DNA of 64,000 nt from Methylonatrum kenyense (GTDB taxonomy: Bacteria; Pseudomonadota; Gammaproteobacteria; Nitrococcales; Aquisalimonadaceae): assembly GCF_023195885.1 (NCBI RefSeq), contig NZ_JALPKO010000003.1, forward strand, positions 186,001 through 250,000. The letters run 5' to 3'. Position numbers and translations under genes: made by a program. Every line of letters begins with the position of its first letter. Positions within the stretch are counted from its first letter, which is position 1. Shown piece after piece: positions 1 through 64,000 of this stretch. The notes below the pieces were generated by a model. That model searched no databases. It saw only the letters and a list, made by a program, of their open reading frames with translations, and was not told where the DNA came from.

Positions 1-466
1 ATTGCACCAGCGGCTTGCCAAGCACGAAGTTGCCCGGGGGGTGCGCGCGCACGCCGTCTTCCAGGTCTCCGCCGGATTCCGTCCAGGCTTGCAGTCCGCC
101 GTCGAGCACTGCCACTTGTGCATGGCCGGCCCAGCGAGCCATCCACCAGAGCCGGGCGGCCATTGCGCCACCCTGGTCGTCATAGACCACCAGTTGCTGA
201 TCCGCGTCCAGGCCCAGGGCGGCCAGAGCCGCCGCCAGCGTATCCCGTTCCGGCAGCGGGTGTCGGCCGGTCTTCGGCGTCCGTTTTCCGACCAGGCGTG
301 TCTCCAGGTCGGCATGTGCCGAGCCGGGGATATGCCCCTGCTGAAACAGGGCAAGACCGGCTTCGGGCTGGCCCAGCCGCATGCGACAATCGAGGATGCA
401 GGGCGGTGAATCCGAACGCATCAGCGTCGTGAGCCGCTCGGCGGAGATCAGCGTGGTGTAGGGCAT
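1..466 (-). CDS. Thiosulfate/3-mercaptopyruvate sulfurtransferase (partial, C-terminus off the window)
   Basis: This reverse-strand reading frame stays open from an ATG at 466 to the window edge, giving about 155 residues of the N-terminal part of a two-domain rhodanese. Recognisable segments are ILDCRM near residue 24, the GHIPGSAH stretch near 44, VVYDDQGG near 92 and ARLWWMARWAGH near 103, all usual in the SseA/TST family. These enzymes move a sulfane sulfur to cyanide or thiols. The catalytic cysteine would lie in the missing C-terminal domain. AAGGAAAA lies about 8 nt before the ATG and supports this start. The exact donor (thiosulfate or 3-mercaptopyruvate) cannot be decided from this half. 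Confidence 0.85.
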   Translation of the reverse strand, partial: MPYTTLISAERLTTLMRSDSPPCILDCRMRLGQPEAGLALFQQGHIPGSAHADLETRLVGKRTPKTGRHPLPERDTLAAALAALGLDADQQLVVYDDQGGAMAARLWWMARWAGHAQVAVLDGGLQAWTESGGDLEDGVRAHPPGNFVLGKPLVQ

Positions 467-617
467 GGGAAATTTTCCTTTTGCCGCAGATCGCGCTTCC
501 ATGGTACCCCGATCCGGGGATTCGGGCTGGAACCGCAACGATGCATAGAGAGTCTATGGCAGCACATGAGTGGACCGCCGGTCACTACCGCGTCCGCCGC
601 TACTGGAGGATTGGATG

Positions 618-1229
618 ATGTTTCCCGTTTCGCAGGCGCTTGCCCGTTTTCTGATGATTTCGCTGCTCTCGCTCGGGCTTGTCGGTTGCGCAACCCAGGT
701 GGATCGCGTGGACCGCGATACGCCGGGTGATCTCAGCGGACGCTGGAATGACACCGATTCGCGGCTGGTGTCCGAGGAAATGATTGACGACATGGTGTCG
801 AGGGGCTGGATCCAGCGGCATCAGGGCCGCACCGGTAGCAACCCGACAGTGATCATCGGCGACGTCCGGAACCTCAGTCACGAACACATCAACGTCAACA
901 CCTTCGTTCGCGATATCGAGCGGGAACTGCTCAATTCCGGCGAGGTGACGTTCGTCGCCGGCGGCGTCGAGCGCGATGCGATCCGCAGCGAACGCGAGGA
1001 CCAGCGGGGCAATGTGCGGGAGGAAACCCGCAGCCTGCCGGGACGGGAAATCGGCGCTGACTACGTGTTGACCGGTACTATCAACACCATCATGGATACC
1101 GAGGGCCGGACCGAAGTCGCGTATTACCAGGTCGATCTGGCGTTGACCAGTCTGGCCGATAACACCCGGGTCTGGGTCGGTCAGAAGGAAATCCGCAAGA
1201 TCATCCGGCGCGGCCTGTTCCGTTCCTGA
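618..1229 (+). CDS. lpoB: LpoB-like penicillin-binding protein activator lipoprotein
   Basis: This is a 203-residue lipoprotein with a hydrophobic signal and the lipobox LVGC (Cys24). The mature part (NPTVIIGDVRN, then an IGADYVLTGTI stretch and a C-terminal VGQKEIRK) matches the LpoB/YcfM family, outer-membrane lipoproteins that activate the bifunctional peptidoglycan synthase PBP1b. GGAGG at 606-610 sits at good spacing before the ATG at 618; an adjacent ATG at 615 is possible, and an in-frame ATG at 570 lacks a ribosome site. It is followed after 11 bp by a COG3014-family lipoprotein gene, a pairing I recall from other gammaproteobacteria. The function is by family. PBP1b itself is not in the window. 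Confidence 0.83.
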   Translation: MFPVSQALARFLMISLLSLGLVGCATQVDRVDRDTPGDLSGRWNDTDSRLVSEEMIDDMVSRGWIQRHQGRTGSNPTVIIGDVRNLSHEHINVNTFVRDIERELLNSGEVTFVAGGVERDAIRSEREDQRGNVREETRSLPGREIGADYVLTGTINTIMDTEGRTEVAYYQVDLALTSLADNTRVWVGQKEIRKIIRRGLFRS

Positions 1230-1240
1230 CAGGTCATCCG

Positions 1241-2704
1241 ATGCTTGTTCGGGTCATGGCGCGAGCCGCGCGGCCGGCGCTTCTCGGCGCGCTGGTGCTC
1301 GTCACCGGCTGCGCCAGCCAGGGGGCGTTGCTCGACCGGGTCGACGACGATGTCCAGCGTGGCCAGCCCGGGCGTGCACTGGAGAGTCTTGAGGCGTTGT
1401 CGGATTCCCGCCGCAACCAGAGCCTGTACTGGCTCAACCGCGGCATGCTGCTGCGGATGCAAGGTGACCTGGATGGCAGTATTGCCGCCTTCGAGCGTGC
1501 CAAGTCGGTGGTGGGCCAGCTACAACCGCTGAGTGTCAGTGAGACGCTTGCCGCCTGGGCCGTGGCGGAGGACAGCGGGTCCTACGTGCCGCCGACTCAC
1601 GAACATCTTCTCCTGCATGTCTACCAGGCCCTCAATTTCCTTGAACGTGGCGATCTGGATGCGGCTCGCGTCGAGGCATTGCAGATTGACCTCGGGTTGC
1701 GCCGCATCGACCCGGTCAACGGCCAGGCGCCGCGGGGAGGGGATGCCTTCCCGCGCTACCTTAGCGGCATCATTTTCGAGGCGTCCGCCGATTGGTCCGA
1801 TGCCCTGATTGCCTACCGCAAGGCCTTGCAGGCCTACGACCGCCAGGACAAGCCGGTGCCGCGGGACTTGCAGACCAGTCTGGTGCGCTTGACGGACTAT
1901 CTGGACCTCGCTGATGAGCGGGATGCCTTTCTGCAGCGGTTCGGGATCGAGGCCTGGGAGCCGCTGGACCCGAACCGCCGTGACGCAACGCTGGTGCTGG
2001 TGCTGCATGATGGCCAGGCGCCACGCCTGCGCGAGGAGGGCGTGGTGCTGCCGCATCCCAGCGAAAACCGCCTACTGCGGGTCTCATTGCCGGCCCTGCA
2101 GCCGCGGCCGAGTTCGCTCAGCGGCGCCCGCCTGCGTGCTGCCGGGCGTGAGGCGGATGCGGATGTCGCCGAGCATGTTGCGGGCAATGCCGATCTCTGG
2201 CTGTCATCGCTGCTGCCCGGTCTGACGGCGCGGGTTGTATCGCGGAACGTGGCGCGGGATGTCGCGACCCGACGGTTGGAGCAGGAGAACGAACTGCTTG
2301 CCCTGGTTTTCAATGTCGCCGGGACCATCGCCGACAACGCCGATGTCCGCAGTTGGCGGTCCCTGCCGGACCGCCTGCTGATCACCCGGCTGACGGTGCC
2401 GGCCGGGCCGACGGACTGGCAGCTGGAGGTGTTGGGTCGTGGTGGGGCGGTGCTGGACGTGCTCGACGGCACGGTCAGCCTGAGACCCGGCGAGACCCGG
2501 GTCTTCGGGGCCCACTGGATCAATCGTTTCATCACCGGTTCAGTCGCGGACGCGTTGCCCGAGCACCTGCTTGAAATCCAGCAAATGCCGGGTATTGGCG
2601 CCGAAGTCGGCCTGACCGACGCGGGAGCTGGCGTGAATCTGGATGCGGCTGCCCGACGGCGCGGGCTCGACCCGGACCCGGAAATCGTCCCGGAAGCCGA
2701 GTAG
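1241..2704 (+). CDS. COG3014-family lipoprotein with TPR-like N-terminal half
   Basis: This 487-residue protein has a signal peptide ending in a VTGC lipobox (Cys24). Residues about 35-220 form TPR-like helical pairs (SLYWLNRGMLLRMQGDLDGSI, YLSGIIFEASADWSDALIAYRKAL), followed by a mostly beta C-terminal half. It fits the uncharacterised COG3014 lipoproteins found beside LpoB/YcfM, so a role at the cell envelope near peptidoglycan synthesis is a guess from context. The last 165 nt are overlapped antisense by the DUF1499 gene, which is unusual for two conserved genes. The final 30 or so residues look low in constraint (a proline- and acid-rich tail). Confidence 0.75.
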   Translation: MLVRVMARAARPALLGALVLVTGCASQGALLDRVDDDVQRGQPGRALESLEALSDSRRNQSLYWLNRGMLLRMQGDLDGSIAAFERAKSVVGQLQPLSVSETLAAWAVAEDSGSYVPPTHEHLLLHVYQALNFLERGDLDAARVEALQIDLGLRRIDPVNGQAPRGGDAFPRYLSGIIFEASADWSDALIAYRKALQAYDRQDKPVPRDLQTSLVRLTDYLDLADERDAFLQRFGIEAWEPLDPNRRDATLVLVLHDGQAPRLREEGVVLPHPSENRLLRVSLPALQPRPSSLSGARLRAAGREADADVAEHVAGNADLWLSSLLPGLTARVVSRNVARDVATRRLEQENELLALVFNVAGTIADNADVRSWRSLPDRLLITRLTVPAGPTDWQLEVLGRGGAVLDVLDGTVSLRPGETRVFGAHWINRFITGSVADALPEHLLEIQQMPGIGAEVGLTDAGAGVNLDAAARRRGLDPDPEIVPEAE

Positions 2705-3016
2705 CGGGGTGCGGACTTCCGCATGCAGCTTACGGGATGGTGCATGCTCGGCCAGCACATCCCATCCCAGGTCACGGATCGCCTCGCGCACTTCCTCATA
2801 GGCGGCATCCGGCGGCAGTCGCAGCAGGATTGGCTCGCGTTCCGGAAAGCGGCTGCCCTGGACGGTCTCCACCCGGTTGTTGCCCAGATAGGCGCGCAGA
2901 CGTTCCGCGGTGCCCGGCTCTGCCTGCAGCGGCACCTGGTTCATGGCCAGCGTCGCCGCCACCAGCCCCAGGCCGATGAGTGCCAGCAGGATCAGCAGAA
3001 TGAGCAGTCGGCGCAT
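2540..3016 (-). CDS. DUF1499 domain protein with N-terminal membrane anchor
   Basis: This 158-residue protein has an N-terminal hydrophobic helix (residues about 3-24) followed by a DUF1499 domain. The C-terminal signature SRVGQADFGANTRHLLDF is typical of that family and argues that this frame is coded rather than a shadow of the opposite gene. The function is unknown; homologues are small membrane-attached or periplasmic proteins. The gene converges on and overlaps the 3' end of the COG3014 gene by 165 nt, so both strands are coding there. gpmA lies 16 bp upstream on the same strand, so the two may be co-transcribed. Confidence 0.8.
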   Translation of the reverse strand: MRRLLILLILLALIGLGLVAATLAMNQVPLQAEPGTAERLRAYLGNNRVETVQGSRFPEREPILLRLPPDAAYEEVREAIRDLGWDVLAEHAPSRKLHAEVRTPLLGFRDDFRVRVEPAPSGSRIQIHASSRVGQADFGANTRHLLDFKQVLGQRVRD

Positions 3017-3032
3017 CGGCGCAGGCTCCGGG

Positions 3033-3737
3033 TCAACCCGCGGGACGATCCTTCAGGTAATAGCTGTCATGCAGGCTCAGATCGTCATTCAGTTCGAACA
3101 GCAGGGGTTCACCGGTCGGGATCTCGAGTTTCATGATGGCGTCGTCGTCCAGACCGCGCAGATGCTTGACCAGCGCGCGCAGGCTGTTGCCGTGGGCGGA
3201 GATGAGTACCGTGTCGAGATCGCGGATGGCCGGTACGATGCTGTCACGCCAGTAGGGCAGGACCCGGGCCAGCGTCGTCTCCAGCGATTCGGTGCCCGGA
3301 AGCTGGTCCGCCGGCAGGTGCCGATAGCGCGGATCGAAACGGGGATGCCGCGGGTCATCCGGTTCCAGCGCCGGTGGCGGCGTACCGTAGCTGCGGCGCC
3401 AGATATGCACCTGCTCGTCGCCGTATTTCTTGGCCGTCTCCGCCTTGTTCAGGCCGGTCAGCGCGCCATAGTGGCGCTCGTTCAGTTCCCAGGCCTTGGT
3501 GGTCGGCAGCCACATGCGGTCAAGTTCGTCCAGCGCAATCCAGAGTGTCCGGATGGCGCGTTTCAGGACGGACGTGAAGGCGATATCGAATTCCAGGCCG
3601 TGGGCGGCCATCAGGCGTCCGGCGTCCAGCGCTTCCTGGCGGCCCTTGTCGGTCAGGTCCACGTCATGCCAGCCGGTGAAGCGATTTTCCAGGTTCCAGG
3701 TGCTCTGGCCGTGGCGCAGCAGTACTACACGTTTCAT
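3033..3737 (-). CDS. gpmA: 2,3-bisphosphoglycerate-dependent phosphoglycerate mutase
   Basis: This 234-residue enzyme interconverts 3- and 2-phosphoglycerate in glycolysis and gluconeogenesis. The phosphohistidine motif LRHGQSTWN (His9) starts the protein, followed by [11 protein letters not shown], the [12 protein letters not shown] stretch and the second catalytic histidine in ISAHGNSLR, all in the dPGM order. The reading frame is open far upstream (to 4022), but the family N-terminus begins exactly at the ATG at 3737. No strong ribosome site is visible. It is divergent from the CYTH gene and upstream of the DUF1499 gene. Confidence 0.93.
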
Positions 3738-3910
3738 TGGCGGTCCCAAGTCAGGGCGGATTGTCGACAATCCGCCGGAGCGGAAAAGTGATGCGGCCTG
3801 CGGCCGCGACGCGCGCATTCTAGCATTGGCCGCTGTATCGGCGTCGACGGTGCCGGGCCCGAGCCCGACCTCTGGCACAATGCCGGCAATGGAATCAGGC
3901 GAGGTGCCGC

Positions 3911-4378
3911 GTGGCAATCGAGATCGAACGCAAGTTTCTGGTGCGCAATGATGCCTGGCGTGACCAGGCACGGCCTGGCCAGCCCATGCGCCAGGGTTAT
4001 ATCGGTACCATGGACAAGGCATCGGTGCGGGTTCGGCAAACGACCGACCGGGCCTGGCTCAATATCAAGGGTGCAACCCTCGGCGTGCAACGCCGGGAGT
4101 ACGAGTATCCGATTCCCGCCGCCGACGCCGAGGAGATTCTCACGGAACTCTGCAGCGGCGCATTGATCGAGAAAACACGATTCGAGGTACCGTTCGCCGG
4201 CCACCTTTGGGAGATCGACGTTTTCGAAGGCGCCAATGCCGGACTGGTGGTGGCGGAAATTGAACTGAGTTCACCGGACCAGCCGTTCCAGCGTCCGGAC
4301 TGGCTTGGCGAGGAGGTCTCCGATGATCCGCGCTACTACAACGCCTGCCTGGTCGAGCATCCCTGGCGCGAGTGGTAG
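3911..4378 (+). CDS. CYTH domain protein (triphosphate tunnel phosphatase-like)
   Basis: This 155-residue single-domain protein begins with EIERKFLV (residues 4-11), the ExExK signature that gives the CYTH/triphosphate tunnel fold its metal-triphosphate site. Charged strands follow, including [17 protein letters not shown] and [17 protein letters not shown], and the length is normal for short bacterial CYTH enzymes that hydrolyse inorganic triphosphate. The substrate is inferred, because adenylate cyclase type IV and thiamine triphosphatase share the fold. It uses a GTG start with AGGCGAGG just upstream. The L,D-transpeptidase gene follows after 6 bp, so it probably heads an operon with the transpeptidase, nagZ and srkA. 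Confidence 0.82.
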
Positions 4379-4384
4379 CGGGTC

Positions 4385-4903
4385 ATGAACGGACATGCAT
4401 CAGCCGGTGAGACATGGATACGTGTGTGTGCCCGGCGGCAGGAGCTGGAACTGCGCCGCGGTGAGCGCTGTGTGCTGCGGCTGCCGGTCTCGACGGCTCT
4501 GAACGGGCTTGGTGAGCAAAGCGGAAGCGGCATGACCCCCCGCGGCTGGCACTGTGTCCGCGCCAGAATCGGTGCCGGCTGCCCATCCGGTGCGGTCTTT
4601 GTCGGCCGCCGCTGGACCGGCGAGATCTGGACGCCGGAGTTGCAGGAGCAACAGTCGGAACGCGACTGGATTCTCAGCCGCATTCTCTGGCTGAGTGGCC
4701 TTGAACCCGGGTTCAACCGCCTGGGCGAGGTCGATACCATGCGTCGATTCATCTATTTCCATGGCTGTCCCGATACCGAGCCGATGGGGGTGCCCCTGTC
4801 CCATGGCTGTATCCGGCTTCGCAACGAATCGGTGATTTCACTATACGAGCGGGTGTCGGTGGGTACCCGGGTCTGGATTGGAGAGGGAGAACCAGCGCCA
4901 TGA
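4385..4903 (+). CDS. L,D-transpeptidase (YkuD/ErfK-type catalytic domain)
   Basis: This 172-residue protein ends in the YkuD catalytic signature: His126 in YFHGCP and SHGCIRLRN with Cys142 as nucleophile. These enzymes make 3-3 cross-links in peptidoglycan or attach proteins to it. Unusually, there is no obvious signal peptide or membrane segment at the N-terminus (MNGHASAGETWIRV), so either export uses another route or the protein works in the cytoplasm, for example on recycled muropeptides. It sits directly before nagZ, a cytoplasmic peptidoglycan-recycling enzyme, and overlaps it by 4 bp (ATGA), which fits the second idea. That placement is inference only. Confidence 0.85.
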   Translation: MNGHASAGETWIRVCARRQELELRRGERCVLRLPVSTALNGLGEQSGSGMTPRGWHCVRARIGAGCPSGAVFVGRRWTGEIWTPELQEQQSERDWILSRILWLSGLEPGFNRLGEVDTMRRFIYFHGCPDTEPMGVPLSHGCIRLRNESVISLYERVSVGTRVWIGEGEPAP

Positions 4904-5937
4904 GTCAATCGGGACAGCTGATGGTCGGCATCGCCGGCCTGGAGCTCAGCGCAGAAGAGTGCCACCTGTTACGGCACCCGCAAATTGCCGGCGTGATCCT
5001 GTTCTCCCGCAACTACCAGGATCCGGAGCAGCTGGCGGCGCTGACGAACTCCATCCACCGGCTGCGCGATCCGGCGCTGCTGATTGCCGTGGATCAGGAA
5101 GGCGGCCGGGTCCAGCGCTTCCGCGACGGCTTTACACGCCTGCCGCCGATGGCGGCGCTGGGTCGCCTGTATGACGTGGACCCGGCGGCGGCCCGCGAAC
5201 AAAGCTATGCCCTGGGCTGGCTGATGGCCGCGGAACTGCGTGCCCTGGGGGTGGATTTCAGTTTTGCACCGGTGGTCGATCTTGCCCGCGGCGTCAGCTC
5301 GGTGATCGGAGACCGTGGTTTCCATGCGCTGCCGGCCGTGGTCAGCGAACTGGCGGCTTGCTGGATCGACGGCATGCGCGAGGCGGGGATGCCGGCCACG
5401 GCCAAGCATTTCCCGGGCCATGGCAGCGTGGCGCCGGATTCGCACCTGGAATTGCCGGTCGACACCAGGCCGGAACCCTCGCTGCGCGACAGCGACCTGC
5501 TGCCGTTCGAGAGCCTGATCCGGCAACAGCGGGTCGATGCCATCATGACCGCTCATGTCGCCTATCCGAAGGCCGATAACCAGCCAGCCAGTTTCTCCCG
5601 CTACTGGATCGGTACCGTGTTGCGGGACGACCTGGGCTTTGACGGCGTCGTGGTCGCGGATGATCTGGACATGGAGGGTGCGGCCGCCCTGGGAGACCGC
5701 CCCGGGCGCGCCCGCGTTGCGCTGGAGGCCGGCAACGATCTGCTGTTGCTTTGCAACTCGCTGGATGCGCGTGAATCCGTGCTGGCGGCAATGCCGTCGC
5801 AACCTGACCCCGCTGCGTCGCGACGTATTGCCGCCATGCGGCGGCCCTTCGATACCAGGACACTGGCGCAGGTGCGGCAGGATCCGCGGGCCAGAACTGC
5901 GCTGCAAGCCTGTCGCGAGTTGCTCCCGGATGACTGA
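4900..5937 (+). CDS. nagZ: Beta-N-acetylhexosaminidase NagZ (peptidoglycan recycling)
   Basis: This 345-residue glycoside hydrolase family 3 enzyme removes N-acetylglucosamine from anhydromuropeptides in the cytoplasm. Key marks are the RVQRFRDGFTRLP loop, VDFSFAPVVDLARG, the family motif KHFPGHG (residues 169-175, carrying the catalytic His) and the nucleophile region VVVADDLDMEGAA. There is no signal peptide, as expected. It is translationally coupled to the upstream transpeptidase (ATGA overlap), and the kinase gene starts 8 bp before its stop codon. Confidence 0.95.
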   Translation: MSQSGQLMVGIAGLELSAEECHLLRHPQIAGVILFSRNYQDPEQLAALTNSIHRLRDPALLIAVDQEGGRVQRFRDGFTRLPPMAALGRLYDVDPAAAREQSYALGWLMAAELRALGVDFSFAPVVDLARGVSSVIGDRGFHALPAVVSELAACWIDGMREAGMPATAKHFPGHGSVAPDSHLELPVDTRPEPSLRDSDLLPFESLIRQQRVDAIMTAHVAYPKADNQPASFSRYWIGTVLRDDLGFDGVVVADDLDMEGAAALGDRPGRARVALEAGNDLLLLCNSLDARESVLAAMPSQPDPAASRRIAAMRRPFDTRTLAQVRQDPRARTALQACRELLPDD

Positions 5938-6925
5938 CGCCCCGGCTGCTGCCGTTCCTCCGTACAAGGGCCTGAATCCCGACAGTATCCTGGCCGCAGT
6001 GGAGTCGACCGGGCTGTGCTGCGATGGCCGCATGCTTGCCCTGAACAGTTACGAGAACCGGGTCTACCAGATCGGCGTCGAGGATGACGAGCCGGTGGTG
6101 GTCAAGTTCTACCGGCCGAATCGCTGGTCGGATGACGCGATTCTTGAGGAGCATGCCTTCTCGCTGGAGCTTGCCGACCATGAGATCCCGGTGGTGCCGC
6201 CGCTGCGCTTCGGGGGGCGAACCTTGCACCATGCCGAGGGTTTCCGGCTGGCCGTCTTCCCACGCCGCGGCGGTCGGATGCCGGATCTGGATCAGGGTGA
6301 TAACCGACTCTGGATGGGCCGTTACCTCGGGCGCCTGCATGCGGTCGGCGCGGCAAAGCCGTTTCATGCCCGTGGCGCACTGACGGTCGGCGAACGCGGA
6401 CATGGGTCGCTGGCAACCATCCTCGACTGCGGCTACCTGCCGGCCGAGCTGTCCGCGACCTTCGAGTCGGTGGCCCGCGACGTACTGCAACGTGTCGAAG
6501 GGGCCTGGCAACGGGCTGGCGACTACGTGCCGATCCGTCTGCACGGCGACTGCCACCTGGGCAACATTCTCTGGACGGACCATGGGCCGCACATCGTGGA
6601 CTTGGATGATGCTGTCTCGGGCCCGGCGATCCAGGACCTGTGGATGCTGTTGTCCGGCGATCGGAACGCGATGCAGGCCCAGATACTCGATATACTTGAA
6701 GGGTACGAGGAGTTTTTCGCCTTCGATCCGGTCCAATTGCACCTGCTAGAGGCGTTGCGCAGCCTGCGCATGCTGCACCATGCGGCGTGGCTCGCCCGGC
6801 GCTGGCACGACCCGGCCTTCCCGCTGGCATTCCCCTGGTTTGCCGAATCACGATACTGGGAAGAACAGATCCTCGCCCTGCGTGAGCAAATGGCCCTGCT
6901 CGATGAGCCGCCGCTGCAGATCTGA
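5930..6925 (+). CDS. srkA: SrkA/RdoA-type serine/threonine protein kinase (YihE family)
   Basis: This 331-residue protein has an aminoglycoside-phosphotransferase-like kinase fold. An N-terminal ATP-binding lobe (ENRVYQIGVEDDEPVVVKFYR with the likely ATP lysine) is followed by the catalytic loop LHGDCHLGNILW (residues 204-215) and the metal motif VDLDDAVSGP near 225. This is the SrkA/YihE stress-response kinase layout. The open frame runs upstream to 5555 through nagZ, but the family start fits the ATG at 5930, overlapping nagZ by 8 bp. E. coli srkA sits beside dsbA; here it sits in a cell-wall operon. Confidence 0.9.
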   Translation: MTDAPAAAVPPYKGLNPDSILAAVESTGLCCDGRMLALNSYENRVYQIGVEDDEPVVVKFYRPNRWSDDAILEEHAFSLELADHEIPVVPPLRFGGRTLHHAEGFRLAVFPRRGGRMPDLDQGDNRLWMGRYLGRLHAVGAAKPFHARGALTVGERGHGSLATILDCGYLPAELSATFESVARDVLQRVEGAWQRAGDYVPIRLHGDCHLGNILWTDHGPHIVDLDDAVSGPAIQDLWMLLSGDRNAMQAQILDILEGYEEFFAFDPVQLHLLEALRSLRMLHHAAWLARRWHDPAFPLAFPWFAESRYWEEQILALREQMALLDEPPLQI

Positions 6926-7192
6926 TCAGGGTCTTCGGCCGTGGAAGCGCGGACGGCTGTCGTTCCGCCACGCAGTGGGCGAGCGCGTAAATTGGAACCT
7001 TCCGAATGAGGAGTCGGCAACGGCGCGTGGCGGCCAATCGGGCGGCAAATCGAAGAGTCTGCCCGATCATGGTCCCGGACGTCGTTGAAACTCAAATGGT
7101 GTATTCTGCAAAACATCAGAATCCCGGCCTTGCCCAGGGCCATAACCGACACGGTTGCAGCGCCCCGGTACGTGGTGACAGGCCCTAGTTAC
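6926..7192. other. Intergenic region upstream of tamA
   Basis: This 267-bp gap separates srkA and tamA. I see no convincing gene, repeat or terminator. It probably holds the tamA promoter, but no clear -35/-10 pair stands out. The tamA frame is open through its last 108 bp from 7085; the tamA start was placed at 7193 because the signal peptide begins there. Confidence 0.4.
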
Positions 7193-8941
7193 ATGCCCCA
7201 GTTTTTTCATCCAGTCATTTCCCTGCGCCTGTCGTTCGTACTGCTGCTGCTGGGCCTGTTGTTGCCGTTAACGGCTCAGGCCGAGGTGCGCATCGTTGTC
7301 GAGGGCATCGATGGTGCGCTGCGTGAGAATGTCATCAACTACGTGGGCGAGCCGGCCAGTGATGATCCGAGGATGGTTCGACGGTTTATTGCCGGGATAC
7401 CGGATGATGCGCGCAGCGGCATGGAGGCGCTGGGCTACTACCGCGCCGTGATCGACGTCGAGAGTCGTCGGGTCGACGACAGGCGCGAGGTGGTCATTCG
7501 TGTCGATCGGGGCGAACCTGTGCGGCTGCGCGATATTGATATCGCCTTCGGCGGAGATGCTGGCGTTGACCCGGAATTCCTGGCGCTGCGTGAGCGAGCA
7601 CCGTTCACCGAGGGCAACACCCTGCACCATGGACGTTATGAGTCGTTCAAGCGTGCCGTCGAGAGCCTGGCCCTGGCACGCGGCTACTTCGATGGTCGCT
7701 TCGTCCAGAGCCAGGTGCTGGTCAACCCTGCCGAGGGTTGGGCGGATGTCACGATCAACTACGATGGCGGCCGCCGCTACCGTCTCGGTGACGTGCGATT
7801 CTCCGAGACGGTTCTTTCGGAAGGGCTGCTGCAGCGACACGTGCCGTTCAGCAGCGGAGATCACTTCACTGCGGACCGGATTACCGTGCTCAACCGGAAC
7901 CTGCTGAACAGCGATTATTTCGAGAGCGTGCGGGTGCGGCCGCAGGTCCAGGAAGCCGACGAAGAGGGTCGGGTGCCCGTGGATGCGGAGGTCGAGCTGC
8001 GGCGCCGCAACCGGATTGGCACTGGTGTCGGTTTTGCCACCGACGTCGGTCCGCGGCTGCGGCTCAACTGGACCCGGCCGTGGGTCAATCCCGAGGGCCA
8101 CTCGATGAGTGCCGAATCGGAGTTGTCCGCGGTCCGGCAAAGTGTCAGCGGTACTTACAGCATCCCGCTGGATCCGCCGCTTGAAGAAAAACTGCAGTTC
8201 CTGGGCGGTTACCAGCGCGAAGAGATCGAGGACACCCGAAGCCAGCGTTTGACCGCGGGCGTGCAGCGGCAGCGGATCATGCGCAGTGGCTGGACGCGTA
8301 ACGTGTTCCTGCGCTGGGAGCGGGAGCGATTCAAGCAGGGCGCGGAAACCGGTCAGACCACGCTGACCCTTCCCGGCGTCAGTCTCAGTCGGTCACGCAG
8401 TCGTGGCGGCATCGATGTGACCTGGGGTGACAGGCAGTTCGCCTCGGTGGAGGCCACGGACCGGGAACTCGGTTCCAGTATCCGGTTGGCGCGTCTGCGC
8501 CTGTCCACCAAATGGCTGCGCAGTATCGGCCGGCATCGGGGTATCGCCCGGGCCGAATACGGGGCACTGGCTACCCAGAGCCTGGAACGCACGCCGCCAT
8601 CGCTGCGCTTTTTTACCGGCGGTGATCAGAGCGTTCGCGGCTTCGCCTATCAGTCGCTGGCGCCGAAGGATGATGACGGCAACCTGATCGGTGGCCGTTA
8701 CCTGGCGGTCGCCAGCCTGGAATACAACTACGAATTCATCGACCGGTGGCGCGCGGCAACGTTCTTTGACGTCGGCAACGCCTTCCGCCGTGCCGGCTTC
8801 AATGAAGGCTTCGAACGTGGCGTTGGTGCCGGTGTGCGCTGGCAATCCCCGGTGGGCCCGATACGACTCGATCTGGCCTTCGGTATCAGTGCGCCGGGCA
8901 CACCGTGGCGTCTGCATTTCTCGATGGGTCCTGAAATATGA
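7193..8941 (+). CDS. tamA: Translocation and assembly module subunit TamA (Omp85 family)
   Basis: This 582-residue outer-membrane protein has a signal peptide (residues 1-30, ending LTAQA), three POTRA-like modules to about residue 255 and a C-terminal Omp85 barrel. Barrel marks are LRFFTGGDQSVRGFAY (the RGF-containing L6 loop) and the ending GTPWRLHFSMGPEI. TamA works with TamB in moving autotransporters and lipids to the outer membrane. Length matches E. coli TamA (577). The stop overlaps the tamB start (ATGA). The ATG at 7193 gives a clean signal peptide, though no strong ribosome site is visible. Confidence 0.94.
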   Translation: MPQFFHPVISLRLSFVLLLLGLLLPLTAQAEVRIVVEGIDGALRENVINYVGEPASDDPRMVRRFIAGIPDDARSGMEALGYYRAVIDVESRRVDDRREVVIRVDRGEPVRLRDIDIAFGGDAGVDPEFLALRERAPFTEGNTLHHGRYESFKRAVESLALARGYFDGRFVQSQVLVNPAEGWADVTINYDGGRRYRLGDVRFSETVLSEGLLQRHVPFSSGDHFTADRITVLNRNLLNSDYFESVRVRPQVQEADEEGRVPVDAEVELRRRNRIGTGVGFATDVGPRLRLNWTRPWVNPEGHSMSAESELSAVRQSVSGTYSIPLDPPLEEKLQFLGGYQREEIEDTRSQRLTAGVQRQRIMRSGWTRNVFLRWERERFKQGAETGQTTLTLPGVSLSRSRSRGGIDVTWGDRQFASVEATDRELGSSIRLARLRLSTKWLRSIGRHRGIARAEYGALATQSLERTPPSLRFFTGGDQSVRGFAYQSLAPKDDDGNLIGGRYLAVASLEYNYEFIDRWRAATFFDVGNAFRRAGFNEGFERGVGAGVRWQSPVGPIRLDLAFGISAPGTPWRLHFSMGPEI

Positions 8942-11900
8942 GCGATATCGAGAACCCCGCCCCGAATCGTGACGCCGTCGACAGGGAAACCGCGTCCCCG
9001 CAGCGCAGGCGCGGCATTGTGCGCCGCCTGCTGGCTGGTCTCTGGCTGGTGCTCGCCAAGTTCAGCCGCCTGATTTATATCCTGCTGCTGACCATCCTCG
9101 TGATTCTCGGCTGGTTCCTGTTCACCACCAGCGGTGCCCAGTGGCTGGCCGAGCGGGCAATGGACGAGGAACCTCGTCTCGCGGTGACGGTGAAGGGCGG
9201 CAGCCTGTTCGGCGGACTGCGGCTGGAGGCCATCAGCTGGCATGACGAGGATGCCGTCATCGCCATCGATTCGGCCGACACCCGCTGGAATCTGCTCTGC
9301 CTGATGCACCTGCGGGTCTGCCTGGATCGCCTGCACGTTGACGGTGTCAACGTGTCGCTGCAGACCGGTACGGCGGCGCGCGAGGAGGCCGACGCCACGG
9401 AGCCGGACGATGATGGCGCGTTCTCGCTGCCGGTGACCGCGAATTTCCCGGATATTCGGCTAACCGACGTGGAGATGACGATTGACGGTCAGAGCGTCCG
9501 CTGGGGGCGTCTGGACCTGGCGGGTGCCCTCGGCAGGGAACGCCTGCGCATCGACCGTTTCCACACCGAGGGACTGGATGTCCGCCTGCCGGAGTTGCCG
9601 GTGGCGGATGCCGCCAACGGCCACCAGGAACCGACCGACGCCCCCGCCGCCGGGGCCGACGCGGCGGAAGGGTTGCCGCTGCCGTTCGCGATCACTCTCG
9701 ACGACATCCGGTTGCGTGACACACGATTTGATCTCGCCGGCGACGTGCAGGAACTTCCCCGGCTGGACCTGGCGCTGGATCTGGAGACGGACCGTGTTCA
9801 CCTCCGCAACCTGGAACTCGGCGGCCTGACCCTGCGGATCCCGGATTCCCTGCTCGAGGTCACGGAGCAGGAGCTTGCCGAACAGGCGGAGCCCGCGGGA
9901 ACGCGCGACGCCGATGCTGCGCCGACCAACGATGCCGCGACCGAATTCAGGCTTCCGTTCGTCCTGCAGATAGATCATGTCGCGATCAGCGACACGCGGG
10001 TCTTCGTCGACGGTACCCGCCAGTCGCTGGGGCTGCTGCGGCTCTCCGGGCGGCTGGACCAGGACGGCCTGCTGTTGAGTGAACTGCGCACCGAGGACCT
10101 GCGGCTTAATATCCCGGACTGGGTGCTGGAGGCTGCCGAGGTGGCGCCAGCGGAGGTCGCCGGCACGGAGCCGTCGGCAGCGGAGCCGGAACCCAACGAC
10201 GCGCCGCTGTTGCCGGAACGGATCGAACTGCCGTTCGCAGTCCGTGTTGACGACGTCAGCCTGCTGCGGAGCAGGGTGCTGATGCAGGGCGAGGAGCATC
10301 GGCTGGATGCACTCCGGCTGAAGTTCTCACTGGACGAGTCGCTGTTCCATCTACAACAACTGGATATCGAGGGTGGACGCCTGGCGCTGGCCGAGCCCGC
10401 GGAAACCGACGACGACGAGGTCATCACCGAGCAGGGCGAACTGGACCTCGTGGCCCTGCTCGATCCGGCTCTGCGCGAGGCGCTGGAATTGCCGGAGCTG
10501 GTCCTGCCGCTGGCGGTTCGCGTAGATGGCATCGGTATCCGCGATATCGAACTGCGCCTTGGCGAGGAGCTGCATCGACTGGACACGCTGGATCTGACGC
10601 TTCGTGGCGAGCAGTCGGCACTGGAGCTGGATCTGGCGCTGGTGATGCCGGACCTGCAGGCGGAGCTTGCTGCTGCCGTTGAGCTGGCCGGAGATTATCC
10701 GCTGGCCCTTGCCCTGGCCTTGCGTGCCGAAGCCATTCCCGGCCTGCCGGAGCTGGACCCGGCAGAGCTGGTCCTGAACCTGGATGGTGACCTTGCCGAC
10801 CTGGGTATCGACCTGGAGCTGAGCGGGCCCGCCAATCTGCGCCTGGGCGGCCGGCTGAATGCGCTGGATCCGGCCTATCCGATGGATCTGGAACTCGCCT
10901 GGCGGGAGCTTGCCTGGCCGCTGGACGGCGACGAACTGCTTGCTGCCAGCGAACGGGGCCGAATCGCGTTGCGCGGTGATCTGAACGGCCTGCGCATCGA
11001 ATCGGACCTGGCAGTCGACGGCGCGGATATCCCGAGCAGCGACTGGACGCTGGCCGCGGATGCCGATTATCGCGGCGTCGAGGCGCTTTCCCTGCAGGGC
11101 AATCTGCTCGACGGTCGGTTGTCGCTGGACGGCGCGGCCGGCTGGGACGATGGCTACCACTGGGATCTGGCGCTGGACTGGTCCGGTCTGAACATTGCCC
11201 AACTGGTTGATGGCGCGCCGGACACGGTTTCGGGTCTGCTGCGCAGTCAGGGCCGTCTGGACGGCGATGAGCTGAGCCTGGACGCGGAACTTGCCAGGCT
11301 GAGAACCGAACTGGAGGGGCAGGTGGTCACCGCCAGCGGACGGGTCAGCCATCGGTCGGGGCAGGATTGGCAGGTCCATGCCTTCCGCGCCGAGGCCGCG
11401 GATGGCCATCTGGCCCTGAGCGGTCGTGTCGGCGACGAACTGCGGCTCAGTGGCGAACTCGACCTGCCGGCCCTGGACGTCCTGCTGGCCGATCTGCGCG
11501 GCGGCATCAGCGGTAGTTTCGAGACACGCGGGCCGCTGGAGACGCCGGATATCGATCTGGCGCTGAGCGGCCGCGGTCTGGGCTGGGCGGAGCTGGCGGA
11601 ACTGGACCGGCTTGAATTGAATGCGGGCATACGACGCCTGGGCGAGGCCGACAGCGAACTGCAACTGGAACTCGGTGGTATCGAGTTGCCGGAACAGGAT
11701 GTCACCGTGGGTTCGCTGTCGCTGGCCCTGGAAGGGCGTCAGTCCGCACACCGGTTGCGGCTGGCGGTGACCGATGCGCCGGCGGAACTGGAACTGGCAT
11801 TGCGCGGCGCGCTTGGTAGCGAGCTGCACTGGAATGGCAGCCTGGACGAGGTCGTGGTCCGTTCCGGTGACCTCGCGCTGATGCTGGAACAGGCGGTCGG

Positions 11901-13653
11901 TGTGCGCTGGGATCCCGCGCGCCAGCAGGCCCTGGTCGAGGCGCACTGCTGGCGTCATGCCAGTGCACGGCTCTGTGCCGAGGAGCGGCTGGAGTTGGGT
12001 GCCCGGGGCCAGGCAGCGCTGCAACTGCGTGACTACGACATGCGGGACCTCGAGCTCTGGCTGCCGGATGGTGTGACCACCGAGGGCCTGCTCGGGCTGC
12101 GGCTGCGGGCGAGCTGGAGTGATGATGGCTCTCTGCCGGTGGTTGACGCGCTGTTCCGGATCGTCGATGGCGGTGTCCGCTTCGAGTCCGATCTTGACGA
12201 TGGTCTGGATCCGGAGACCCAGGAACTGCGTTTCCGGGAATTTTCGGTCGCGCTGGACCTGGACCGTGATCGCCTGAACAGCGGCCTGGTGCTCGATTCG
12301 GAGGACTTCGGCCAGGCACGGGTCAGCGCCCTGATCGATATCGACGAGAATGGCGAACTCGGCGCCATGGATGGCGAGTTGTCGCTGCGCGAGCTGAACC
12401 TTGCGGTGCTTGAACCGTTCTTCCTGGAACTGCGGACCCTGCGTGGCGAGATCACCGCCGACGGCCGGCTCGGCGGACATGTCCGGGACCCGCGGTTCAA
12501 TGGTGAACTGCGCCTTCGCGACGGCATGGTGGAAACCCTGGCCGTCCCCGTTGCGCTGGAGGATATCGCGCTGCAACTGGATGTACGCGAGACCCGCGCC
12601 GATCTCAGCGGCGGCTTTCGCAGCGGCGACGGGCGTGCCGAGATCAACGGTGAGGCGGACTGGTCCGGTGACTCCTGGGGGGTGGATGTGACACTCCGTG
12701 GCGAGCGGCTGGACGTGGCCTACGACACCATTGCCTCGCTGAAGGCGAGTCCGGACCTGCGTCTGCGGGTGCGTCCGCAGGAAGTACGGCTCGGCGGCAG
12801 GATCGAGATTCCGGAAGGCGATATCACGATCCGCGAGTTGCCGGCCTCGGCGGTACGCGTCTCCGGCGACGTGATCGTCATCGACGACGAGCTGGAGCCG
12901 GAGGATGAACCTGATCCGGATGAACCCATCCCCACCGTCGAGGGCTGGGACATCAACACCAACATCGAGATCGTGCTCGGCAACCGGATTCACCTGTCCG
13001 GCTTCGGCCTGACCGGCCGGCTGACCGGCAATCTGCGGATCCTGCAGGAAGGCGAGGGCGCGCCCCAGGGCAACGGCGAGATCAATATCCTTGACGGCCA
13101 GTACCGCGCCTACGGCCAGCGGCTGGTGATTCGTCGTGGCCAGTTCGTGTTTGCCGGGCCGCTGGACCGGCCGCGCATCCTTGTCGAGGCCGTGCGCGAA
13201 GTGCCGCGCTATGACGTGGTCGCCGGTCTGCGGGTTGAGGGTGACCCGGACGACCCGCGGGCCAGCCTGTTCTCGGAACCGTCGCTGCCGGAGGAGGAGG
13301 TGCTGTCCTATCTGCTGCTCGGCAGGCCGCCGGGCCGCGGCGGCGAGGGCGACGATGTCATGGTGCGCGCGGCGTTGGCACTGGGCATGGCCGGTGGCGC
13401 CGGAACCGCGACTGCAATCGCCGAAGGCCTCGGTGTGCAGGATTTCCAGATCGACACGGCCGGCGATGGCGAAGACACCCAGGTCATGGTCGGCGGCTAC
13501 ATCGGCCCGAATCTGTTCCTCAGCTATGGGGTGGGGGTGTTCGTGCCGGTCAACGCCCTGACGCTGCGCTATGAGCTGACCAACAATCTGTACCTGGAGG
13601 CGGTAAGCAGTCTGGAGAATGCCCTCGACCTGTTCTACACGTTCCAGTTCTGA
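8938..13653 (+). CDS. tamB: Translocation and assembly module TamB (AsmA/VPS13-like bridge protein)
   Basis: This 1571-residue protein has one N-terminal membrane helix (residues about 40-62), a very long repetitive beta region rich in Leu/Asp/Glu, and the conserved TamB C-terminal domain (from about residue 1290, through the VEGWDINTNIEIVLGNR stretch to the final LDLFYTFQF). It spans the periplasm from the inner membrane to TamA, and the family is thought to carry phospholipids and help outer-membrane protein assembly. It is larger than E. coli TamB (1259), through extra repeat segments with acidic linkers (residues about 135-520). It is coupled to tamA by an ATGA overlap and to the following peptidase by TGATG. 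Confidence 0.94.
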   Translation: MSDIENPAPNRDAVDRETASPQRRRGIVRRLLAGLWLVLAKFSRLIYILLLTILVILGWFLFTTSGAQWLAERAMDEEPRLAVTVKGGSLFGGLRLEAISWHDEDAVIAIDSADTRWNLLCLMHLRVCLDRLHVDGVNVSLQTGTAAREEADATEPDDDGAFSLPVTANFPDIRLTDVEMTIDGQSVRWGRLDLAGALGRERLRIDRFHTEGLDVRLPELPVADAANGHQEPTDAPAAGADAAEGLPLPFAITLDDIRLRDTRFDLAGDVQELPRLDLALDLETDRVHLRNLELGGLTLRIPDSLLEVTEQELAEQAEPAGTRDADAAPTNDAATEFRLPFVLQIDHVAISDTRVFVDGTRQSLGLLRLSGRLDQDGLLLSELRTEDLRLNIPDWVLEAAEVAPAEVAGTEPSAAEPEPNDAPLLPERIELPFAVRVDDVSLLRSRVLMQGEEHRLDALRLKFSLDESLFHLQQLDIEGGRLALAEPAETDDDEVITEQGELDLVALLDPALREALELPELVLPLAVRVDGIGIRDIELRLGEELHRLDTLDLTLRGEQSALELDLALVMPDLQAELAAAVELAGDYPLALALALRAEAIPGLPELDPAELVLNLDGDLADLGIDLELSGPANLRLGGRLNALDPAYPMDLELAWRELAWPLDGDELLAASERGRIALRGDLNGLRIESDLAVDGADIPSSDWTLAADADYRGVEALSLQGNLLDGRLSLDGAAGWDDGYHWDLALDWSGLNIAQLVDGAPDTVSGLLRSQGRLDGDELSLDAELARLRTELEGQVVTASGRVSHRSGQDWQVHAFRAEAADGHLALSGRVGDELRLSGELDLPALDVLLADLRGGISGSFETRGPLETPDIDLALSGRGLGWAELAELDRLELNAGIRRLGEADSELQLELGGIELPEQDVTVGSLSLALEGRQSAHRLRLAVTDAPAELELALRGALGSELHWNGSLDEVVVRSGDLALMLEQAVGVRWDPARQQALVEAHCWRHASARLCAEERLELGARGQAALQLRDYDMRDLELWLPDGVTTEGLLGLRLRASWSDDGSLPVVDALFRIVDGGVRFESDLDDGLDPETQELRFREFSVALDLDRDRLNSGLVLDSEDFGQARVSALIDIDENGELGAMDGELSLRELNLAVLEPFFLELRTLRGEITADGRLGGHVRDPRFNGELRLRDGMVETLAVPVALEDIALQLDVRETRADLSGGFRSGDGRAEINGEADWSGDSWGVDVTLRGERLDVAYDTIASLKASPDLRLRVRPQEVRLGGRIEIPEGDITIRELPASAVRVSGDVIVIDDELEPEDEPDPDEPIPTVEGWDINTNIEIVLGNRIHLSGFGLTGRLTGNLRILQEGEGAPQGNGEINILDGQYRAYGQRLVIRRGQFVFAGPLDRPRILVEAVREVPRYDVVAGLRVEGDPDDPRASLFSEPSLPEEEVLSYLLLGRPPGRGGEGDDVMVRAALALGMAGGAGTATAIAEGLGVQDFQIDTAGDGEDTQVMVGGYIGPNLFLSYGVGVFVPVNALTLRYELTNNLYLEAVSSLENALDLFYTFQF

Positions 13654-14369
13654 TGGCTGAGGAACGGCTCGAGATCAATGGCAGGACCCACGCCGTGCGG
13701 GTCCGGCACAGCCGCCGGCGCACGGTCGGGCTGTATCTCAGCGCCAGCGGCAGCATCGAGGTCCGTGCGCCGCATCGCTATCCGCGCTATCTGATTCGTC
13801 GCTTCCTGGAGAGCCGCCGCGACTGGCTGGCCCGCAGCCTGCGGCGGATGGCGAGTCTGCCACCACCGTTGAGCTGGCAGCACGGCAGCCACTGTCCGTT
13901 GCTCGGTGAACCGCTGACGCTGGATGTGGTGCGCAGTGGCCGTCCCGGCGTGCAGCACCGGGGCGATTCGCTGCGGGTTGTGCTGGGGGATGGAGATGGC
14001 AGTTCCGAGCGGGTCGAGCGACTGGTCCGGGAGTGGTTCCGGCGGGCAGCGAGACCGGTGTTCGAGCAGGCGATTGCCGCCTGGTGGCCGCGCCTCGGCC
14101 TCGGCGACAGTCGCTATCCGCCGCTGAAACTGCGGGCCATGCGCCGCCGCTGGGGCAGCTGCGCCAGTCACGGCGGCATCAACCTGAATCTCTGGCTACT
14201 CGGCGCGCCCCGTGATTGCATCGACTACGTGGTGGCGCACGAACTCTGTCACCTCCGAGAATTCAACCACGGCCCCGGATTCCACCGTCTGATGGACCAG
14301 GTACAACCCGACTGGCGCAGCCGCGAACAACGCCTGCGTGAGCACGAGCGGCTGTATCCGCTGGCGTAA
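13653..14369 (+). CDS. YgjP-like zinc metallopeptidase (SprT/M48-related)
   Basis: This 238-residue protein carries the YgjP domain: WGSC at 167-170, the zinc motif HELCH at 196-200 and a third ligand in the FNHGPGFHRLMDQ stretch. Proteins of this family are predicted metal-dependent hydrolases, sometimes annotated as M48-type peptidases; the physiological substrate is unknown. It has no signal peptide, so it is likely cytoplasmic. Its start overlaps the tamB stop by one base (TGATG), making it the third gene of the tam operon. It converges on typA. Confidence 0.88.
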   Translation: MAEERLEINGRTHAVRVRHSRRRTVGLYLSASGSIEVRAPHRYPRYLIRRFLESRRDWLARSLRRMASLPPPLSWQHGSHCPLLGEPLTLDVVRSGRPGVQHRGDSLRVVLGDGDGSSERVERLVREWFRRAARPVFEQAIAAWWPRLGLGDSRYPPLKLRAMRRRWGSCASHGGINLNLWLLGAPRDCIDYVVAHELCHLREFNHGPGFHRLMDQVQPDWRSREQRLREHERLYPLA

Positions 14370-14383
14370 CGTAAAACCTAAAA

Positions 14384-14409
14384 CATAAAACGTAACACTT
14401 TGTTTTATG
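14384..14409. terminator. AT-rich inverted repeat between convergent ygjP-like and typA genes
   Basis: CATAAAAC (14384-14391) and GTTTTATG (14402-14409) form an 8-bp stem with a 10-nt loop at the junction of two convergent genes; the right arm overlaps the typA stop codon. The stem is weak and has no GC clamp, so a terminator role is only a possibility. Confidence 0.3.
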
Positions 14410-16228
14410 CCGATTCCCGCTGCTTATCGTAGCGCTTCCGCTCGTGCTCCTTGAGGAACTTCTTGCGCAGGCGGATCGCGGCCGGCGTGACCTCCACCAG
14501 TTCGTCGTCGTCGATGAACTCCAGCGCCTGTTCCAGGCTGAAGCGGATCGGTGGCGTCAGCAGCAGGTTGTCGTCGTTGCCGGCGGCGCGCACGTTGGTG
14601 AGCTGTTTCGCCTTCAGCGGATTGACCACCAGATCATTGTCCCGCGAGTGGATGCCGACGATCATGCCCTCGTAGACTTCCTCGCCGTGGCCCAGCAGCA
14701 GCTTGCCGCGTTCCTGCAGGTTGAACAGGGCATAGGCCAGCGCCTTGCCTGGCCCATTGGCAATCATCACGCCATTGATCCGGCGGCCGAAGCTGCCGGG
14801 CTTCATCGGCCCGTAGTGATCGAACACGTGGTACATCAGGCCGGTGCCCGAAGTGGCGGTCAGGAATTCGGTGCGGAAGCCGATCAGGCCCCGCGACGGG
14901 ATGATGTAGTCCATGCGCACGCGGCCCTTGCCGTCGGGCTGCATGCCCTGCATTTCACCGCCGCGCTCGCCGAGCTTCTCCATCACCGCGCCCTGGGTGT
15001 TGTCCTCGACATCGACGGTGAGCTGTTCGAACGGCTCCTGTCGCACACCGCCTTCTTCGCGGATGATCACCTCGGGCCGGGATACGCCGAGTTCGTAGCC
15101 CTCGCGGCGCATGTTCTCGATCAGCACCGAGAGGTGCAGTTCGCCGCGGCCGGACACGCGGAAGCGGTCCGGGTCATCGGTCGGCTCGACGCGCAGCGCG
15201 ACGTTGTGCACCAACTCCCGATCCAGCCGTTCGCGAATCTGGCGCGAGGTCACGTACTTGCCGTCCTTGCCGGCGAACGGTGAGGTGTTCACCTGGAAGG
15301 TCATGCTCACGGTGGGCTGATCCACGGTAAGCGGCGGCAAGGCCTCGACCCTGGCCGGATCACACAGCGTGTCGGAAATGTTCAGTCCATCGATGCCGGT
15401 GAACGCGATGATGTCACCGGCCTGGGCCTCGGCTACCTCGGTCCGGTCCAGGCCAAGGAAGCCCAGGACCTGCAGGATCCGGCCGTTGCGCTTGCCGCCC
15501 TCGGCATCGACCAGGGTCACCGGCAAATTGGTCCGCACGCGCCCGCGCTTAACCCGCCCGATTCCGATGACACCCACGTAACTGCTGTAGTCCAGTGAGC
15601 TAACCTGCAACTGGAACGGTCCTTCCGGGTCCACGTTCGGCGCCGGAACGTGGTCGACGATGGCCCGGAACAGCGGCTGCATATCGCCTTCACGCACATC
15701 GGAATCATCCGATGCATAGCCGTTCAGGGCGGAGGCGTAGATCACCGGAAAATCCAGTTGCTCGTCGCTGGCGCCCAGCCGGTCGAACAGATCGAAGGTC
15801 TGGTCCAGCACCCAGTCCGGGCGGGCCCCGGGACGGTCCACCTTGTTGATGCAGACCATTGGCAGCAGACCGGCCTCCAGGGCTTTCTGGGTCACAAAGC
15901 GGGTCTGCGGCATCGGGCCGTCAACGGCGTCGACCAGCAGCAGCACCGAGTCCACCATTGACATGACGCGCTCGACCTCGCCGCCGAAATCGGCGTGGCC
16001 CGGGGTGTCGACGATGTTGATGCGGTAGTCGTTCCAGCGGATCGCCGTGTTCTTGGCCAGGATCGTGATGCCGCGTTCTTTCTCGAGATCATTCGAATCC
16101 ATGATCCGTTCGCCGGCGGCGGCCTTCCCTTCCAGGGTGCCGGACTGCTGCAGCAACCGGTCGACGAGCGTGGTCTTGCCATGGTCAACATGGGCGATGA
16201 TGGCGATATTGCGTAGGTTCTGAATCAC
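14405..16228 (-). CDS. typA: Ribosome-associated translational GTPase TypA/BipA
   Basis: This 607-residue EF-G-like GTPase helps ribosome assembly and adaptation to stress and cold. G1 is [10 protein letters not shown] (residues 12-21), followed by ERGITI, the G3 motif [15 protein letters not shown] and the G4 motif [10 protein letters not shown]. The TypA-specific C-terminal domain follows and ends with a basic tail ([19 protein letters not shown]). Length matches the family. The long intergenic region upstream (16229-16452) is shared with divergent sixA. Confidence 0.97.
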
Positions 16229-16452
16229 TGGGTTTCCACTGGTCTGTTGCGGCGCGACATGCGAGCCGCGCGCATTATCCGTTGTTCGACAGGCAGATAC
16301 AAACTGGATTTCACGGCATTTTTTCCACCGTGGCAGGCGTTTCCGCGTGGCCGATGGAACAGGTTATAGTCCGTCGGGGGAACACCGAACGATAAAATGC
16401 CGGGCGGCCGCCGCAGGTCGACGCGCAACCGAGAGACTGGAGGGCAGGAGGC

Positions 16453-16950
16453 ATGCAGCGGATCGTGCTATTTCGTCATGGACCGGCGGAGGAGCCCTCG
16501 GACGAGCTCGCCGATATGGCGCGCGCACTGACCGACAAGGGACGCAAAAAAACCGAGAAGGCTGCCCGTGGCCTGAGCACCCTGCTGGGCTCGGTGGATC
16601 TGTTGCTGAGTAGCCCGTTGCTGCGGGCGGTGCAGACCGCCGACATCGTGGATGAACACCTGCATGTGCCGCGCCGCGAGGAAACGGCCTTGCTGGAGCC
16701 GGCTGCCGATCCCCAGGGTCTGATTGACTGGCTGGCGGAGGATGGCTCCGAGCTGGCGGTGTTGATCGGCCATGAGCCCCACCTGAACCACCTGGCCGGG
16801 CTGTCGCTGACCGGAAATCCGGACGGTTTCCTGGTGTTCCGCAAGGCGGGTGCCGGGATGATCGAGTTTCCCGACCGGGCGGCCAGTGGCAGGGCGGAGT
16901 TGCGCTGGTTGCTGTCACCCTCCCACCTGACCCGCAAACCCGCCACCTGA
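16453..16950 (+). CDS. sixA: Phosphohistidine phosphatase SixA
   Basis: This 165-residue member of the histidine phosphatase superfamily has the RHG motif at residues 8-10 (catalytic His9), LLSSPLLRAVQTADI and the second histidine in VLIGHEPHLNHLAG. SixA removes phosphate from histidine-phosphorylated proteins such as HPt domains or the nitrogen phosphotransferase system. Length agrees with E. coli SixA (161). GGAGG upstream (about 16440) supports the ATG. The gene overlaps ppx by one base (TGATGG), so the two are probably translated together. Confidence 0.9.
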   Translation: MQRIVLFRHGPAEEPSDELADMARALTDKGRKKTEKAARGLSTLLGSVDLLLSSPLLRAVQTADIVDEHLHVPRREETALLEPAADPQGLIDWLAEDGSELAVLIGHEPHLNHLAGLSLTGNPDGFLVFRKAGAGMIEFPDRAASGRAELRWLLSPSHLTRKPAT

Positions 16951-18476
16951 TGGCCTTATTGCCACTCCGCCGCCGTCGGACGCCGGAGATCGTGGCAGCG
17001 GTGGACCTGGGTTCGAACAGCTTCCACATGGTCGTCGCGCGCCAGGAACAGGGCACGCTCAAGGTGCTGGACCGGATCAAGGAGATGGTGCGGCTGGCTG
17101 CCGGTCTGGGGAACGATGGCCTGCTGGCGCCGGATGCTATCGAGCGGTCCATCGCCTGCCTCGAGCGGTTCGGCCAACGGCTGCGGGAATTGCCCCGTGG
17201 CAGCGTTCGCGCCGTTGGCACCAATACCCTGCGAAATGCGTGTAATGCACGTGAGTTCATGCAGCAGGCCGAGCAGGCGCTGGGTCATCCGATCGAGGTG
17301 GTTTCCGGCGTCGAGGAGGCGCGCCTGGTGTACCTGGGGGTGGCCGACGGCCTGGCCGATGACGGCCTGCGGCGCCTGGTGGTCGATATCGGTGGCGGAA
17401 GTACCGAGTTGATCGTCGGTGCAAGCCACGAACCCCGGATAATGGAGAGCCTGGAAATGGGCTGCGTCGCCATCAGCCAGCGCTACTTCGCCAACGGCAA
17501 GTTCGACAAGGCCTCGGTGGCGAAGGCCAGACAGGCGGTGCTGCAGGAACTGGAACCGGTTGAACGTCGCTATCGACGGGCGGGCTGGGAGCAGGTGGTC
17601 GGCACCGCCGGCACCATTCGCGCCGTGCAATCCGTGATCAGCAATCAGGGCTGGAGCGAGGGCCCGATTACTGCCGATGGCCTGGCGCAAGCGGTCAAGG
17701 CCGTGCTCAAGGCCGGTTCGGTCAAGAAGCTGGACCTCAAGGGCCTGGGTAACGATCGGGCGCCGGTGTTCATCGGCGGCGTGCTGGTGCTCGAGGGTGT
17801 CTTTCGCAGCCTCGGCATCGAGACCATGGAGGTGTCCGAAGGGGCGCTCCGCGAGGGCCTGCTGTACGACCTTCTCGGTCGTTTCACGGCGGCGGATATC
17901 CGCGACCAGTCGGTGTCTGCGCTGGCGAGCCGCTACCATGTGGATGGCGACCAGGCCGCGCATGTGCAGGCCACCGCCCTGGACTGCTTTGCCCAGCTTG
18001 CCGATGACTGGGAACTGGATCACGACACGGAGCAGTGGCTGTCCTGGGCCGCCCAGTTGCACGAGATCGGCCTGGATATCGCTCACAGCCAGTATCACAA
18101 GCACGGCGAATACATTGCCCGGCATGCCGATCTGGCCGGTTTTTCCCAGCGGGATCAACTCATTCTGTCGACCCTGATCCGTACCCACCGACGCAAGTTG
18201 AACGACAATCTGTTCAAGGAGTTGCCGGACAGCCTGCAGCGACCGGTCAGTCGCTTGGCCATTCTGCTCCGGCTGGCGGTGGTGCTGCATCGCGGGCGTC
18301 CGCAGGATGGCATTCCACCGGTGCGCCTCGAACTGGATGCCGACAACGGCAGTCTCGGCCTGGCCCTGGATGCTGGCTGGTATGCGGCGCATCCCCTGGC
18401 GCAGGCGGATCTGGACGAGGAGGCGCGCTACCTGAAGGGACTTGACATGAAACTGGATTTCCGGCCGGCGGACTGA
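16950..18476 (+). CDS. ppx: Exopolyphosphatase / guanosine pentaphosphatase (Ppx/GppA)
   Basis: This 508-residue enzyme has an actin-like ATPase fold: phosphate-1 loop AAVDLGSNSFHMVV (near residue 14), VVDIGGGSTELIVG (near 145) and VVGTAGTIRAV, followed by an HD-like C-terminal domain from about residue 310 (HEIGLDIAHSQYHKHGEYIA). It degrades inorganic polyphosphate or converts pppGpp to ppGpp. Together with ppk1 on the opposite strand 2 kb away it forms a polyphosphate synthesis/degradation pair, though the two are not in one operon here. Confidence 0.93.
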   Translation: MALLPLRRRRTPEIVAAVDLGSNSFHMVVARQEQGTLKVLDRIKEMVRLAAGLGNDGLLAPDAIERSIACLERFGQRLRELPRGSVRAVGTNTLRNACNAREFMQQAEQALGHPIEVVSGVEEARLVYLGVADGLADDGLRRLVVDIGGGSTELIVGASHEPRIMESLEMGCVAISQRYFANGKFDKASVAKARQAVLQELEPVERRYRRAGWEQVVGTAGTIRAVQSVISNQGWSEGPITADGLAQAVKAVLKAGSVKKLDLKGLGNDRAPVFIGGVLVLEGVFRSLGIETMEVSEGALREGLLYDLLGRFTAADIRDQSVSALASRYHVDGDQAAHVQATALDCFAQLADDWELDHDTEQWLSWAAQLHEIGLDIAHSQYHKHGEYIARHADLAGFSQRDQLILSTLIRTHRRKLNDNLFKELPDSLQRPVSRLAILLRLAVVLHRGRPQDGIPPVRLELDADNGSLGLALDAGWYAAHPLAQADLDEEARYLKGLDMKLDFRPAD

Positions 18477-18494
18477 TGGTGTCTTTCTTGTCGC

Positions 18495-19670
18495 TCACAG
18501 AAACAGGCTGCCGGCGCCGGCCGACAGCAGGATAAGCAGCCAGACCGGGATGCGGCCCCAGGCCAGGGCTGCAATGACGCCGACGGCAACAAGGCCATCA
18601 CGCCATTGCGACAAGCCGGCGGTCATGACCGGGTCGTAGAATGCCGCCGCCAGGATTCCTACCACCGCGGCGTTGACACCACCGAGCAGCAGGCGAATGC
18701 GGTGGTTGCCGCGAACGCGCTCCCAGAACGGCAGTATTGCGAGTACCAGCAGGCTGCCGGGCAGGAAGATCGCTACCACGGCCAGGATCCCCAGGCCAAT
18801 GCCGCCGGCGCTGCTGCCAATCAGGCCAGCGAAGGAGAACAAGGGGCCCGGCATCGCCTGGGCCAGGCCGTATCCGGCGAGAAAGGTGTCCGAGGAGATC
18901 ATCCCGGTCTGTACGGTTTCCGCGTGCAGCAGTGGCAGCACGATATGGCCGCCGCCGAAGACCAGGGCGCCGGCCCGGTACATGGAGTCGAGCACGGTCA
19001 GTGCCATCTGATTACCCAGGCCGGCAAGCAGCGGCAGACCCAGCAAGCCAGCAAGGAACAGAGCGCCGGCAATCAGGCCGCCACGCCGGCCGATTGAAAG
19101 CCGCAGACCACTGCCGGTTTGGGCTGCCGACGCAGGTACCAGCCAATGCGCCAGCACGGCCCCCAGCGCAATGCCCGCGAGCTGACCCAGTACCGTGGGT
19201 ACGAACAGCGCTAGCAGGCAGGCGAGGGCGGCAATGAGCAGGCGATTGAAGTCCGGCGTCAGGCTGCGTGCCATGTTCCAGATGGCCCAGGCAACCACAC
19301 CCACGGCGGCCGCCTTCAAGCCCTGCAACAGGCCGGCATGCTGGCTCAGGTCCGTGCCGCTCAGTGTCAGTCCCGCGGTGATCATCAGCAGCGCCGACGG
19401 CGCGGTGAAGGCCAGCCATGCGGCAACGGCACCCGCTGCGCCGGCGCGGTGCAGGCCGATGGCCATGCCGACCTGGCTGCTCGCCGGGCCCGGCAGGAAC
19501 TGACACAGGGCAACCAGCTCCGCGTAGGCGCGGCTGTCGAGCCATTGCCGCTCGCGGACGAATACCGTCTGGAAGAATGCCAGGTGGGCCACCGGGCCGC
19601 CGAACGAGGTCAGCCCGAGTTTCAGGAAGGCGGTAAAGACCTCGCGGACCGTCCCCGGGCGTTCAGTCAC
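18495..19670 (-). CDS. chrA: ChrA-family chromate efflux transporter
   Basis: This 391-residue membrane protein contains two CHR domains. The first holds GLTSFGGPVAHLAFFQ (near residue 16) and CQFLPGPASSQVGMAIG; the second holds GALVFGGGHIVLPLL and YGLAQAMPGPLFSFAG. About ten hydrophobic segments are visible. ChrA proteins export chromate, and many chromosomal copies have unknown natural substrates. The start overlaps the stop of the upstream four-repeat periplasmic gene by 8 bp, so the two are probably translated together. Confidence 0.9.
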   Translation of the reverse strand: MTERPGTVREVFTAFLKLGLTSFGGPVAHLAFFQTVFVRERQWLDSRAYAELVALCQFLPGPASSQVGMAIGLHRAGAAGAVAAWLAFTAPSALLMITAGLTLSGTDLSQHAGLLQGLKAAAVGVVAWAIWNMARSLTPDFNRLLIAALACLLALFVPTVLGQLAGIALGAVLAHWLVPASAAQTGSGLRLSIGRRGGLIAGALFLAGLLGLPLLAGLGNQMALTVLDSMYRAGALVFGGGHIVLPLLHAETVQTGMISSDTFLAGYGLAQAMPGPLFSFAGLIGSSAGGIGLGILAVVAIFLPGSLLVLAILPFWERVRGNHRIRLLLGGVNAAVVGILAAAFYDPVMTAGLSQWRDGLVAVGVIAALAWGRIPVWLLILLSAGAGSLFL

Positions 19671-20532
19671 CGGCAGTGTCGTAGGCGTGGAGTTTGCTCA
19701 ACATGTGGTCGATGCGGTCGCGGGCCAGTCCGGTGACCAGAACCAGGTCCTGCCACTGCTCCTCTTCGCAGGCGCTAACCCGCTCTGCATAATTGGCCCA
19801 GCTCGAGGTGTTCATCCGCGATCCGAAATCCGGTGGCCGGCAGTCCCGTTCCAGCTTGCCCAGGCCGTACTGGGCAAGCTGCGTCATGACATCATCCATC
19901 ATGCTGTCGAACACGGTGACTTTCTGCATCATTGCGTGGCGCAGCGGTTCCTCGAAGTCGGCAGTCCAGACGTGGCGGCGAAATTCGGTGCCAGCCATTC
20001 CGTTAACGGCTAGCGTGTCGGCAGCCGGTAGCGTGTCGGCCTGGTCATGTGGCGCGCGTTCCCCCAGCAGTTCCTCAAGATCCAGGTCGCGCTGGCGCGA
20101 GACCTGATCGTAGAAGACGGCGCTGACCATCATGTGGTGAACGCGGTCATGCATAATTTCGGTGATCTGCACCAGATCCCGCCATGGACCCTCGGTTTCC
20201 GCGTCTTCCAGCCCGGCACGGTAGTCACTCCATTGGCCGCCGGAAATCCGCGTCCCGAATGCCGGGACCTGGTCATCGCCGGTCTCGTCACGGGCATGCC
20301 GGGCGAAATCACTCATTATCTCGTGCATGTGGTTGTGCAGCACGCCAATCGTCTGCATCAGCTGCGCCCAGCCGTCATCCTCGCTGACGTGTTCCATGAC
20401 GTAATCACGAAAGTCGCCGCCACCGATGCTGTTCATCTTGAAATCGTCCCGGTGCGGCAGTGTCTCGGCTGCGGCACCTCCGGCGAATAACAGCCCCAGC
20501 GACAGCGCAAGTGCAGTGCGTTTTCGCGACAT
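19663..20532 (-). CDS. Uncharacterised secreted protein with four internal repeats rich in His and Met
   Basis: This 289-residue protein has a clear signal peptide (MSRKRTALALSLGLLFAGGAAAE). The mature part consists of four helical repeats of about 50 residues that alternate in type: F-x-x-Y/H openings in repeats 1 and 3, W-x-x-Y openings in 2 and 4. Each ends in a His/Met/Asp-rich helix such as HNHMHEIM, MHDRVHHMM, DSMMDDVM and DRIDHML. I recognise no named family. Metal binding in the periplasm is a guess from residue content and from linkage to chrA, whose start it overlaps by 8 bp. The open frame extends to 20583, but the signal peptide sets the start at 20532. ppk1 ends 16 bp upstream. 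Confidence 0.72.
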   Translation of the reverse strand: MSRKRTALALSLGLLFAGGAAAETLPHRDDFKMNSIGGGDFRDYVMEHVSEDDGWAQLMQTIGVLHNHMHEIMSDFARHARDETGDDQVPAFGTRISGGQWSDYRAGLEDAETEGPWRDLVQITEIMHDRVHHMMVSAVFYDQVSRQRDLDLEELLGERAPHDQADTLPAADTLAVNGMAGTEFRRHVWTADFEEPLRHAMMQKVTVFDSMMDDVMTQLAQYGLGKLERDCRPPDFGSRMNTSSWANYAERVSACEEEQWQDLVLVTGLARDRIDHMLSKLHAYDTAGD

Positions 20533-20548
20533 CCGGTACTCCTCCGGT

Positions 20549-22675
20549 TCAGGCCCGTTCCGCCCAGCGTTCCAGCAGGGCACCCTGGGAGGAGAAGGCC
20601 TCCTCGTCGTCCGCCGTGACCGCGCGCCGGTACGTGCCGTCGTCGCGCATCAGCCAGGCCTGGGCCGTGTCCTTCAGGTAGTTCTCGAGGTCCTCGAGCA
20701 CCTGGGCATGTATTTCAGGGTCGCAGATCGGGAATGCCGTCTCTACCCGCCGGAAGTAGTTGCGCTCCATGCAGTCGGCGCTGCTCAGGTAGGTGCGTGG
20801 CTCGCCGGCGTTGTTGAAGTGGTAGACCCGCGTGTGTTCCAGGAAGCGGCCGATAATGGACCGCACCCGAATGTTGTCGGAGATTCCGGCGACTCCCGGG
20901 CGCAGGCAGCACATGCCGCGCACGATCAGGTCGATTGAGACACCGGCGCAGGAGGCCGCATACAGCGCCTGGATGAAGCGTGGTTCGACCAGTGAGTTGA
21001 CCTTGATGATGATGCGCCCCCCACGCCCCGCCTCGGCGTGCGCGGCTTCCTCTTCGATCATCCGCAGCAGGCCGTCATGCAGCGTGAAGGGCGATTCCAG
21101 CAGCTTGTTCAGGCGCGACACCTTGCCCAGGCTGGTGAGCTGCTGAAAGATCCGGTGCAAATCGGCGCCGAAGGCCGGGTCGCTGGTCAGCAGACCATAG
21201 TCGGTATACAGGCGGGCGGTACGCGAGTGGTAGTTGCCGGTGCCGAGGTGCACATAGTTGCGCAGCCCCTGCTCCTCGCGCCGTACGACCAGCACCATCT
21301 TGGCGTGGGTCTTGTGTCCGACCACGCCATACACAACATGGGCGCCGGCATCCTGCAGGCGGTTTGCCAGCTTGATGTTGGCCTCTTCGTCGAAGCGGGC
21401 GCGCAGTTCGATCACGACCATGACTTCCTTGCCGGCGCGGGCGGCGGAGACCAGTGCATCGACAATGGCCGAATCGGGGCCGGTCCGGTAAAGCGTCTGC
21501 TTGATCGCCAGCACATTCGGGTCCTTGGCCGATTGCCGCAGGAAATCGATCACCGGTGCGAAGGACTGGAACGGGTGATGCAACAGGACGTCGCGTGAAC
21601 GCAGCAGCTTGAAAATACTGCTGCTGCGCGCGACCGCGCTGGGAATGCCCGGAGTGAACCCCGGAAAGATCAGGTCCGGCCGATCGGTGCCGTCGACCAC
21701 GGCCATCAGGCGGTTGAGGTTGACCGGCCCGTCCACCTGGTACAGGTCATCCTCCTCCAGTTCGAACTCGTCGAGCAGGAAACGCGCAAGCTTGTCCGGG
21801 CAGTTTGCGGCCACTTCGAGACGCACCGCATCACCGTAGCGACGGGATTGCAGTTCGCCCTCCATGGCCACCAGCAGATCGTCGACTTCTTCCTCGTCGA
21901 CGTACAGATCACTGTTGCGGGTCACCCGGAACTGGTAGCAGCCCTGTACCTCCATGCCCGGGAAAAGATCATCGACACAGGCATGAATCACCGAGGACAG
22001 GAACACGAACTCATGCTCGCCGTCCGCCAGTTCCCCCGGTAGCCGTATCAGGCGGGGCAGGGCCCGCGGTGCCTGGACCACGGCCATGCCGCTGTTGCGG
22101 CCGAAGGCATCCTTGCCATCCAGGCTGATGATGAAGTTCAGGCTCTTGTTCAGGATGCGCGGGAAAGGGTGGGCCGGATCCAGCCCCAGCGGACTCAGCA
22201 TTGGCAGCAGGGAATCCTCGAAGTACTGACGCACCCACTGCCGCTGCGCATCTGTCCAGTCGCCGCGGCGGATGAAACGGATGTTCTGCTCCGCCAGCGC
22301 CGGCGTCAGTTCACCGTTGAGCACCTTGTACTGCAGGTCGACCAGTTCGTGGGCCCGGGCGCTGATCGCCCGCAGGACTTCCTGCGGCGTGCGGTTGTCG
22401 GCATCGGTCTGGGTCGAACCCAGTTCGAAGACCTGCTTCAGGCCGGCGACGCGGATCTCGAAGAACTCATCCAGGTTGGTGCTGGAGATACACAGGAAGC
22501 GCAACCGTTCGAGCAGCGGAACGGATGGGTCGCGGGCCTGCTCGAGCACGCGGGCATTGAACTCCAGCAGGCTGAGCTGCCGGTTGATGTACAGGTCCGG
22601 CTGCTTGAAATCGGGTTGCGCGGCCGCGCCGCTGGTGTTTGCACAGGCTGAACTGGTCGACCCTGCTGCATCCAT
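20549..22675 (-). CDS. ppk1: Polyphosphate kinase 1
   Basis: This 708-residue enzyme makes inorganic polyphosphate from ATP. The N-terminal domain begins with INRQLSLLEFNARVLEQA. The catalytic part has the histidine motif HKTHAK (residues 454-459), followed by YVHLGTGNYH, and the second active-site region RVYHFNNAGEP near residue 617, then DCMERNYFRRVE. Length and order match PPK1. The open frame extends to 22792, but the sequence before residue 1 is Arg-rich and unlike the family, so the ATG at 22675 is preferred. Confidence 0.95.
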   Translation of the reverse strand: MDAAGSTSSACANTSGAAAQPDFKQPDLYINRQLSLLEFNARVLEQARDPSVPLLERLRFLCISSTNLDEFFEIRVAGLKQVFELGSTQTDADNRTPQEVLRAISARAHELVDLQYKVLNGELTPALAEQNIRFIRRGDWTDAQRQWVRQYFEDSLLPMLSPLGLDPAHPFPRILNKSLNFIISLDGKDAFGRNSGMAVVQAPRALPRLIRLPGELADGEHEFVFLSSVIHACVDDLFPGMEVQGCYQFRVTRNSDLYVDEEEVDDLLVAMEGELQSRRYGDAVRLEVAANCPDKLARFLLDEFELEEDDLYQVDGPVNLNRLMAVVDGTDRPDLIFPGFTPGIPSAVARSSSIFKLLRSRDVLLHHPFQSFAPVIDFLRQSAKDPNVLAIKQTLYRTGPDSAIVDALVSAARAGKEVMVVIELRARFDEEANIKLANRLQDAGAHVVYGVVGHKTHAKMVLVVRREEQGLRNYVHLGTGNYHSRTARLYTDYGLLTSDPAFGADLHRIFQQLTSLGKVSRLNKLLESPFTLHDGLLRMIEEEAAHAEAGRGGRIIIKVNSLVEPRFIQALYAASCAGVSIDLIVRGMCCLRPGVAGISDNIRVRSIIGRFLEHTRVYHFNNAGEPRTYLSSADCMERNYFRRVETAFPICDPEIHAQVLEDLENYLKDTAQAWLMRDDGTYRRAVTADDEEAFSSQGALLERWAERA

Positions 22676-22855
22676 TGCCGTCTCGTGCCTCCGCGCCCCT
22701 GGTCCGCTTCCCAGTTTACGCCTTCGGCGGTGACAGTCCCATGGCACCGGCGAGCGCCGGTTGATTTGCCGTCGCTTTGCCCGCGCCGTCAAGGCGACCC
22801 ATAATGCGCAACGAAGCCAGCCCTCTCACGTGCCGCCGTTTCGCGGGAATCCGTC

Positions 22856-24328
22856 ATGAACCAGCTGCTCGCCATCACCCCATATCCGGTCCTGTCAGGG
22901 TCCCTGCTGCTGCTGGTGGTGACGCTGCTTGGCTATCTGGCCCGGCGACCGGTACATCAGCTTATTGCGCTTGTTTTCAGGGAATTACAGCGCGTTTTTC
23001 GCCTTTTTTCCAGCTACGCCGGCCGGAACGCGGAGCGTGCCGGGGGCTGGACCGCGGATCTTGCTCTGGACGAAATGCGACGCCGCCTGAACCGCATCGT
23101 GCACTGGGACCACGACCGTCTGGTGAGTCGGGCGGAACAGGATCTGGCGGACCTGCCGCGGCTGCGCCAGAGGTTCCTGACCCAGATATCCGCGCTCGAG
23201 GAAAGCCTGGATCGGAGCATGGATACACCAACCGAGCCGCCGGCATGGGGGCGAATCAGTCATGCCCTGGCGATGGCGGAGAACGACCAGACCGGGGAGA
23301 CGCAACGGATTCTGGCCGATATACGGGATACGATGGCGCAGTACCGTGCCGATGCGCGGCAGACGCAGCGCGAGGCGGCGCACCGGCGGTTCCTGCTGCT
23401 CTATCGCATGTTGCCGCGCTGGCGTCAGGTCCACGACCTGATGGACGATATCCAGCAGCGGCTCGGTCGCCTGCAGTCCCGCGTTGACTTGCTGCGCCGC
23501 CGTCTGGTCGAGTTCGGCAGCCTCCGGAACGCCAGTCGGCGCCAGGTGGTGACGCTGGTTGCCCGGGCTGTCTGGCATTTCGGGCTGGCAGTGGTGGGCC
23601 TGGTCCTGATCGCCGCCGCCGTGGCGGTGTTTTTCAGTCTGGTTGCCGGACCCATGCAGTCGTTGCTGGGTGGGGCGGTGCTGGTCGCCGAGATTCCAAC
23701 CTATCTGGTGACCAGCGGCATCCTGGTGGGTTTCCAGTTGCTGCTCGGCTTCGTGATGCTGTCGGCGTTGCGCGGCACCGATTTGCTGCCGCTGGTCTCG
23801 GGCCAGGAGGCGGCAATCCGCCGGCTGGTATTCGCCTGCAGCTTCGGCCTGATGCTGTTGCTGTCCGCGACCGGTGCCGCGCTGTATTACCTGCTGGGCC
23901 AGGCGACGGCGATCAGTGTTGCCTCGGCCAGCCTGTTTCCGGAGAACAGTACGCTGATGCTGGTTCTCGGCACGGCAAGCAATGCCATCATGGTGTTCCT
24001 GCTGCCGTTCGTGCTGGCGCTGGCGGGATTTCCGTTGACCTGGCTGGTTCGGCATTGCGGGACGGCACTGGGTGTGTTCCTGACCCTCGCGCTGCATTTG
24101 CTGGCGACCGTATCCCGCTTTGCCGGTGTGGTCAGCCAGGTGGCGGGGCGTCTGCTGATCCAGCTCTACGATGTGCTGATCTTCATCCCGCTGTGGCTGG
24201 AGCGCGAGTTACCACGTCTTCGACGGGGCGACCGGACGCCAACCAGGCAGGCGCAATTGCCTTCGCCCGCGCCCGAGAGTGAGAATCCGCTGTCACGTGC
24301 CGTGGGGCTCTCCGACAGGTCCCGCTGA
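22856..24328 (+). CDS. Uncharacterised multi-pass membrane protein with coiled-coil N-terminal half
   Basis: This 490-residue protein is not one I recognise. It has one hydrophobic segment at residues 13-30, then a charged helical region (about 35-225) with coiled-coil character (RLRQRFLTQISALEESLDRS, IQQRLGRLQSRVDLLRRRLVE). At least five membrane helices follow between residues 240 and 440, then a basic, proline-rich tail. Layout suggests a mechanosensitive-channel-like or scaffold protein, but no signature supports that. It is divergent from ppk1 with 180 bp between them and ends 170 bp before the Fur-box region. Codon use matches the chromosome. Confidence 0.6.
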   Translation: MNQLLAITPYPVLSGSLLLLVVTLLGYLARRPVHQLIALVFRELQRVFRLFSSYAGRNAERAGGWTADLALDEMRRRLNRIVHWDHDRLVSRAEQDLADLPRLRQRFLTQISALEESLDRSMDTPTEPPAWGRISHALAMAENDQTGETQRILADIRDTMAQYRADARQTQREAAHRRFLLLYRMLPRWRQVHDLMDDIQQRLGRLQSRVDLLRRRLVEFGSLRNASRRQVVTLVARAVWHFGLAVVGLVLIAAAVAVFFSLVAGPMQSLLGGAVLVAEIPTYLVTSGILVGFQLLLGFVMLSALRGTDLLPLVSGQEAAIRRLVFACSFGLMLLLSATGAALYYLLGQATAISVASASLFPENSTLMLVLGTASNAIMVFLLPFVLALAGFPLTWLVRHCGTALGVFLTLALHLLATVSRFAGVVSQVAGRLLIQLYDVLIFIPLWLERELPRLRRGDRTPTRQAQLPSPAPESENPLSRAVGLSDRSR

Positions 24329-24444
24329 TCCCCCCCCTCGAACTGTACCCCGGGCCCCGGTCCGTCTGATCCCGCTATCCCTGTCTGCACCGCCTGCCCC
24401 GGAAGGGTGGGTCTGACAGCAGGCCAAGCGTTTTCACGATTGCA

Positions 24445-24463
24445 AACAAGAACGATTCGCATT
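24445..24463. promoter_or_regulatory. Probable Fur box upstream of the TonB-dependent receptor
   Basis: AACAAGAACGATTCGCATT matches 15 of 19 positions of the common Fur-box form AATGAGAATGATTCTCATT and is near-palindromic about the central GAT. It lies 80 bp before the receptor start codon, as expected for an iron-repressed promoter. No other receptor gene in the window has such a site. Confidence 0.7.
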
Positions 24464-24542
24464 ACTGTTTCATGCCAAGAATACGGGTGCATCGATGGCA
24501 TTCGACCGCTATCGAGTGGCTTCGAAAATTGTTGAGGGTGAA

Positions 24543-26678
24543 ATGCGAAAAAAAAGAAGGTGTTCGGCTGGGCACACGGTTGCGGTAGCGGTCGGCGCTG
24601 TTTTCGGCGCCGGTGTTGCGAGTGCGAATGACGGTAACGAGTTGCGACTGCAGGAGATGGTGATCACTGCAACCGGATTCGAGCAGGAGATTCGGGACGC
24701 GCCAGCCAGCATTTCGGTCATTACCCGGGAAGAACTGGAGCAGCGCCAGGTCAGCAATATCGCCGACGCCATTCGCGGCACCGAAGGCATCGATGTTGAT
24801 GGACTGGACGCCCGCAGCAACAAGACTGGCAACCGCGAAATCAGCCTGCGCGGCCTGCCGCCGGAATACACGCTGATTCTGATCGATGGCCGTCGCCAGA
24901 ACGTGCCCGGTACTGTGGCACCCAATGCCTTCACTGATGCGTCATCGGCCTTCCTGGCACCGGTGGCGGCGATTGAGCGGATCGAGGTCATCCGCGGACC
25001 GATGTCCACCCTGTACGGCTCCGATGCCCTCGGTGGCGTGATCAACATCATTACCCGGCGGCCTGGGGAGGAATGGGGCGGATCGGTCAACCTCACCAGC
25101 ACGTTCCAGGAGGATTCCGACTTCGGTGGCAGAACGCAGGGCGAAATTTATGCGGCCGGACCGATGGTGGAGGACCGGCTGGCGCTCAGCGTCTACGGGC
25201 GTGCCTTCGAACGCTCCGCATCCAATATCGACTTTCCGGGTCGCCTGGATGGTCCGGAAGATACTCGGACCATGGGCCAGGATCCGGTCAAGGCGAATAT
25301 CCGGACAGCGGGAGCCGAATTGCTGTTCACGCCGGATGCCGATAACGACATCACGCTTGGCTTCGATGTGACCCGCCAGCGTTATGACAACCGACGGGGG
25401 CAGATGGGGCGGATTGGCTCGGGTCGAGGCTATGACACCGAACTCGGCTTCGAACGCCGTCAATATCATATTGCTCATGAAGGGCGTTATGCCCCCGGGA
25501 TTCTGAATACGCGGATCTACCGGAACGAGAATGAGAACACGGGCCGCCTCATTCCCGGTGCGGCAGTGCCGGCGGACTCGCCTCGCCTCGATTCGGACCG
25601 GAAGCTTGAGAGTGCCACCGACGTGGTGGACAGCAGCTTCACCTTCTTTCCGCATGATGCCCACGCGGTCACCGTCGGGGGGCAGTACCTGCAAGCGCAA
25701 CTCACGGATGGCATCCCGGATCGGACCTTTCGCAACAAGCAATGGGCGCTGTTCGTCGAAGACGAATGGAGCCTGCGTCGCGACCTGACGCTGACCACGG
25801 GCGTACGTTATGAGGATAACGATGCCGCCGGCAGCGCTGTTGCGCCGCGTGGCTATCTGGTCTGGAACACCACCGACCAATGGACGTTGAAGGGCGGGGT
25901 GGCCCGTGGCTTCCGTTCGCCGTTCCTGGAGCAACTGGAGGATGGCGTCATCGGTTTCGGCGACCAGGGCCAGACCGCACTGTTCGGGAATCCGGATCTG
26001 CGGCCGGAGAAGAGCACCAACTACGAAGTATCGGTGGTCTACGACAACCTTCAGAATTTCTTCGGCCAGTTGACACTGTTCTATATCGATCTGGACAACC
26101 GCATCGAGCGGCCGACAGCGGCTGACGGCACCTCGCAGGATTTCGATAATGTCGGCGAAACCGCCATCCGCGGCGTCGAGTTGAGCGCTCGCTACCAGTT
26201 CGTCGAAGACTGGGTCCTGTCCGGCAACTACACCTTCATCGACAGCAAGGTGCGGACCGGCAACGTCGAGGGGTTCGAGCGCGGTGATCCGCTGTTCCCG
26301 GTGCCGGAGCACAGCGTGAATGCGCGCTTGTCATGGCAGGCGACGCCGGCGCTGGAGACATTCATGACAATGGAGTATCGGAGCAGCCGTTTCCGGCCGG
26401 ACAGCTTCCATGAACCACACCTCGGCGGTAGCGCGCAGGGTGCCTCGGAAGCCCTCGGGGATTTCCGCAGCTTCACGGTGTTCAGCCTCGGTGCCAACTA
26501 CCGCTTCAGCCCGAATGTGCGGCTCGGTGCGGAGGTCCAGAACCTGTTCGACAAGGATTTCAATCGGTTCAGGGAATATCCGCTGCGCAACGATCCCGAC
26601 ACGACGGCGTTCAGCAATGTCTACAACAATATCTACGAGCCACGCCGGTTGACGGTGTCAATGACGGTCGACTTCTGA
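24543..26678 (+). CDS. TonB-dependent outer-membrane receptor (FepA/CirA-like, ferric siderophore type)
   Basis: This 711-residue outer-membrane receptor has a signal peptide (MRKKRRCSAGHTVAVAVGAV..), a plug domain and a 22-strand barrel. Plug marks include EMVITATGFEQEIRDAPASI, the REISLRGLPPEYTLILIDGRR stretch and PMSTLYGSDALGGVINIITRR. The barrel ends in RRLTVSMTVDF with a C-terminal Phe. The plug resembles catecholate siderophore receptors of the FepA/IrgA/CirA group; the ligand cannot be read from sequence. A Fur box upstream supports iron control. GAGGGTG lies before the ATG at 24543; the longer frame from 24495 would spoil the signal peptide. Confidence 0.88.
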   Translation: MRKKRRCSAGHTVAVAVGAVFGAGVASANDGNELRLQEMVITATGFEQEIRDAPASISVITREELEQRQVSNIADAIRGTEGIDVDGLDARSNKTGNREISLRGLPPEYTLILIDGRRQNVPGTVAPNAFTDASSAFLAPVAAIERIEVIRGPMSTLYGSDALGGVINIITRRPGEEWGGSVNLTSTFQEDSDFGGRTQGEIYAAGPMVEDRLALSVYGRAFERSASNIDFPGRLDGPEDTRTMGQDPVKANIRTAGAELLFTPDADNDITLGFDVTRQRYDNRRGQMGRIGSGRGYDTELGFERRQYHIAHEGRYAPGILNTRIYRNENENTGRLIPGAAVPADSPRLDSDRKLESATDVVDSSFTFFPHDAHAVTVGGQYLQAQLTDGIPDRTFRNKQWALFVEDEWSLRRDLTLTTGVRYEDNDAAGSAVAPRGYLVWNTTDQWTLKGGVARGFRSPFLEQLEDGVIGFGDQGQTALFGNPDLRPEKSTNYEVSVVYDNLQNFFGQLTLFYIDLDNRIERPTAADGTSQDFDNVGETAIRGVELSARYQFVEDWVLSGNYTFIDSKVRTGNVEGFERGDPLFPVPEHSVNARLSWQATPALETFMTMEYRSSRFRPDSFHEPHLGGSAQGASEALGDFRSFTVFSLGANYRFSPNVRLGAEVQNLFDKDFNRFREYPLRNDPDTTAFSNVYNNIYEPRRLTVSMTVDF

Positions 26679-26713
26679 CGCGACGCCAGGCTGCTGTCCA
26701 ATCCACCATGAAA

Positions 26714-26746
26714 AAGGCCGACCGGAAGCCGGTCGGCCTTTTTTTT
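26714..26746. terminator. Bidirectional Rho-independent terminator between receptor gene and acnA
   Basis: A 12-bp perfect stem AAGGCCGACCGG/CCGGTCGGCCTT with a 3-nt loop (26726-26728) is followed by eight T (26739-26746) and preceded by five A (26711-26715), so it can end transcription from both convergent genes. Confidence 0.92.
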
Positions 26747-26781
26747 GGCTCGCCACAGAGCGGGGTGACGATAAGCCGTCG

Positions 26782-29526
<2,745 letters not shown>

Positions 29527-30339
29527 CCTACCTCCCGTATTTACGCTTAACGGGTAACGGCCAAAGCGGACTCCGAGTCCGTCCGGGCTGTACCGAATAG
29601 ATTAGATCGGCAACGTCGAAAATGGCTGTCCGGCGCAAATATTCCGTCAGACTTTCTAGACAACGTTCCCTTTTAGCGCGCGCCAGTCTACACGATAGGA
29701 GGCGTTTTGCGGCAGTGCAACGTAACTGGTCCGAGAGTGGTACTAGCCGGCCGCGTCGGAACAGCTCCAGGCCCCGTGCCGCGTGAGGACAAGTTTTTTG
29801 CTGGCCTGACGAACTTTCGGTTCAACAGGTCCGGCAAAAATCTTCTCCTCCCCCGGCACTCAACGGCTCTCCGCGATGGCTCCCCAGGCACGACCGTCGA
29901 GCCAGTTAATCCTGGTTTCAACGAAGCAACAACATTTCCGGTTGGAAGGGACAGTGGAAGCTTTTTGCTGGCCCTGTTGGGCCCGAGGAAACACTGAGCA
30001 ATTCCCACGTTCGCGCTCGAGTCCGATTTCGGCAACCTGGCAAGGCGCGGTGCCGGTTCGGTAGCTCTAGGCTACCGGGCCGGTGGCGCAACACAGCCAG
30101 GGGCCGAAATCGGCCGAGCCCTTCGGGTTGGGCTGGCATTTTCCCCGATTGCGGCGTTGCGCTGCTTGGCCGCAGAGCGACTGCGGCACGGCGCTGCGCG
30201 CCTTGCCTCGGAAAAAATGTCAGCCCAACGCGAGCGCGGGAATTGCTCAGTGTTTCCTCCCAGCACGTCAGGCCAGCAAAAAACTTGCACTGGCCCCGAC
30301 GCCATCGGACCTTCACGTACCGACCCGAAAGGCAAGGGT
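29527..30339. other. Long gene-free region between acnA and hflD filled with repeats
   Basis: I find no gene in this 813-bp stretch. Positions 29527-29700 should hold the acnA promoter. From about 29789 to 30287 it consists of nested repeats: a GGAAAC-ended element at 29987-30257 and copies of AAGTTTTTTGCTGGCC at 29791 (plus), 29959 (plus, variant) and about 30286 (minus). Several open frames cross this area on both strands, but they follow the repeat palindromes and have no ribosome sites. Confidence 0.65.
29987..30257. mobile_element. MITE-like element, copy 1 (271 bp, terminal inverted repeats GGAAACACTGAGCAATTCCC)
   Basis: The ends GGAAACACTGAGCAATTCCC are perfect inverted repeats. The interior shares the GCAAGGCGCGGTGCCGGTTC segment, the CACAGCCAGGGGCC segment and the TGCCTCGGAAAAAAT segment with copy 3 near 60.8 kb, and part of these with copy 2 near 41.2 kb. 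It encodes no transposase, so it would be non-autonomous. Flanks (CCGA left, TCCC right) show no clear target duplication, which suggests an older insertion. It is embedded in a larger imperfect inverted repeat. Confidence 0.7.
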
Positions 30340-30984
30340 TCAGATATCAGAATCCTGCGCGGGCATCCGTTCGCTGCGTTCCAACAGAGAGTCGATGGTG
30401 CCGAGCAGGCGGTTGCGGCTGAAGATCAGCTTCAGCCGGCTGCCGCCGTTGTTGCGCCAGAACGTGGCGGCGCGGATGGCCGACAGCAGCAGGGCGCGGA
30501 TCAGGCGGGCGTTTCGCGGGTCCTCGAGCCATTCCCGCTTGCCGGGTACCAGGATGCGCGGCTTCAGCGTGCTGACTGTCTCCGCGTAGAGGTCGCCCAG
30601 CCGGGCGGTGACGTTTTCATGGGTTGTGCCGAAGTGCTCCGCCTGGCTGCGGGCGAGGTCGAGGCCCTGTGCCAGGGTCTGCAGCATGTCCCGGCGCTTG
30701 AGCAGTTTGCGCTCTATCGTCACCGCACCGATCAGCAGGCGGGTCTGGTCCATGTTCTGCGGGTTGGACAACTGGGTCCGCAATTCCTGCAGGCCGGGCT
30801 TGAGCGGCACCAGGCCACCGTAGATCTGCTCCAGGTCTCCCTCGTAGGCGTTCAGCAGCCCGGCATAGCAGTTGCTGACCTGGTCCGTGTCGTAACGTCC
30901 GGTGTTGGCAATGCGCCGTACCTCGGCCAGGGCCATGGTCATGACCGCCAACGCCAGCACCTGTTGTTCCAGTTGGCGATTCAT
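30340..30984 (-). CDS. hflD: High frequency lysogenization protein HflD
   Basis: This 214-residue protein begins VLALAVMTMALAEVRRIA, then has GGLVPLKPGLQELRTQLSNP and ends with NGGSRLKLIFSRNRLLGTIDSL, all typical of HflD (YcfC). It is a peripheral inner-membrane protein that in E. coli affects lambda lysogeny by interacting with CII; its housekeeping role is unclear. It overlaps the mnmA stop codon by 4 bp, the usual mnmA-hflD arrangement. The frame is open to 31200, but homology begins at the ATG at 30984. Confidence 0.92.
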   Translation of the reverse strand: MNRQLEQQVLALAVMTMALAEVRRIANTGRYDTDQVSNCYAGLLNAYEGDLEQIYGGLVPLKPGLQELRTQLSNPQNMDQTRLLIGAVTIERKLLKRRDMLQTLAQGLDLARSQAEHFGTTHENVTARLGDLYAETVSTLKPRILVPGKREWLEDPRNARLIRALLLSAIRAATFWRNNGGSRLKLIFSRNRLLGTIDSLLERSERMPAQDSDI

Positions 30985-32117
30985 GCGCCTGTCACCTGTT
31001 GTTCTGCCGTTTCGTTCCTGCGAACCGCCGCGTTGATGATGCCGCCGCCGAGGCACTGGCTGTCGCGATAGAACACGACTGACTGTCCCGGCGTGACCGC
31101 GCGCTGCGGACTGGTGAATGCAACATGGCAGCAGCCATCCGTGCCTTGCGTGACGGTACAGGCCTGGGCCGGTTGCCGATAACGGATCTGCGCCGTGCAA
31201 TCGAACCGTGTTTCCGGCGGCGGTCCGTTGATCCAGCTCACAGGCTCGGTTCGCAGTGCCGGGGCAAACAGCGCCGGGTGCTGATGACCCTCGGCCACGA
31301 TCAGGCGGTTGCCGGCGATGTCCTTGTCGACCACGTACCAGGGCCCGCTGCTGCCCGGGCGGCCACCGATGCCCAGGCCCTGGCGTTGCCCCAGGGTGTA
31401 GAAACTCAGGCCACGATGCTCGCCTACTGTCTCGCCGGCCACGGTGACCATGGGGCCGGGATCCGCCTGCAGGTAATGGCTGAGAAACTCGGCGAAATCA
31501 CGTTCGCCGATGAAGCAGATGCCGGTGCTGTCCTTCTTCTCGAAATTATCGAAACCGGCGTCCTCGGCCATGGACCTGACCTCGGACTTTTCCAGCTCGC
31601 CGAGGGGAAACAGCGTGCGCTCGAGAGCTGCCTGCGGCACCAGGTGCAGAAAGTAGCTCTGGTCCTTGCCCGCATCCACGCCCCGGTGCAGCTCCGCGCC
31701 CAAGCGGCCGCGCCGGATCCGGGCGTAGTGGCCGGTGGCTACCAGGTCGGCGCCAAGCCGTAGCGCGTGGTCGAGAAAGGCGTTGAACTTGATTTCCCGA
31801 TTGCATAGCACGTCGGGGTTCGGCGTGCGGCCGGCCGCGAACTCGCGCAGGCAGTCATCGAAAACCTGCTGCTTGTAGCGGGCCGCGAAATTCACCTGAT
31901 GCAGCGGGATATCCAGCGTGTCACAGACCTGCGCCGCATCAGCCAGGTCCGCCTCCGCCGTGCAATGCGTTTCGCTGTCGTCATCTTCCCAGTTACGCAT
32001 GAACAGGCCTTCGACCCGGTAGCCCTGCTGCTGCAGCAGCAAGGCCGTCACTGCCGAGTCGACGCCACCCGACAGGCCGACGATCACGGAGGTGTTTGCA
32101 GGGTCTGGATTCGACAT
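30981..32117 (-). CDS. mnmA: tRNA-specific 2-thiouridylase MnmA
   Basis: This 378-residue enzyme puts the 2-thio group on uridine 34 of tRNAs for Lys, Glu and Gln. It shows the PP-loop SGGVDSAV (near residue 15), MRNWEDDD, the first catalytic cysteine in PNPDVLCNREIKF and the second in DSTGICFIGERDF, then the C-terminal YTLGQRQGLGIGG domain. Homology begins at the ATG at 32117 although the frame is open to 32255. No good ribosome site is seen at this start. hflD follows in an overlapping operon. Confidence 0.95.
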   Translation of the reverse strand: MSNPDPANTSVIVGLSGGVDSAVTALLLQQQGYRVEGLFMRNWEDDDSETHCTAEADLADAAQVCDTLDIPLHQVNFAARYKQQVFDDCLREFAAGRTPNPDVLCNREIKFNAFLDHALRLGADLVATGHYARIRRGRLGAELHRGVDAGKDQSYFLHLVPQAALERTLFPLGELEKSEVRSMAEDAGFDNFEKKDSTGICFIGERDFAEFLSHYLQADPGPMVTVAGETVGEHRGLSFYTLGQRQGLGIGGRPGSSGPWYVVDKDIAGNRLIVAEGHQHPALFAPALRTEPVSWINGPPPETRFDCTAQIRYRQPAQACTVTQGTDGCCHVAFTSPQRAVTPGQSVVFYRDSQCLGGGIINAAVRRNETAEQQVTGA

Positions 32118-32178
32118 TAGGGGTAAACCCGTTTGCGGTCCTATTGGCTCTCGGTAATCGGGGCGTGCACCGGCCCGT

Positions 32179-33198
32179 TCAAGTCGGATCGCCGCCGCGA
32201 ACCCCACGGGGGCGACCACCGGCTGCCACGAAAACCTGGTTGCCGCTGGGTTCATGGTTATGATCGAACTGGCTGTCGCCCGCCGCGCTGAAGAAATCCG
32301 GATTCATCAGCTCGATGAAGCGACGGGCCGGTTGCGAAAGGTATTTGCCGCGACGCCACATCACGCCGTAGGTTCGGCGGGGAAAGACGTCCGGAAGTGG
32401 CTTCACCGCCAGGTTCTCGCGTCCGGTCAGGCAGATGTTGCTGGCAATACCGATGCCGAAGCCGCGCTCCACGTACGCCTTCATGATCTCCCAGCCCCCC
32501 ACCTCCAGCCGGATCTGATAGGGGATATCGTGTTGTTGCAGCACCATGTGCACCAGGCGCCAGGTAGTGAGGTGGCGCGGCGGCAGAATCAGCGCGTCGG
32601 AGGCCAGGTCGTCCAGCGTGATCGCAACGCGTTGGGCCAGCGGGTGGTCGGTCGGGGTGATCAGCGAGGTGGCAAAGGAATAGACCGGGCGATAATTGAT
32701 GTCGTCGGGCAGGTCCAGCATCGAGCCGATCGCGAAGTCCACTTCGTCGTGGCGCAGGGCGTTGAGCATCTCCGCGCCAATCAGGTTATGCAGTTTCACC
32801 GGGCTGTCCGGATAAAGGCCCATGAACTGCTGCAACAGGTCCGGGATCAGGTAGAGGGTGCTGGATTCGCCGGCGGCAATATCCAGCCGACCGCTCTGCA
32901 TCTGTTCGTTACGGGCCGCGAAGCGGGCGGGCAGGGCATCGATGCCCTCCACCAGGGGAAGCGCCAGTTCGTACAGTGTCTTGCCATCCGGGGTGAGCGT
33001 GATCTTGGGCCCGCGGCGCTCGAACAGCGTGATCTCCATCTCGCGCTCCAGCGCCTGGATCTGCAGCGAGACCGAAGGTTGACTTAGCTTGAGGCGTTCG
33101 GCTGCGCGCGAGATGCTGCCCGACTGAGACGTGTAGCAGAACGCACGGAGCTGCTTGATCCGGTTGTTTCGATAATACAAACGGCCACTGTTGCCCAT
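32179..33198 (-). CDS. LysR-family transcriptional regulator (CysB-like group)
   Basis: This protein of about 339 residues has an N-terminal winged helix-turn-helix (QLRAFCYTSQSGSISRAAERL then SQPSVSLQIQALEREM) and a periplasmic-binding-like effector domain (residues about 95-300). Residues such as RLDIAAGESSTLYLIPDLL place it among CysB/CbbR-like LysR proteins. The target genes are unknown; the AT-rich gap to divergent aceA makes aceA one candidate, but there is no direct evidence. AGGTGA before the ATG at 33198 makes it a better start than the GTG at 33207. The last 35 residues (Gly/Arg-rich) look like an extension beyond the usual family end. Confidence 0.85.
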   Translation of the reverse strand: MGNSGRLYYRNNRIKQLRAFCYTSQSGSISRAAERLKLSQPSVSLQIQALEREMEITLFERRGPKITLTPDGKTLYELALPLVEGIDALPARFAARNEQMQSGRLDIAAGESSTLYLIPDLLQQFMGLYPDSPVKLHNLIGAEMLNALRHDEVDFAIGSMLDLPDDINYRPVYSFATSLITPTDHPLAQRVAITLDDLASDALILPPRHLTTWRLVHMVLQQHDIPYQIRLEVGGWEIMKAYVERGFGIGIASNICLTGRENLAVKPLPDVFPRRTYGVMWRRGKYLSQPARRFIELMNPDFFSAAGDSQFDHNHEPSGNQVFVAAGGRPRGVRGGDPT

Positions 33199-33792
33199 GC
33201 TGGTCACCTGTTTGTGCGGGTTTTTGCTATGCGGCTCGGATGAGAATCGCCTATTACATTAAAAAGTCAATAATCAGGATTGACCGCTCCCCATTGTCAA
33301 ATGCTGCGCCGCGGCAATACAATCCGATCCTTGTCACAGCAGGGCGCCGCAGGCGTTCGGCTGTCACGACTTTTTGACCCAGGCAACGCTGTCACATCGA
33401 TTAACTGTCGGTGCTCGTCCTCTTTTCGGCTTTGGTCGCAGGACTGACAGCATTGCCAAGCCGGTGGGTGTCCCGACGTTCCGCAGCAGCGGTCCTCGTC
33501 GGAAGGCATTCCTGGCGGAGGGGTGGCATCGCAGTGGCGATGCGTGGTCCAAGGCGAATCGATCGGTGTCAGCCGCCTCAAGAGGGTGGTTCACCAAGCG
33601 GGTCTGCGTAACAACGCGTGGATCGGTCCGTCGCGGCCCAGCCCGGCAGTACTGCCGGCGCTCACCACCCACTTCGTCTTGCTCCGTCCACGGTGGGCGG
33701 AACATGGAATCCTGCGGCATCCCGTTCCCAGTACGTGGTGCCGTGACAAACAGGCAGGTGGCGTGTTGTCGCCTGAAACGGGAGAACAGGCA
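33199..33792. promoter_or_regulatory. Long intergenic region between divergent LysR gene and aceA
   Basis: I see no gene or repeat in this 594-bp region. An AT-rich patch at about 33251-33285 (ATTACATTAAAAAGTCAATAA) next to the LysR gene is the likely place for its promoter and a LysR-type operator. Frames covering the rest (from 33523) are in-frame upstream extensions of aceA without family similarity. Confidence 0.4.
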
Positions 33793-35067
33793 ATGAACAA
33801 TCAGCAGGCAATTGATCAGCTGAAGAAGGATTGGGCGGAAAACCCCCGGTGGAAAGGCGTCGAGCGCGGTTACACCGCCGAAGAGGTGGTGCGTCTGCGT
33901 GGTTCGGTCGAAATCGAATACTCGCTGGCCCGCATGGGTGCCGAAAAGCTCTGGAAGCACATGCACGAAATGGATTACGTCAACGCGCTGGGCGCGCTGA
34001 CCGGTAACCAGGCAGTGCAGCAGATCCGCGCCGGCCTCAAGGCCATCTACCTGTCCGGCTGGCAGGTGGCGGCGGATGCCAATACCGGGTCCACCATGTA
34101 CCCGGACCAGTCGCTGTACCCGGTCAACTCGGTTCCGGCCGTGGTCGAACGGATCAACAACGCGCTGCTGCGGGCCGACCAGATCAACCATGCCGAAGGC
34201 AATCACGATATCGACTGGATGCAGCCGATCGTGGCTGACGCCGAGGCCGGCTTCGGCGGCGTACTGAATGCCTATGAATTGATGAAGGGCATGATCAAGG
34301 CGGGCGCCGCCGGCGTGCATTTCGAGGACCAGCTGGCCGCGGTGAAGAAGTGCGGCCACATGGGTGGCAAGGTGCTGGTGCCGACCCAGGAAGCCGTGCA
34401 GAAGCTGATCGCTGCGCGTCTGGCCGCCGACACCATGGGCGTGCCGACCATCCTGGTTGCCCGTACCGACGCGCTGGCCGCCGACCTGTTGACCTCCGAC
34501 ATCGACGAGCGTGACCATCCGTTCCTGACCGGCGAGCGTACTGCGGAAGGCTTCTATCGGACCAAGGCCGGCGACGATCAGGCCATTGCCCGTGGTCTTG
34601 CCTATGCGCCGTACGCCGACCTGATCTGGTGCGAGACCGGCAAGCCGGACCTCGAGTTCGCGAAGAAGTTTGCCGACGCGATCCACAAGGAATACCCGGA
34701 TCAGATGCTGGCTTACAATTGCTCGCCGTCCTTCAACTGGAAGAAGAACCTGGACGACGCCACCATCGCGAAGTACCAGAACGAGCTGGGTGCGATGGGC
34801 TACAAGTTCCAGTTCATCACCCTGGCTGGCTTCCATGCGCTGAACTACTCCATGTTCACACTGGCGAAGGGCTACAAGGCACGGCAGATGGCGGCGTACT
34901 CGGAACTGCAGGAAGCCGAGTTCGCGTCCGAGAAGGACGGCTACACCGCAACGCGTCACCAGCGCGAAGTCGGTGCCGGCTACTTCGACGCCCTGACCAA
35001 CGTGATCCAGGGCGGCGAGTCCTCGGTCACGGCGATGACCGGTTCCACCGAAGAAGAGCAGTTCTGA
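33793..35067 (+). CDS. aceA: Isocitrate lyase
   Basis: This 424-residue enzyme splits isocitrate to glyoxylate and succinate, the first step of the glyoxylate shunt. It carries [20 protein letters not shown], the active-site motif KKCGHMGGK (catalytic Cys187) and [12 protein letters not shown]. Length fits the short bacterial AceA group (E. coli 434). GGGAGA at about 33780 supports the ATG at 33793; the frame is open 270 bp further up. Malate synthase is not in the window. Confidence 0.97.
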
Positions 35068-35109
35068 GGTAGACCCGCCGCGCCATCGCGGATCCGTCCG
35101 CATGCGCCG

Positions 35110-35143
35110 AACGCCCGCCCGGGATTCCGGGCGGGCGTTTTTT
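35110..35143 (+). terminator. Rho-independent terminator after aceA
   Basis: A 13-bp stem (AACGCCCGCCCGG, 35110-35122; pairing arm 35127-35139) with a GATT loop is followed by a run of six T (35138-35143), 43 bp after the aceA stop. Confidence 0.92.
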
Positions 35144-35328
35144 ATTGGCGTCAATCGCTTGAAAGTCGCGACCACCGCCCCGACCTCCCGATTCGGTGGG
35201 TCGGGCTGGAATCCGGCCCGCGTGCGCTCTTAAAATAGCCTCTCGGGCCATGCGGAACGCCTGGCCCCCGCCTAAACTTCAGGGCACGAAAGCCGGTTAT
35301 TTCGTGGCCTTTCCCGGATACGCAGCGA

Positions 35329-35649
35329 ATGAGCCAGGATCACGACAAACGGCATGATGACGGCCTCGCCGTACAGGAGGCGAGGCCGAAAACGAAGCGG
35401 CCACCATTGTTCAAGGTGTTGTTGTTGAACGATGACTACACACCGATGGAGTTTGTGGTCGAGATTCTGGAGACTTACTTCTCAATGGACCGGTCGCAGG
35501 CCACACAGGTCATGTTGCAGGTGCACACACGTGGTAGCGGTGTTTGCGGGGTTTTCAGCCGCGATGTGGCCGAAACGAAGGTGGAACAGGTGAACAGTCA
35601 TGCGCGGCAGCAGCAGCATCCTTTGCTCTGTACCATGGAGGAAGCGTAA
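35329..35649 (+). CDS. clpS: ATP-dependent Clp protease adapter ClpS
   Basis: This 106-residue adaptor has the family core [19 protein letters not shown] (residues 29-47) with the Asn-Asp pair of the N-degron pocket, then the stretch [21 protein letters not shown]. ClpS hands proteins with destabilising N-terminal residues to ClpAP. It sits 183 bp upstream of clpA, the common order. The two transferases that create N-degrons (bpt, aat) are encoded 2.8 kb further on. Confidence 0.95.
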
Positions 35650-35832
35650 GGCTTCGGGCAGGAATGCCGAAATCGGGGCTTTCCGGTTGGAACCACCGGC
35701 TCCGGTGACCAGTCCGATGGAAGGACAAGTGAGGTTCACGGTGGGGCATGATGTCACTTGCCAGAATGAACCCGTGGGGGGCGTTCACAACGACGCGTCA
35801 GTCCGGTCCGCAGGCAACCGAGGTACCAGTGC

Positions 35833-38106
35833 ATGCTGAGCAAGGAATTGGAATTTACGCTGAACCTGGCCTTCAAGGAGGCGCGGGAGAAGCGGCATGA
35901 ATTCCTCACGGTGGAGCACCTGCTGCTCGCACTGACCGATAATCCGACCGCCGTGGGCGTACTCAAGGCCTGCGGCGCGGATCTCGAGCGGCTGAAAAAG
36001 GATCTGGAAACCTTCCTGGATGAAACCACGCCCCTGCTGCCACCGGATGACAGCCGCGAGACGCAGCCGACACTCGGTTTCCAGCGGGTTTTGCAGCGCG
36101 CGATCCTGCATGTGCAGTCGGCCGGCATCAAGGAAGTGACCGGTGCCAATGTGCTGGTGGCGATCTTCAGCGAGCAGGAATCCCAGTCGGTCTACTTCCT
36201 GCACAAGCAGAGCATCACCCGTCTGGACGTCGTCAACTACGTCAGCCACGGCATCTCGAAGGTGTCCGGCGACGAGGAGCCGGGCAACTCGGTGGGCGGT
36301 GCCCAGGAGGGCGAGGACGATAGCGAGGAATCCGGGGCCGGCAAGTCGCCGCTGGAGCAGTTTGCCACGAACCTGAACGAGCGTGCCCGGCGTGGCCGGA
36401 TCGATCCGCTGATCGGCCGCCGTGCCGAGGTCGACCGGACCATCCAGGTGCTTTGCCGCCGGCGCAAGAACAACGCGCTCTACGTGGGAGAGGCCGGTGT
36501 CGGCAAGACCGCCATTGCCGAGGGTCTGGCCAAGCAGATCGTGGACGGTGATGTGCCCGAGGTGCTTCGCAGCAGCACGATTTACGCGCTGGATCTGGGC
36601 GCCCTGGTGGCCGGCACCAAGTACCGCGGTGATTTCGAGAAGCGGCTCAAGGGTCTGCTCAAGCAGTTGCAGAAGACCCAGGGGGCAATCCTGTTCATCG
36701 ATGAAATTCACACCATCATCGGTGCGGGCTCGGCCTCCGGCGGGGTCATGGATGCCAGCAATCTGATCAAGCCGATGCTCGCCAATGGCGAACTCAAGTG
36801 CATCGGCTCGACCACCTACCAGGAATACCGCGGCATTTTCGAAAAGGACCGCGCGCTGGCACGTCGTTTCCAGAAGATCGACGTGCCGGAACCCAGCATC
36901 GAGGACACGGTGCAGATCCTCCGTGGCCTGAAGAGCCGGTTCGAGTCGCATCACGGCGTCAAGTACACGGCTCCGGCCCTGCGTGCGGCGGCCGAACTGG
37001 CGGGCAAGCACATCACCGACCGTCGGTTGCCGGACAAGGCGATTGACGTGATCGACGAGGCCGGTGCCCGGCTCAAGCTGCTGCCGCCGTCGAAGCAGAA
37101 GAAGACCATCGGCGTGGCCGACATCGAAACGGTGGTCTCCAGCATGGCGCGGATCCCGCCGAAGCGGGTGTCCAGCTCCGACATGAAGGTGCTGGAGACG
37201 CTGGAACGGGACCTTGGCGCGCTGATCTACGGTCAGGACAAGGCGATCGCCACGCTGGCATCGACCATCAAGATGTCACGGGCCGGTCTGGCGGTACCCA
37301 ACAAGCCCACGGGGTCGTTCCTGTTCGCCGGGCCGACCGGTGTCGGCAAGACCGAAGTCACCCGGCAGCTGGCCATGCACCTTGGCGTCGAATTGATCCG
37401 CTTCGACATGTCGGAATACATGGAACGGCACACCGTGTCGCGCCTGATCGGGGCGCCGCCCGGTTATGTCGGCTTCGATCAGGGTGGGCTGCTGACCGAG
37501 GAAGTGATCAAGCACCCGTATTCGGTGGTGCTGCTGGACGAGATCGAGAAGGCACATCCGGATGTGTTCAACCTGCTGTTGCAGGTGATGGATCACGGCA
37601 CGCTGACCGATAACAATGGTCGCAAGGCGGATTTCCGCAACGTCATCCTGGTCATGACCACCAACGCCGGTGCCGAGGAAATGAGCCGGCCGTCGATCGG
37701 TTTCCGCAACCAGGACCATGCCACCGACGGTATGGAAGCGATCCGCAAGGGATTCTCGCCGGAATTCCGTAACCGGCTGGATGCGATCATTCAGTTCGAT
37801 GGCCTGGATACCGCCACCGTGCGCCGCGTGGTCGACAAGTTCATCGACGAACTGACCATGCAGCTGATGGAAAAGAACGTCACCCTGCGCTTCGACGAAG
37901 AAGCGCGTGATTGGCTGGCCGACCGCGGCCATGATCCGAAGATGGGCGCGCGGCCGATGGCCCGGGTGCTGCAGGAGTCGGTGCGCAAGCCACTGGCCGA
38001 AGAACTACTGTTCGGCAGGCTCGCGCAGGGCGGCGAGGTCGTCGTGCGCGTCAAGGACGGGGAACTGACCTTCAGCTTCCGCGAGGAACCGGAAGCGGTC
38101 ACCTGA
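35833..38106 (+). CDS. clpA: ATP-dependent Clp protease ATP-binding subunit ClpA
   Basis: This 757-residue AAA+ unfoldase of the ClpAP protease has an N-terminal Clp repeat domain (LSKELEFTLNLAFKEAREKRH), first Walker A GEAGVGKTA (near residue 220), Walker B ILFIDEIHTI, second Walker A GPTGVGKTE (near 500) and second Walker B VVLLDEIEKAHPDVF. The ClpP-binding IGF-like loop appears as SIGFRN near residue 620. Length agrees with E. coli ClpA (758). GAGG at 35819-35822 lies 10 nt before the start. Confidence 0.97.
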   Translation: MLSKELEFTLNLAFKEAREKRHEFLTVEHLLLALTDNPTAVGVLKACGADLERLKKDLETFLDETTPLLPPDDSRETQPTLGFQRVLQRAILHVQSAGIKEVTGANVLVAIFSEQESQSVYFLHKQSITRLDVVNYVSHGISKVSGDEEPGNSVGGAQEGEDDSEESGAGKSPLEQFATNLNERARRGRIDPLIGRRAEVDRTIQVLCRRRKNNALYVGEAGVGKTAIAEGLAKQIVDGDVPEVLRSSTIYALDLGALVAGTKYRGDFEKRLKGLLKQLQKTQGAILFIDEIHTIIGAGSASGGVMDASNLIKPMLANGELKCIGSTTYQEYRGIFEKDRALARRFQKIDVPEPSIEDTVQILRGLKSRFESHHGVKYTAPALRAAAELAGKHITDRRLPDKAIDVIDEAGARLKLLPPSKQKKTIGVADIETVVSSMARIPPKRVSSSDMKVLETLERDLGALIYGQDKAIATLASTIKMSRAGLAVPNKPTGSFLFAGPTGVGKTEVTRQLAMHLGVELIRFDMSEYMERHTVSRLIGAPPGYVGFDQGGLLTEEVIKHPYSVVLLDEIEKAHPDVFNLLLQVMDHGTLTDNNGRKADFRNVILVMTTNAGAEEMSRPSIGFRNQDHATDGMEAIRKGFSPEFRNRLDAIIQFDGLDTATVRRVVDKFIDELTMQLMEKNVTLRFDEEARDWLADRGHDPKMGARPMARVLQESVRKPLAEELLFGRLAQGGEVVVRVKDGELTFSFREEPEAVT

Positions 38107-38150
38107 CTCTGACTGGCAGGCAAGGTCTGGGCGCGGTGAGTCCGTGTGGT

Positions 38151-38369
38151 TCAGCGCGCCCGGTAGGTGATGCGACCCTTGCTCAGATCGTACGGGGTCA
38201 ATTCCACGGTGACCGTGTCACCGGTGAGAATGCGGATGTAATGCTTGCGCATCTTGCCGGAAATATGGGCGGTCACCACATGACCGTTTTCCAGTTCCAC
38301 CCGAAACATCGTATTCGGCAGCGTATCCACAACCTTGCCGTTCATCTTGATGTGGTCTTCTCGAGCCAT
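38151..38369 (-). CDS. infA: Translation initiation factor IF-1
   Basis: This 72-residue OB-fold protein ([14 protein letters not shown] then [13 protein letters not shown] and [18 protein letters not shown]) is the standard IF-1 and occupies the A site during initiation. It lies between clpA (convergent) and bpt/aat, as in many gammaproteobacteria. The longer frame to 38423 adds residues not found in the family. Confidence 0.97.
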
Positions 38370-38470
38370 TCGGCAATCGTCTCCTTGGCTTTGCAATAGC
38401 AATCGGACCGGTGGCGGCAGCATGCCCCCAGCGGAAAACGCGGTAGTTTAGCAGAAAAGGCCCGTGGCGC

Positions 38471-39220
38471 TCAGTCTTCCGCAGCCCCGTTCGGCGCTGG
38501 ATTGTAGACCTGCCAGCGTCCGCCGCTGTGGATTTCGCAGGGCCGGAAGGCCGTCTTGTAGCGCATCCGTGGGCTTTCCGCGATCCAGTAGCCGAGATAG
38601 ACGTGCGCCAGCCCGGCGGCGCGGGCTTCACTGATCTGCCAGAGAATCGCCCAGGTGCCCAGGCTGCGGGCTCCCTCCTGTGGATCGAAAAAGGTGTAGA
38701 CGGCCGACAGTCCGTCCGGGAGATAGTCGGTGACCGCCACGCCGAGAAGTTCATCACCCCGGCGGATCTCATTGAAACGGGTCTGCGACCAGTCCGCGAC
38801 CAGGAACTCCATGTAACGCCGCCGGTCCGCATCTGCCATGCTGCTGCCCGGATGCCGTTGATCGACATAGTCGAGATAAAGCTGGAAATGCCGCTCATTG
38901 AACGCCGGCGGCCGACTGACGATTCGCAGGTCATCATTGCGCCGCAGGCAACGACGCTGGCTGCGGTTGGGGCGGAACGCCATGGCATCGACCCGCAGGC
39001 TCTTGCAGGCCTGACAGGCCGCACAGTTCGGCTGGTACACGTAGCTGCCGCTGCGGCGCATGCCCTGGCGGGCAAGGGTGCCGTACTGGGTGGCTGTCAG
39101 CTGGTGCCGTGGATCGACAAACACCGTCCGAGCCCTGCGGTCCGGCAGATAGGAGCACTCGTGCTCGCCGGTGGAATACAGCCAGAGCAGCTGCTGGTCC
39201 CGCGAGGCATCCCCGCTCAT
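38471..39220 (-). CDS. bpt: Aspartate/glutamate leucyltransferase Bpt (arginyltransferase family)
   Basis: This 249-residue aminoacyl-tRNA protein transferase belongs to the ATE/Bpt family. It has an N-terminal cysteine cluster ([12 protein letters not shown], near residue 66), NDDLRIV, the motif [16 protein letters not shown] and a C-terminal [15 protein letters not shown]. Bpt proteins add leucine to N-terminal Asp or Glu, making ClpS-recognised degrons. The start overlaps the aat stop by 4 bp. A gene for this arm next to aat is common outside the enteric bacteria. Confidence 0.92.
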
Positions 39221-39936
39221 CCCGGCGGCCCTCCGACTGCTATTGATGCAAGCTCCTCGGCCTGTGCCTGTTCCAGCAGGCGCTGGAAATCCGGGCGCGG
39301 GATTTCCTCGGCACCAAGCCGACGCAGGTGGTCGGATGGAACCTGGCAGTCGATCAGGCGCAACCCGCGCGGCAGCAGGGTGCGCACCAGCCAGGCCAGT
39401 GCGACCTTCGAGGCGTCCCGCTCGTGGCTGAACATCGATTCGCCGAAGAACACGGTGCCAAGCAGCACACCATAGAGTCCGCCGACCAGGGTCTGGTCCC
39501 TCCAGACCTCGACGCTGTGGGCAACGCCGGTGTGGTGCAGATCCAGGTAGGCCGCCCGCATTGCCGAGGTGATCCAGGTGCCCGGTTCACCCGCACGTGG
39601 TGCGGCACAGGCATCGATCACCGCAGCGAAGTCGGTATCCCAGGTGACCCGGAAGCCGCCGTTTCGCAGCCGTTTCCGCAAGCTCCTGGAGACGTGCAAT
39701 CGTTCCGGGAAAAGCACTGCGCGCGGATTCGGCGTCCACCACAACAACGGCTGGCCATCGCTGTACCAGGGGAAGATGCCGCGGCGATAGGCTGCCAGCA
39801 GGCGGTGCCGGGATAGCGAGCCGCCGATTGCCAGCAGACCGTCGGGATCGTCCAGCGCCTGCTCGGCCGGCGGAAACCAGTCTTCCGGGCGGCCGTCCAG
39901 AAACGCGGGTCGCATGCCGGGATATTGCATAATCAT
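39217..39936 (-). CDS. aat: Leucyl/phenylalanyl-tRNA--protein transferase
   Basis: This 239-residue enzyme adds Leu or Phe to N-terminal Arg or Lys. Family marks are [25 protein letters not shown] (given here as consecutive landmarks, near residue 49), [31 protein letters not shown] and [16 protein letters not shown]. The start at 39936 overlaps the upstream acetyltransferase gene by 4 bp, and the stop overlaps bpt by 4 bp, so acetyltransferase-aat-bpt reads as one tightly coupled operon. Both transferases feed the ClpS/ClpA system encoded nearby. Confidence 0.94.
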
Positions 39937-41111
39937 CGCGAAATGGCCCGCATTGCCGGTTCGACAACCTTGCTGGAAGTATCCCGGAACGGTGCATGGC
40001 CGTCCATGGTGGCCATGTAGCGGCGTACCAGTGGCGTCTCGCGATCCAGGAAATCGGCGACGGCCGCCCGCAGGCCGGGGTGCTCGAGCCAGTGGCAGGA
40101 ATGGGTCGCCGTGGGCAGGAAACCGCGTGCGATCTTGTGCTCGCCCTGGGCGCCGGGCTCGAACCGCCGCAGACCGTGGCGTATGCAGTAATCGATGCCC
40201 TGGTAGAAGCAGGTCTCGAAATGCACGCCCTGCCTTTCCTCCCGGCAGCCCCAGTAGCGCCCGTAGAGCGTCGAGTCGCTGCGGAACAGCAGGGCGCCGG
40301 CGAGCAGTCCATCCGCATCCAGCGCCTGGGCCATCAGCACCTGCTCACCCATCGACTCGCTGACGGCATGCAGGAAATCGAGGTTCAGCGGCGGCAGGTT
40401 GCCATACAGATGAAAGGTGTCGCTGTAATAGCGGTGGAACTGCTGCCAGTGTCCGGCGCTGACCTGGTCACCGCGCAGGATCCGGAAATCGGTGGCCTGC
40501 TCGCGTGCCAGCCGCCGTTCCCGTTTTACATTCTTGCGCTTCTTGCTGGAAAAGGTCACAAGAAACTCCTCGAAATCCCGGTAGCCCGGATTGGTCCAGT
40601 GAAACTGGCAGCCCAGGCGACGGAGCAGTCCCTGCGCCTGCTGCTCTTCGGCCTCGCCTTCCTCGCAGAACAGGCAGTGCATGGATGACAGGCCCTGATG
40701 CTGGCAGAAATCCCTGGCGGCCTCGGTCAGCGCCCGGATTGCCAGGGGTCGATCGATTTCACCGCCGGCCAGTACACGCGGGCCGGTCGCCGGCGTGAAC
40801 GGAACGGCGATCACCAGTTTCGGATAGTAGCGGCCGCCGGCGCGGGCAAAGGCCTCCGCCCAGCCCCAGTCGAATACGAACTCGCCCCGCGAGTGGGTCT
40901 TCAGGTAGGCCGGCATGGCGCCGAGCAGGGCGCCGTTGTCGTCGCGCAGCAGGAAATGGTTCGGATGCCAGCCGGTTCCGCCACCGACGCAACCGGTCTG
41001 TTCCAGGGCCTGCAGGAAGGCGTGTCGCAGGAACGGATTGTCATCGAGGGCCAGCGCATCCCAGTCGGCTGCGGCAATGCTGTCGATCCGGCCGGTAATC
41101 TCAATCTGCAT
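39933..41111 (-). CDS. FemAB-like/GNAT-fold protein (DUF482 family)
   Basis: This 392-residue protein matches the DUF482 group related to FemAB and GNAT acyltransferases: [17 protein letters not shown] near residue 25, then the stretch [21 protein letters not shown] with a basic KNVKRERR patch, then [19 protein letters not shown] and the C-terminal [18 protein letters not shown]. FemAB-like proteins use aminoacyl-tRNA as donor, which makes the operon with aat and bpt suggestive, but the substrate of this family is unknown. The start is preceded by the MITE copy 2 on its 5' side (36 bp away). Confidence 0.82.
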
Positions 41112-41146
41112 GTCGTGGAATCCAGGAAGCGTGTGCGCTCGGTTGA

Positions 41147-41502
41147 GGAAACGCTGGTTTATTCCCGCGTCTGCGCCCGAGACCGCTTTTGGTCATCTGG
41201 CAAGGCGCGGTGCCGGTTCGGTAGCCCCACTACCCCAAGGCAACTTGCTTCTGGCCGGATGCGTAGGGCGGGTCAAGCGTAGCGGACCCGCGCGGTGTGA
41301 TCCGTTATCGAATTGGCTTGGCCGGCCGGTCTGCCCGGGTTTCCCGTTGCCTAACTTCTGCTGGGAGGCCCTGCTGCACCGGGATGCCTGACACCGCGTG
41401 CATTCGCTGCGCTTAATGCACCCTGCGCGTCGTGTTCAGCGCGCCGTGCCTCGGAGAAAAATGCGGACGCTTACGCACGCGTGCGAATTAACCAGCGTTT
41501 CC
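41147..41502. mobile_element. MITE-like element, copy 2 (356 bp) between the DUF482 gene and ftsK
   Basis: Terminal inverted repeats begin GGAAACGCTGGTTTATTC at the left and, on the other strand, GGAAACGCTGGTTAATTC at the right; the flanks are TTGA and TTAA. The left interior is shared with copy 3 (GTCTGCGCCCGAGACC, GCAAGGCGCGGTGCC), but about 85 bp longer because of a foreign-looking middle (about 41255-41410, containing the palindrome-like GGGCGGGTC/GACCCGC pattern). No transposase is encoded. It occupies the 5' side of both neighbouring genes. Confidence 0.7.
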
Positions 41503-41642
41503 TTAAACGACATCCTCGCGGCCGGAATGCTCCGTCGTCGACAGGTCGACCGCTGCACCGGAGAACAATCCGACGGCCAAACCCCATGCTATCGGCAAGC
41601 CGGTCCGGAGGGCTATACTGCGCCCCTGAGTTGGCGCTTCAC

Positions 41643-41669
41643 TTGCGTTATGTTCTACGGCAATATAAT
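41643..41669 (+). promoter_or_regulatory. Possible ftsK promoter
   Basis: TTGCGT (41643-41648) and a perfect TATAAT (41664-41669) lie 15 bp apart, 42 bp before the ftsK start. The spacer is short of the optimal 17, so this is tentative. Confidence 0.35.
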
Positions 41670-41711
41670 GACTTAGGTTAGACATTTCATAATTGAGGTT
41701 AACAGTCCGGC

Positions 41712-44027
41712 GTGGCAGGTCCTGACACCAAGCAGAAATTCCCATCGCTTCTGGGCAATCATGTGGCGCGCGGCCTGCGCGAGGGTTCGCTGTTCCTGCT
41801 GCTTGCTCTTGCCTTGTATCTGTTCGCCGCGCTCGCCACCTATTCGCCGGCGGATCCCGGGTGGACCTATAGCGGTGACAGCGGCCCGGTGCAGAACGTC
41901 GGCGGTGTCGCCGGCGCCTGGTTCGCCGATGTGTTCCTGTTCCTGTTCGGCTATATCGCCTTCCTGTTTCCGGTCATGGTCGCCTTTTCCGGTGCCCTGG
42001 CCTGGCGCTGGCAGCGCCGGGATAACGCGTTTCACTGGGGTACCTTCGGTTTCCGGGCCACGGGTTTCCTGTTCACCGTGCTGTCTGGTGCGGCCCTCGC
42101 CGCCATGCATGTGGAACCGGTGGCGGGCACCGTGCCGCTGCATTCCGGCGGCCTGCTTGGCGAACTGATCAGCAACGGCGTCACCGCGCTGTTCAACTTC
42201 CTTGGCGCGACACTGCTGCTGCTGGCGGTGTTTCTGGCCAGTGTCACGCTGTTCACCGGACTGTCCTGGCTGGCGCTGATGGACATGGTGGGCAAGTTCT
42301 GTTTGCTGGGTGCCGCCAAATTGTACGAGCTCGCGCTGCGGCTGCGCGATCGCCGCGAGGGCCGGCGTGCGGCCCGCGGCCGGGCCGAGACCCGCGCCAG
42401 GGACGCGGCGGCACGCAAGACCCGCAAGGCACCCCAGATCGAGGCCAATCAGCCGGCGCTCAAGGCGAGTTCCCGGGTTGCCAAGGAAAAGCAGATCCCG
42501 TTGTTCGACCGGGGCCCCAGCGCCGACGGCCTGCCGCCGGTGAGCCTGCTGGACCCGCCACCGCCGCAGCAGGCCTCGTATTCCCGTGAAGCGCTGGAGG
42601 CGATGTCCCGGCAGCTGGAGCTCAAGCTGGCGGATTTCGGTGTCGAGATCGAAGTGGTTGCGGTCCAGCCCGGTCCGGTGATCACGCGTTTCGAAGCGCA
42701 GCCCGCGGCTGGGGTCAAGGTCAGCCAGATTTCCAATCTGGCCAAGGATCTTGCCCGTGCATTGTCGGTGATCAGCGTGCGCGTTGTCGAAGTCATTCCC
42801 GGCAAGTCCGTCATCGGCCTGGAGATTCCCAACGAGAACCGGCAGATCATCGCCTTCAGCGAGATCGTGCGCTCGGAGAACTGGGACAAGGCGAGTTCCG
42901 CCCTGTCCATGGCCCTGGGCAAGGACATTGGCGGCGCGCCGGTGGTGGTGGATCTGGCGAAGATGCCGCACCTGTTGGTTGCCGGCACCACCGGCTCCGG
43001 CAAGTCGGTGGGCGTCAACGCCATGATCCTGAGCCTGTTGTACAAGAATCAGCCGGACGATGTGCGGCTGATCATGATCGACCCGAAGATGCTGGAGCTG
43101 TCCATCTACGATGGTATTCCGCATCTGCTGGCGCCGGTGGTTACCGACATGAAGGAGGCGGCCAACGCGCTGCGCTGGTGTGTCGGCGAGATGGAACGCC
43201 GCTATCGGCTGATGGCGGCCATGGGCGTGCGCAACATCTCCGGTTTCAACCGCAAGGTGCGCGAAGCGGCCGCCGCCGGCCAGCCGCTGCAGGACCCCCT
43301 CTGGACGGCGCCGGATGGCGAGGCCACGGCCGACGAGGCGCCGCTGCTTGAGCCCTTGCCGTACATCGTCGTGGTGGTCGACGAGTTCGCCGACATGATG
43401 ATGATCGTCGGCAAGAAGGTGGAAGAGCTGATCGCGCGGCTGGCGCAGAAGGCCCGGGCCGCCGGCCTGCACCTGATCCTGGCCACGCAGCGGCCGTCGG
43501 TGGATGTCATTACCGGCCTGATCAAGGCCAACATCCCGACCCGCATCGCCTTCCAGGTCTCGTCCAAGGTCGATTCGCGAACCATTCTCGACCAGCAGGG
43601 TGCCGAGGCCCTGCTGGGCCACGGCGACATGCTCTATCTGCCGCCCGGGTCCGGGCTGCCGGTGCGCGTGCACGGCGCCTTCGTGTCCGACGGTGATGTG
43701 CACAAGGTGGTCGAGCATCTGCAGCAGACGGGGCAGCCGGATTATGTCGATGGTCTGCTGGAGGAATCGGCCGAGACCACGCCGATTCCGGGCCTACCGG
43801 GCGAGTCCGCCGGCGGCGGAGATGAATCCGATCCGCTGTATGATCAGGCGGTCCGGATCGTCACCGAGACCCGCCGCGCCTCTATTTCCGGCGTCCAGCG
43901 CCGGCTGAAGATCGGCTATAACCGGGCGGCCCGGCTGGTCGAGGAGATGGAAGCGGCCGGCATCGTCGGACCCTTACAGGGCAATGGTGGCCGCGAGGTC
44001 ATCGCGCCACCGCCGCCGAAGGACTGA
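41712..44027 (+). CDS. ftsK: DNA translocase FtsK
   Basis: This 771-residue septal DNA pump has four membrane helices (residues about 25-205), a shortened linker and a RecA-like motor: alpha/beta region [20 protein letters not shown], Walker [10 protein letters not shown] (near 425), Walker [13 protein letters not shown] (near 556), [17 protein letters not shown], and the C-terminal gamma winged helix ([28 protein letters not shown] region) that reads KOPS sequences. It moves chromosome ends through the septum and activates XerCD. It starts at GTG with GAGG 13 nt upstream. It heads the ftsK-lolA-rarA-serS order seen in pseudomonads. Confidence 0.96.
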
Positions 44028-44094
44028 TTCAGGTCCGGTTAACCCTCGACCCCTGACGCTAGGCGAATCGCCTGCCATGCGTATGGAGGATCTC

Positions 44095-44706
44095 TTGAAG
44101 AAAATCATCATGCTGTTCGTTGTTCTGACGCTGGCCACGGTCTCGGCACAGGCCGACAACCGGGCGCAACTTGAAGCCTATTACACCGAGGTACAGAGCC
44201 TCTCGGGCCGTTTCATTCAGGAAACCGTGGATGACCGAGGGGAGCTGGTGGAACGCACCGAGGGTGCGATGTACATCCAGCGGCCGAACCGCTTCCGCTG
44301 GGAGTACGAGGCACCCTACGAGCAGGACATCGTGGCCGATGGCCGTGATCTCTGGGTGCACGACGCGGACCTGTTCCAGGTCACCGTGCGTCCGCTGGAG
44401 GAGGTTCTGGGCAGCGGCCCGGCCCTGATGCTCAGCGGCGAGCTGGAGGACCTGGAGTCCCAGTTCGAGATCGGCAGCGATGGCGACTGGGTAACCCTGA
44501 CGCCGCGGGACGAGGGCTGGGAAGTCACCGGCGTGCGCCTGCGTTTCGTCGACGGCGTGCCGGAAACCGTCGTGGTCAAGGACGGCATGGGTCAGGAAAA
44601 CCGGCTGGAACTCAGTGAGGTGGAGAAAAATCCTGAGCTTTCAAGCGAGCTGTTCGACTACCAGGTGCCGGACGATGCGGACCTGATTGGCGAGCCCTCG
44701 GAGTAG
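44095..44706 (+). CDS. lolA: Outer-membrane lipoprotein carrier protein LolA
   Basis: This 203-residue periplasmic chaperone takes lipoproteins from LolCDE to LolB. A signal peptide (MKKIIMLFVVLTLATVSAQA) is followed by LSGRFIQETVDDRGELVE, the typical RPNRFRWEYEAPYEQDIVADG core and the C-terminal NPELSSELFDYQVP. The start is a TTG at 44095 with GGAGG five nt upstream and a textbook signal peptide; an ATG at 44077 would add six residues and is the alternative. The 3' end lies 5 bp before the rarA start. Confidence 0.92.
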   Translation: MKKIIMLFVVLTLATVSAQADNRAQLEAYYTEVQSLSGRFIQETVDDRGELVERTEGAMYIQRPNRFRWEYEAPYEQDIVADGRDLWVHDADLFQVTVRPLEEVLGSGPALMLSGELEDLESQFEIGSDGDWVTLTPRDEGWEVTGVRLRFVDGVPETVVVKDGMGQENRLELSEVEKNPELSSELFDYQVPDDADLIGEPSE

Positions 44707-44710
44707 CCGC

Positions 44711-46051
44711 GTGGATCTGTTCCAAGGCCAGGCTGAAGCGGCCCAGCAGCCGCTGGCGGCGCGCATGCGCCCGCGCACACTGGACGACTATGTCGGACAG
44801 GAAGCGGTACTCGGCCCGGGCAAGCCGCTGCGGCGCATGGTCGAGGCCGGCGCGGTGCGCTCGCTGGTGCTGTGGGGGCCGCCCGGTGTCGGCAAGACCA
44901 CACTGGCGGAGATCCTGGCCCGCGCGGTGGATGCGCGGCTGGTCCAGTTGTCGGCGGTTTCCGCCGGGGTCAAGGATATCCGCAAGGTGGCGGCCGACGC
45001 CGAGGAGGCAAAGCGACTTGGTCAACGCACCGTCCTGTTCCTGGACGAAATCCACCGCTTCAACAAATCCCAGCAGGATGCACTGCTGCCGCATGTGGAG
45101 TCCGGCCTGCTGACCCTGCTCGGCGCCAGCACCGAGAACATCTCCTTCGAACTCAATTCCGCGTTGCTGTCACGGCTGCGGGTGTATGTGCTGAAGCCGC
45201 TGGACGAGGCGGCAATGGTCGAGATCCTGCGCCGTGCGCTGACCGACAGCGAGCGCGGCTTGGGCGCGCGCCGGATCCAGGTGGACGACGAGACCCTGGC
45301 GCGACTGGCCCGGGTGTCCGGTGGCGACGCCCGCCGGGCCCTGGGACTGCTGGAGACGGCCAGTGATTTCGCCGAGTCGGACGGCGACCGGGACGTGCTG
45401 TCGCAGGCGGCGGTGGACGAGGTCATCGGTCATGTCGGCGGCGCGATGGACAAGTCCGGCGACGCGTACTACGACCTGCTGTCGGCAATCCACAAGTCGA
45501 TTCGCTCCTCGCGGGTGGATGCCTCGCTGTATTACATCGCGCGCTTCATCAGTGGTGGCGGTGATCCGCTGGATGTCATCCGGCGCTTGACCGCGATTGC
45601 CTCTGAAGACGTGGGCAACGCCGATCCCCGGGCGCTGCCGCTGGTCATCGCCGCCTGGGATGCCTATCTGCGGCTTGGCCAGTACGAGGGAGAACGGGCC
45701 ATCGCCCATGCCGCCATTCACCTCGCCATCGCACCCAAGAGCAATGCCATCGATCAGGCCTGGAAGGCGGCCAGCGCCGCGGTCCGAAAGCATCCGCACG
45801 GAACGGTGCCGCCGTATCTGCGCAACGCGCCGACGTCGCTGATGAAGGAGCTTGGTCACGGCCAGGGTTATCGTTATGCGCACAGCGAGCCGAACGCCTA
45901 TCCGGCCGGCAGCGCCCACGATTGCTGGCCCGACGGTGTGCCGCAACAGGTGTTCTACCAGCCCAGCGATTTCGGCCAGGAAAAGCGTTTCCGCGAGATG
46001 CTGGACTACCGTGCCACGCTGGACCGGCAGGAGGACGAGCGGCAGCCGTGA
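44711..46051 (+). CDS. rarA: Replication-associated recombination protein RarA (MgsA)
   Basis: This 446-residue AAA+ clamp-loader-like ATPase acts at stalled forks. It shows MRPRTLDDYVGQEAVLGPG, Walker A LWGPPGVGKTT (near residue 54), Walker B VLFLDEIHRFNKSQQDALLPH, sensor ASTENISFELNSALLSR and the C-terminal tetramerisation region (HGTVPPYLRNAPTSLMKELG). The GTG at 44711 has GGAG 7 nt upstream and gives the family length (E. coli 447). Confidence 0.96.
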   Translation: MDLFQGQAEAAQQPLAARMRPRTLDDYVGQEAVLGPGKPLRRMVEAGAVRSLVLWGPPGVGKTTLAEILARAVDARLVQLSAVSAGVKDIRKVAADAEEAKRLGQRTVLFLDEIHRFNKSQQDALLPHVESGLLTLLGASTENISFELNSALLSRLRVYVLKPLDEAAMVEILRRALTDSERGLGARRIQVDDETLARLARVSGGDARRALGLLETASDFAESDGDRDVLSQAAVDEVIGHVGGAMDKSGDAYYDLLSAIHKSIRSSRVDASLYYIARFISGGGDPLDVIRRLTAIASEDVGNADPRALPLVIAAWDAYLRLGQYEGERAIAHAAIHLAIAPKSNAIDQAWKAASAAVRKHPHGTVPPYLRNAPTSLMKELGHGQGYRYAHSEPNAYPAGSAHDCWPDGVPQQVFYQPSDFGQEKRFREMLDYRATLDRQEDERQP

Positions 46052-46176
46052 TACCGCGACCGGGGTCACCCTCCCGATCCCGCCTTATCCTGTCCGGCCG
46101 CAGCGGTTACAATCGCCATCCTTCGGCAAACACCGATTCATTCGCACGCCTGCGCAGGCTGTCCACGCCGTGCTGA

Positions 46177-47472
<1,296 letters not shown>

Positions 47473-47493
47473 CCGTCCTGCGCGGGGACGGAA

Positions 47494-48552
<1,059 letters not shown>

Positions 48553-48602
48553 TCAAGCCGTGGCTGGCTACACCGGGCCGTGCCGGACAATGAGGGGGGC
48601 GT

Positions 48603-49700
48603 GTGAGCGGATTACCACTGGAGCTGAGGCCGGAGGCAGGGGCCTGCCTTGTGTACGGCAGCGGCCCGGAAGCGGAGGCCCGGATGGCGGCCATGCGGGT
48701 AGCGGGCATGCCTTGCCGAACGGTCGCTCGCCTTGCCGACGCCGCCACCGAGGACGTGGTCCTCCTGCTGGCCGTGGATCCCGATCCGGCGGTGAACGCG
48801 CGGGCGCTGCAGTGGGCGCAGCGGCATGGCATCCGATTGCGTTACGGCGCGGGCTGTGAGGCCGAATCGACGCTGCAGCTGCCACCCGTGGAAGCTGATC
48901 AACTGCCGGAAAACGGTGCGGAACCCCGGGCCTCGACCGAGGGTGAGGTCTACCTGATCGGTGCCGGTCCCGGCGATCCGGAACTGCTGACGCGCCGCGC
49001 CCTGCGACTGCTACAGGCGGCTGATGTGGTGCTGTATGACCGGCTGGTGGCGCCGGCGATTCTCGCCCTGATCCCGCCGCACTGCGAGCGAATCAATGTC
49101 GGCAAGCAGCGTGACCGGCACCCGGTGCCCCAGGAGGAGATCAATGGCCTGCTGCGCGACCTGGCGCGGCAGGGGCGGCGGGTTGCGCGCCTCAAGGGCG
49201 GGGATCCCTTTATCTTCGGCCGCGGCGGCGAGGAACTGGACCGCCTGCTGGAATGGGGCATTCGGTTCCAGGTGGTGCCTGGCATCACCGCGGCCAGCGG
49301 CTGCGCCGCCTATGCCGGCATTCCGCTGACCCACCGGGATCATGCCCAGTCCTGCATTTTCGTCACCGGCCACCGGCGGGAAGGCGGTGTCGAGGTGGAT
49401 TTTCCGGCCCTGGTTCGGGCCGGCCAGACCGTCGTCTGCTACATGGGCCTGCATACTCTGCCGGCCCTGTGTGCCGGGATGCTGGAACACGGCATGGATC
49501 CGCAGATGCCCGCAGCGCTGGTGGAGCAGGGCACGACCGAGCGGCAGCAGGTGATTGTCGGCACGGTCAGCGATCTGCCGCAAAAGGTCGCGCAACAGGA
49601 GGTGCATGCGCCGACGCTTTTGATTGTTGGCAGCGTGGTGACACTGCGATCCCGGCTGGAGTGGTTTCAGGGTCGGCCGGACGGCCGCGGCTTCGGCTGA
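48603..49700 (+). CDS. cobA: Uroporphyrinogen-III C-methyltransferase with shortened CysG-like N-terminal domain
   Basis: This 365-residue protein has a SUMT/CobA methyltransferase domain from about residue 113: [52 protein letters not shown] and [22 protein letters not shown]. It makes precorrin-2 for siroheme. Residues 1-100 ([19 protein letters not shown], then [16 protein letters not shown]) align by eye with the start of the NAD-binding domain of CysG (DCLIVGGGDVAERKAR), but the central dimerisation and ferrochelatase parts are missing; full CysG is about 457 residues. Dehydrogenase and chelatase steps would need other proteins. GTG start with GAGGGGGG upstream. Divergent from cysB. Confidence 0.88.
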
Positions 49701-49712
49701 ATTGCGCTGCTC

Positions 49713-50864
49713 CTAGGAGCTGCGACCCGGCGGTTCCTCGTCGCGGTCTGTTTCATCCAGCAGGTCTTCCAGCATGTGCCCGGCGCGGGCCGCCTTGGTG
49801 CGCAGATACCCGCGGTTATGGTCATGCACGCGGCCGTGCATGGCACGCCGTTCCAATACCTGGATGCCGCCGGTTTCCAGCGCGCGGACCTTCTCGGGGT
49901 TGTTGGTGAACAGGGCGATCCGGTCGACCCCGAGTTCCTGCAGCATGAACACGGCGCTGTCGTAGCGCCGTTCATCGTCGCGGAAGCCGAGTACGCGATC
50001 GGCATCCACGGTGTCCAGGCCGCTACTTTGCAGCGTGTAGGCCCGCAGCTTGTTGGCCAGGCCGATACCGCGGCCTTCCTGGGCCATGTACAGCAGCACA
50101 CCGCCGCCAGCCTCGCGGATCATGCGCACACTGCGGCGCAGTTGCTCCCCACAGTCGCAGCGCAGGCTGCCGAACAGGTCGCCGGTCAGGCAGGCGGAAT
50201 GCACCCGGACCGGCACCGGGTCCGGCCACTGGTCCTGGTGACCGATCAGGATTGCCACGTGCTCCAGCATGCCGTTGCTTTCGCGGAACAGCACGAAACG
50301 GGTATGCCCGGCATCCTCCAGCGGCACCTCGGCGGTGCTGATCCAGCTCATTCGCAGCCGTGGCGTGCTGATCAGCCGTTGCGCCTCACGCAACGGAACC
50401 GTCAGGACCGACTGCGACCGCAGCTGTTCGGCCAACGGTGCTTCACTGTCCGTACGCGCGCGCACCGCGAGCACCGCCGGCAGCAGCCGGGCGCTGCGCG
50501 TCAGGTCCACGGCGACGGTCTCCAGGCCGGCCGCGTCCGACACGTTCATGTGGCCGAGTTCCTCCGGCGGCATGATGTCCTCGCCACAGACCAGCGCGAG
50601 GATCTGCTCGGCGGTCACTGTCTCCGGCAGTTCCACGCAGACGGCCGGTGCATCGGGGTCCACCGGCGGCAGGCCAAGCGCTTCCGCCCGGCGGGCGCTG
50701 AGAACCAGCCGCAATGGTCCGCCGCCGAGCTCCCGCAGCTCTTCGGCCTGCACGTCCGTCATGGTTTCCACGGCGGCGATCACGGCGCCGTCGGCGGCGG
50801 TTTCCTGGAGGAACACCGGGTGTCCACGGCGTAGGTCGAAGATTGCGCGTTCTGCCTGCTGCAT
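49713..50864 (-). CDS. ribA: GTP cyclohydrolase II with N-terminal extension
   Basis: This 383-residue protein contains a GTP cyclohydrolase II domain from about residue 180: VRVHSACLTGDLFGSLRCDCG with zinc cysteines 224, 235 and 237, then MAQEGRGIGLANKLRAYTLQ. This is the first step of riboflavin synthesis. The N-terminal 175 residues are not the RibB (DHBP synthase) domain; they resemble the GTP_CH_N extension seen in some long RibA proteins. No riboflavin operon is nearby. It converges on cobA with a 12-bp gap holding the palindrome GCTCCTAGGAGC. Confidence 0.88.
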   Translation of the reverse strand: MQQAERAIFDLRRGHPVFLQETAADGAVIAAVETMTDVQAEELRELGGGPLRLVLSARRAEALGLPPVDPDAPAVCVELPETVTAEQILALVCGEDIMPPEELGHMNVSDAAGLETVAVDLTRSARLLPAVLAVRARTDSEAPLAEQLRSQSVLTVPLREAQRLISTPRLRMSWISTAEVPLEDAGHTRFVLFRESNGMLEHVAILIGHQDQWPDPVPVRVHSACLTGDLFGSLRCDCGEQLRRSVRMIREAGGGVLLYMAQEGRGIGLANKLRAYTLQSSGLDTVDADRVLGFRDDERRYDSAVFMLQELGVDRIALFTNNPEKVRALETGGIQVLERRAMHGRVHDHNRGYLRTKAARAGHMLEDLLDETDRDEEPPGRSS

Positions 50865-50981
50865 GAGGTTCCGGTTCGTCTCGAGACTGCTGATTCCGTG
50901 CCGCTGCCGGTCCGTGTTGCGGTGTCGCTTTCAGTCCGGGCGTGTGGCTCGGTATGATGCCGGCGGCAAGAATACCATTGT

Positions 50982-52835
50982 GTGCGGCAAATCGCCTCGC
51001 GCCGCCAGCCTTTGATCACGGTGCCCGCCTTGCGCCCAAGCAGCTTCATCAGCGAACCCGGTGTCCGCCCCAACTGGCGGGTGGTCCTCAGCCTGCTGCC
51101 GTACCTGAAGGAGTTTCGCGGCCGGGTGATGCTGGCGTTCGCCTTCCTGACCATCGCCAAACTGGCCACGGTGCTGGTGCCGCTGTCGCTGAAGTACATC
51201 GTCGACTACCTGGACGAGACCCCGGAGGCGCTGCTGACCATCCCGCTGGCACTGTTGCTCGGCTACGGCCTGCTGCGATTCAGTTCCACATTCTTCGGTG
51301 AGTTGCGCGACGCGGTGTTCGCCCGGGTCGCCGAGCGGGCCATGCGGCGGGTCTCGTTGCGGGTGTTCGAGCATCTGCACCGGCTGGATCTCAACTTTCA
51401 CCTGTCCCGCCGCACCGGCGGCCTGGCGCGAGATATCGAACGCGGCACCAATGGCATCAGCTTCCTGCTGCGCTTCATGGTGTTCAACATCCTGCCGACC
51501 CTGCTCGAGATCGGCATGGTCGCCGTAGTGCTGTTCATCGCCTTCAGCCCCGGTTTCGTGCTGACGGTGATCGGCGCCGTGGTGGTGTACATCGCGTTTT
51601 CGGTCTGGGTGACCGAATGGCGTACGCGCTTCGTGCGCGAGGCCAACACCATGGACAACCGCTCCAACACCCGCGCCGTCGACAGCCTGCTGAACTTTGA
51701 GACCGTGAAGTATTTCGGCAACGAGGGCTTCGAGGCGGAACGCTACGATCGCGACCTGGAAGCCTGGGAGGCGGCGCGAATGAAGAACCGCCTGTCGCTG
51801 GCGGCGCTCAATTCCGGCCAGGCCTTCATCATCGCCGCCGCGGTCACGGTGCTGATGATCATGGCCGCCTCCCAGGTGGTGTCCGGCGACATGTCGCTGG
51901 GCGACCTGGTGATGATCAATGCCTACATGATCCAGCTCTTCATGCCGCTGAACTTCCTCGGCTTCGTCTACCGGGAGATCCGCGAGGCGCTGATCAACAT
52001 CGAGCGCATGTTCGGCCTGTTGGAGCAGCCGGCCCGGGTCGAGGATGCACCGCATGCGCGCGAACTGCGCTGCCACTGGCCGCGTGTGGAATTCGACAAT
52101 GTGGACTTCGGCTACAAGCCGGACCGCCAGATCCTGCACGGCGTGAGCTTCACAATCGAGCCCGGCGAGAAGGTGGCGGTGGTGGGCGCCAGCGGCGCCG
52201 GCAAGTCGACCCTGGCACGGCTGCTGTTCCGCTTCTACGACGTCACCGGCGGTCGCATCCTGATCGATGGCCAGGACATCCGCGACCTGACCCAGCAGAG
52301 CCTGCGCGCCGCCATTGGCGTGGTGCCGCAGGACACTGTGCTGTTTAACGACAGCATCCACTACAACATCGCCTACGGCCGGCCCGGGGCCAGCAATGAC
52401 GAGGTGCGTGAGGCCGCGCGCCTGGCCCAGCTCAGTGACTTCATCCATCGACTGCCGGATGGCTTCGAGACCGTTGTCGGCGAACGCGGCCTGAAGGTTT
52501 CGGGCGGCGAGAAACAGCGCATCGCCATTGCCCGCATGCTGCTCAAGGATCCGCCGATCCTTATCTTCGACGAGGCCACTTCGTCGCTGGATTCAGCCTC
52601 GGAGCAGGCGATTCTTGAGGCGCTGAACGCGGTAGCGGCGCGACGCACCACCCTGGTGATTGCGCACCGGCTGTCGACCATCATGGATGCCGACCGGATT
52701 GTCGTGCTGGACCACGGCAGGGTGGTGGAGTCGGGCCGGCACACCGCACTGCTGGCCGCCGACGGCTCCTATGCGGCGCTCTGGCAACGGCAGCAGCAGT
52801 CGTCCAGCGCCGACCGGGACGGAGCATCGGAATGA
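50982..52835 (+). CDS. ABC exporter of the Atm1/HMT1 type (fused permease and ATPase)
   Basis: This 617-residue half-transporter has six membrane helices (residues about 45-330) and an ATPase domain with Walker A VGASGAGKSTL (near 402), signature VSGGEKQR (near 506), Walker B ILIFDEATSSLD and the H-loop IAHRLSTIMDADRIVV. The segment LSRRTGGLARDIERGTNGISFLL (landmark near residue 147) and NFETVKYFGNEGFE are typical of the Atm1/ABCB7 family, which exports glutathione-linked sulfur or metal complexes. The start is uncertain: the GTG at 50982 has no ribosome site, and the real start may lie up to 40 codons later. The HIT gene overlaps its end by 4 bp. Confidence 0.9.
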   Translation: MRQIASRRQPLITVPALRPSSFISEPGVRPNWRVVLSLLPYLKEFRGRVMLAFAFLTIAKLATVLVPLSLKYIVDYLDETPEALLTIPLALLLGYGLLRFSSTFFGELRDAVFARVAERAMRRVSLRVFEHLHRLDLNFHLSRRTGGLARDIERGTNGISFLLRFMVFNILPTLLEIGMVAVVLFIAFSPGFVLTVIGAVVVYIAFSVWVTEWRTRFVREANTMDNRSNTRAVDSLLNFETVKYFGNEGFEAERYDRDLEAWEAARMKNRLSLAALNSGQAFIIAAAVTVLMIMAASQVVSGDMSLGDLVMINAYMIQLFMPLNFLGFVYREIREALINIERMFGLLEQPARVEDAPHARELRCHWPRVEFDNVDFGYKPDRQILHGVSFTIEPGEKVAVVGASGAGKSTLARLLFRFYDVTGGRILIDGQDIRDLTQQSLRAAIGVVPQDTVLFNDSIHYNIAYGRPGASNDEVREAARLAQLSDFIHRLPDGFETVVGERGLKVSGGEKQRIAIARMLLKDPPILIFDEATSSLDSASEQAILEALNAVAARRTTLVIAHRLSTIMDADRIVVLDHGRVVESGRHTALLAADGSYAALWQRQQQSSSADRDGASE

Positions 52836-53242
52836 CGTTTCAGGTTCACCAGCAGTTGGCGGCGGATTTCCACCCGATGCTGGACTTGCACGCCTGCCAC
52901 ATCCTGCTGCGCCGGAACGCACTGATTCCCTGGTACATCATCGTTCCGGAAACCACGGTGTCGGAGCTGGACCGCCTGAAACCGGAACTGCGCCGCACCG
53001 TTGAATCGCTGTCGGACCAGCTCGCGCGTTTCATCCGGGCGGAGCATGGCTCGGAGCGTGTGAATATCGCCGCCATCGGCAACATCGTGCCGCAATTGCA
53101 CCTGCACGTGACCGGGCGGCGGACCGGCGATGCCTGCTGGCCCGGTGTGGTCTGGGGCCAGTTACCCGAGGGTCCGGACTGGAGCGAGCCGGAGCTCGCA
53201 AAGCTTCGCTTGGAACTGGCGCAGGCGCTCACCGGCGATTGA
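52832..53242 (+). CDS. HIT domain protein
   Basis: This 136-residue histidine-triad family protein has the short-form motif QLHLHVTGRRTGDACWPG near residue 90, where the first His of the usual HxHxH is Gln (PQLHLH). Such proteins hydrolyse or transfer nucleotidyl groups, and this GC-rich proteobacterial type is uncharacterised. It is coupled to the ABC exporter (ATGA overlap), and convergent with the hypothetical secreted protein gene, 3 bp away. Confidence 0.87.
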   Translation: MTFQVHQQLAADFHPMLDLHACHILLRRNALIPWYIIVPETTVSELDRLKPELRRTVESLSDQLARFIRAEHGSERVNIAAIGNIVPQLHLHVTGRRTGDACWPGVVWGQLPEGPDWSEPELAKLRLELAQALTGD

Positions 53243-53245
53243 GGT

Positions 53246-53872
53246 CTACCAGCGACGCTCGACGCCGACCATGCCGCCGCCCGGAAGCGGTGCCACCCGA
53301 ACCGAGGACAGGCCGCCCAGTTCGCCGCGTTCCGAGGCCCGATTCACGGTTCGCGGACGCGTTGCCCACTGCAGCGTGGTGCTGACCATGCCGGTGGCGA
53401 AGCTGATCGCGCCGTCGTCGGCACGATTATCACCCAGTGCAATGGCCAGCCCACCGACCAGGTTCAGTGCCACCCCCGGCAGCAACTGCATCGGATGCCG
53501 CGCGTGATCCTCGGCGGCACGGGCCTGACGGGCGACCGCCGCGGGCTCGTCACCCCCGGCAAGCCGACTCCGGGCCTGGCCGTACGGGCCTTCGGTACCC
53601 ACGACCGCTGCCAGTGCCATTGCCGATTTGGCGGCACCAACACGGGAATCGAAGCGATCGGCGCTGCGGCTGGCCTCGCTGCTTTGATACAGGCTGTAGC
53701 CAAGTGCGCCGGTGTAGAACGCGCCCCAGCCTGCTTTCCACAACCGATGCTCGCGCTCACCACGTTCCAGCGCCCGGTCCAGCGCAGCACTCGGATCGCC
53801 CGCCTGCACGGCGGTGCCGACCAGCAGCAGGCACAGGAACAGGATCAGCGGGGCAGGGCGAAGCCGGGGCAT
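53246..53872 (-). CDS. Uncharacterised secreted protein
   Basis: This 208-residue protein has a clean signal peptide (LILFLCLLLVGTAVQAG) and a mature part with two hydrophobic helices (residues about 48-58 and 131-150) separated by an Ala-rich helical region (AARQARAAEDHARH). I recognise no family. Codon use is like the chromosome, and the stop is 3 bp from the convergent HIT gene. It marks the last chromosomal gene before the accessory island. Confidence 0.65.
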   Translation of the reverse strand: MPRLRPAPLILFLCLLLVGTAVQAGDPSAALDRALERGEREHRLWKAGWGAFYTGALGYSLYQSSEASRSADRFDSRVGAAKSAMALAAVVGTEGPYGQARSRLAGGDEPAAVARQARAAEDHARHPMQLLPGVALNLVGGLAIALGDNRADDGAISFATGMVSTTLQWATRPRTVNRASERGELGGLSSVRVAPLPGGGMVGVERRW

Positions 53873-53966
53873 GGGTGGTCTCCAGGTGGATGGTCAACCG
53901 CGCAATGAACCATTGCCTCGCACGGCTGCCGGAAATCTCTCAATAGCGACCGGAGCACTGTACCGC

Positions 53967-54371
53967 ATGATCGCAATGGAGCGTTTTCCGGAGGGGTTCC
54001 ACGCGCTGGCGCCATTGCTGACCCACCGCGAACACGCTGTCCTCGCAAACATCTCGGTCCGGGTCGGGAGCATCGGCGACAATCACCTGGGTGGCTGGTA
54101 TGCCTACCGCGGCGCCAAGGCCGCACAGAACATGTTCACCCGCGGCATCGCCGTCGAACTCGGACGCCGGGCCAGGAAACTGGTCTGCGTCGCCCTACAC
54201 CCCGGAACCACCGACACCGGCCTGTCCGAACCCTTTCAGCAACGTGTTCCTGAACACAAGCTGTTTCCGGTCTCGCGCACTGTCGACCAACTGCTGGCGG
54301 TGATCGACACCCTTGGGCCGGAACATAGCGGTCACTTTTACGCCTGGGATGGGCAGGAGATTCCTTGGTAG
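53967..54371 (+). pseudogene. Short-chain dehydrogenase/reductase, 5'-truncated fragment
   Basis: This 134-residue frame is the C-terminal half of an SDR enzyme: ANISVRVGSIGDNHLGGWYAYRGAKAAQNMF (landmarks) holds the catalytic Ser, Tyr and Lys (YxxxK), followed by VCVALHPGTTDTGLSEPF and the ending HFYAWDGQEIPW. The N-terminal Rossmann nucleotide-binding half (TGxxxGIG) is missing, so it should be inactive. Upstream sequence (53873-53966) has no in-frame continuation of the fold. The truncation abuts the integron-like region, so an insertion or deletion event here is likely. Confidence 0.75.
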
Positions 54372-54687
54372 CGGGGAGTTACCTGTCCTGGCAACCTCCC
54401 GCCCTGCGATTCCTCAGCCCGCAGTATCCATGCCCTACCCGCGGCGCCAGGGCCGCTGCCTCTTTAGGTCGCGCCCTAGCCCATACTCGATACTGTAATT
54501 TTGTACAGTTACATTTAAATCATGAAAACGAGAGGTCAAGCGATTACGTGGCCCCAGTGCGAACCATGGTGTAAGTTCTTGGTTTTACGAACCATGTTGA
54601 TATTAAGGTGACATCAGGACCGCGGAGTTATCGAGAGGTCACGAATATGCAATATCGGGGAACGCGGTCTAATCACTGTTGGGTGTC
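54372..54687. other. AttI-like head of the cassette region
   Basis: This 316-bp stretch has no full-size gene. It holds a LexA box (54493-54508), a 29-codon ORF from 54522, a conserved GAGTTATC element, a 14-codon leader ORF with a hairpin (54647-54691) and the junction GTTGGGT at 54678. The order LexA box, short leader ORF, GTT junction, first cassette resembles the attI1 side of class 1 integrons, where PintI has a LexA box and ORF-11 precedes the first cassette. No integrase frame is found to the left. Confidence 0.55.
54493..54508. promoter_or_regulatory. LexA/SOS box
   Basis: CTGTAATTTTGTACAG is a perfect CTGT-N8-ACAG LexA site, with palindromic flanks TA..TT. It lies about 170 bp before the first cassette junction. 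Integron integrase genes usually carry such a box in their promoter; here no integrase remains, so it looks like a relic of PintI. Confidence 0.75.
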
Positions 54688-54691
54688 ATGA
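54647..54691 (+). CDS. Leader ORF copy 1 (MQYRGTRSNHCWVS), translationally coupled to the HNH cassette
   Basis: This 14-codon frame has GAGG (54635-54638) eight nt before its ATG and its TGA overlaps the ATG of the next gene (ATGA at 54688-54691). The peptide shares RSN and surrounding residues with copies 2 and 3. The codons 3-7 are the sequence of a GAA-loop hairpin (54654-54668). A leader that feeds ribosomes into a cassette gene with no ribosome site of its own would resemble ORF-11 of class 1 integrons. The function is inference. Confidence 0.5.
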   Translation: MQYRGTRSNHCWVS

Positions 54692-55419
54692 ACTCTGACC
54701 ATTCACGCTGCTGGGCGCGCTATCGTGCTGACTGTGATCGCGGCATGTCGAAAGAGCATCTGCTTTCGAAGTGTCTGTTTCACGATCAGACTGTTCACGT
54801 GTCTGGCTTCGATTGGTGCATGGGCGAAGAGAAGTGCGTTGGCATCAACTCTCTTCAAAGAAGGTTCCTATGCGAGAAGCACAACAACGACCTTTCAGAC
54901 GCAGATGCTGCCTCTAAGCAAGCGATTGATGCCTTTGAGGCAGGCGGCAGTGAGTTTCTCTTGAATGGCATTCTCTTGGAGCGGTGGCTCGTGAAAACCG
55001 CCGTGAACCTCAGCGTTGGCGGCAACCTTCACATCGGCTATGGCATGAGTAACTCCAAACCGGGATGGCCGAGCCCGTACATGCTCGCAGTAGCGTTTGG
55101 AGACGAGATCCTCTGCGCAAAGATGGGTGCCTACTTTCTTTTCCCTGCAACTCAGTATAAACACCGCACCAGCGAGATTTCGATCGTACCAATTCATCGT
55201 GATGGACAGATCGGAGGGTTCGTGTTTGGTCTCAGAGGGCAGTTCATATTCCTCAGCCTCTATCCCGGGCACGCTCCTCCTTCAGTTGATACGCTCGCGC
55301 CAGGGCTCCTGCCACCGCCAATAGGAGCCGCCGCACTTCATTACCGCCCCGCATCTTTTCGAGTTCAAGTTGCCGGTGGCTCAGAGGGAAAAATTCAGTT
55401 GCGGTGGCCGCACACATGA
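54688..55419 (+). CDS. HNH-like protein, integron cassette 1
   Basis: This 243-residue protein is encoded in a cassette running from the junction at 54678 to attC1. The N-terminal 75 residues look like a zinc-dependent HNH nuclease variant: Cys8 and Cys16, SKEHLLSK (Glu23-His24) and FLCEKHNNDLSDAD (Cys62, His65, Asn66). The rest has strands but no recognised domain. Homing or defence nuclease activity is inferred only from these residues. There is no ribosome site for the ATG other than the overlapping leader ORF. GC content and codons are lower than in the flanking chromosome. Confidence 0.6.
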   Translation: MNSDHSRCWARYRADCDRGMSKEHLLSKCLFHDQTVHVSGFDWCMGEEKCVGINSLQRRFLCEKHNNDLSDADAASKQAIDAFEAGGSEFLLNGILLERWLVKTAVNLSVGGNLHIGYGMSNSKPGWPSPYMLAVAFGDEILCAKMGAYFLFPATQYKHRTSEISIVPIHRDGQIGGFVFGLRGQFIFLSLYPGHAPPSVDTLAPGLLPPPIGAAALHYRPASFRVQVAGGSEGKIQLRWPHT

Positions 55420-55420
55420 C

Positions 55421-55488
55421 TCCCAACCAATCAATCGAGCGGACCTCGCGCACAAGCCGCGCGAGGCCGCTCATTGCAAACGTTAGGG
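55421..55488. other. attC site 1 (end of HNH cassette)
   Basis: The site runs from TCCCAAC to GTTAGGG. The stem pairs GAGCGG-A-CCTCGCGC with GCGCGAGG-CCGCTC, with one extrahelical A, as attC recombination sites need. GTTGGG at the start of cassette 1 (54678-54683) is complementary to CCCAAC here, the pairing expected of one cassette's two ends. Confidence 0.82.
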
Positions 55489-55503
55489 ATAAATGGAATC
55501 GTC

Positions 55504-56352
55504 ATGTCCGGAAATATTTTCAATAAGCTGTGGGTTATAGAATCTTTACCATCAGGTGAGCTTAGAACTGGGAAAAATCTCTTCGACAATCAGCTGGACA
55601 AGGCTAAGCAGGTCCAGCAAGACCTTGTCGTCGAATTCGCTGAGCCAATAACTAAGCCCGAGCTGTTTGACGTATTAGAAAAAATACGAAATGAGGCTTT
55701 GAGCGGAATATATCCAATGATCCACTTTGAGTGCCATGGGTGTGAAGACCGCTTGGGAACTGCTAGCGGAGAACTGGTTGAATGGGATGAAATCAGAGAG
55801 ATCCTTATTGAGATTAACCGAGGGACTAAGCTAAATCTGATGATTGTAATTGCAGCCTGTAACGGTGCCCATCTAATAAAAGTATCTACAAAGCTAGATG
55901 CAGCTCCTTTCTGGGCAATAATTGGTCCAGAGGTCGAAGTAACTGCTGGGCATATTCAGGATAATTTTGGTCGGTTTTATGAGTCCTTCTTTTCAGACCT
56001 CGATGGTGATAAAGCCATAGATATCCTTAATGAAGGGGTAGAGCATCAAGACCGAACCTATCATTTTTTAAGCGCTGCTGGACTATTTTCAAGGGCTTAC
56101 CGAGCCTACCATAAAAGTCACTGTGTCGGGAAAGGGAAGAAAGAAAGGATAGAACGCCTCGTTTCTGAGGTGATGAAAAACCCCGATGTGAAGAGACGTG
56201 GTGTAGCATGGGCCAGTCAGCAAGTAAATAAAGGCCTTGCATCTGAAGATCAGCACTTTGATAAACTCAGAAAAAGGTTCTTCTTCATTGCTGATTTTCC
56301 AGAAAATGATGCACGTTTCCCTTTATCTAAGGGTGATATCGTTGCCACGTAA
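55504..56352 (+). CDS. CHAT/caspase-like protease candidate, integron cassette 2
   Basis: This 282-residue protein has a likely caspase-fold (CHAT-like) domain at residues about 1-190. PMIHFECHG supplies His78-Gly79, and the hydrophobic strand LMIVIAACNGAH supplies Cys119, giving the His/Cys dyad order of the clan. WAIIGPEVEVTAGHIQDNFGRFYESFF matches the following helix and strand. The C-terminal third is basic and unrecognised. CHAT proteases often act in bacterial immunity or programmed death, so a defence role is inferred. The gene is AT-rich and lies between attC1 and attC2, whose ends GTTAGGG/CCCTAAC match. Confidence 0.65.
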   Translation: MSGNIFNKLWVIESLPSGELRTGKNLFDNQLDKAKQVQQDLVVEFAEPITKPELFDVLEKIRNEALSGIYPMIHFECHGCEDRLGTASGELVEWDEIREILIEINRGTKLNLMIVIAACNGAHLIKVSTKLDAAPFWAIIGPEVEVTAGHIQDNFGRFYESFFSDLDGDKAIDILNEGVEHQDRTYHFLSAAGLFSRAYRAYHKSHCVGKGKKERIERLVSEVMKNPDVKRRGVAWASQQVNKGLASEDQHFDKLRKRFFFIADFPENDARFPLSKGDIVAT

Positions 56353-56355
56353 AAT

Positions 56356-56427
56356 CCCTAACAATGCGCTGCTGTCGGACAAATTCTCCGCTGCGCTCCA
56401 AATTTTCCGCAGAGCGCGGCGTTAGCG
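56356..56427. other. attC site 2 (end of CHAT cassette)
   Basis: The 72-bp site runs from CCCTAAC to GTTAGCG. The outer arms pair AACAATGCGCTGCTG with CAGAGCGCGGCGTT, and the inner arms pair CGGACAAATT with AAATTTTCCG. CCCTAAC is the exact complement of the GTTAGGG at the start of the same cassette. It starts 3 bp after the CHAT stop codon. Confidence 0.88.
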
Positions 56428-56452
56428 AGCCAAATCAACCTGAGGAGCACGC

Positions 56453-56647
56453 ATGATGTCTGATATGAAATTGACGACTGAAGAGAGTGTCTATCTGGCA
56501 TATAGAGACGGTGGTGGTGAGTCGGTTTTGCCTGGTCATTGTGAAGAGCTGGGGATATCGCTGGAAGAAGGCAAGGAGATGATCCGCCGTCAGTACAAGA
56601 TTCGGGAGCAAGAAGGAAGCTTGCAGCCCTATGATAAAAGCATTTGA
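56453..56647 (+). CDS. Small uncharacterised protein, integron cassette 3
   Basis: This 64-residue acidic/basic helical protein (KLTTEESVYLAYRDGGG then ISLEEGKEMIRRQYKIREQEG) begins 29 bp after the GTTAGCG junction of attC2, with GAGGAGC 8 nt before two adjacent ATG codons. I recognise no family. No attC with a matching CGCTAAC follows it, so either the end of this cassette has been lost or it was joined to the repeat-flanked segment after it. Confidence 0.55.
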   Translation: MMSDMKLTTEESVYLAYRDGGGESVLPGHCEELGISLEEGKEMIRRQYKIREQEGSLQPYDKSI

Positions 56648-56717
56648 GGTCATCGAGATGCCAGATCAAGTGGTAACGTTCTGATTAAAAGATGGGTCAC
56701 GGTGAAGTCTGGGCGAA

Positions 56718-56790
56718 GTCTGGGACACCCACAAACTTTCACAGACTTTTCCTCAGTGAAGGCCGTGTGCAGTCTGAGGGTGTCCTAGAC
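56718..56790. repeat. GTCTGGGACACCC inverted pair, upstream of the macrodomain gene
   Basis: GTCTGGGACACCC (56718-56730) and GGGTGTCCTAGAC (56778-56790) face each other 47 bp apart, with CCTCAGTGAA inside, as in the pair at 58658. It lies 41 bp before the macrodomain start. It looks like a REP/BIME-type repeat unit. Confidence 0.7.
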
Positions 56791-56831
56791 GTTCTTGAAC
56801 GCCTGTTCTCCGCCAGAGGAGGCGAAAACTG

Positions 56832-57374
56832 ATGAAGACGCGGACAGCACATGGCGTGACAATCGAGTGTGTCCAGGGGGACATTACGGACCAGCCGGAT
56901 ATGGACGCTGTGGTTAACGCGGCCAATGCGGCGTTGCGAACCGGTGGTGGGGTCGCGGGCGCGATTCATCGGGCTGCGGGACCAGGTTTGGAAGCGGAGT
57001 GCCGGCCACTTGCACCGATTCGACCGGGCGAGGCGGTGATAACCGGTGCGCACAAGCTGCCGAACCGCCACGTGATCCACTGCCTTGGCCCGGTCTACGG
57101 AGTGGATGCGCCGTCAGATCGGCTGCTGGCGTCCTGTTATCAACAGGTCCTGCGTCTGGCAGAGGACCATGGCCTCAATGCCATCGCCTTTCCCGCCCTC
57201 TCGACCGGTGCGTTTGGGTATCCGCCGGAACCCGCGACCCGGATTGCGCTGACCACGGTGCTCGAAGCGCTGCCTGACCTTTCGGCCGTCAAGCACGTTC
57301 GCTTCGCGTTGTTCAGCAGCGCCGACCAACAACGATACGAAGACGTTCTTACAGAATTATCGGGAGCGGAATAG
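56832..57374 (+). CDS. Macrodomain protein (O-acetyl-ADP-ribose deacetylase type)
   Basis: This 180-residue single macrodomain binds or hydrolyses ADP-ribose groups. It shows VQGDITDQPDMDAVVNAANAALRTGGGVAGAIH (landmarks; catalytic Asn and the GGGV loop near residue 37), HVIHCLGPVYG and FPALSTGAFGYP near residue 124. This is the MacroD/YmdB layout. GGAGG lies 11 nt before the ATG. GC content is near chromosomal. In defence islands macrodomains can counter ADP-ribosylating toxins; here that is speculation. No attC flanks it. Confidence 0.88.
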   Translation: MKTRTAHGVTIECVQGDITDQPDMDAVVNAANAALRTGGGVAGAIHRAAGPGLEAECRPLAPIRPGEAVITGAHKLPNRHVIHCLGPVYGVDAPSDRLLASCYQQVLRLAEDHGLNAIAFPALSTGAFGYPPEPATRIALTTVLEALPDLSAVKHVRFALFSSADQQRYEDVLTELSGAE

Positions 57375-57884
57375 CCCGGCGGAAAACCGGTAGCCGTATG
57401 GACACCCATAACCGCGGGCGTGGACATCCAAAACCCGGCGCGGGCTGTTGGCTCTCGCAAAGGCCGGGTGAATCTGGCTGGCCGGGGTAAAGTCTGGGAC
57501 ACCCTCAGATTTTGGAGCTTGGTCCGGACTGGAGTGGAGAGTCGGACGCGCGGCTTGGCGGCTTTATGAGGTGCCTTCCAAGTGGTTATGCCGTCGACAA
57601 GGGGTGATTTGTGTGTGAGATTTCACCGGAAATCGCACTTTTTTTAAAGCCTTTGCTTCTTTCATTTTGTTTGGAGTGTGTTGTCTTTAGTAAAAGGAAA
57701 AAGTGATTCTGGCGTGTCATTGACAAGCGCGATGAGCCATTCCGATTCAGGAGCAATACCGTAAGTCTTTTTGTTTTATAGAGGGAAGTTTGGGGATATC
57801 TCGGATTTTATCGGCTAGTTGTTGCGACGTCCTCGTTTATTTTCGCGAGGTGACCCTGGCGGCGATTGAGTTATCGAGGGGCTC
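57375..57884. other. Gene-free stretch holding a degenerate copy of the interrupted 70-codon ORF
   Basis: From 57492 (GTCTGGGACACCC) to about 57785 this region is recognisably the same sequence as 60534-61100 without the GGAAAC element: TTTTGGAGCTTGGTCCG, CAAGGGGT, AAAGCCTTTGCTT, GTGTTGTCTTT, GGCGTGTCATTGACAAGCGCGATGAG and GAGCAATACCGT are shared. No intact gene is present. From 57785 to 57870 I see only AT-rich spacer before leader copy 2. Confidence 0.6.
57608..57780 (+). pseudogene. Degenerate paralogue of the 70-codon ORF (no insertion)
   Basis: Starting at the GTG before CEISPE the frame reads VCEISPEIALFLKP, gains stops (TGA, TAG) and has 1-nt and 2-nt deletions relative to the 60.65-kb ORF, yet keeps RVIDKRDEPF and RSNTVSLFVL. 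The GGAAAC element is absent here: TTTAGTAAAAGGAAAAAG lines up with TTTGGTTAAAGGAAAAAC around the other copy's insertion. This is a natural empty-site comparison. Confidence 0.6.
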
Positions 57885-57890
57885 ATGAGT

Positions 57891-58013
57891 ATGGAAAATC
57901 GCCGAAGGCGATCTAATCTTTGCTATACGGCCTCGGCTGGCGGCATTCTTGGCGTGCGGAACGTCTTGGACACCCACAGATTTTCGGTGCCAGAAGGTCA
58001 TGTTGCTGCGTGA
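57891..58013 (+). CDS. Leader ORF copy 2 (begins MENRRRRSNLCY)
   Basis: This 40-codon frame (or 42 codons from ATG 57885) has GAGGGG at 57876-57881 and shares M, R, R, S, N with leader copies 1 and 3 at the same positions. Codons 3-8 form a perfect 6-bp hairpin ATCGCC-GAA-GGCGAT (57898-57912). Both strands of this stem differ from those of copy 3 while still pairing. It runs through a GTCTTGGACACCC repeat and ends 89 bp before the lipoprotein gene. It is unlikely to be a functional protein by itself. Confidence 0.35.
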   Translation: MENRRRRSNLCYTASAGGILGVRNVLDTHRFSVPEGHVAA

Positions 58014-58102
58014 GTCACTGCGCTGGGGTCCACGTGCCAAACAGAGAAACCGCACTATATAGCGAGTCGGTTGCACTCGTATGTTGGTGGTGGAGGGGCA
58101 TC

Positions 58103-58585
58103 ATGGTAGGCCATCAAAGGATCCGTCCAGCAGATCACAAATCCATCGTACGGTCTTGGTCGGCCTTCGTTGCGGCGCTCGCGGTGACGAGTTGCGGAGG
58201 CACCGCCGATGATGGAGACATTGAAGAGCTGAGTGCCGCGATTGTCGAGGCCACGGTCAACATCCCCTCACGAAGCTTCGCTGACTCGATTGGCTCGATC
58301 ACGTGTGATGCGTTCTTCGAGCTAATGTTACGCGACGAGCTGTATAGGGCACAGACGCTGGTGCCCTTAGAGCAGCGGTACTTGGAGCTGGCTGGCGCAG
58401 TGGAACTAAACGCCATTTTCGAGGAGTTAGGTCGAGTATCCGACTGGGACTGGTTAGAGGAGGTTTTTACGCGCGCAGAGGACTGCGATATCTCAACACG
58501 GTTTGATACCGCGGGGATCGAACCCAGCCCAACTCCGCTTGCCGATGCGCTCGCAGCCCAAATGATCGAGCAACTGAGTCGCTAG
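58103..58585 (+). CDS. Uncharacterised putative lipoprotein
   Basis: This 160-residue protein begins after a strong GGAGGGG (58092-58098). A short hydrophobic stretch WSAFVAALAVTSCGG ends in a weak lipobox (VTSC, about Cys33), followed by an acidic helical part (DDGDIEELSAAIVEATV, LYRAQTLVPLEQRYLELAGAV). I recognise no family. It lies in the cassette island between repeat units, and the attC that would show it to be a cassette is not visible. The frame is open further upstream but the ribosome site sets the start. Confidence 0.55.
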   Translation: MVGHQRIRPADHKSIVRSWSAFVAALAVTSCGGTADDGDIEELSAAIVEATVNIPSRSFADSIGSITCDAFFELMLRDELYRAQTLVPLEQRYLELAGAVELNAIFEELGRVSDWDWLEEVFTRAEDCDISTRFDTAGIEPSPTPLADALAAQMIEQLSR

Positions 58586-58657
58586 CTGTACACGTAACAA
58601 TCGAGCAATCGAGGACATCCTCAGGTTTTTCGCTAGTCGTGTCCCTAGCTTGACCGA

Positions 58658-58732
58658 GTCTGGGACACCCTCAGATTTTTCCTCAGTGAATCTCCTGTTT
58701 CCTACAGTCCGAAATTTGAGGGTGTCCCAGAC
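58658..58732. repeat. GTCTGGGACACCCTCA inverted pair, BIME-like
   Basis: GTCTGGGACACCCTCA (58658-58673) and TGAGGGTGTCCCAGAC (58717-58732) are perfect 16-bp inverted arms enclosing a 43-bp middle with TTTTTCCTCAGTGAA, shared with the pair at 56718. A decayed unit (GAGGACATCCTCAGGTTTTT) lies at 58611-58630. Confidence 0.75.
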
Positions 58733-58808
58733 TTCCCAGACTTCCGTTCCAATCTATGTCGGTATTACGGCGACAGGCAGATCGCGGAGTTATCTGGAGG
58801 TCACGAAT

Positions 58809-58844
58809 ATGCAATATCGCGGAACGCGGTCTAATTACTGGTAG
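58809..58844 (+). CDS. Leader ORF copy 3 (MQYRGTRSNYW)
   Basis: This 11-codon frame has GAGG at 58797-58800 and is identical to copy 1 for its first nine residues. Codons 3-7 hold the hairpin ATCGCG-GAA-CGCGGT (58816-58830). It ends beside GGTAGCC (58840-58846), which is one base from the GTTAGCC expected at the start of the next cassette. No in-phase coupling to the next gene is present here; that gene has its own weak AAGGAGAA site. Confidence 0.4.
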   Translation: MQYRGTRSNYW

Positions 58845-58872
58845 CCGCCGTAAGGAGAAGATCTAGGCTGTT

Positions 58873-59271
58873 ATGGATAAGAAATCACTTCGGGAACGCA
58901 TTACGGAAGAAGATACGCTGCTGTCAAGCAGAACGCTTGCGTTCTTGCTTGCCAATGGTTTCTTGATTGCAGCGCTTGGTATAAGCGGCGTGGAATTCGA
59001 GCGAAAGGCTATCGGAATCCTTGGAATCTCTCTGACCATAATTTGGTTTTGTATAGGGTGGCAGGTTCGGAGAGCTATTACAGCTCTTCATGAGATATAT
59101 CATGAAAATTTTCCTGATGATGAAGTCAATAGGGCCGTCTTTTCTCGGATATTTTGGAAGCGGAAGCTATTGGGTACGGTGCTTGGCCCCACAGAACTTA
59201 TAACGGCTTGGCTTCCCTTGGTTGTTCTTCTTGTTTGGCTTTCCATAAATGCAAACATGCATTTCGGCTAA
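58873..59271 (+). CDS. Small membrane protein, integron cassette
   Basis: This 132-residue protein has three hydrophobic segments (residues about 22-39, 45-63 and 108-125), separated by charged loops. It has no recognised family. It starts 27 bp after the probable cassette junction GGTAGCC and its TAA lies inside the first core box of attC3 (GGCTAAC). The start box and the attC box are complementary apart from one base, so I read 58840-59318 as one cassette. The sequence is AT-richer than the chromosome. Confidence 0.6.
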   Translation: MDKKSLRERITEEDTLLSSRTLAFLLANGFLIAALGISGVEFERKAIGILGISLTIIWFCIGWQVRRAITALHEIYHENFPDDEVNRAVFSRIFWKRKLLGTVLGPTELITAWLPLVVLLVWLSINANMHFG

Positions 59272-59324
59272 CAAAGGCATGGATCGGACGCGCTAAAGCG
59301 CACCGCTCATGCCCGGCGTTAGCG
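59266..59324. other. attC site 3 (end of membrane-protein cassette)
   Basis: The 59-bp site runs from GGCTAAC to GTTAGCG, with stem arms GGCATG/CATGCC, CGG/CCG and GCGC/GCGC around a TAAA loop, and unpaired bases between arms. Short attC of this size are typical of many gammaproteobacterial arrays. Confidence 0.85.
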
Positions 59325-59595
59325 GAAGTCTGGAACATATCTGGACGCCTCCCCGGACGCAACGGGTGCGAGGTGATGAAGCAGTTGGTTCGTAGACATA
59401 TATCCGGCGTCTTTCGAAGGGACCATGTTCAGTAGTCGATTCTGAATAAGGCATTCACGCCGTGATTGGGTGGCTGGTTGCGCGGCCGGTGGCCGGTATC
59501 GGCGCTGATGTGGTCTCCGGCAGGCGCTGGACGATGCGCCAGAGCTGGTGAAGTCTGGGACACCCTCAAAGTCCTTTCGATCAGGAGTGACACTA

Positions 59596-60009
59596 ATGAG
59601 TGGCAGTTCAAAAGGTAGCTGTTTGTGTGGTGAGGTCGCCTACAAGATCACCGGAAATATTGGAATTTTTCAATATTGTCATTGCTCACGTTGCCGCAAG
59701 TTTACCGGTAGCGCACATGCGTCAAATCTATTTGTCGCTCCTGATCAGTTTTCTTGGCTTAAGGGGGAGGCGCTGGTGGGTTATTATTCGCCAGAAGACG
59801 CGAAGCATTTTGCCAGCTCATTTTGCAAGCTGTGCGGCTCATCATTGCCGTGGCGATCGAAAAGCGGAAAAGTGGTGGTTGTTCCGGCTGGGACCCTCGA
59901 TGAGCACCCAGGCATAGAGCCAGTTCAAAACATATTCTGTGCATCAAAAGCTGAATGGTATGTACCTCCAAGTGAATTGCCTGAATATGATGAATTGCCA
60001 AATAAATGA
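59596..60009 (+). CDS. GFA family protein (Mss4-like, zinc-binding)
   Basis: This 137-residue protein has the GFA layout: GSCLCGEVAYKITG (first Cys pair, near residue 9), YCHCSRCRKFTGSAHASNLFV (landmark; second cluster) and FCKLCGSSLPWRSK (third pair), a zinc fold shared with glutathione-dependent formaldehyde-activating enzyme. Most such short proteins have no proven activity. AGGAG lies 8 nt before the ATG at 59596; a longer frame from 59548 starts inside the repeat GTCTGGGACACCC (59553-59565). No attC lies after it. Confidence 0.85.
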   Translation: MSGSSKGSCLCGEVAYKITGNIGIFQYCHCSRCRKFTGSAHASNLFVAPDQFSWLKGEALVGYYSPEDAKHFASSFCKLCGSSLPWRSKSGKVVVVPAGTLDEHPGIEPVQNIFCASKAEWYVPPSELPEYDELPNK

Positions 60010-60070
60010 TGCGCAGAAAGTCTAGGACACCCACAGGTTTTCAACGAAAACCGAAAGGGAGGCGCATGCG

Positions 60071-60520
60071 ATGGGCGTAACACTGAGGAGGATCACCCGG
60101 GAAAACTTCGAGGCGGTCATCGCGCTTGAGGTAGAGACGTCACAGCGTGGCTATGTCGCTGACAACGTGTACTCCATTGCTGAATCGAGCTTTCATCCGA
60201 CCTATCAGCCACGGGCTATCTGTTGCGGAGGAGAAGTCGTCGGCTTTCTCATGTACGAATGCTTTCATCAGGACGACCGGCCGCCTGCCTACAATATCTT
60301 CCGTCTCATGGTCGACCGACGGCACCAGGGAAGAGGCATAGGGTACAAGGCGATGCGGTGCCTGCTGGACGAGATCAGGGCACGCGGTCCCTTCGAGAGG
60401 ATTGCAATCTGCTACGTGCCCAGTAACCAGGTCGCTCGGGACTTCTACGCCAGTTTCGGTTTCCAGGAGACGACGCTGAATGAGGACACCGGAGAAGTCA
60501 TCGCGGAGATCCGAGGGTGA
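60071..60520 (+). CDS. GNAT family N-acetyltransferase
   Basis: This 149-residue enzyme has the GNAT fold: LRRITRENFEAVIALEV at the N-terminus, GGEVVGFLMYE (beta 2-3), the acetyl-CoA loop RRHQGRGIGYKAMR near residue 88 (Q/RxxGxG/A) and NQVARDFYASFGFQET. The opening QRGYVADNVYSIAES resembles diamine/spermidine acetyltransferases, but the substrate is not shown. GGGAGG lies upstream, right after the repeat GTCTAGGACACCC (60020-60032). Confidence 0.88.
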   Translation: MGVTLRRITRENFEAVIALEVETSQRGYVADNVYSIAESSFHPTYQPRAICCGGEVVGFLMYECFHQDDRPPAYNIFRLMVDRRHQGRGIGYKAMRCLLDEIRARGPFERIAICYVPSNQVARDFYASFGFQETTLNEDTGEVIAEIRG

Positions 60521-60652
60521 AAAGTCTAGAACGCTTAGAACACCCACAGATTTTTGGAGCTTGGTCCGCCCTGGTATCGAGGGCCTGGTATGCAGCTTCG
60601 TGTCCGCATAAGAGGTCCTTGAAGTGATGGTGCCGTTGGCAAGGGGTAGCGT

Positions 60653-61139
60653 GTGTGCGAAGTTTCGCCGGAAAATGTGCCTCTGTTGAAAGCCTTTGCT
60701 TCCCTCATGCCGCTTGGCGGCGTGTTGTCTTTGGTTAAGGAAACACTGATCTATTCCCGCGTCTGCGCCCGAGACCGGTTTTGGTCATCTGGCAAGGCGC
60801 GGTGCCGGTTCGGTAGCCGTCGCTACCGGGCCGGTGACGCAACACAGCCAGGGGCCAAAACCGGCCGGGCCCTTCGGGTTGGGCCGCATTTTCCCCGAAT
60901 GCTGCGTTGCGCTGCTTGACCGCAGAATCACTGCGGCGCTGCGCAGCGCGCCGTGCCTCGGAAAAAATGCGAACTCCAACGCAGGCGCGCGAATAGATCA
61001 GTGTTTCCTTAAAGGAAAAACGTATTTCAGGCGTGTCATTGACAAGCGCGATGAGGCATTCGGGTTCTGGAGCAATACCGTCGGTCTTTTTGTTATAGGG
61101 ATATCGTGCTGGGTTGGGATGGTTCTTTGTCAGGCATGA
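60653..61139 (+). pseudogene. Small membrane-like ORF split by a MITE-like element
   Basis: The first part (60653-60738) reads VCEVSPENVPLLKAF.. and the second (61013-61139) reads GKTYFRRVIDKRDEAFGFW.. then GLFVIGISCWVGMVLCQA. Deleting 60739-61012 (the element plus one TTAA) joins them exactly in frame as 70 codons. AAGGGG before the GTG supports an expressed start. The C-terminus is hydrophobic, and the protein is unknown. A degenerate uninterrupted copy lies at about 57608. Confidence 0.65.
60739..61008. mobile_element. MITE-like element, copy 3 (270 bp) with TTAA target duplication
   Basis: The ends GGAAACACTGATCTATTC are matched on the opposite strand, extending with two mismatches to about 28 bp. 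TTAA flanks both sides (60735-60738, 61009-61012). The interior has paired GC-rich palindromes such as GCCAGGGGCC and TACCGGGCCGG. No transposase is encoded, so mobilisation would need an enzyme from elsewhere. It interrupts the 70-codon ORF. Confidence 0.82.
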
Positions 61140-61303
61140 CTACGGGCGGGAAGAAATCTTCGGCACTTTCAGATCTTTGAATGGTAGTTTCGTTGGCATG
61201 CTAGGACTTTGTGGATAAGCGAGCAGTTTTTGGAACCTGGCAGATTGACGAGCCCGCGACTCCGGCCGACGCTTATAGCGACCGGGGTTTTTCGGAGGCT
61301 CAG

Positions 61304-62167
61304 ATGACTGGCGAAGCGCACACCATTGTCGTTCCGGTCGATGGCTCGGAACATTCGGACAGAGCCATCGACGTCGCTGCACAGCTCTCGCAAAGCTTCG
61401 GCGCTGGCGTGCAACTGCTCCATGTGATGCCGGCCGGACCGGCGGAGTTCTCAGATATTCCGGGAAATCGCAGTGTCGCATCCGACGGTGACCTGGCGGC
61501 GAAACGTTCCGCGGCCGAGCAGGTGATCCAGCGTGCTAAAAACCATCTGGCGGAGAAGCTGACTTGCAAGGTGGAAACCCGTGTTTTGGAGGATCCCGAG
61601 CACCAGCATGATCCAGCAAACGCCATCATCCAGGAGGTCGACGCAAACCCCGGGGCAATCGTGGTCATGGGCAGCCGCGGACTGGGAGGGATTGGCCGGT
61701 TTCTGCTGGGTAGTGTCGGCGACGCGGTGGTCCATAAGGCACACCCGCCTGTCACTTTGGTTCATGCCGATGAACATCCGGCGAACACCGGCGAATTCAA
61801 GCAAATTCTGGTGCCGGTCGATGGCTCCGAGCATAGCCTTCGCGCCACCCGACTTGCCGGAGATATCGCCCGGAGCAACAACATACCCGTGCAACTCGTG
61901 TTCTGCCGCGAGGGCGACGCCACGGGCAGTTTCCCCGCCCTGATCGAATCGCAGGAAAGTCTTGGTGAGGTGCCGGCAGGAGTCAGTACGCGGGAGCTGT
62001 CCGGGGCACCTGAAACGGTGCTGCTCGACTACGTCAACGATCAGGCACAACCGACCCTCGTGATCATGGGGCGTCGCGGCATGAGTGGTTGGCAGGAGGC
62101 GCTGCTCGGCAGCATCAGCCGAAATCTGCTGAGCAAGGCATGTTGCCCTGTGATGGTCGTTCGATAG
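61304..62167 (+). CDS. Tandem universal stress protein (two UspA domains)
   Basis: This 287-residue protein has two UspA folds. Domain 1 begins TIVVPVDGSEHSDRAID and holds the ATP-loop-like GSRGLGGIGRFLLGS; domain 2 begins QILVPVDGSEHSLRATR and holds GRRGMSGWQEALLGSIS. The repeated G-rich loops fit nucleotide-binding Usp proteins, which protect cells under stress by an unclear mechanism. GGAGG at 61294-61298 selects the ATG at 61304 over the longer frame from 61211. It marks the return to chromosome-like GC. Confidence 0.9.
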   Translation: MTGEAHTIVVPVDGSEHSDRAIDVAAQLSQSFGAGVQLLHVMPAGPAEFSDIPGNRSVASDGDLAAKRSAAEQVIQRAKNHLAEKLTCKVETRVLEDPEHQHDPANAIIQEVDANPGAIVVMGSRGLGGIGRFLLGSVGDAVVHKAHPPVTLVHADEHPANTGEFKQILVPVDGSEHSLRATRLAGDIARSNNIPVQLVFCREGDATGSFPALIESQESLGEVPAGVSTRELSGAPETVLLDYVNDQAQPTLVIMGRRGMSGWQEALLGSISRNLLSKACCPVMVVR

Positions 62168-62277
62168 TGGCGGATGGTTTTTCGCTCTTCGTTAGCAGTA
62201 CGCGAGCCATGGCCTTAACTCTCTGCGCATCAGGGATTTCCTGGACGTCACAGTGCGGGTTACACATAACGTCCGTT

Positions 62278-62305
62278 TTGGCGAACGTACGGTATGGCGT
62301 ACAAT
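62278..62305 (+). promoter_or_regulatory. Promoter and operator of the toxin-antitoxin pair
   Basis: TTGGCG (62278-62283) and TACAAT (62300-62305) are 16 bp apart, 33 bp before the antitoxin start. Between them GTAC half-sites (62287-62290, 62299-62302) resemble the TGTACA cores bound by YefM-type antitoxins, so self-repression is likely. Confidence 0.55.
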
Positions 62306-62337
62306 CTGCTTGGAGTTGATCATGCAAGAGGTGCGTC

Positions 62338-62580
62338 ATGACCGGAATCACAGCAACTGAGGCGCGCAGTAAGCTATATCGGCTGATTGATGAAACCGCG
62401 GAGTCCCATCAACCGATCGTCATCATGGGTAAGCGGAACAGAGCCGTTTTGGTGTCAGAAGAGGATTGGTCGGCAATTCAGGAAACACTCTATCTGCTCT
62501 CTGTACCAGGTATGCGAGAGTCCATTCGTGAGGGTATGGATACCCCCGCGGGGGAATGCGATGAGGAGTTGGATTGGTGA
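62338..62580 (+). CDS. yefM: Type II antitoxin, Phd/YefM family
   Basis: This 80-residue protein has the YefM fold: TATEARSKLYRLIDETAESHQPIVI (landmark, N-terminal DNA-binding part), GKRNRAVLVSEEDWSAIQETLYLL and a C-terminal toxin-binding tail. It neutralises the toxin encoded next and binds the operator. AGAGGTG lies 6 nt upstream. The toxin start overlaps its stop (GTGA), the usual coupling. Confidence 0.92.
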   Translation: MTGITATEARSKLYRLIDETAESHQPIVIMGKRNRAVLVSEEDWSAIQETLYLLSVPGMRESIREGMDTPAGECDEELDW

Positions 62581-62840
62581 CATGGACGTTGGTTTACACG
62601 AAACAAGCCCAGAAGGACGCAAAGAAACTGGCCTCCAGCGGCCTGAAGCCAAAAGCCGAGGAATTGCTGGCGCTGATTGCAGAAGACCCGTACCGCAAAC
62701 CACCTCCGTTTGAGAAGCTCATTGGCGACCTTGCGGGGGCCTGTTCACGCCGCATCAACATTCAGCACCGTCTGGTCTATCAGGTCCTCGAAGAAGAAAA
62801 AGTGGTCAAGGTTTTGCGGCTTTGGAGCCACTACGAGTGA
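62577..62840 (+). CDS. yoeB: Type II toxin, Txe/YoeB family mRNA interferase
   Basis: This 87-residue RelE-fold toxin cleaves mRNA at the ribosome. It begins TWTLVYTKQAQKDAKKL and ends with RRINIQHRLVYQVLEEEKVVKVLRLWSHYE (landmarks), the conserved YoeB/Txe C-terminus with catalytic His and Tyr. The GTG at 62577 has AGGAG 8 nt upstream and overlaps the antitoxin stop; a TTG one codon earlier is less likely. The gene appears intact. Confidence 0.93.
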   Translation: MTWTLVYTKQAQKDAKKLASSGLKPKAEELLALIAEDPYRKPPPFEKLIGDLAGACSRRINIQHRLVYQVLEEEKVVKVLRLWSHYE

Positions 62841-62900
62841 TCCGTGACCGACTGCTACGTTACGCTAACCGATCACCTCACCCAGAACCGCCGAACCGTC

Positions 62901-63311
62901 TTACCCCGCAACCGTCACGATCAGCTTCCGCGCATGCGGCGCGTGACGGTGCTCCCAGAGCCATATGCCTTGCCAGGTGCCGAGATCGAGGCGTCCTTCA
63001 TCCACCGGCACCGTGACCTCGGTCTGGGTGAGGATCGTGCGGATGTGCGCTGCCATGTCGTCAGGTCCTTCCTCGGCATGCTCGAACATCGGGTCGCCGT
63101 CCTGGACCAGGCGGCTGATGAACCGCTCCAGATCCCGGCCAACGGCCGGATCGGCGTTTTCCGAGATGATCAGCGAGGCGCTGGTGTGCTGCAGGAACAC
63201 GTGGCAGAGCCCGATGCGGACCCCGGAGTCGGTAACCACCCTGGCGATCTGCGCGGTGATATCGGTCTGGCTGCGTCCGTTGTTGCGGATGGTCAGGGTT
63301 TCGCGATGCAT
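62901..63311 (-). CDS. YjbQ family protein (UPF0047, secondary thiamine-phosphate synthase)
   Basis: This 136-residue protein shows ITAQIARVVTDSGVRIGLCHVFLQHTSASLIISENADP (landmark near residue 18) and the C-terminal GRLDLGTWQGIWLWEHRHAPHARKLIVTV. UPF0047 members form trimers with His residues in the pocket, and some have weak thiamine phosphate synthase activity. The downstream side of the gene faces the YoeB gene (convergent, 60 bp apart). Confidence 0.9.
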   Translation of the reverse strand: MHRETLTIRNNGRSQTDITAQIARVVTDSGVRIGLCHVFLQHTSASLIISENADPAVGRDLERFISRLVQDGDPMFEHAEEGPDDMAAHIRTILTQTEVTVPVDEGRLDLGTWQGIWLWEHRHAPHARKLIVTVAG

Positions 63312-63331
63312 GGGTAGTGGTCCTCCTGTTG

Positions 63332-63919
63332 TCAGGCAGTCGGTTTCAGACCCATCAGTTTCAGATCCAGCAGAAACAGTTGCGGTGCGGCTGCCGGTAT
63401 TCCGTCCGGGTTCGCCCGTTGCCAGCGCCAGTTGTCGCCGAGTTCTTTGAGGAATGCCAGCACGGCGTCGTGTTCCTCGCCGCCACCGGGGTGACCGGTG
63501 TAGACCATGACACTGATGCGCCCGCCGGGAGCGAGCAAGCGGCAGGCCGCATCCAGGCCGCGCAGGCTGGTGTCCGTCCGCGTGGTGACGGTCTTGTCGC
63601 CACCGGGCAGATAGCCGAGGTTGAACATCGCTGCCCGGATCGGCGCCTTGATGTGTTCTTCCATGGTTTCATGGCCAGCGGCGACCAGGCGGACGGGCGC
63701 CAACAGGTCCTGTTCCTGCAGTCGGCGCCGGGTGGCGTCCAGTGCCACCGGTTGGATATCGAACGCCGTAACACGGCCTGCCGGGCCGACGGTTTGTGCC
63801 AGGAACAGGGTGTCGTGGCCATTGCCGGCGGTGGCATCCACGGCATGGTCGCCGGTTCCAAGCACCTCGGCAATCGACTCCTGCGCCAGCCTGACCAGTG
63901 AGATGCGCGGTCGACTCAT
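63332..63919 (-). CDS. Class I SAM methyltransferase, YtqB/MnmM-like (rRNA_methylase family)
   Basis: This 195-residue methyltransferase has motif I AVDATAGNGHDTLFLA (near residue 26), motif II FDIQP, the family motif FNLGYLPGGDK (near residue 99) and VMVYTGHPGGGEEHDAV. It matches the YtqB family, of which the Bacillus protein MnmM methylates the wobble uridine side chain of tRNA. Function here is by family. Its ATG overlaps the upstream gene's stop (TCAT, 63916-63919), and yjbQ follows 20 bp later, so the three genes probably form one operon. Confidence 0.87.
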   Translation of the reverse strand: MSRPRISLVRLAQESIAEVLGTGDHAVDATAGNGHDTLFLAQTVGPAGRVTAFDIQPVALDATRRRLQEQDLLAPVRLVAAGHETMEEHIKAPIRAAMFNLGYLPGGDKTVTTRTDTSLRGLDAACRLLAPGGRISVMVYTGHPGGGEEHDAVLAFLKELGDNWRWQRANPDGIPAAAPQLFLLDLKLMGLKPTA

Positions 63920-64000
63920 GGTTTCAGCGGTATCAGGGACTTGTTCATGAAACCCTGGACGAAGCGGTCCACATGCCAGGGGCCGAGGAGGGTGCCGCGG
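63916..64000 (-). CDS. Partial gene, C-terminal end only
   Basis: The last 28 codons of a gene entering from the right edge read ..WHVDRFVQGFMNKSLIPLKP then TGA, overlapping the methyltransferase start by 4 bp. I do not recognise the protein from this fragment. Confidence 0.5.
   Translation of the reverse strand, partial: RGTLLGPWHVDRFVQGFMNKSLIPLKP

Follow-up and report, generated by a model that had tools for sequence, protein, structure and literature searches.

An integron-type gene cassette in the window (the 64,000-nt stretch of DNA analysed here) encodes a protein that is best read as belonging to a small, unannotated family of stand-alone CHAT-like cysteine endopeptidases. The kind of protease is itself known; the carrier, an integron cassette, is unusual for such a family. 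Our full proposal is a compact clan-CD endopeptidase with a His78-Cys119 dyad that is latent in the cell and acts as an infection-triggered anti-phage effector, and we give it a probability of about 0.55. In bacterial immunity, CHAT and caspase proteases are known mostly as components of larger assemblies (CRISPR, gasdermin, cyclic-nucleotide signalling). With a complete protease in a single small cassette, a caspase-like effector would be portable, and one could test directly whether such a protease defends the cell unaided or depends on a sensor.

Relationship to CHAT and caspase proteases

The protease gene occupies 55504..56352 on the forward strand and encodes 282 aa, exactly the open reading frame put forward in the preliminary description; its assignment draws on homologue alignment, profile comparison and dN/dS ratios of 0.22-0.25. 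The predicted catalytic His78 (HFECHG; codon at 55735..55737, + strand) and the predicted nucleophile Cys119 (AACNGA; codon at 55858..55860, + strand) had been proposed as a dyad. Both are invariant across eight homologues of 21-81% identity, and their constancy among homologues, singled out beforehand as a check, holds in every one. The other invariant positions of the eight-member alignment are P71, I73, H74, W94, N105, F158, Y159, and G209. Two segments following the Cys had also been read as caspase-like: FYESFF is borne out by the invariant F158-Y159 pair, whereas WAIIGPE is loosely conserved. The His-Cys spacing is 41-43 among the homologues, and HA replaces HG in one relative. The pattern of clan CD, a conserved dyad of His-(Gly/Ala) and then Cys, is thereby present.

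The protease core, residues 1-185 (55504..56058, + strand), is the part common to the shortest homologues, and the CHAT match extends over HHalign columns 64-181. The C-terminal ~97 residues (56059..56349, + strand) are basic and predicted to be helical, with a net charge of +8 compared with -15 for the core, and are missing from two short relatives. The corresponding tail of the Klebsiella relative has a sub-threshold HMG-box match (E 0.00097).

Standard libraries leave the window protein unassigned. PADLOC and NCBIfam return no match at E values of up to 10, and neither CHAT (PF12770) nor peptidase C14 (PF00656) is matched in Pfam; the nearest Pfam family is Peptidase_C13 (PF01650), at 14.9 bits and E 0.02, under its gathering score of 22.8 bits. 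A PDB search with the single sequence also yields no assignment. Comparison with CHAT and C14 profiles, suggested in the preliminary description, is more informative. With comparison profiles built from domains in genomes of the same class, HHalign relates the family profile to CHAT with a probability of 89.5% (score 49.4, 112 columns) and to C14 with 86.2% (score 45.5, 78 columns), and H78 and C119 align with the catalytic residues in both matches. The maxima from 239 column shuffles are 21.3 (CHAT) and 20.1 (C14), and the reversed profile scores about 13; CHAT and C14 themselves score 79 against each other. The only PDB match of the family profile is weak (8tl0, E 2.3) and has the His and Cys in register; this structure is a SAVED-CHAT protease (PMC11417357). 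Two AlphaFold models, with three input sequences, are poor (pLDDT 40-41), so fold matches are taken as supportive only and never as proof. Foldseek puts caspase-2 first for both of these low-confidence models (E about 0.03), and VIA-align is uninformative, with caspases and acetyl-CoA carboxylase tied at Z of about 6. Profile similarity and the aligned dyad strongly suggest that the window protein belongs to the CHAT/caspase-like cysteine proteases.

The cassette and its surroundings

The gene cassette spans 55483..56421 on the forward strand (939 bp, from TTAGGG to GCGGCG), with borders placed by the attC core sites and by the start of homology in a Pseudomonas copy. The attC of the preceding cassette (55423..55486, + strand) sets the left border, and the attC of the protease cassette itself (56356..56427, also delimited as 56358-56425, + strand; R'' CCCTAAC, R' GTTAGCG) sets the right. 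R'' is complementary to the 5' GTTAGGG of the cassette, as is expected if the cassette once closed into a circle. The hallmarks of an integron cassette, complementary R''/R' at the end and single recombination borders, are both found. The cassette ends recognised at the outset are real, with attC on both sides, and the gene is indeed AT-rich, with 43% GC compared with 63% for the window. Seven plasmids from other genera, among them Vibrio, Shewanella, Marinobacter, and Methylomonas, carry sites that are 82-95% identical to the final 64-71 bp of the cassette (its attC), with 84-95% identity for those on Shewanella and Vibrio plasmids; the genes around them are unrelated in three regions (two from Shewanella, one from an uncultured bacterium).

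An active integron requires an integrase in the same genome. In the window's own genome, all matches to model TIGR02249 are Xer-like, partial and below the cut-off, and the locus is therefore a cassette remnant, a small group of attC sites lacking a convincing integrase. A promoter scan reveals no forward promoter-like site within the cassette or just before it.

Several other features lie nearby. The preceding cassette-like gene (54679-55419, 246 aa) resembles an HNH-type nuclease by eye, has no Pfam match at E 0.01, and ends in the attC at 55423-55486. Just 3' of the cassette is a macro-domain (ADP-ribose-binding) gene (56832-57374, E 1e-39). A small membrane protein with a sub-threshold Pfam 8xMP match (58873-59271, E 5e-5) is followed by an attC-like hairpin at 59268-59322, the third attC in the window. 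A dispersed intergenic repeat of ~30 nt, GTCTGGGACACCC[AT]CAGATTTT, occurs within 56700-60560, and its core has 8 matches with at most one mismatch, compared with 0.23 expected. Around the cassette region there are two pairs of direct repeats (54585-54678 with 58747-58840, 94 nt; 57691-57778 with 61010-61097, 88 nt), 82-85% identical.

Relatives, their neighbourhoods and their spread

Cobetia amphilecti has a copy 81% identical to the window gene (dN/dS 0.25), and a Pseudomonas MAG has a partial copy that is 94% identical (dN/dS 0.22). The Pseudomonas copy keeps GTTAGGGATAAATGG, and its homology to the window begins exactly there, at GTTAGGG; downstream of the Cobetia gene lies a decayed attC that is still clearly alignable. 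The two copies are the same cassette as in the window. The lone gene is under purifying selection (dN/dS about 0.25). An NTPase gene lies 62-83 bp upstream of both copies, encoding 1284 aa in Cobetia and truncated in Pseudomonas, and the Cobetia NTPase matches PD-Lambda-4_A with 1896 bits. PD-Lambda-4 is listed among P-loop NTPase systems (PMC10952713). In E. coli, PD-Lambda-4_A is followed by PD-Lambda-4_B; we rejected the idea that the window protease is PD-Lambda-4_B, as the two proteins are unrelated. With a junction that breaks at the border of the cassette, capture behind the NTPase before the Cobetia and Pseudomonas lineages split is the simplest explanation. These loci may be a snapshot of the assembly of a two-gene system.

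Other relatives have different neighbours. The chromosomal copy of genome G132 is embedded in a type I RM operon, preceded by hsdM, a DUF1016 nuclease gene and hsdS, which it overlaps by 8 bp, and followed by a KAP NTPase gene and an hsdR-like gene. In R. tropici, the protease gene overlaps a small upstream gene by 4 bp, the gene that follows after 72 bp encodes a CyanoTRADDas_TM-domain protein (E 7e-14), and Gabija GajAB is about 10 kb away. Positions 4111-6412 of this plasmid locus (L005) form a possible three-gene operon of a Rap1a/Tai-annotated small protein, the CHAT-like protease and the CyanoTRADDas_TM membrane protein. A reverse transcriptase in Rhizobium CCGE532 was considered as a partner and rejected: its frame appears to be part of an inserted element, and the insertion removes the N-terminus of a gene near-identical to that of R. 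tropici. In B. ubonensis, a CBASS cyclase and phospholipase lie about 2 kb from the protease. The neighbours of the Cupriavidus, L011, and L029 relatives include no recognised defence gene. Independent relatives share no gene arrangement, so guilt by association rests on few loci. As a set, the contexts of the relatives point to defence cargo.

The preliminary description held that the gene stands alone. This is correct within the window and does not extend to several relatives: next to them lie large NTPases, type I RM operon genes or a membrane protein, and a partner may therefore be needed. The protease could accordingly be one half of a two-part system, the effector, with an NTPase sensor or a membrane effector as the other half, and the window copy an orphan that is inert by itself or recruits a partner from elsewhere in the cell. 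The positions directly behind PD-Lambda-4_A, between hsdS and the KAP NTPase, and ahead of the CyanoTRADDas_TM protein all speak for this arrangement. We nonetheless consider it unlikely: the candidate partners are mutually unrelated, the exact break of the NTPase junction at the cassette border looks like chance capture, the second PD-Lambda-4 gene of E. coli has no relationship to the protease, PD-Lambda-4_A is not found in the window's own genome, and selection maintains the gene on its own. A related suggestion, which we offer tentatively and hold to be doubtful, is that cassette- and plasmid-borne CHAT-like proteases form an interchangeable effector module, repeatedly plugged into unrelated sensors (the PD-Lambda-4_A NTPase, a type I RM system with a KAP NTPase, a TRADD-associated membrane protein).

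Relatives of the window protease are rare, patchy, and mobile. With tblastn, relatives with 27-34% identity are found on 20 plasmids, and genome searches added two full relatives and one divergent short relative. Three weak matches from a single-protein genome search (L012-L014) overlie unrelated genes and were dropped. Sixteen Klebsiella plasmids carry a relative, most of them IncFIB plasmids of about 110 kb, which are presumably SSU5-like phage-plasmids. The protease slot lies between two fixed genes, and other plasmids hold a GNAT, DUF4041 or DUF2513 gene there. This variable cargo slot (L007, 6917-9239), near repB and an SbcD-like gene, is possibly a defence hotspot.

Such a slot, together with the occurrence on other large plasmids and in a cassette, would also suit a protease that serves competition between mobile elements, through superinfection exclusion or counter-defence, rather than protection of the host. 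This explanation seems improbable, given that searches with four family members find no copy among 50,697 phage records and scanned IMG/VR contigs, and that the chromosomal copy within a type I RM operon agrees with a role in host defence. A peptidase for stress response or housekeeping, unconnected with phage and travelling on mobile DNA by chance, would be in keeping with the missing defence-library match, with the location of L029 between rplL- and rpoB-like genes and with the ordinary genes around L011. A housekeeping role is ill-suited to the patchy, mobile distribution, however, and the gene is very rare: one draw of the phylum, with 397 other genomes, gave 3 that have a relative, one of them divergent. 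We hold this role to be improbable too. That the resemblance is misleading and the protein is an alpha/beta domain that is inactive or acts in another way, as the low-confidence models and the missing Pfam CHAT and C14 matches would allow, is the least probable explanation in view of an invariant dyad in the right order and profile similarity far above that of shuffles.

Proposed role and comparison with known systems

Drawn solely from the neighbourhoods of its relatives, the role of the protease is probably anti-phage defence. We propose that the cassette product, a cysteine endopeptidase of CHAT/caspase type that is built around the His78-Cys119 dyad and ends in a basic, predicted helical tail, would be kept inactive in healthy cells and switched on by infection, with the trigger perhaps acting via the tail or a partner NTPase. 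The activated protease would then cleave one or a few proteins of the host, the phage or a partner, and this cleavage might kill or arrest the cell ahead of phage release. A one-gene abortive system is a possible reading. Bacterial caspases that are operon-linked to STAND NTPases have been described as conflict systems (PMC8195603), and a review puts at about 10% the share of V. cholerae integron cassettes that conferred phage defence when expressed (PMC12409362). Both the STAND NTPase-linked caspases and the frequent phage defence from expressed cassettes make the defence role plausible.

The integron cassettes for phage resistance (Darracq 2025; Kieffer 2025, both summarised in PMC12409362) are similar in being small single genes in a cassette with an attC, and none of those in the review passage used here is described as a CHAT/caspase protease. 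PD-Lambda-4, a two-gene E. coli defence system, resembles the Cobetia and Pseudomonas loci, in which the copies are directly behind a PD-Lambda-4_A homologue. It differs from the window locus in that the protease is unrelated to the _B protein and no A gene is found in the window's genome. Peptidase C14 (caspase/metacaspase, PF00656) has the same clan-CD dyad order, and the HHalign probability of 86.2% and the caspase-2 match of the rough model are consistent with kinship, but the score is lower and the alignment shorter (78 columns) than for CHAT, and there is no Pfam match.

The CHAT proteases (PF12770) include SAVED-CHAT (8tl0), TPR-CHAT/Csx29 of Craspase, and Borvo, the last a single-gene CHAT defence protein. 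They share with the window protein the order of the His and Cys motifs, the FY-containing segment after the Cys, and profile similarity. Unlike them, the window protein falls below Pfam detection and is without a SAVED, TPR or CRISPR partner; it consists of a core of about 185 residues and a basic tail, carried as integron cassette cargo.

What the first reader, a model, noticed from the sequence alone, without database searches (positions are those of the whole stretch)
60653..61139. MITE-like insertion whose precise removal restores a 70-codon ORF
Element 60739-61008 has near-28-bp inverted ends and a TTAA duplication. Removing the element and one TTAA leaves 213 nt, exactly 71 codons with stop, joining VCEVSPEN.. 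to GKTYFRRVIDKRDE.. This directly shows insertion length, target and orientation. A relative of the same ORF without the element lies at about 57608-57780 and gives a natural empty site.
Basis: seen in the sequence. Interest (0 to 1): 0.75.

Follow-up and report, generated by a model that had tools for sequence, protein, structure and literature searches.

The report
High-copy MITE inserted at TTAA
A 270-base, gene-less jumping element, one of dozens in this soda-lake-type bacterium, really has inserted at a TTAA site here using ends that belong to the IS5 family; but the small protein gene it is said to have broken is not supported, and the surprising feature is that the two ends of each copy change together.

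Summary
The insertion is real. 60739-61008 (270 bp) has perfect 18-bp inverted ends and sits between TTAA duplicates. It is one of at least 40 copies (mostly 85-97% identical) in the 2.95-Mb genome, with relatives across the family (congeners are Ectothiorhodospiraceae). Flanking duplications across copies are YTAR (TTAA, CTAG, CTAA), the target of the IS5 group. Complete 1,202-bp IS5 elements with the same ends and YTAR flanks exist in two other genera (G004, G011); the window's own genome keeps only a dead fragment. Orthologous empty sites for other copies occur in two congeners. So: a non-autonomous IS5-group MITE, moved in trans.

The ORF part is weak. Joining the flanks does give 70 codons, but shuffled flanks do so 27% of the time. 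No homologue was found, and the paralogue at 57.6 kb carries three single-base frameshifts. The paralogue is a good DNA-level empty site, not evidence for a protein. No allelic empty site for this copy was found.

Unexpected: each copy's two ends match each other far better than its nearest relatives' ends (0.9 versus 1.8 mismatches per 17 bp; 1.1 versus 2.8 in two congeners). This implies arm-to-arm copying, perhaps hairpin template switching. Variation shows no RNA-strand bias.

The parts
60735..60738 (.). left copy of the target-site duplication, TTAA
   Evidence: sequence; YTAR flanks across family
60739..61008 (+). MITE copy, 270 bp, no coding capacity
   Evidence: at least 40 places in own genome, alignment of 30 copies
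60739..60756 (+). left terminal inverted repeat GGAAACACTGATCTATTC, 18 bp
   Evidence: matches IS5-element ends
60767..60870 (+). internal hairpin 1 (predicted)
   Evidence: fold_alignment A2 columns 36-140
60878..60980 (+). internal hairpin 2 (predicted)
   Evidence: fold_alignment A2 columns 148-251
60991..61008 (-). right terminal inverted repeat, perfect complement of the left one
61009..61012 (.). right copy of the target-site duplication, TTAA
60539..61100 (+). host segment interrupted by the MITE; paralogous to 57498-57780
60653..61139 (+). the proposed interrupted 70-codon ORF (60653-60738 + 61013-61139); coding status unproven
57498..57780 (+). paralogous empty site; frame broken by three 1-base gaps relative to the joined ORF
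29986..30258 (+). second, older MITE copy in the window, 85% identical, no matching duplication, ends match each other (GGAAACACTGAGCAATTC)

Best explanation
60739-61008 is a non-autonomous miniature element (MITE) of the IS5 group of the IS5 family. A DDE transposase made by a full-length IS5-type element recognised the ~18-bp ends in trans and inserted the element into TTAA, one of its YTAR targets, duplicating those 4 bp (shown: ends, YTAR duplications, multicopy family, empty sites, full elements with the same ends in related genera; inferred: that this kind of transposase moved this copy). In this genome only a decayed transposase fragment was found, so the family is probably immobile now unless a transposase arrives. 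The site hit was a spacer-like segment present twice, 3.3 kb apart, in a repeat-rich island; it is not established that a gene was broken. After insertion, each copy's two ends keep copying each other, probably by template switching in the hairpin that the element forms when single-stranded (covariation shown, mechanism inferred).
For: Perfect ends and TTAA duplication. At least 40 places in own genome and 163 end-like sites at <=2 mismatches versus 0 for the reversed pattern. Thirty copies mean 91% identical; identical 4-bp flanks TTAA/CTAG/CTAA in about half, with one CTGG. Full 1,202-bp elements with the same ends in G004 (4 copies) and one in G011; three of the four G004 copies carry perfect YTAR duplications. 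Their transposase scores 340 bits to NF033581 IS5 family, cut-off 140, and hits DDE_Tnp_1 and DUF772. IS5 duplicates YTAR (PMC10359306). Dead fragment with one stop and a TTAG-flanked end in own genome. Orthologous empty sites for copies L006 and L012, and MITE-free collinear sites for L004 and L020. MITE relatives in all three congeners and other genera. Ends covary.
Against: The MITE shares only the terminal ~18-20 bp with the G004 element, so it is not a simple internal deletion of that element and its true parent is unseen. No intact IS5 transposase is in the assembled own genome, though repeats may fall in contig gaps. No orthologous empty site was found for this particular copy: flanking DNA is missing in congeners beyond the acetyltransferase gene. 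Arm copying is inferred from covariation, not observed.
Confidence: 0.9

Rival explanations
1. One reading: the insertion disrupted a real 70-residue small membrane-protein gene, and the 57.6-kb copy is a paralogue of the same gene.
For: The joined frame is open for 70 codons. By eye, both copies keep a purine-rich CAAGGGGT motif just upstream of a GTG, and the predicted C-terminus is hydrophobic. Substitutions between the copies by codon position are 12/6/15, fewest at position 2.
Against: 27% of shuffles give as long a frame. Codon-position bias is not significant by my estimate (p about 0.15). Three frameshifts in the paralogue. No Pfam or NCBIfam hit. No homologue in 94 relatives, plasmids or genome contigs.
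Confidence: 0.25
2. The element is kept as a structured RNA (processed or regulatory hairpin), and covarying ends reflect selection on base pairing in the RNA.
For: Very stable predicted fold, -180.7 kcal/mol for the consensus; covarying end pairs 9 versus 2.1 in shuffles.
Against: At Watson-Crick stem pairs, changes to G-U (39 cells) and to A-C (34 cells) are about equal; RNA selection should favour G-U. Covariation is concentrated in the outer 17 bp and weak in the internal hairpins (3 pairs versus 0.9). No Rfam match.
Confidence: 0.1
3. Matched ends reflect selection by several transposase variants, each needing both ends to match its preference, rather than arm-to-arm copying.
For: IS copies in other genera carry different end variants, and some end haplotypes recur in congeners.
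Against: The ends match the same copy's other end far better than the ends of the copies nearest by core (0.90 versus 1.83; 1.10 versus 2.80). Unique single-copy double changes occur (L006, L011, L029). Departures at arm-diagnostic sites are mostly to the other arm's base (28 of 37), just inside the 18-bp end.
Confidence: 0.3

Closest known systems
IS5 family, IS5 group (NF033581-type transposase)
   Same: End sequence begins GGAA; 4-bp YTAR duplications; full elements with the same ends encode a 327-aa DDE transposase of this family.
   Different: The MITE has no transposase and shares only the terminal ~18-20 bp with the complete element found.
Bacterial MITEs in general (reviewed in PMC10969869)
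   Same: Short, non-coding, inverted ends, target duplication, many copies, stable predicted stem-loop.
   Different: 64% G+C in the element here, whereas the review describes MITEs as typically AT-rich; whole element is an imperfect palindrome made of two hairpins.
Template-switch (quasipalindrome) mutation, e.g. PMC8794818, PMC7202029
   Same: Matched multi-base changes in two arms of an inverted repeat.
   Different: Described for RNA genes and reporter sites; here it is inferred across dozens of transposon copies.

Membership tests
MITE | short element without coding capacity | tested here: met
   270 bp; frames across it are mechanical, and copies carry indels
MITE | terminal inverted repeats and target-site duplication | tested here: met
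   18-bp perfect ends, TTAA duplication
MITE | multicopy and dispersed | tested here: met
   >=40 places in own genome; present in 3/3 congeners
MITE | ends shared with an autonomous element | tested here: met
   1,202-bp elements in G004 and G011, but in other genera; only a relic in own genome
MITE | empty sites show insertion as a unit | tested here: met
   L006 and L012 orthologous sites in G001/G002; paralogous site for the window copy
IS5 group (as partner) | YTAR target duplication | tested here: met
   TTAA, CTAG, CTAA in MITEs; TTAG, CTAA in full elements
IS5 group (as partner) | IS5-family DDE transposase | tested here: met
   NF033581 340 bits, PF01609, PF05598
IS5 group (as partner) | transposase acts on these MITE ends | not testable with these tools
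   needs a mobilisation assay
protein-coding gene at 60653-61139 | frame conserved in homologues | tested here: not met
   only relative is frameshifted; no other homologue

The most novel reading that the evidence does not exclude
The two ends of these bacterial MITEs undergo continual arm-to-arm copying after insertion (template switching in the element's own hairpin), so that each copy carries its own matched pair of end sequences; this would keep both transposase-binding ends functional together and explain how MITEs stay mobile while drifting.
Probability: 0.5. Interest if true: 0.5.

Novelty: new member of a known kind. Interest (0 to 1): 0.33.

Why it matters
A well-sampled, high-copy IS5-group MITE family with partner elements and empty sites is useful but ordinary. 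The within-copy matching of the ends, seen independently in own genome and in two congeners, offers a natural data set for testing template-switch copying between inverted-repeat arms in bacteria, and cautions that covarying stems in such repeats need not mean a functional RNA.

Tried and rejected
PF01609 and DUF772 in own genome: no family-level hit. ORF homologues: Pfam, NCBIfam, plasmids, 94 relatives and genome contigs gave nothing; four weak hits were unrelated frames. Rfam on 53-64 kb: nothing. Viral contigs with a MITE core pattern: none. RNA-selection reading rejected by the G-U/A-C balance. Orthologous empty site for the window copy in congeners: flank absent. Several G005/G008 contigs end shortly after a MITE-type end, as if a collapsed full element broke the assembly, so no full element could be read there.

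Full report
Observation. The window holds TTAA / 270 bp / TTAA at 60735-61012. The first 22 bases and the last 22 (reverse strand) are identical, TTAAGGAAACACTGATCTATTC, with no chance match expected; the arms extend to 48 nt at 81% complementarity. The element is 64% G+C, the flanks 50%.

Family. Searching the whole genome (2.95 Mb, 29 contigs) gave at least 40 places for the element, the limit of what was scored, and 163 copies of the end sequence at up to two mismatches against none for the reversed control. Some end pairs lie only 58-178 bp apart, so shorter versions exist. Thirty full copies average 91% identity. Their 4-bp flanks are mostly TTAA, CTAG or CTAA, with one CTGG, and about half of the copies have identical flanks: the YTAR rule of IS5 (PMC10359306). 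The family is present in all three congeners, at about 70% identity in further genera, and its ends occur in other genera of the same family.

Partner. No intact DDE_Tnp_1 or DUF772 gene was found in the assembled own genome. In G004 four, and in G011 one, 1,202-bp elements carry GGAAACGCTGATTTATTC-type ends. Three of the four in G004 have perfect YTAR duplications; the fourth and the G011 copy have unequal but YTAR flanks. The 327-aa transposase is IS5 family with DDE_Tnp_1 and DUF772 domains, and relatives at up to 73% identity are on many plasmids. Own genome retains a fragment (47 aa, 55% identity, one stop) about 120 bp from a TTAG-flanked end. The MITE and the full element share only the terminal ~18-20 bp, so the MITE is matched to this IS by ends and target, not by descent of its interior.

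Empty sites. For the window copy, the paralogue at 57498-57780 runs through the junction without a gap, TTAA against TAAA. It is 3.3 kb away and a paralogue, not an allele. In the congener G001 only the neighbouring acetyltransferase gene matches, not the flank. For other copies, six joined flanks were searched in three congeners. L006 and L012 show orthologous sequence running through the junction with the TSD counted once (TTAA against TTCA in L006), with small indels nearby; L004 and L020 are collinear and MITE-free with small local gaps; at L013 the matches on either side stop short of resolving the junction.

The ORF. The joined frame exists: VCEVSPENVPLLKAFASLMPLGGVLSLVKGKTYFRRVIDKRDEAFGFWSNTVGLFVIGISCWVGMVLCQA. 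But 27% of dinucleotide-preserving shuffles of the same flanks give a frame at least as long across the junction on that strand, 41% on either strand, and the minus strand of the joined flanks holds a longer one of 88 codons. The relative has single-base gaps at ORF positions 32, 65 and 94. No homologue was found. In favour: a conserved purine-rich stretch before the GTG in both copies, and fewest substitutions at codon position 2 (12/6/15; not significant). A small gene in the ancestor is possible but unproven, so 'restores an ORF' should not be stated as a result.

Covarying ends. Within the 17 aligned end positions, the left and right ends of the same copy differ by 0.90 on average. Ends dealt at random differ by 1.93 (0 of 20,000 permutations as low). 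Left end against the right end of the three copies nearest by core differs by 1.83, and left against left of those copies by 1.81. In 39 copies from two congeners the values are 1.10, 3.19, 2.80 and 2.85. Nine end pairs show changes on both sides against 2.1 in shuffles; internal hairpins show 3 against 0.9. Just inside, at three positions where the left and right consensus differ, 28 of 37 departures are to the other arm's base; at two of the three positions that is also the transition, so this count is only supportive. Shared descent alone does not explain ends that agree with each other better than with the same end of close relatives. Changes from a Watson-Crick pair go to G-U 39 times and to A-C 34 times, so RNA-level selection is not indicated. 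Template switching between arms of an inverted repeat is a known mutational route (PMC8794818, PMC7202029); selection by transposase variants is the main alternative. The literature searches were few, so whether this has been described for a bacterial MITE is not settled.

Verdict. An ordinary but well-documented IS5-group MITE insertion; the ORF claim is not supported; the within-copy matching of ends is the part worth a specialist's time.

Noticed in passing
window 56711, 57485, 57956, 58651, 60013, 60526 (+) and about 58726 (-): A REP-like repeat, (A)GTCTGGGACACCC(A/T)CAGATTTT, lies between the genes of this island, sometimes as inverted pairs; six matches at <=2 mismatches versus 0.02 expected.
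   Followed up: partly
window 54585-54678 and 58747-58840: A 94-nt direct repeat, 82% identical, at two intergenic places of the same island.
   Followed up: no
G038, G034, G004, G010 (e.g. L052, L053, L055, L056): About 55 nt from the MITE's second hairpin (positions 170-224) recur alone in other genera at 78-82% identity, 12 matches in G038: the core seems to be shared with another repeat family.
   Followed up: no
own genome, e.g. G000:C7:27001-27058, C24:6120-6177, C12:146171-146343: End pairs only 58-178 bp apart: shorter palindromic versions of the element with the same ends.
   Followed up: no
G001:C127:93956-94503 and G000:C23:310440-310781: Neighbouring MITE copies that share a boundary, as if one inserted at the other's duplication.
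   Followed up: no
G001:C11:10513-10968 (L113): The acetyltransferase gene 60071-60520 has an 83% homologue in a congener whose similarity stops at the gene's borders, as if the gene moved as a unit.
   Followed up: no
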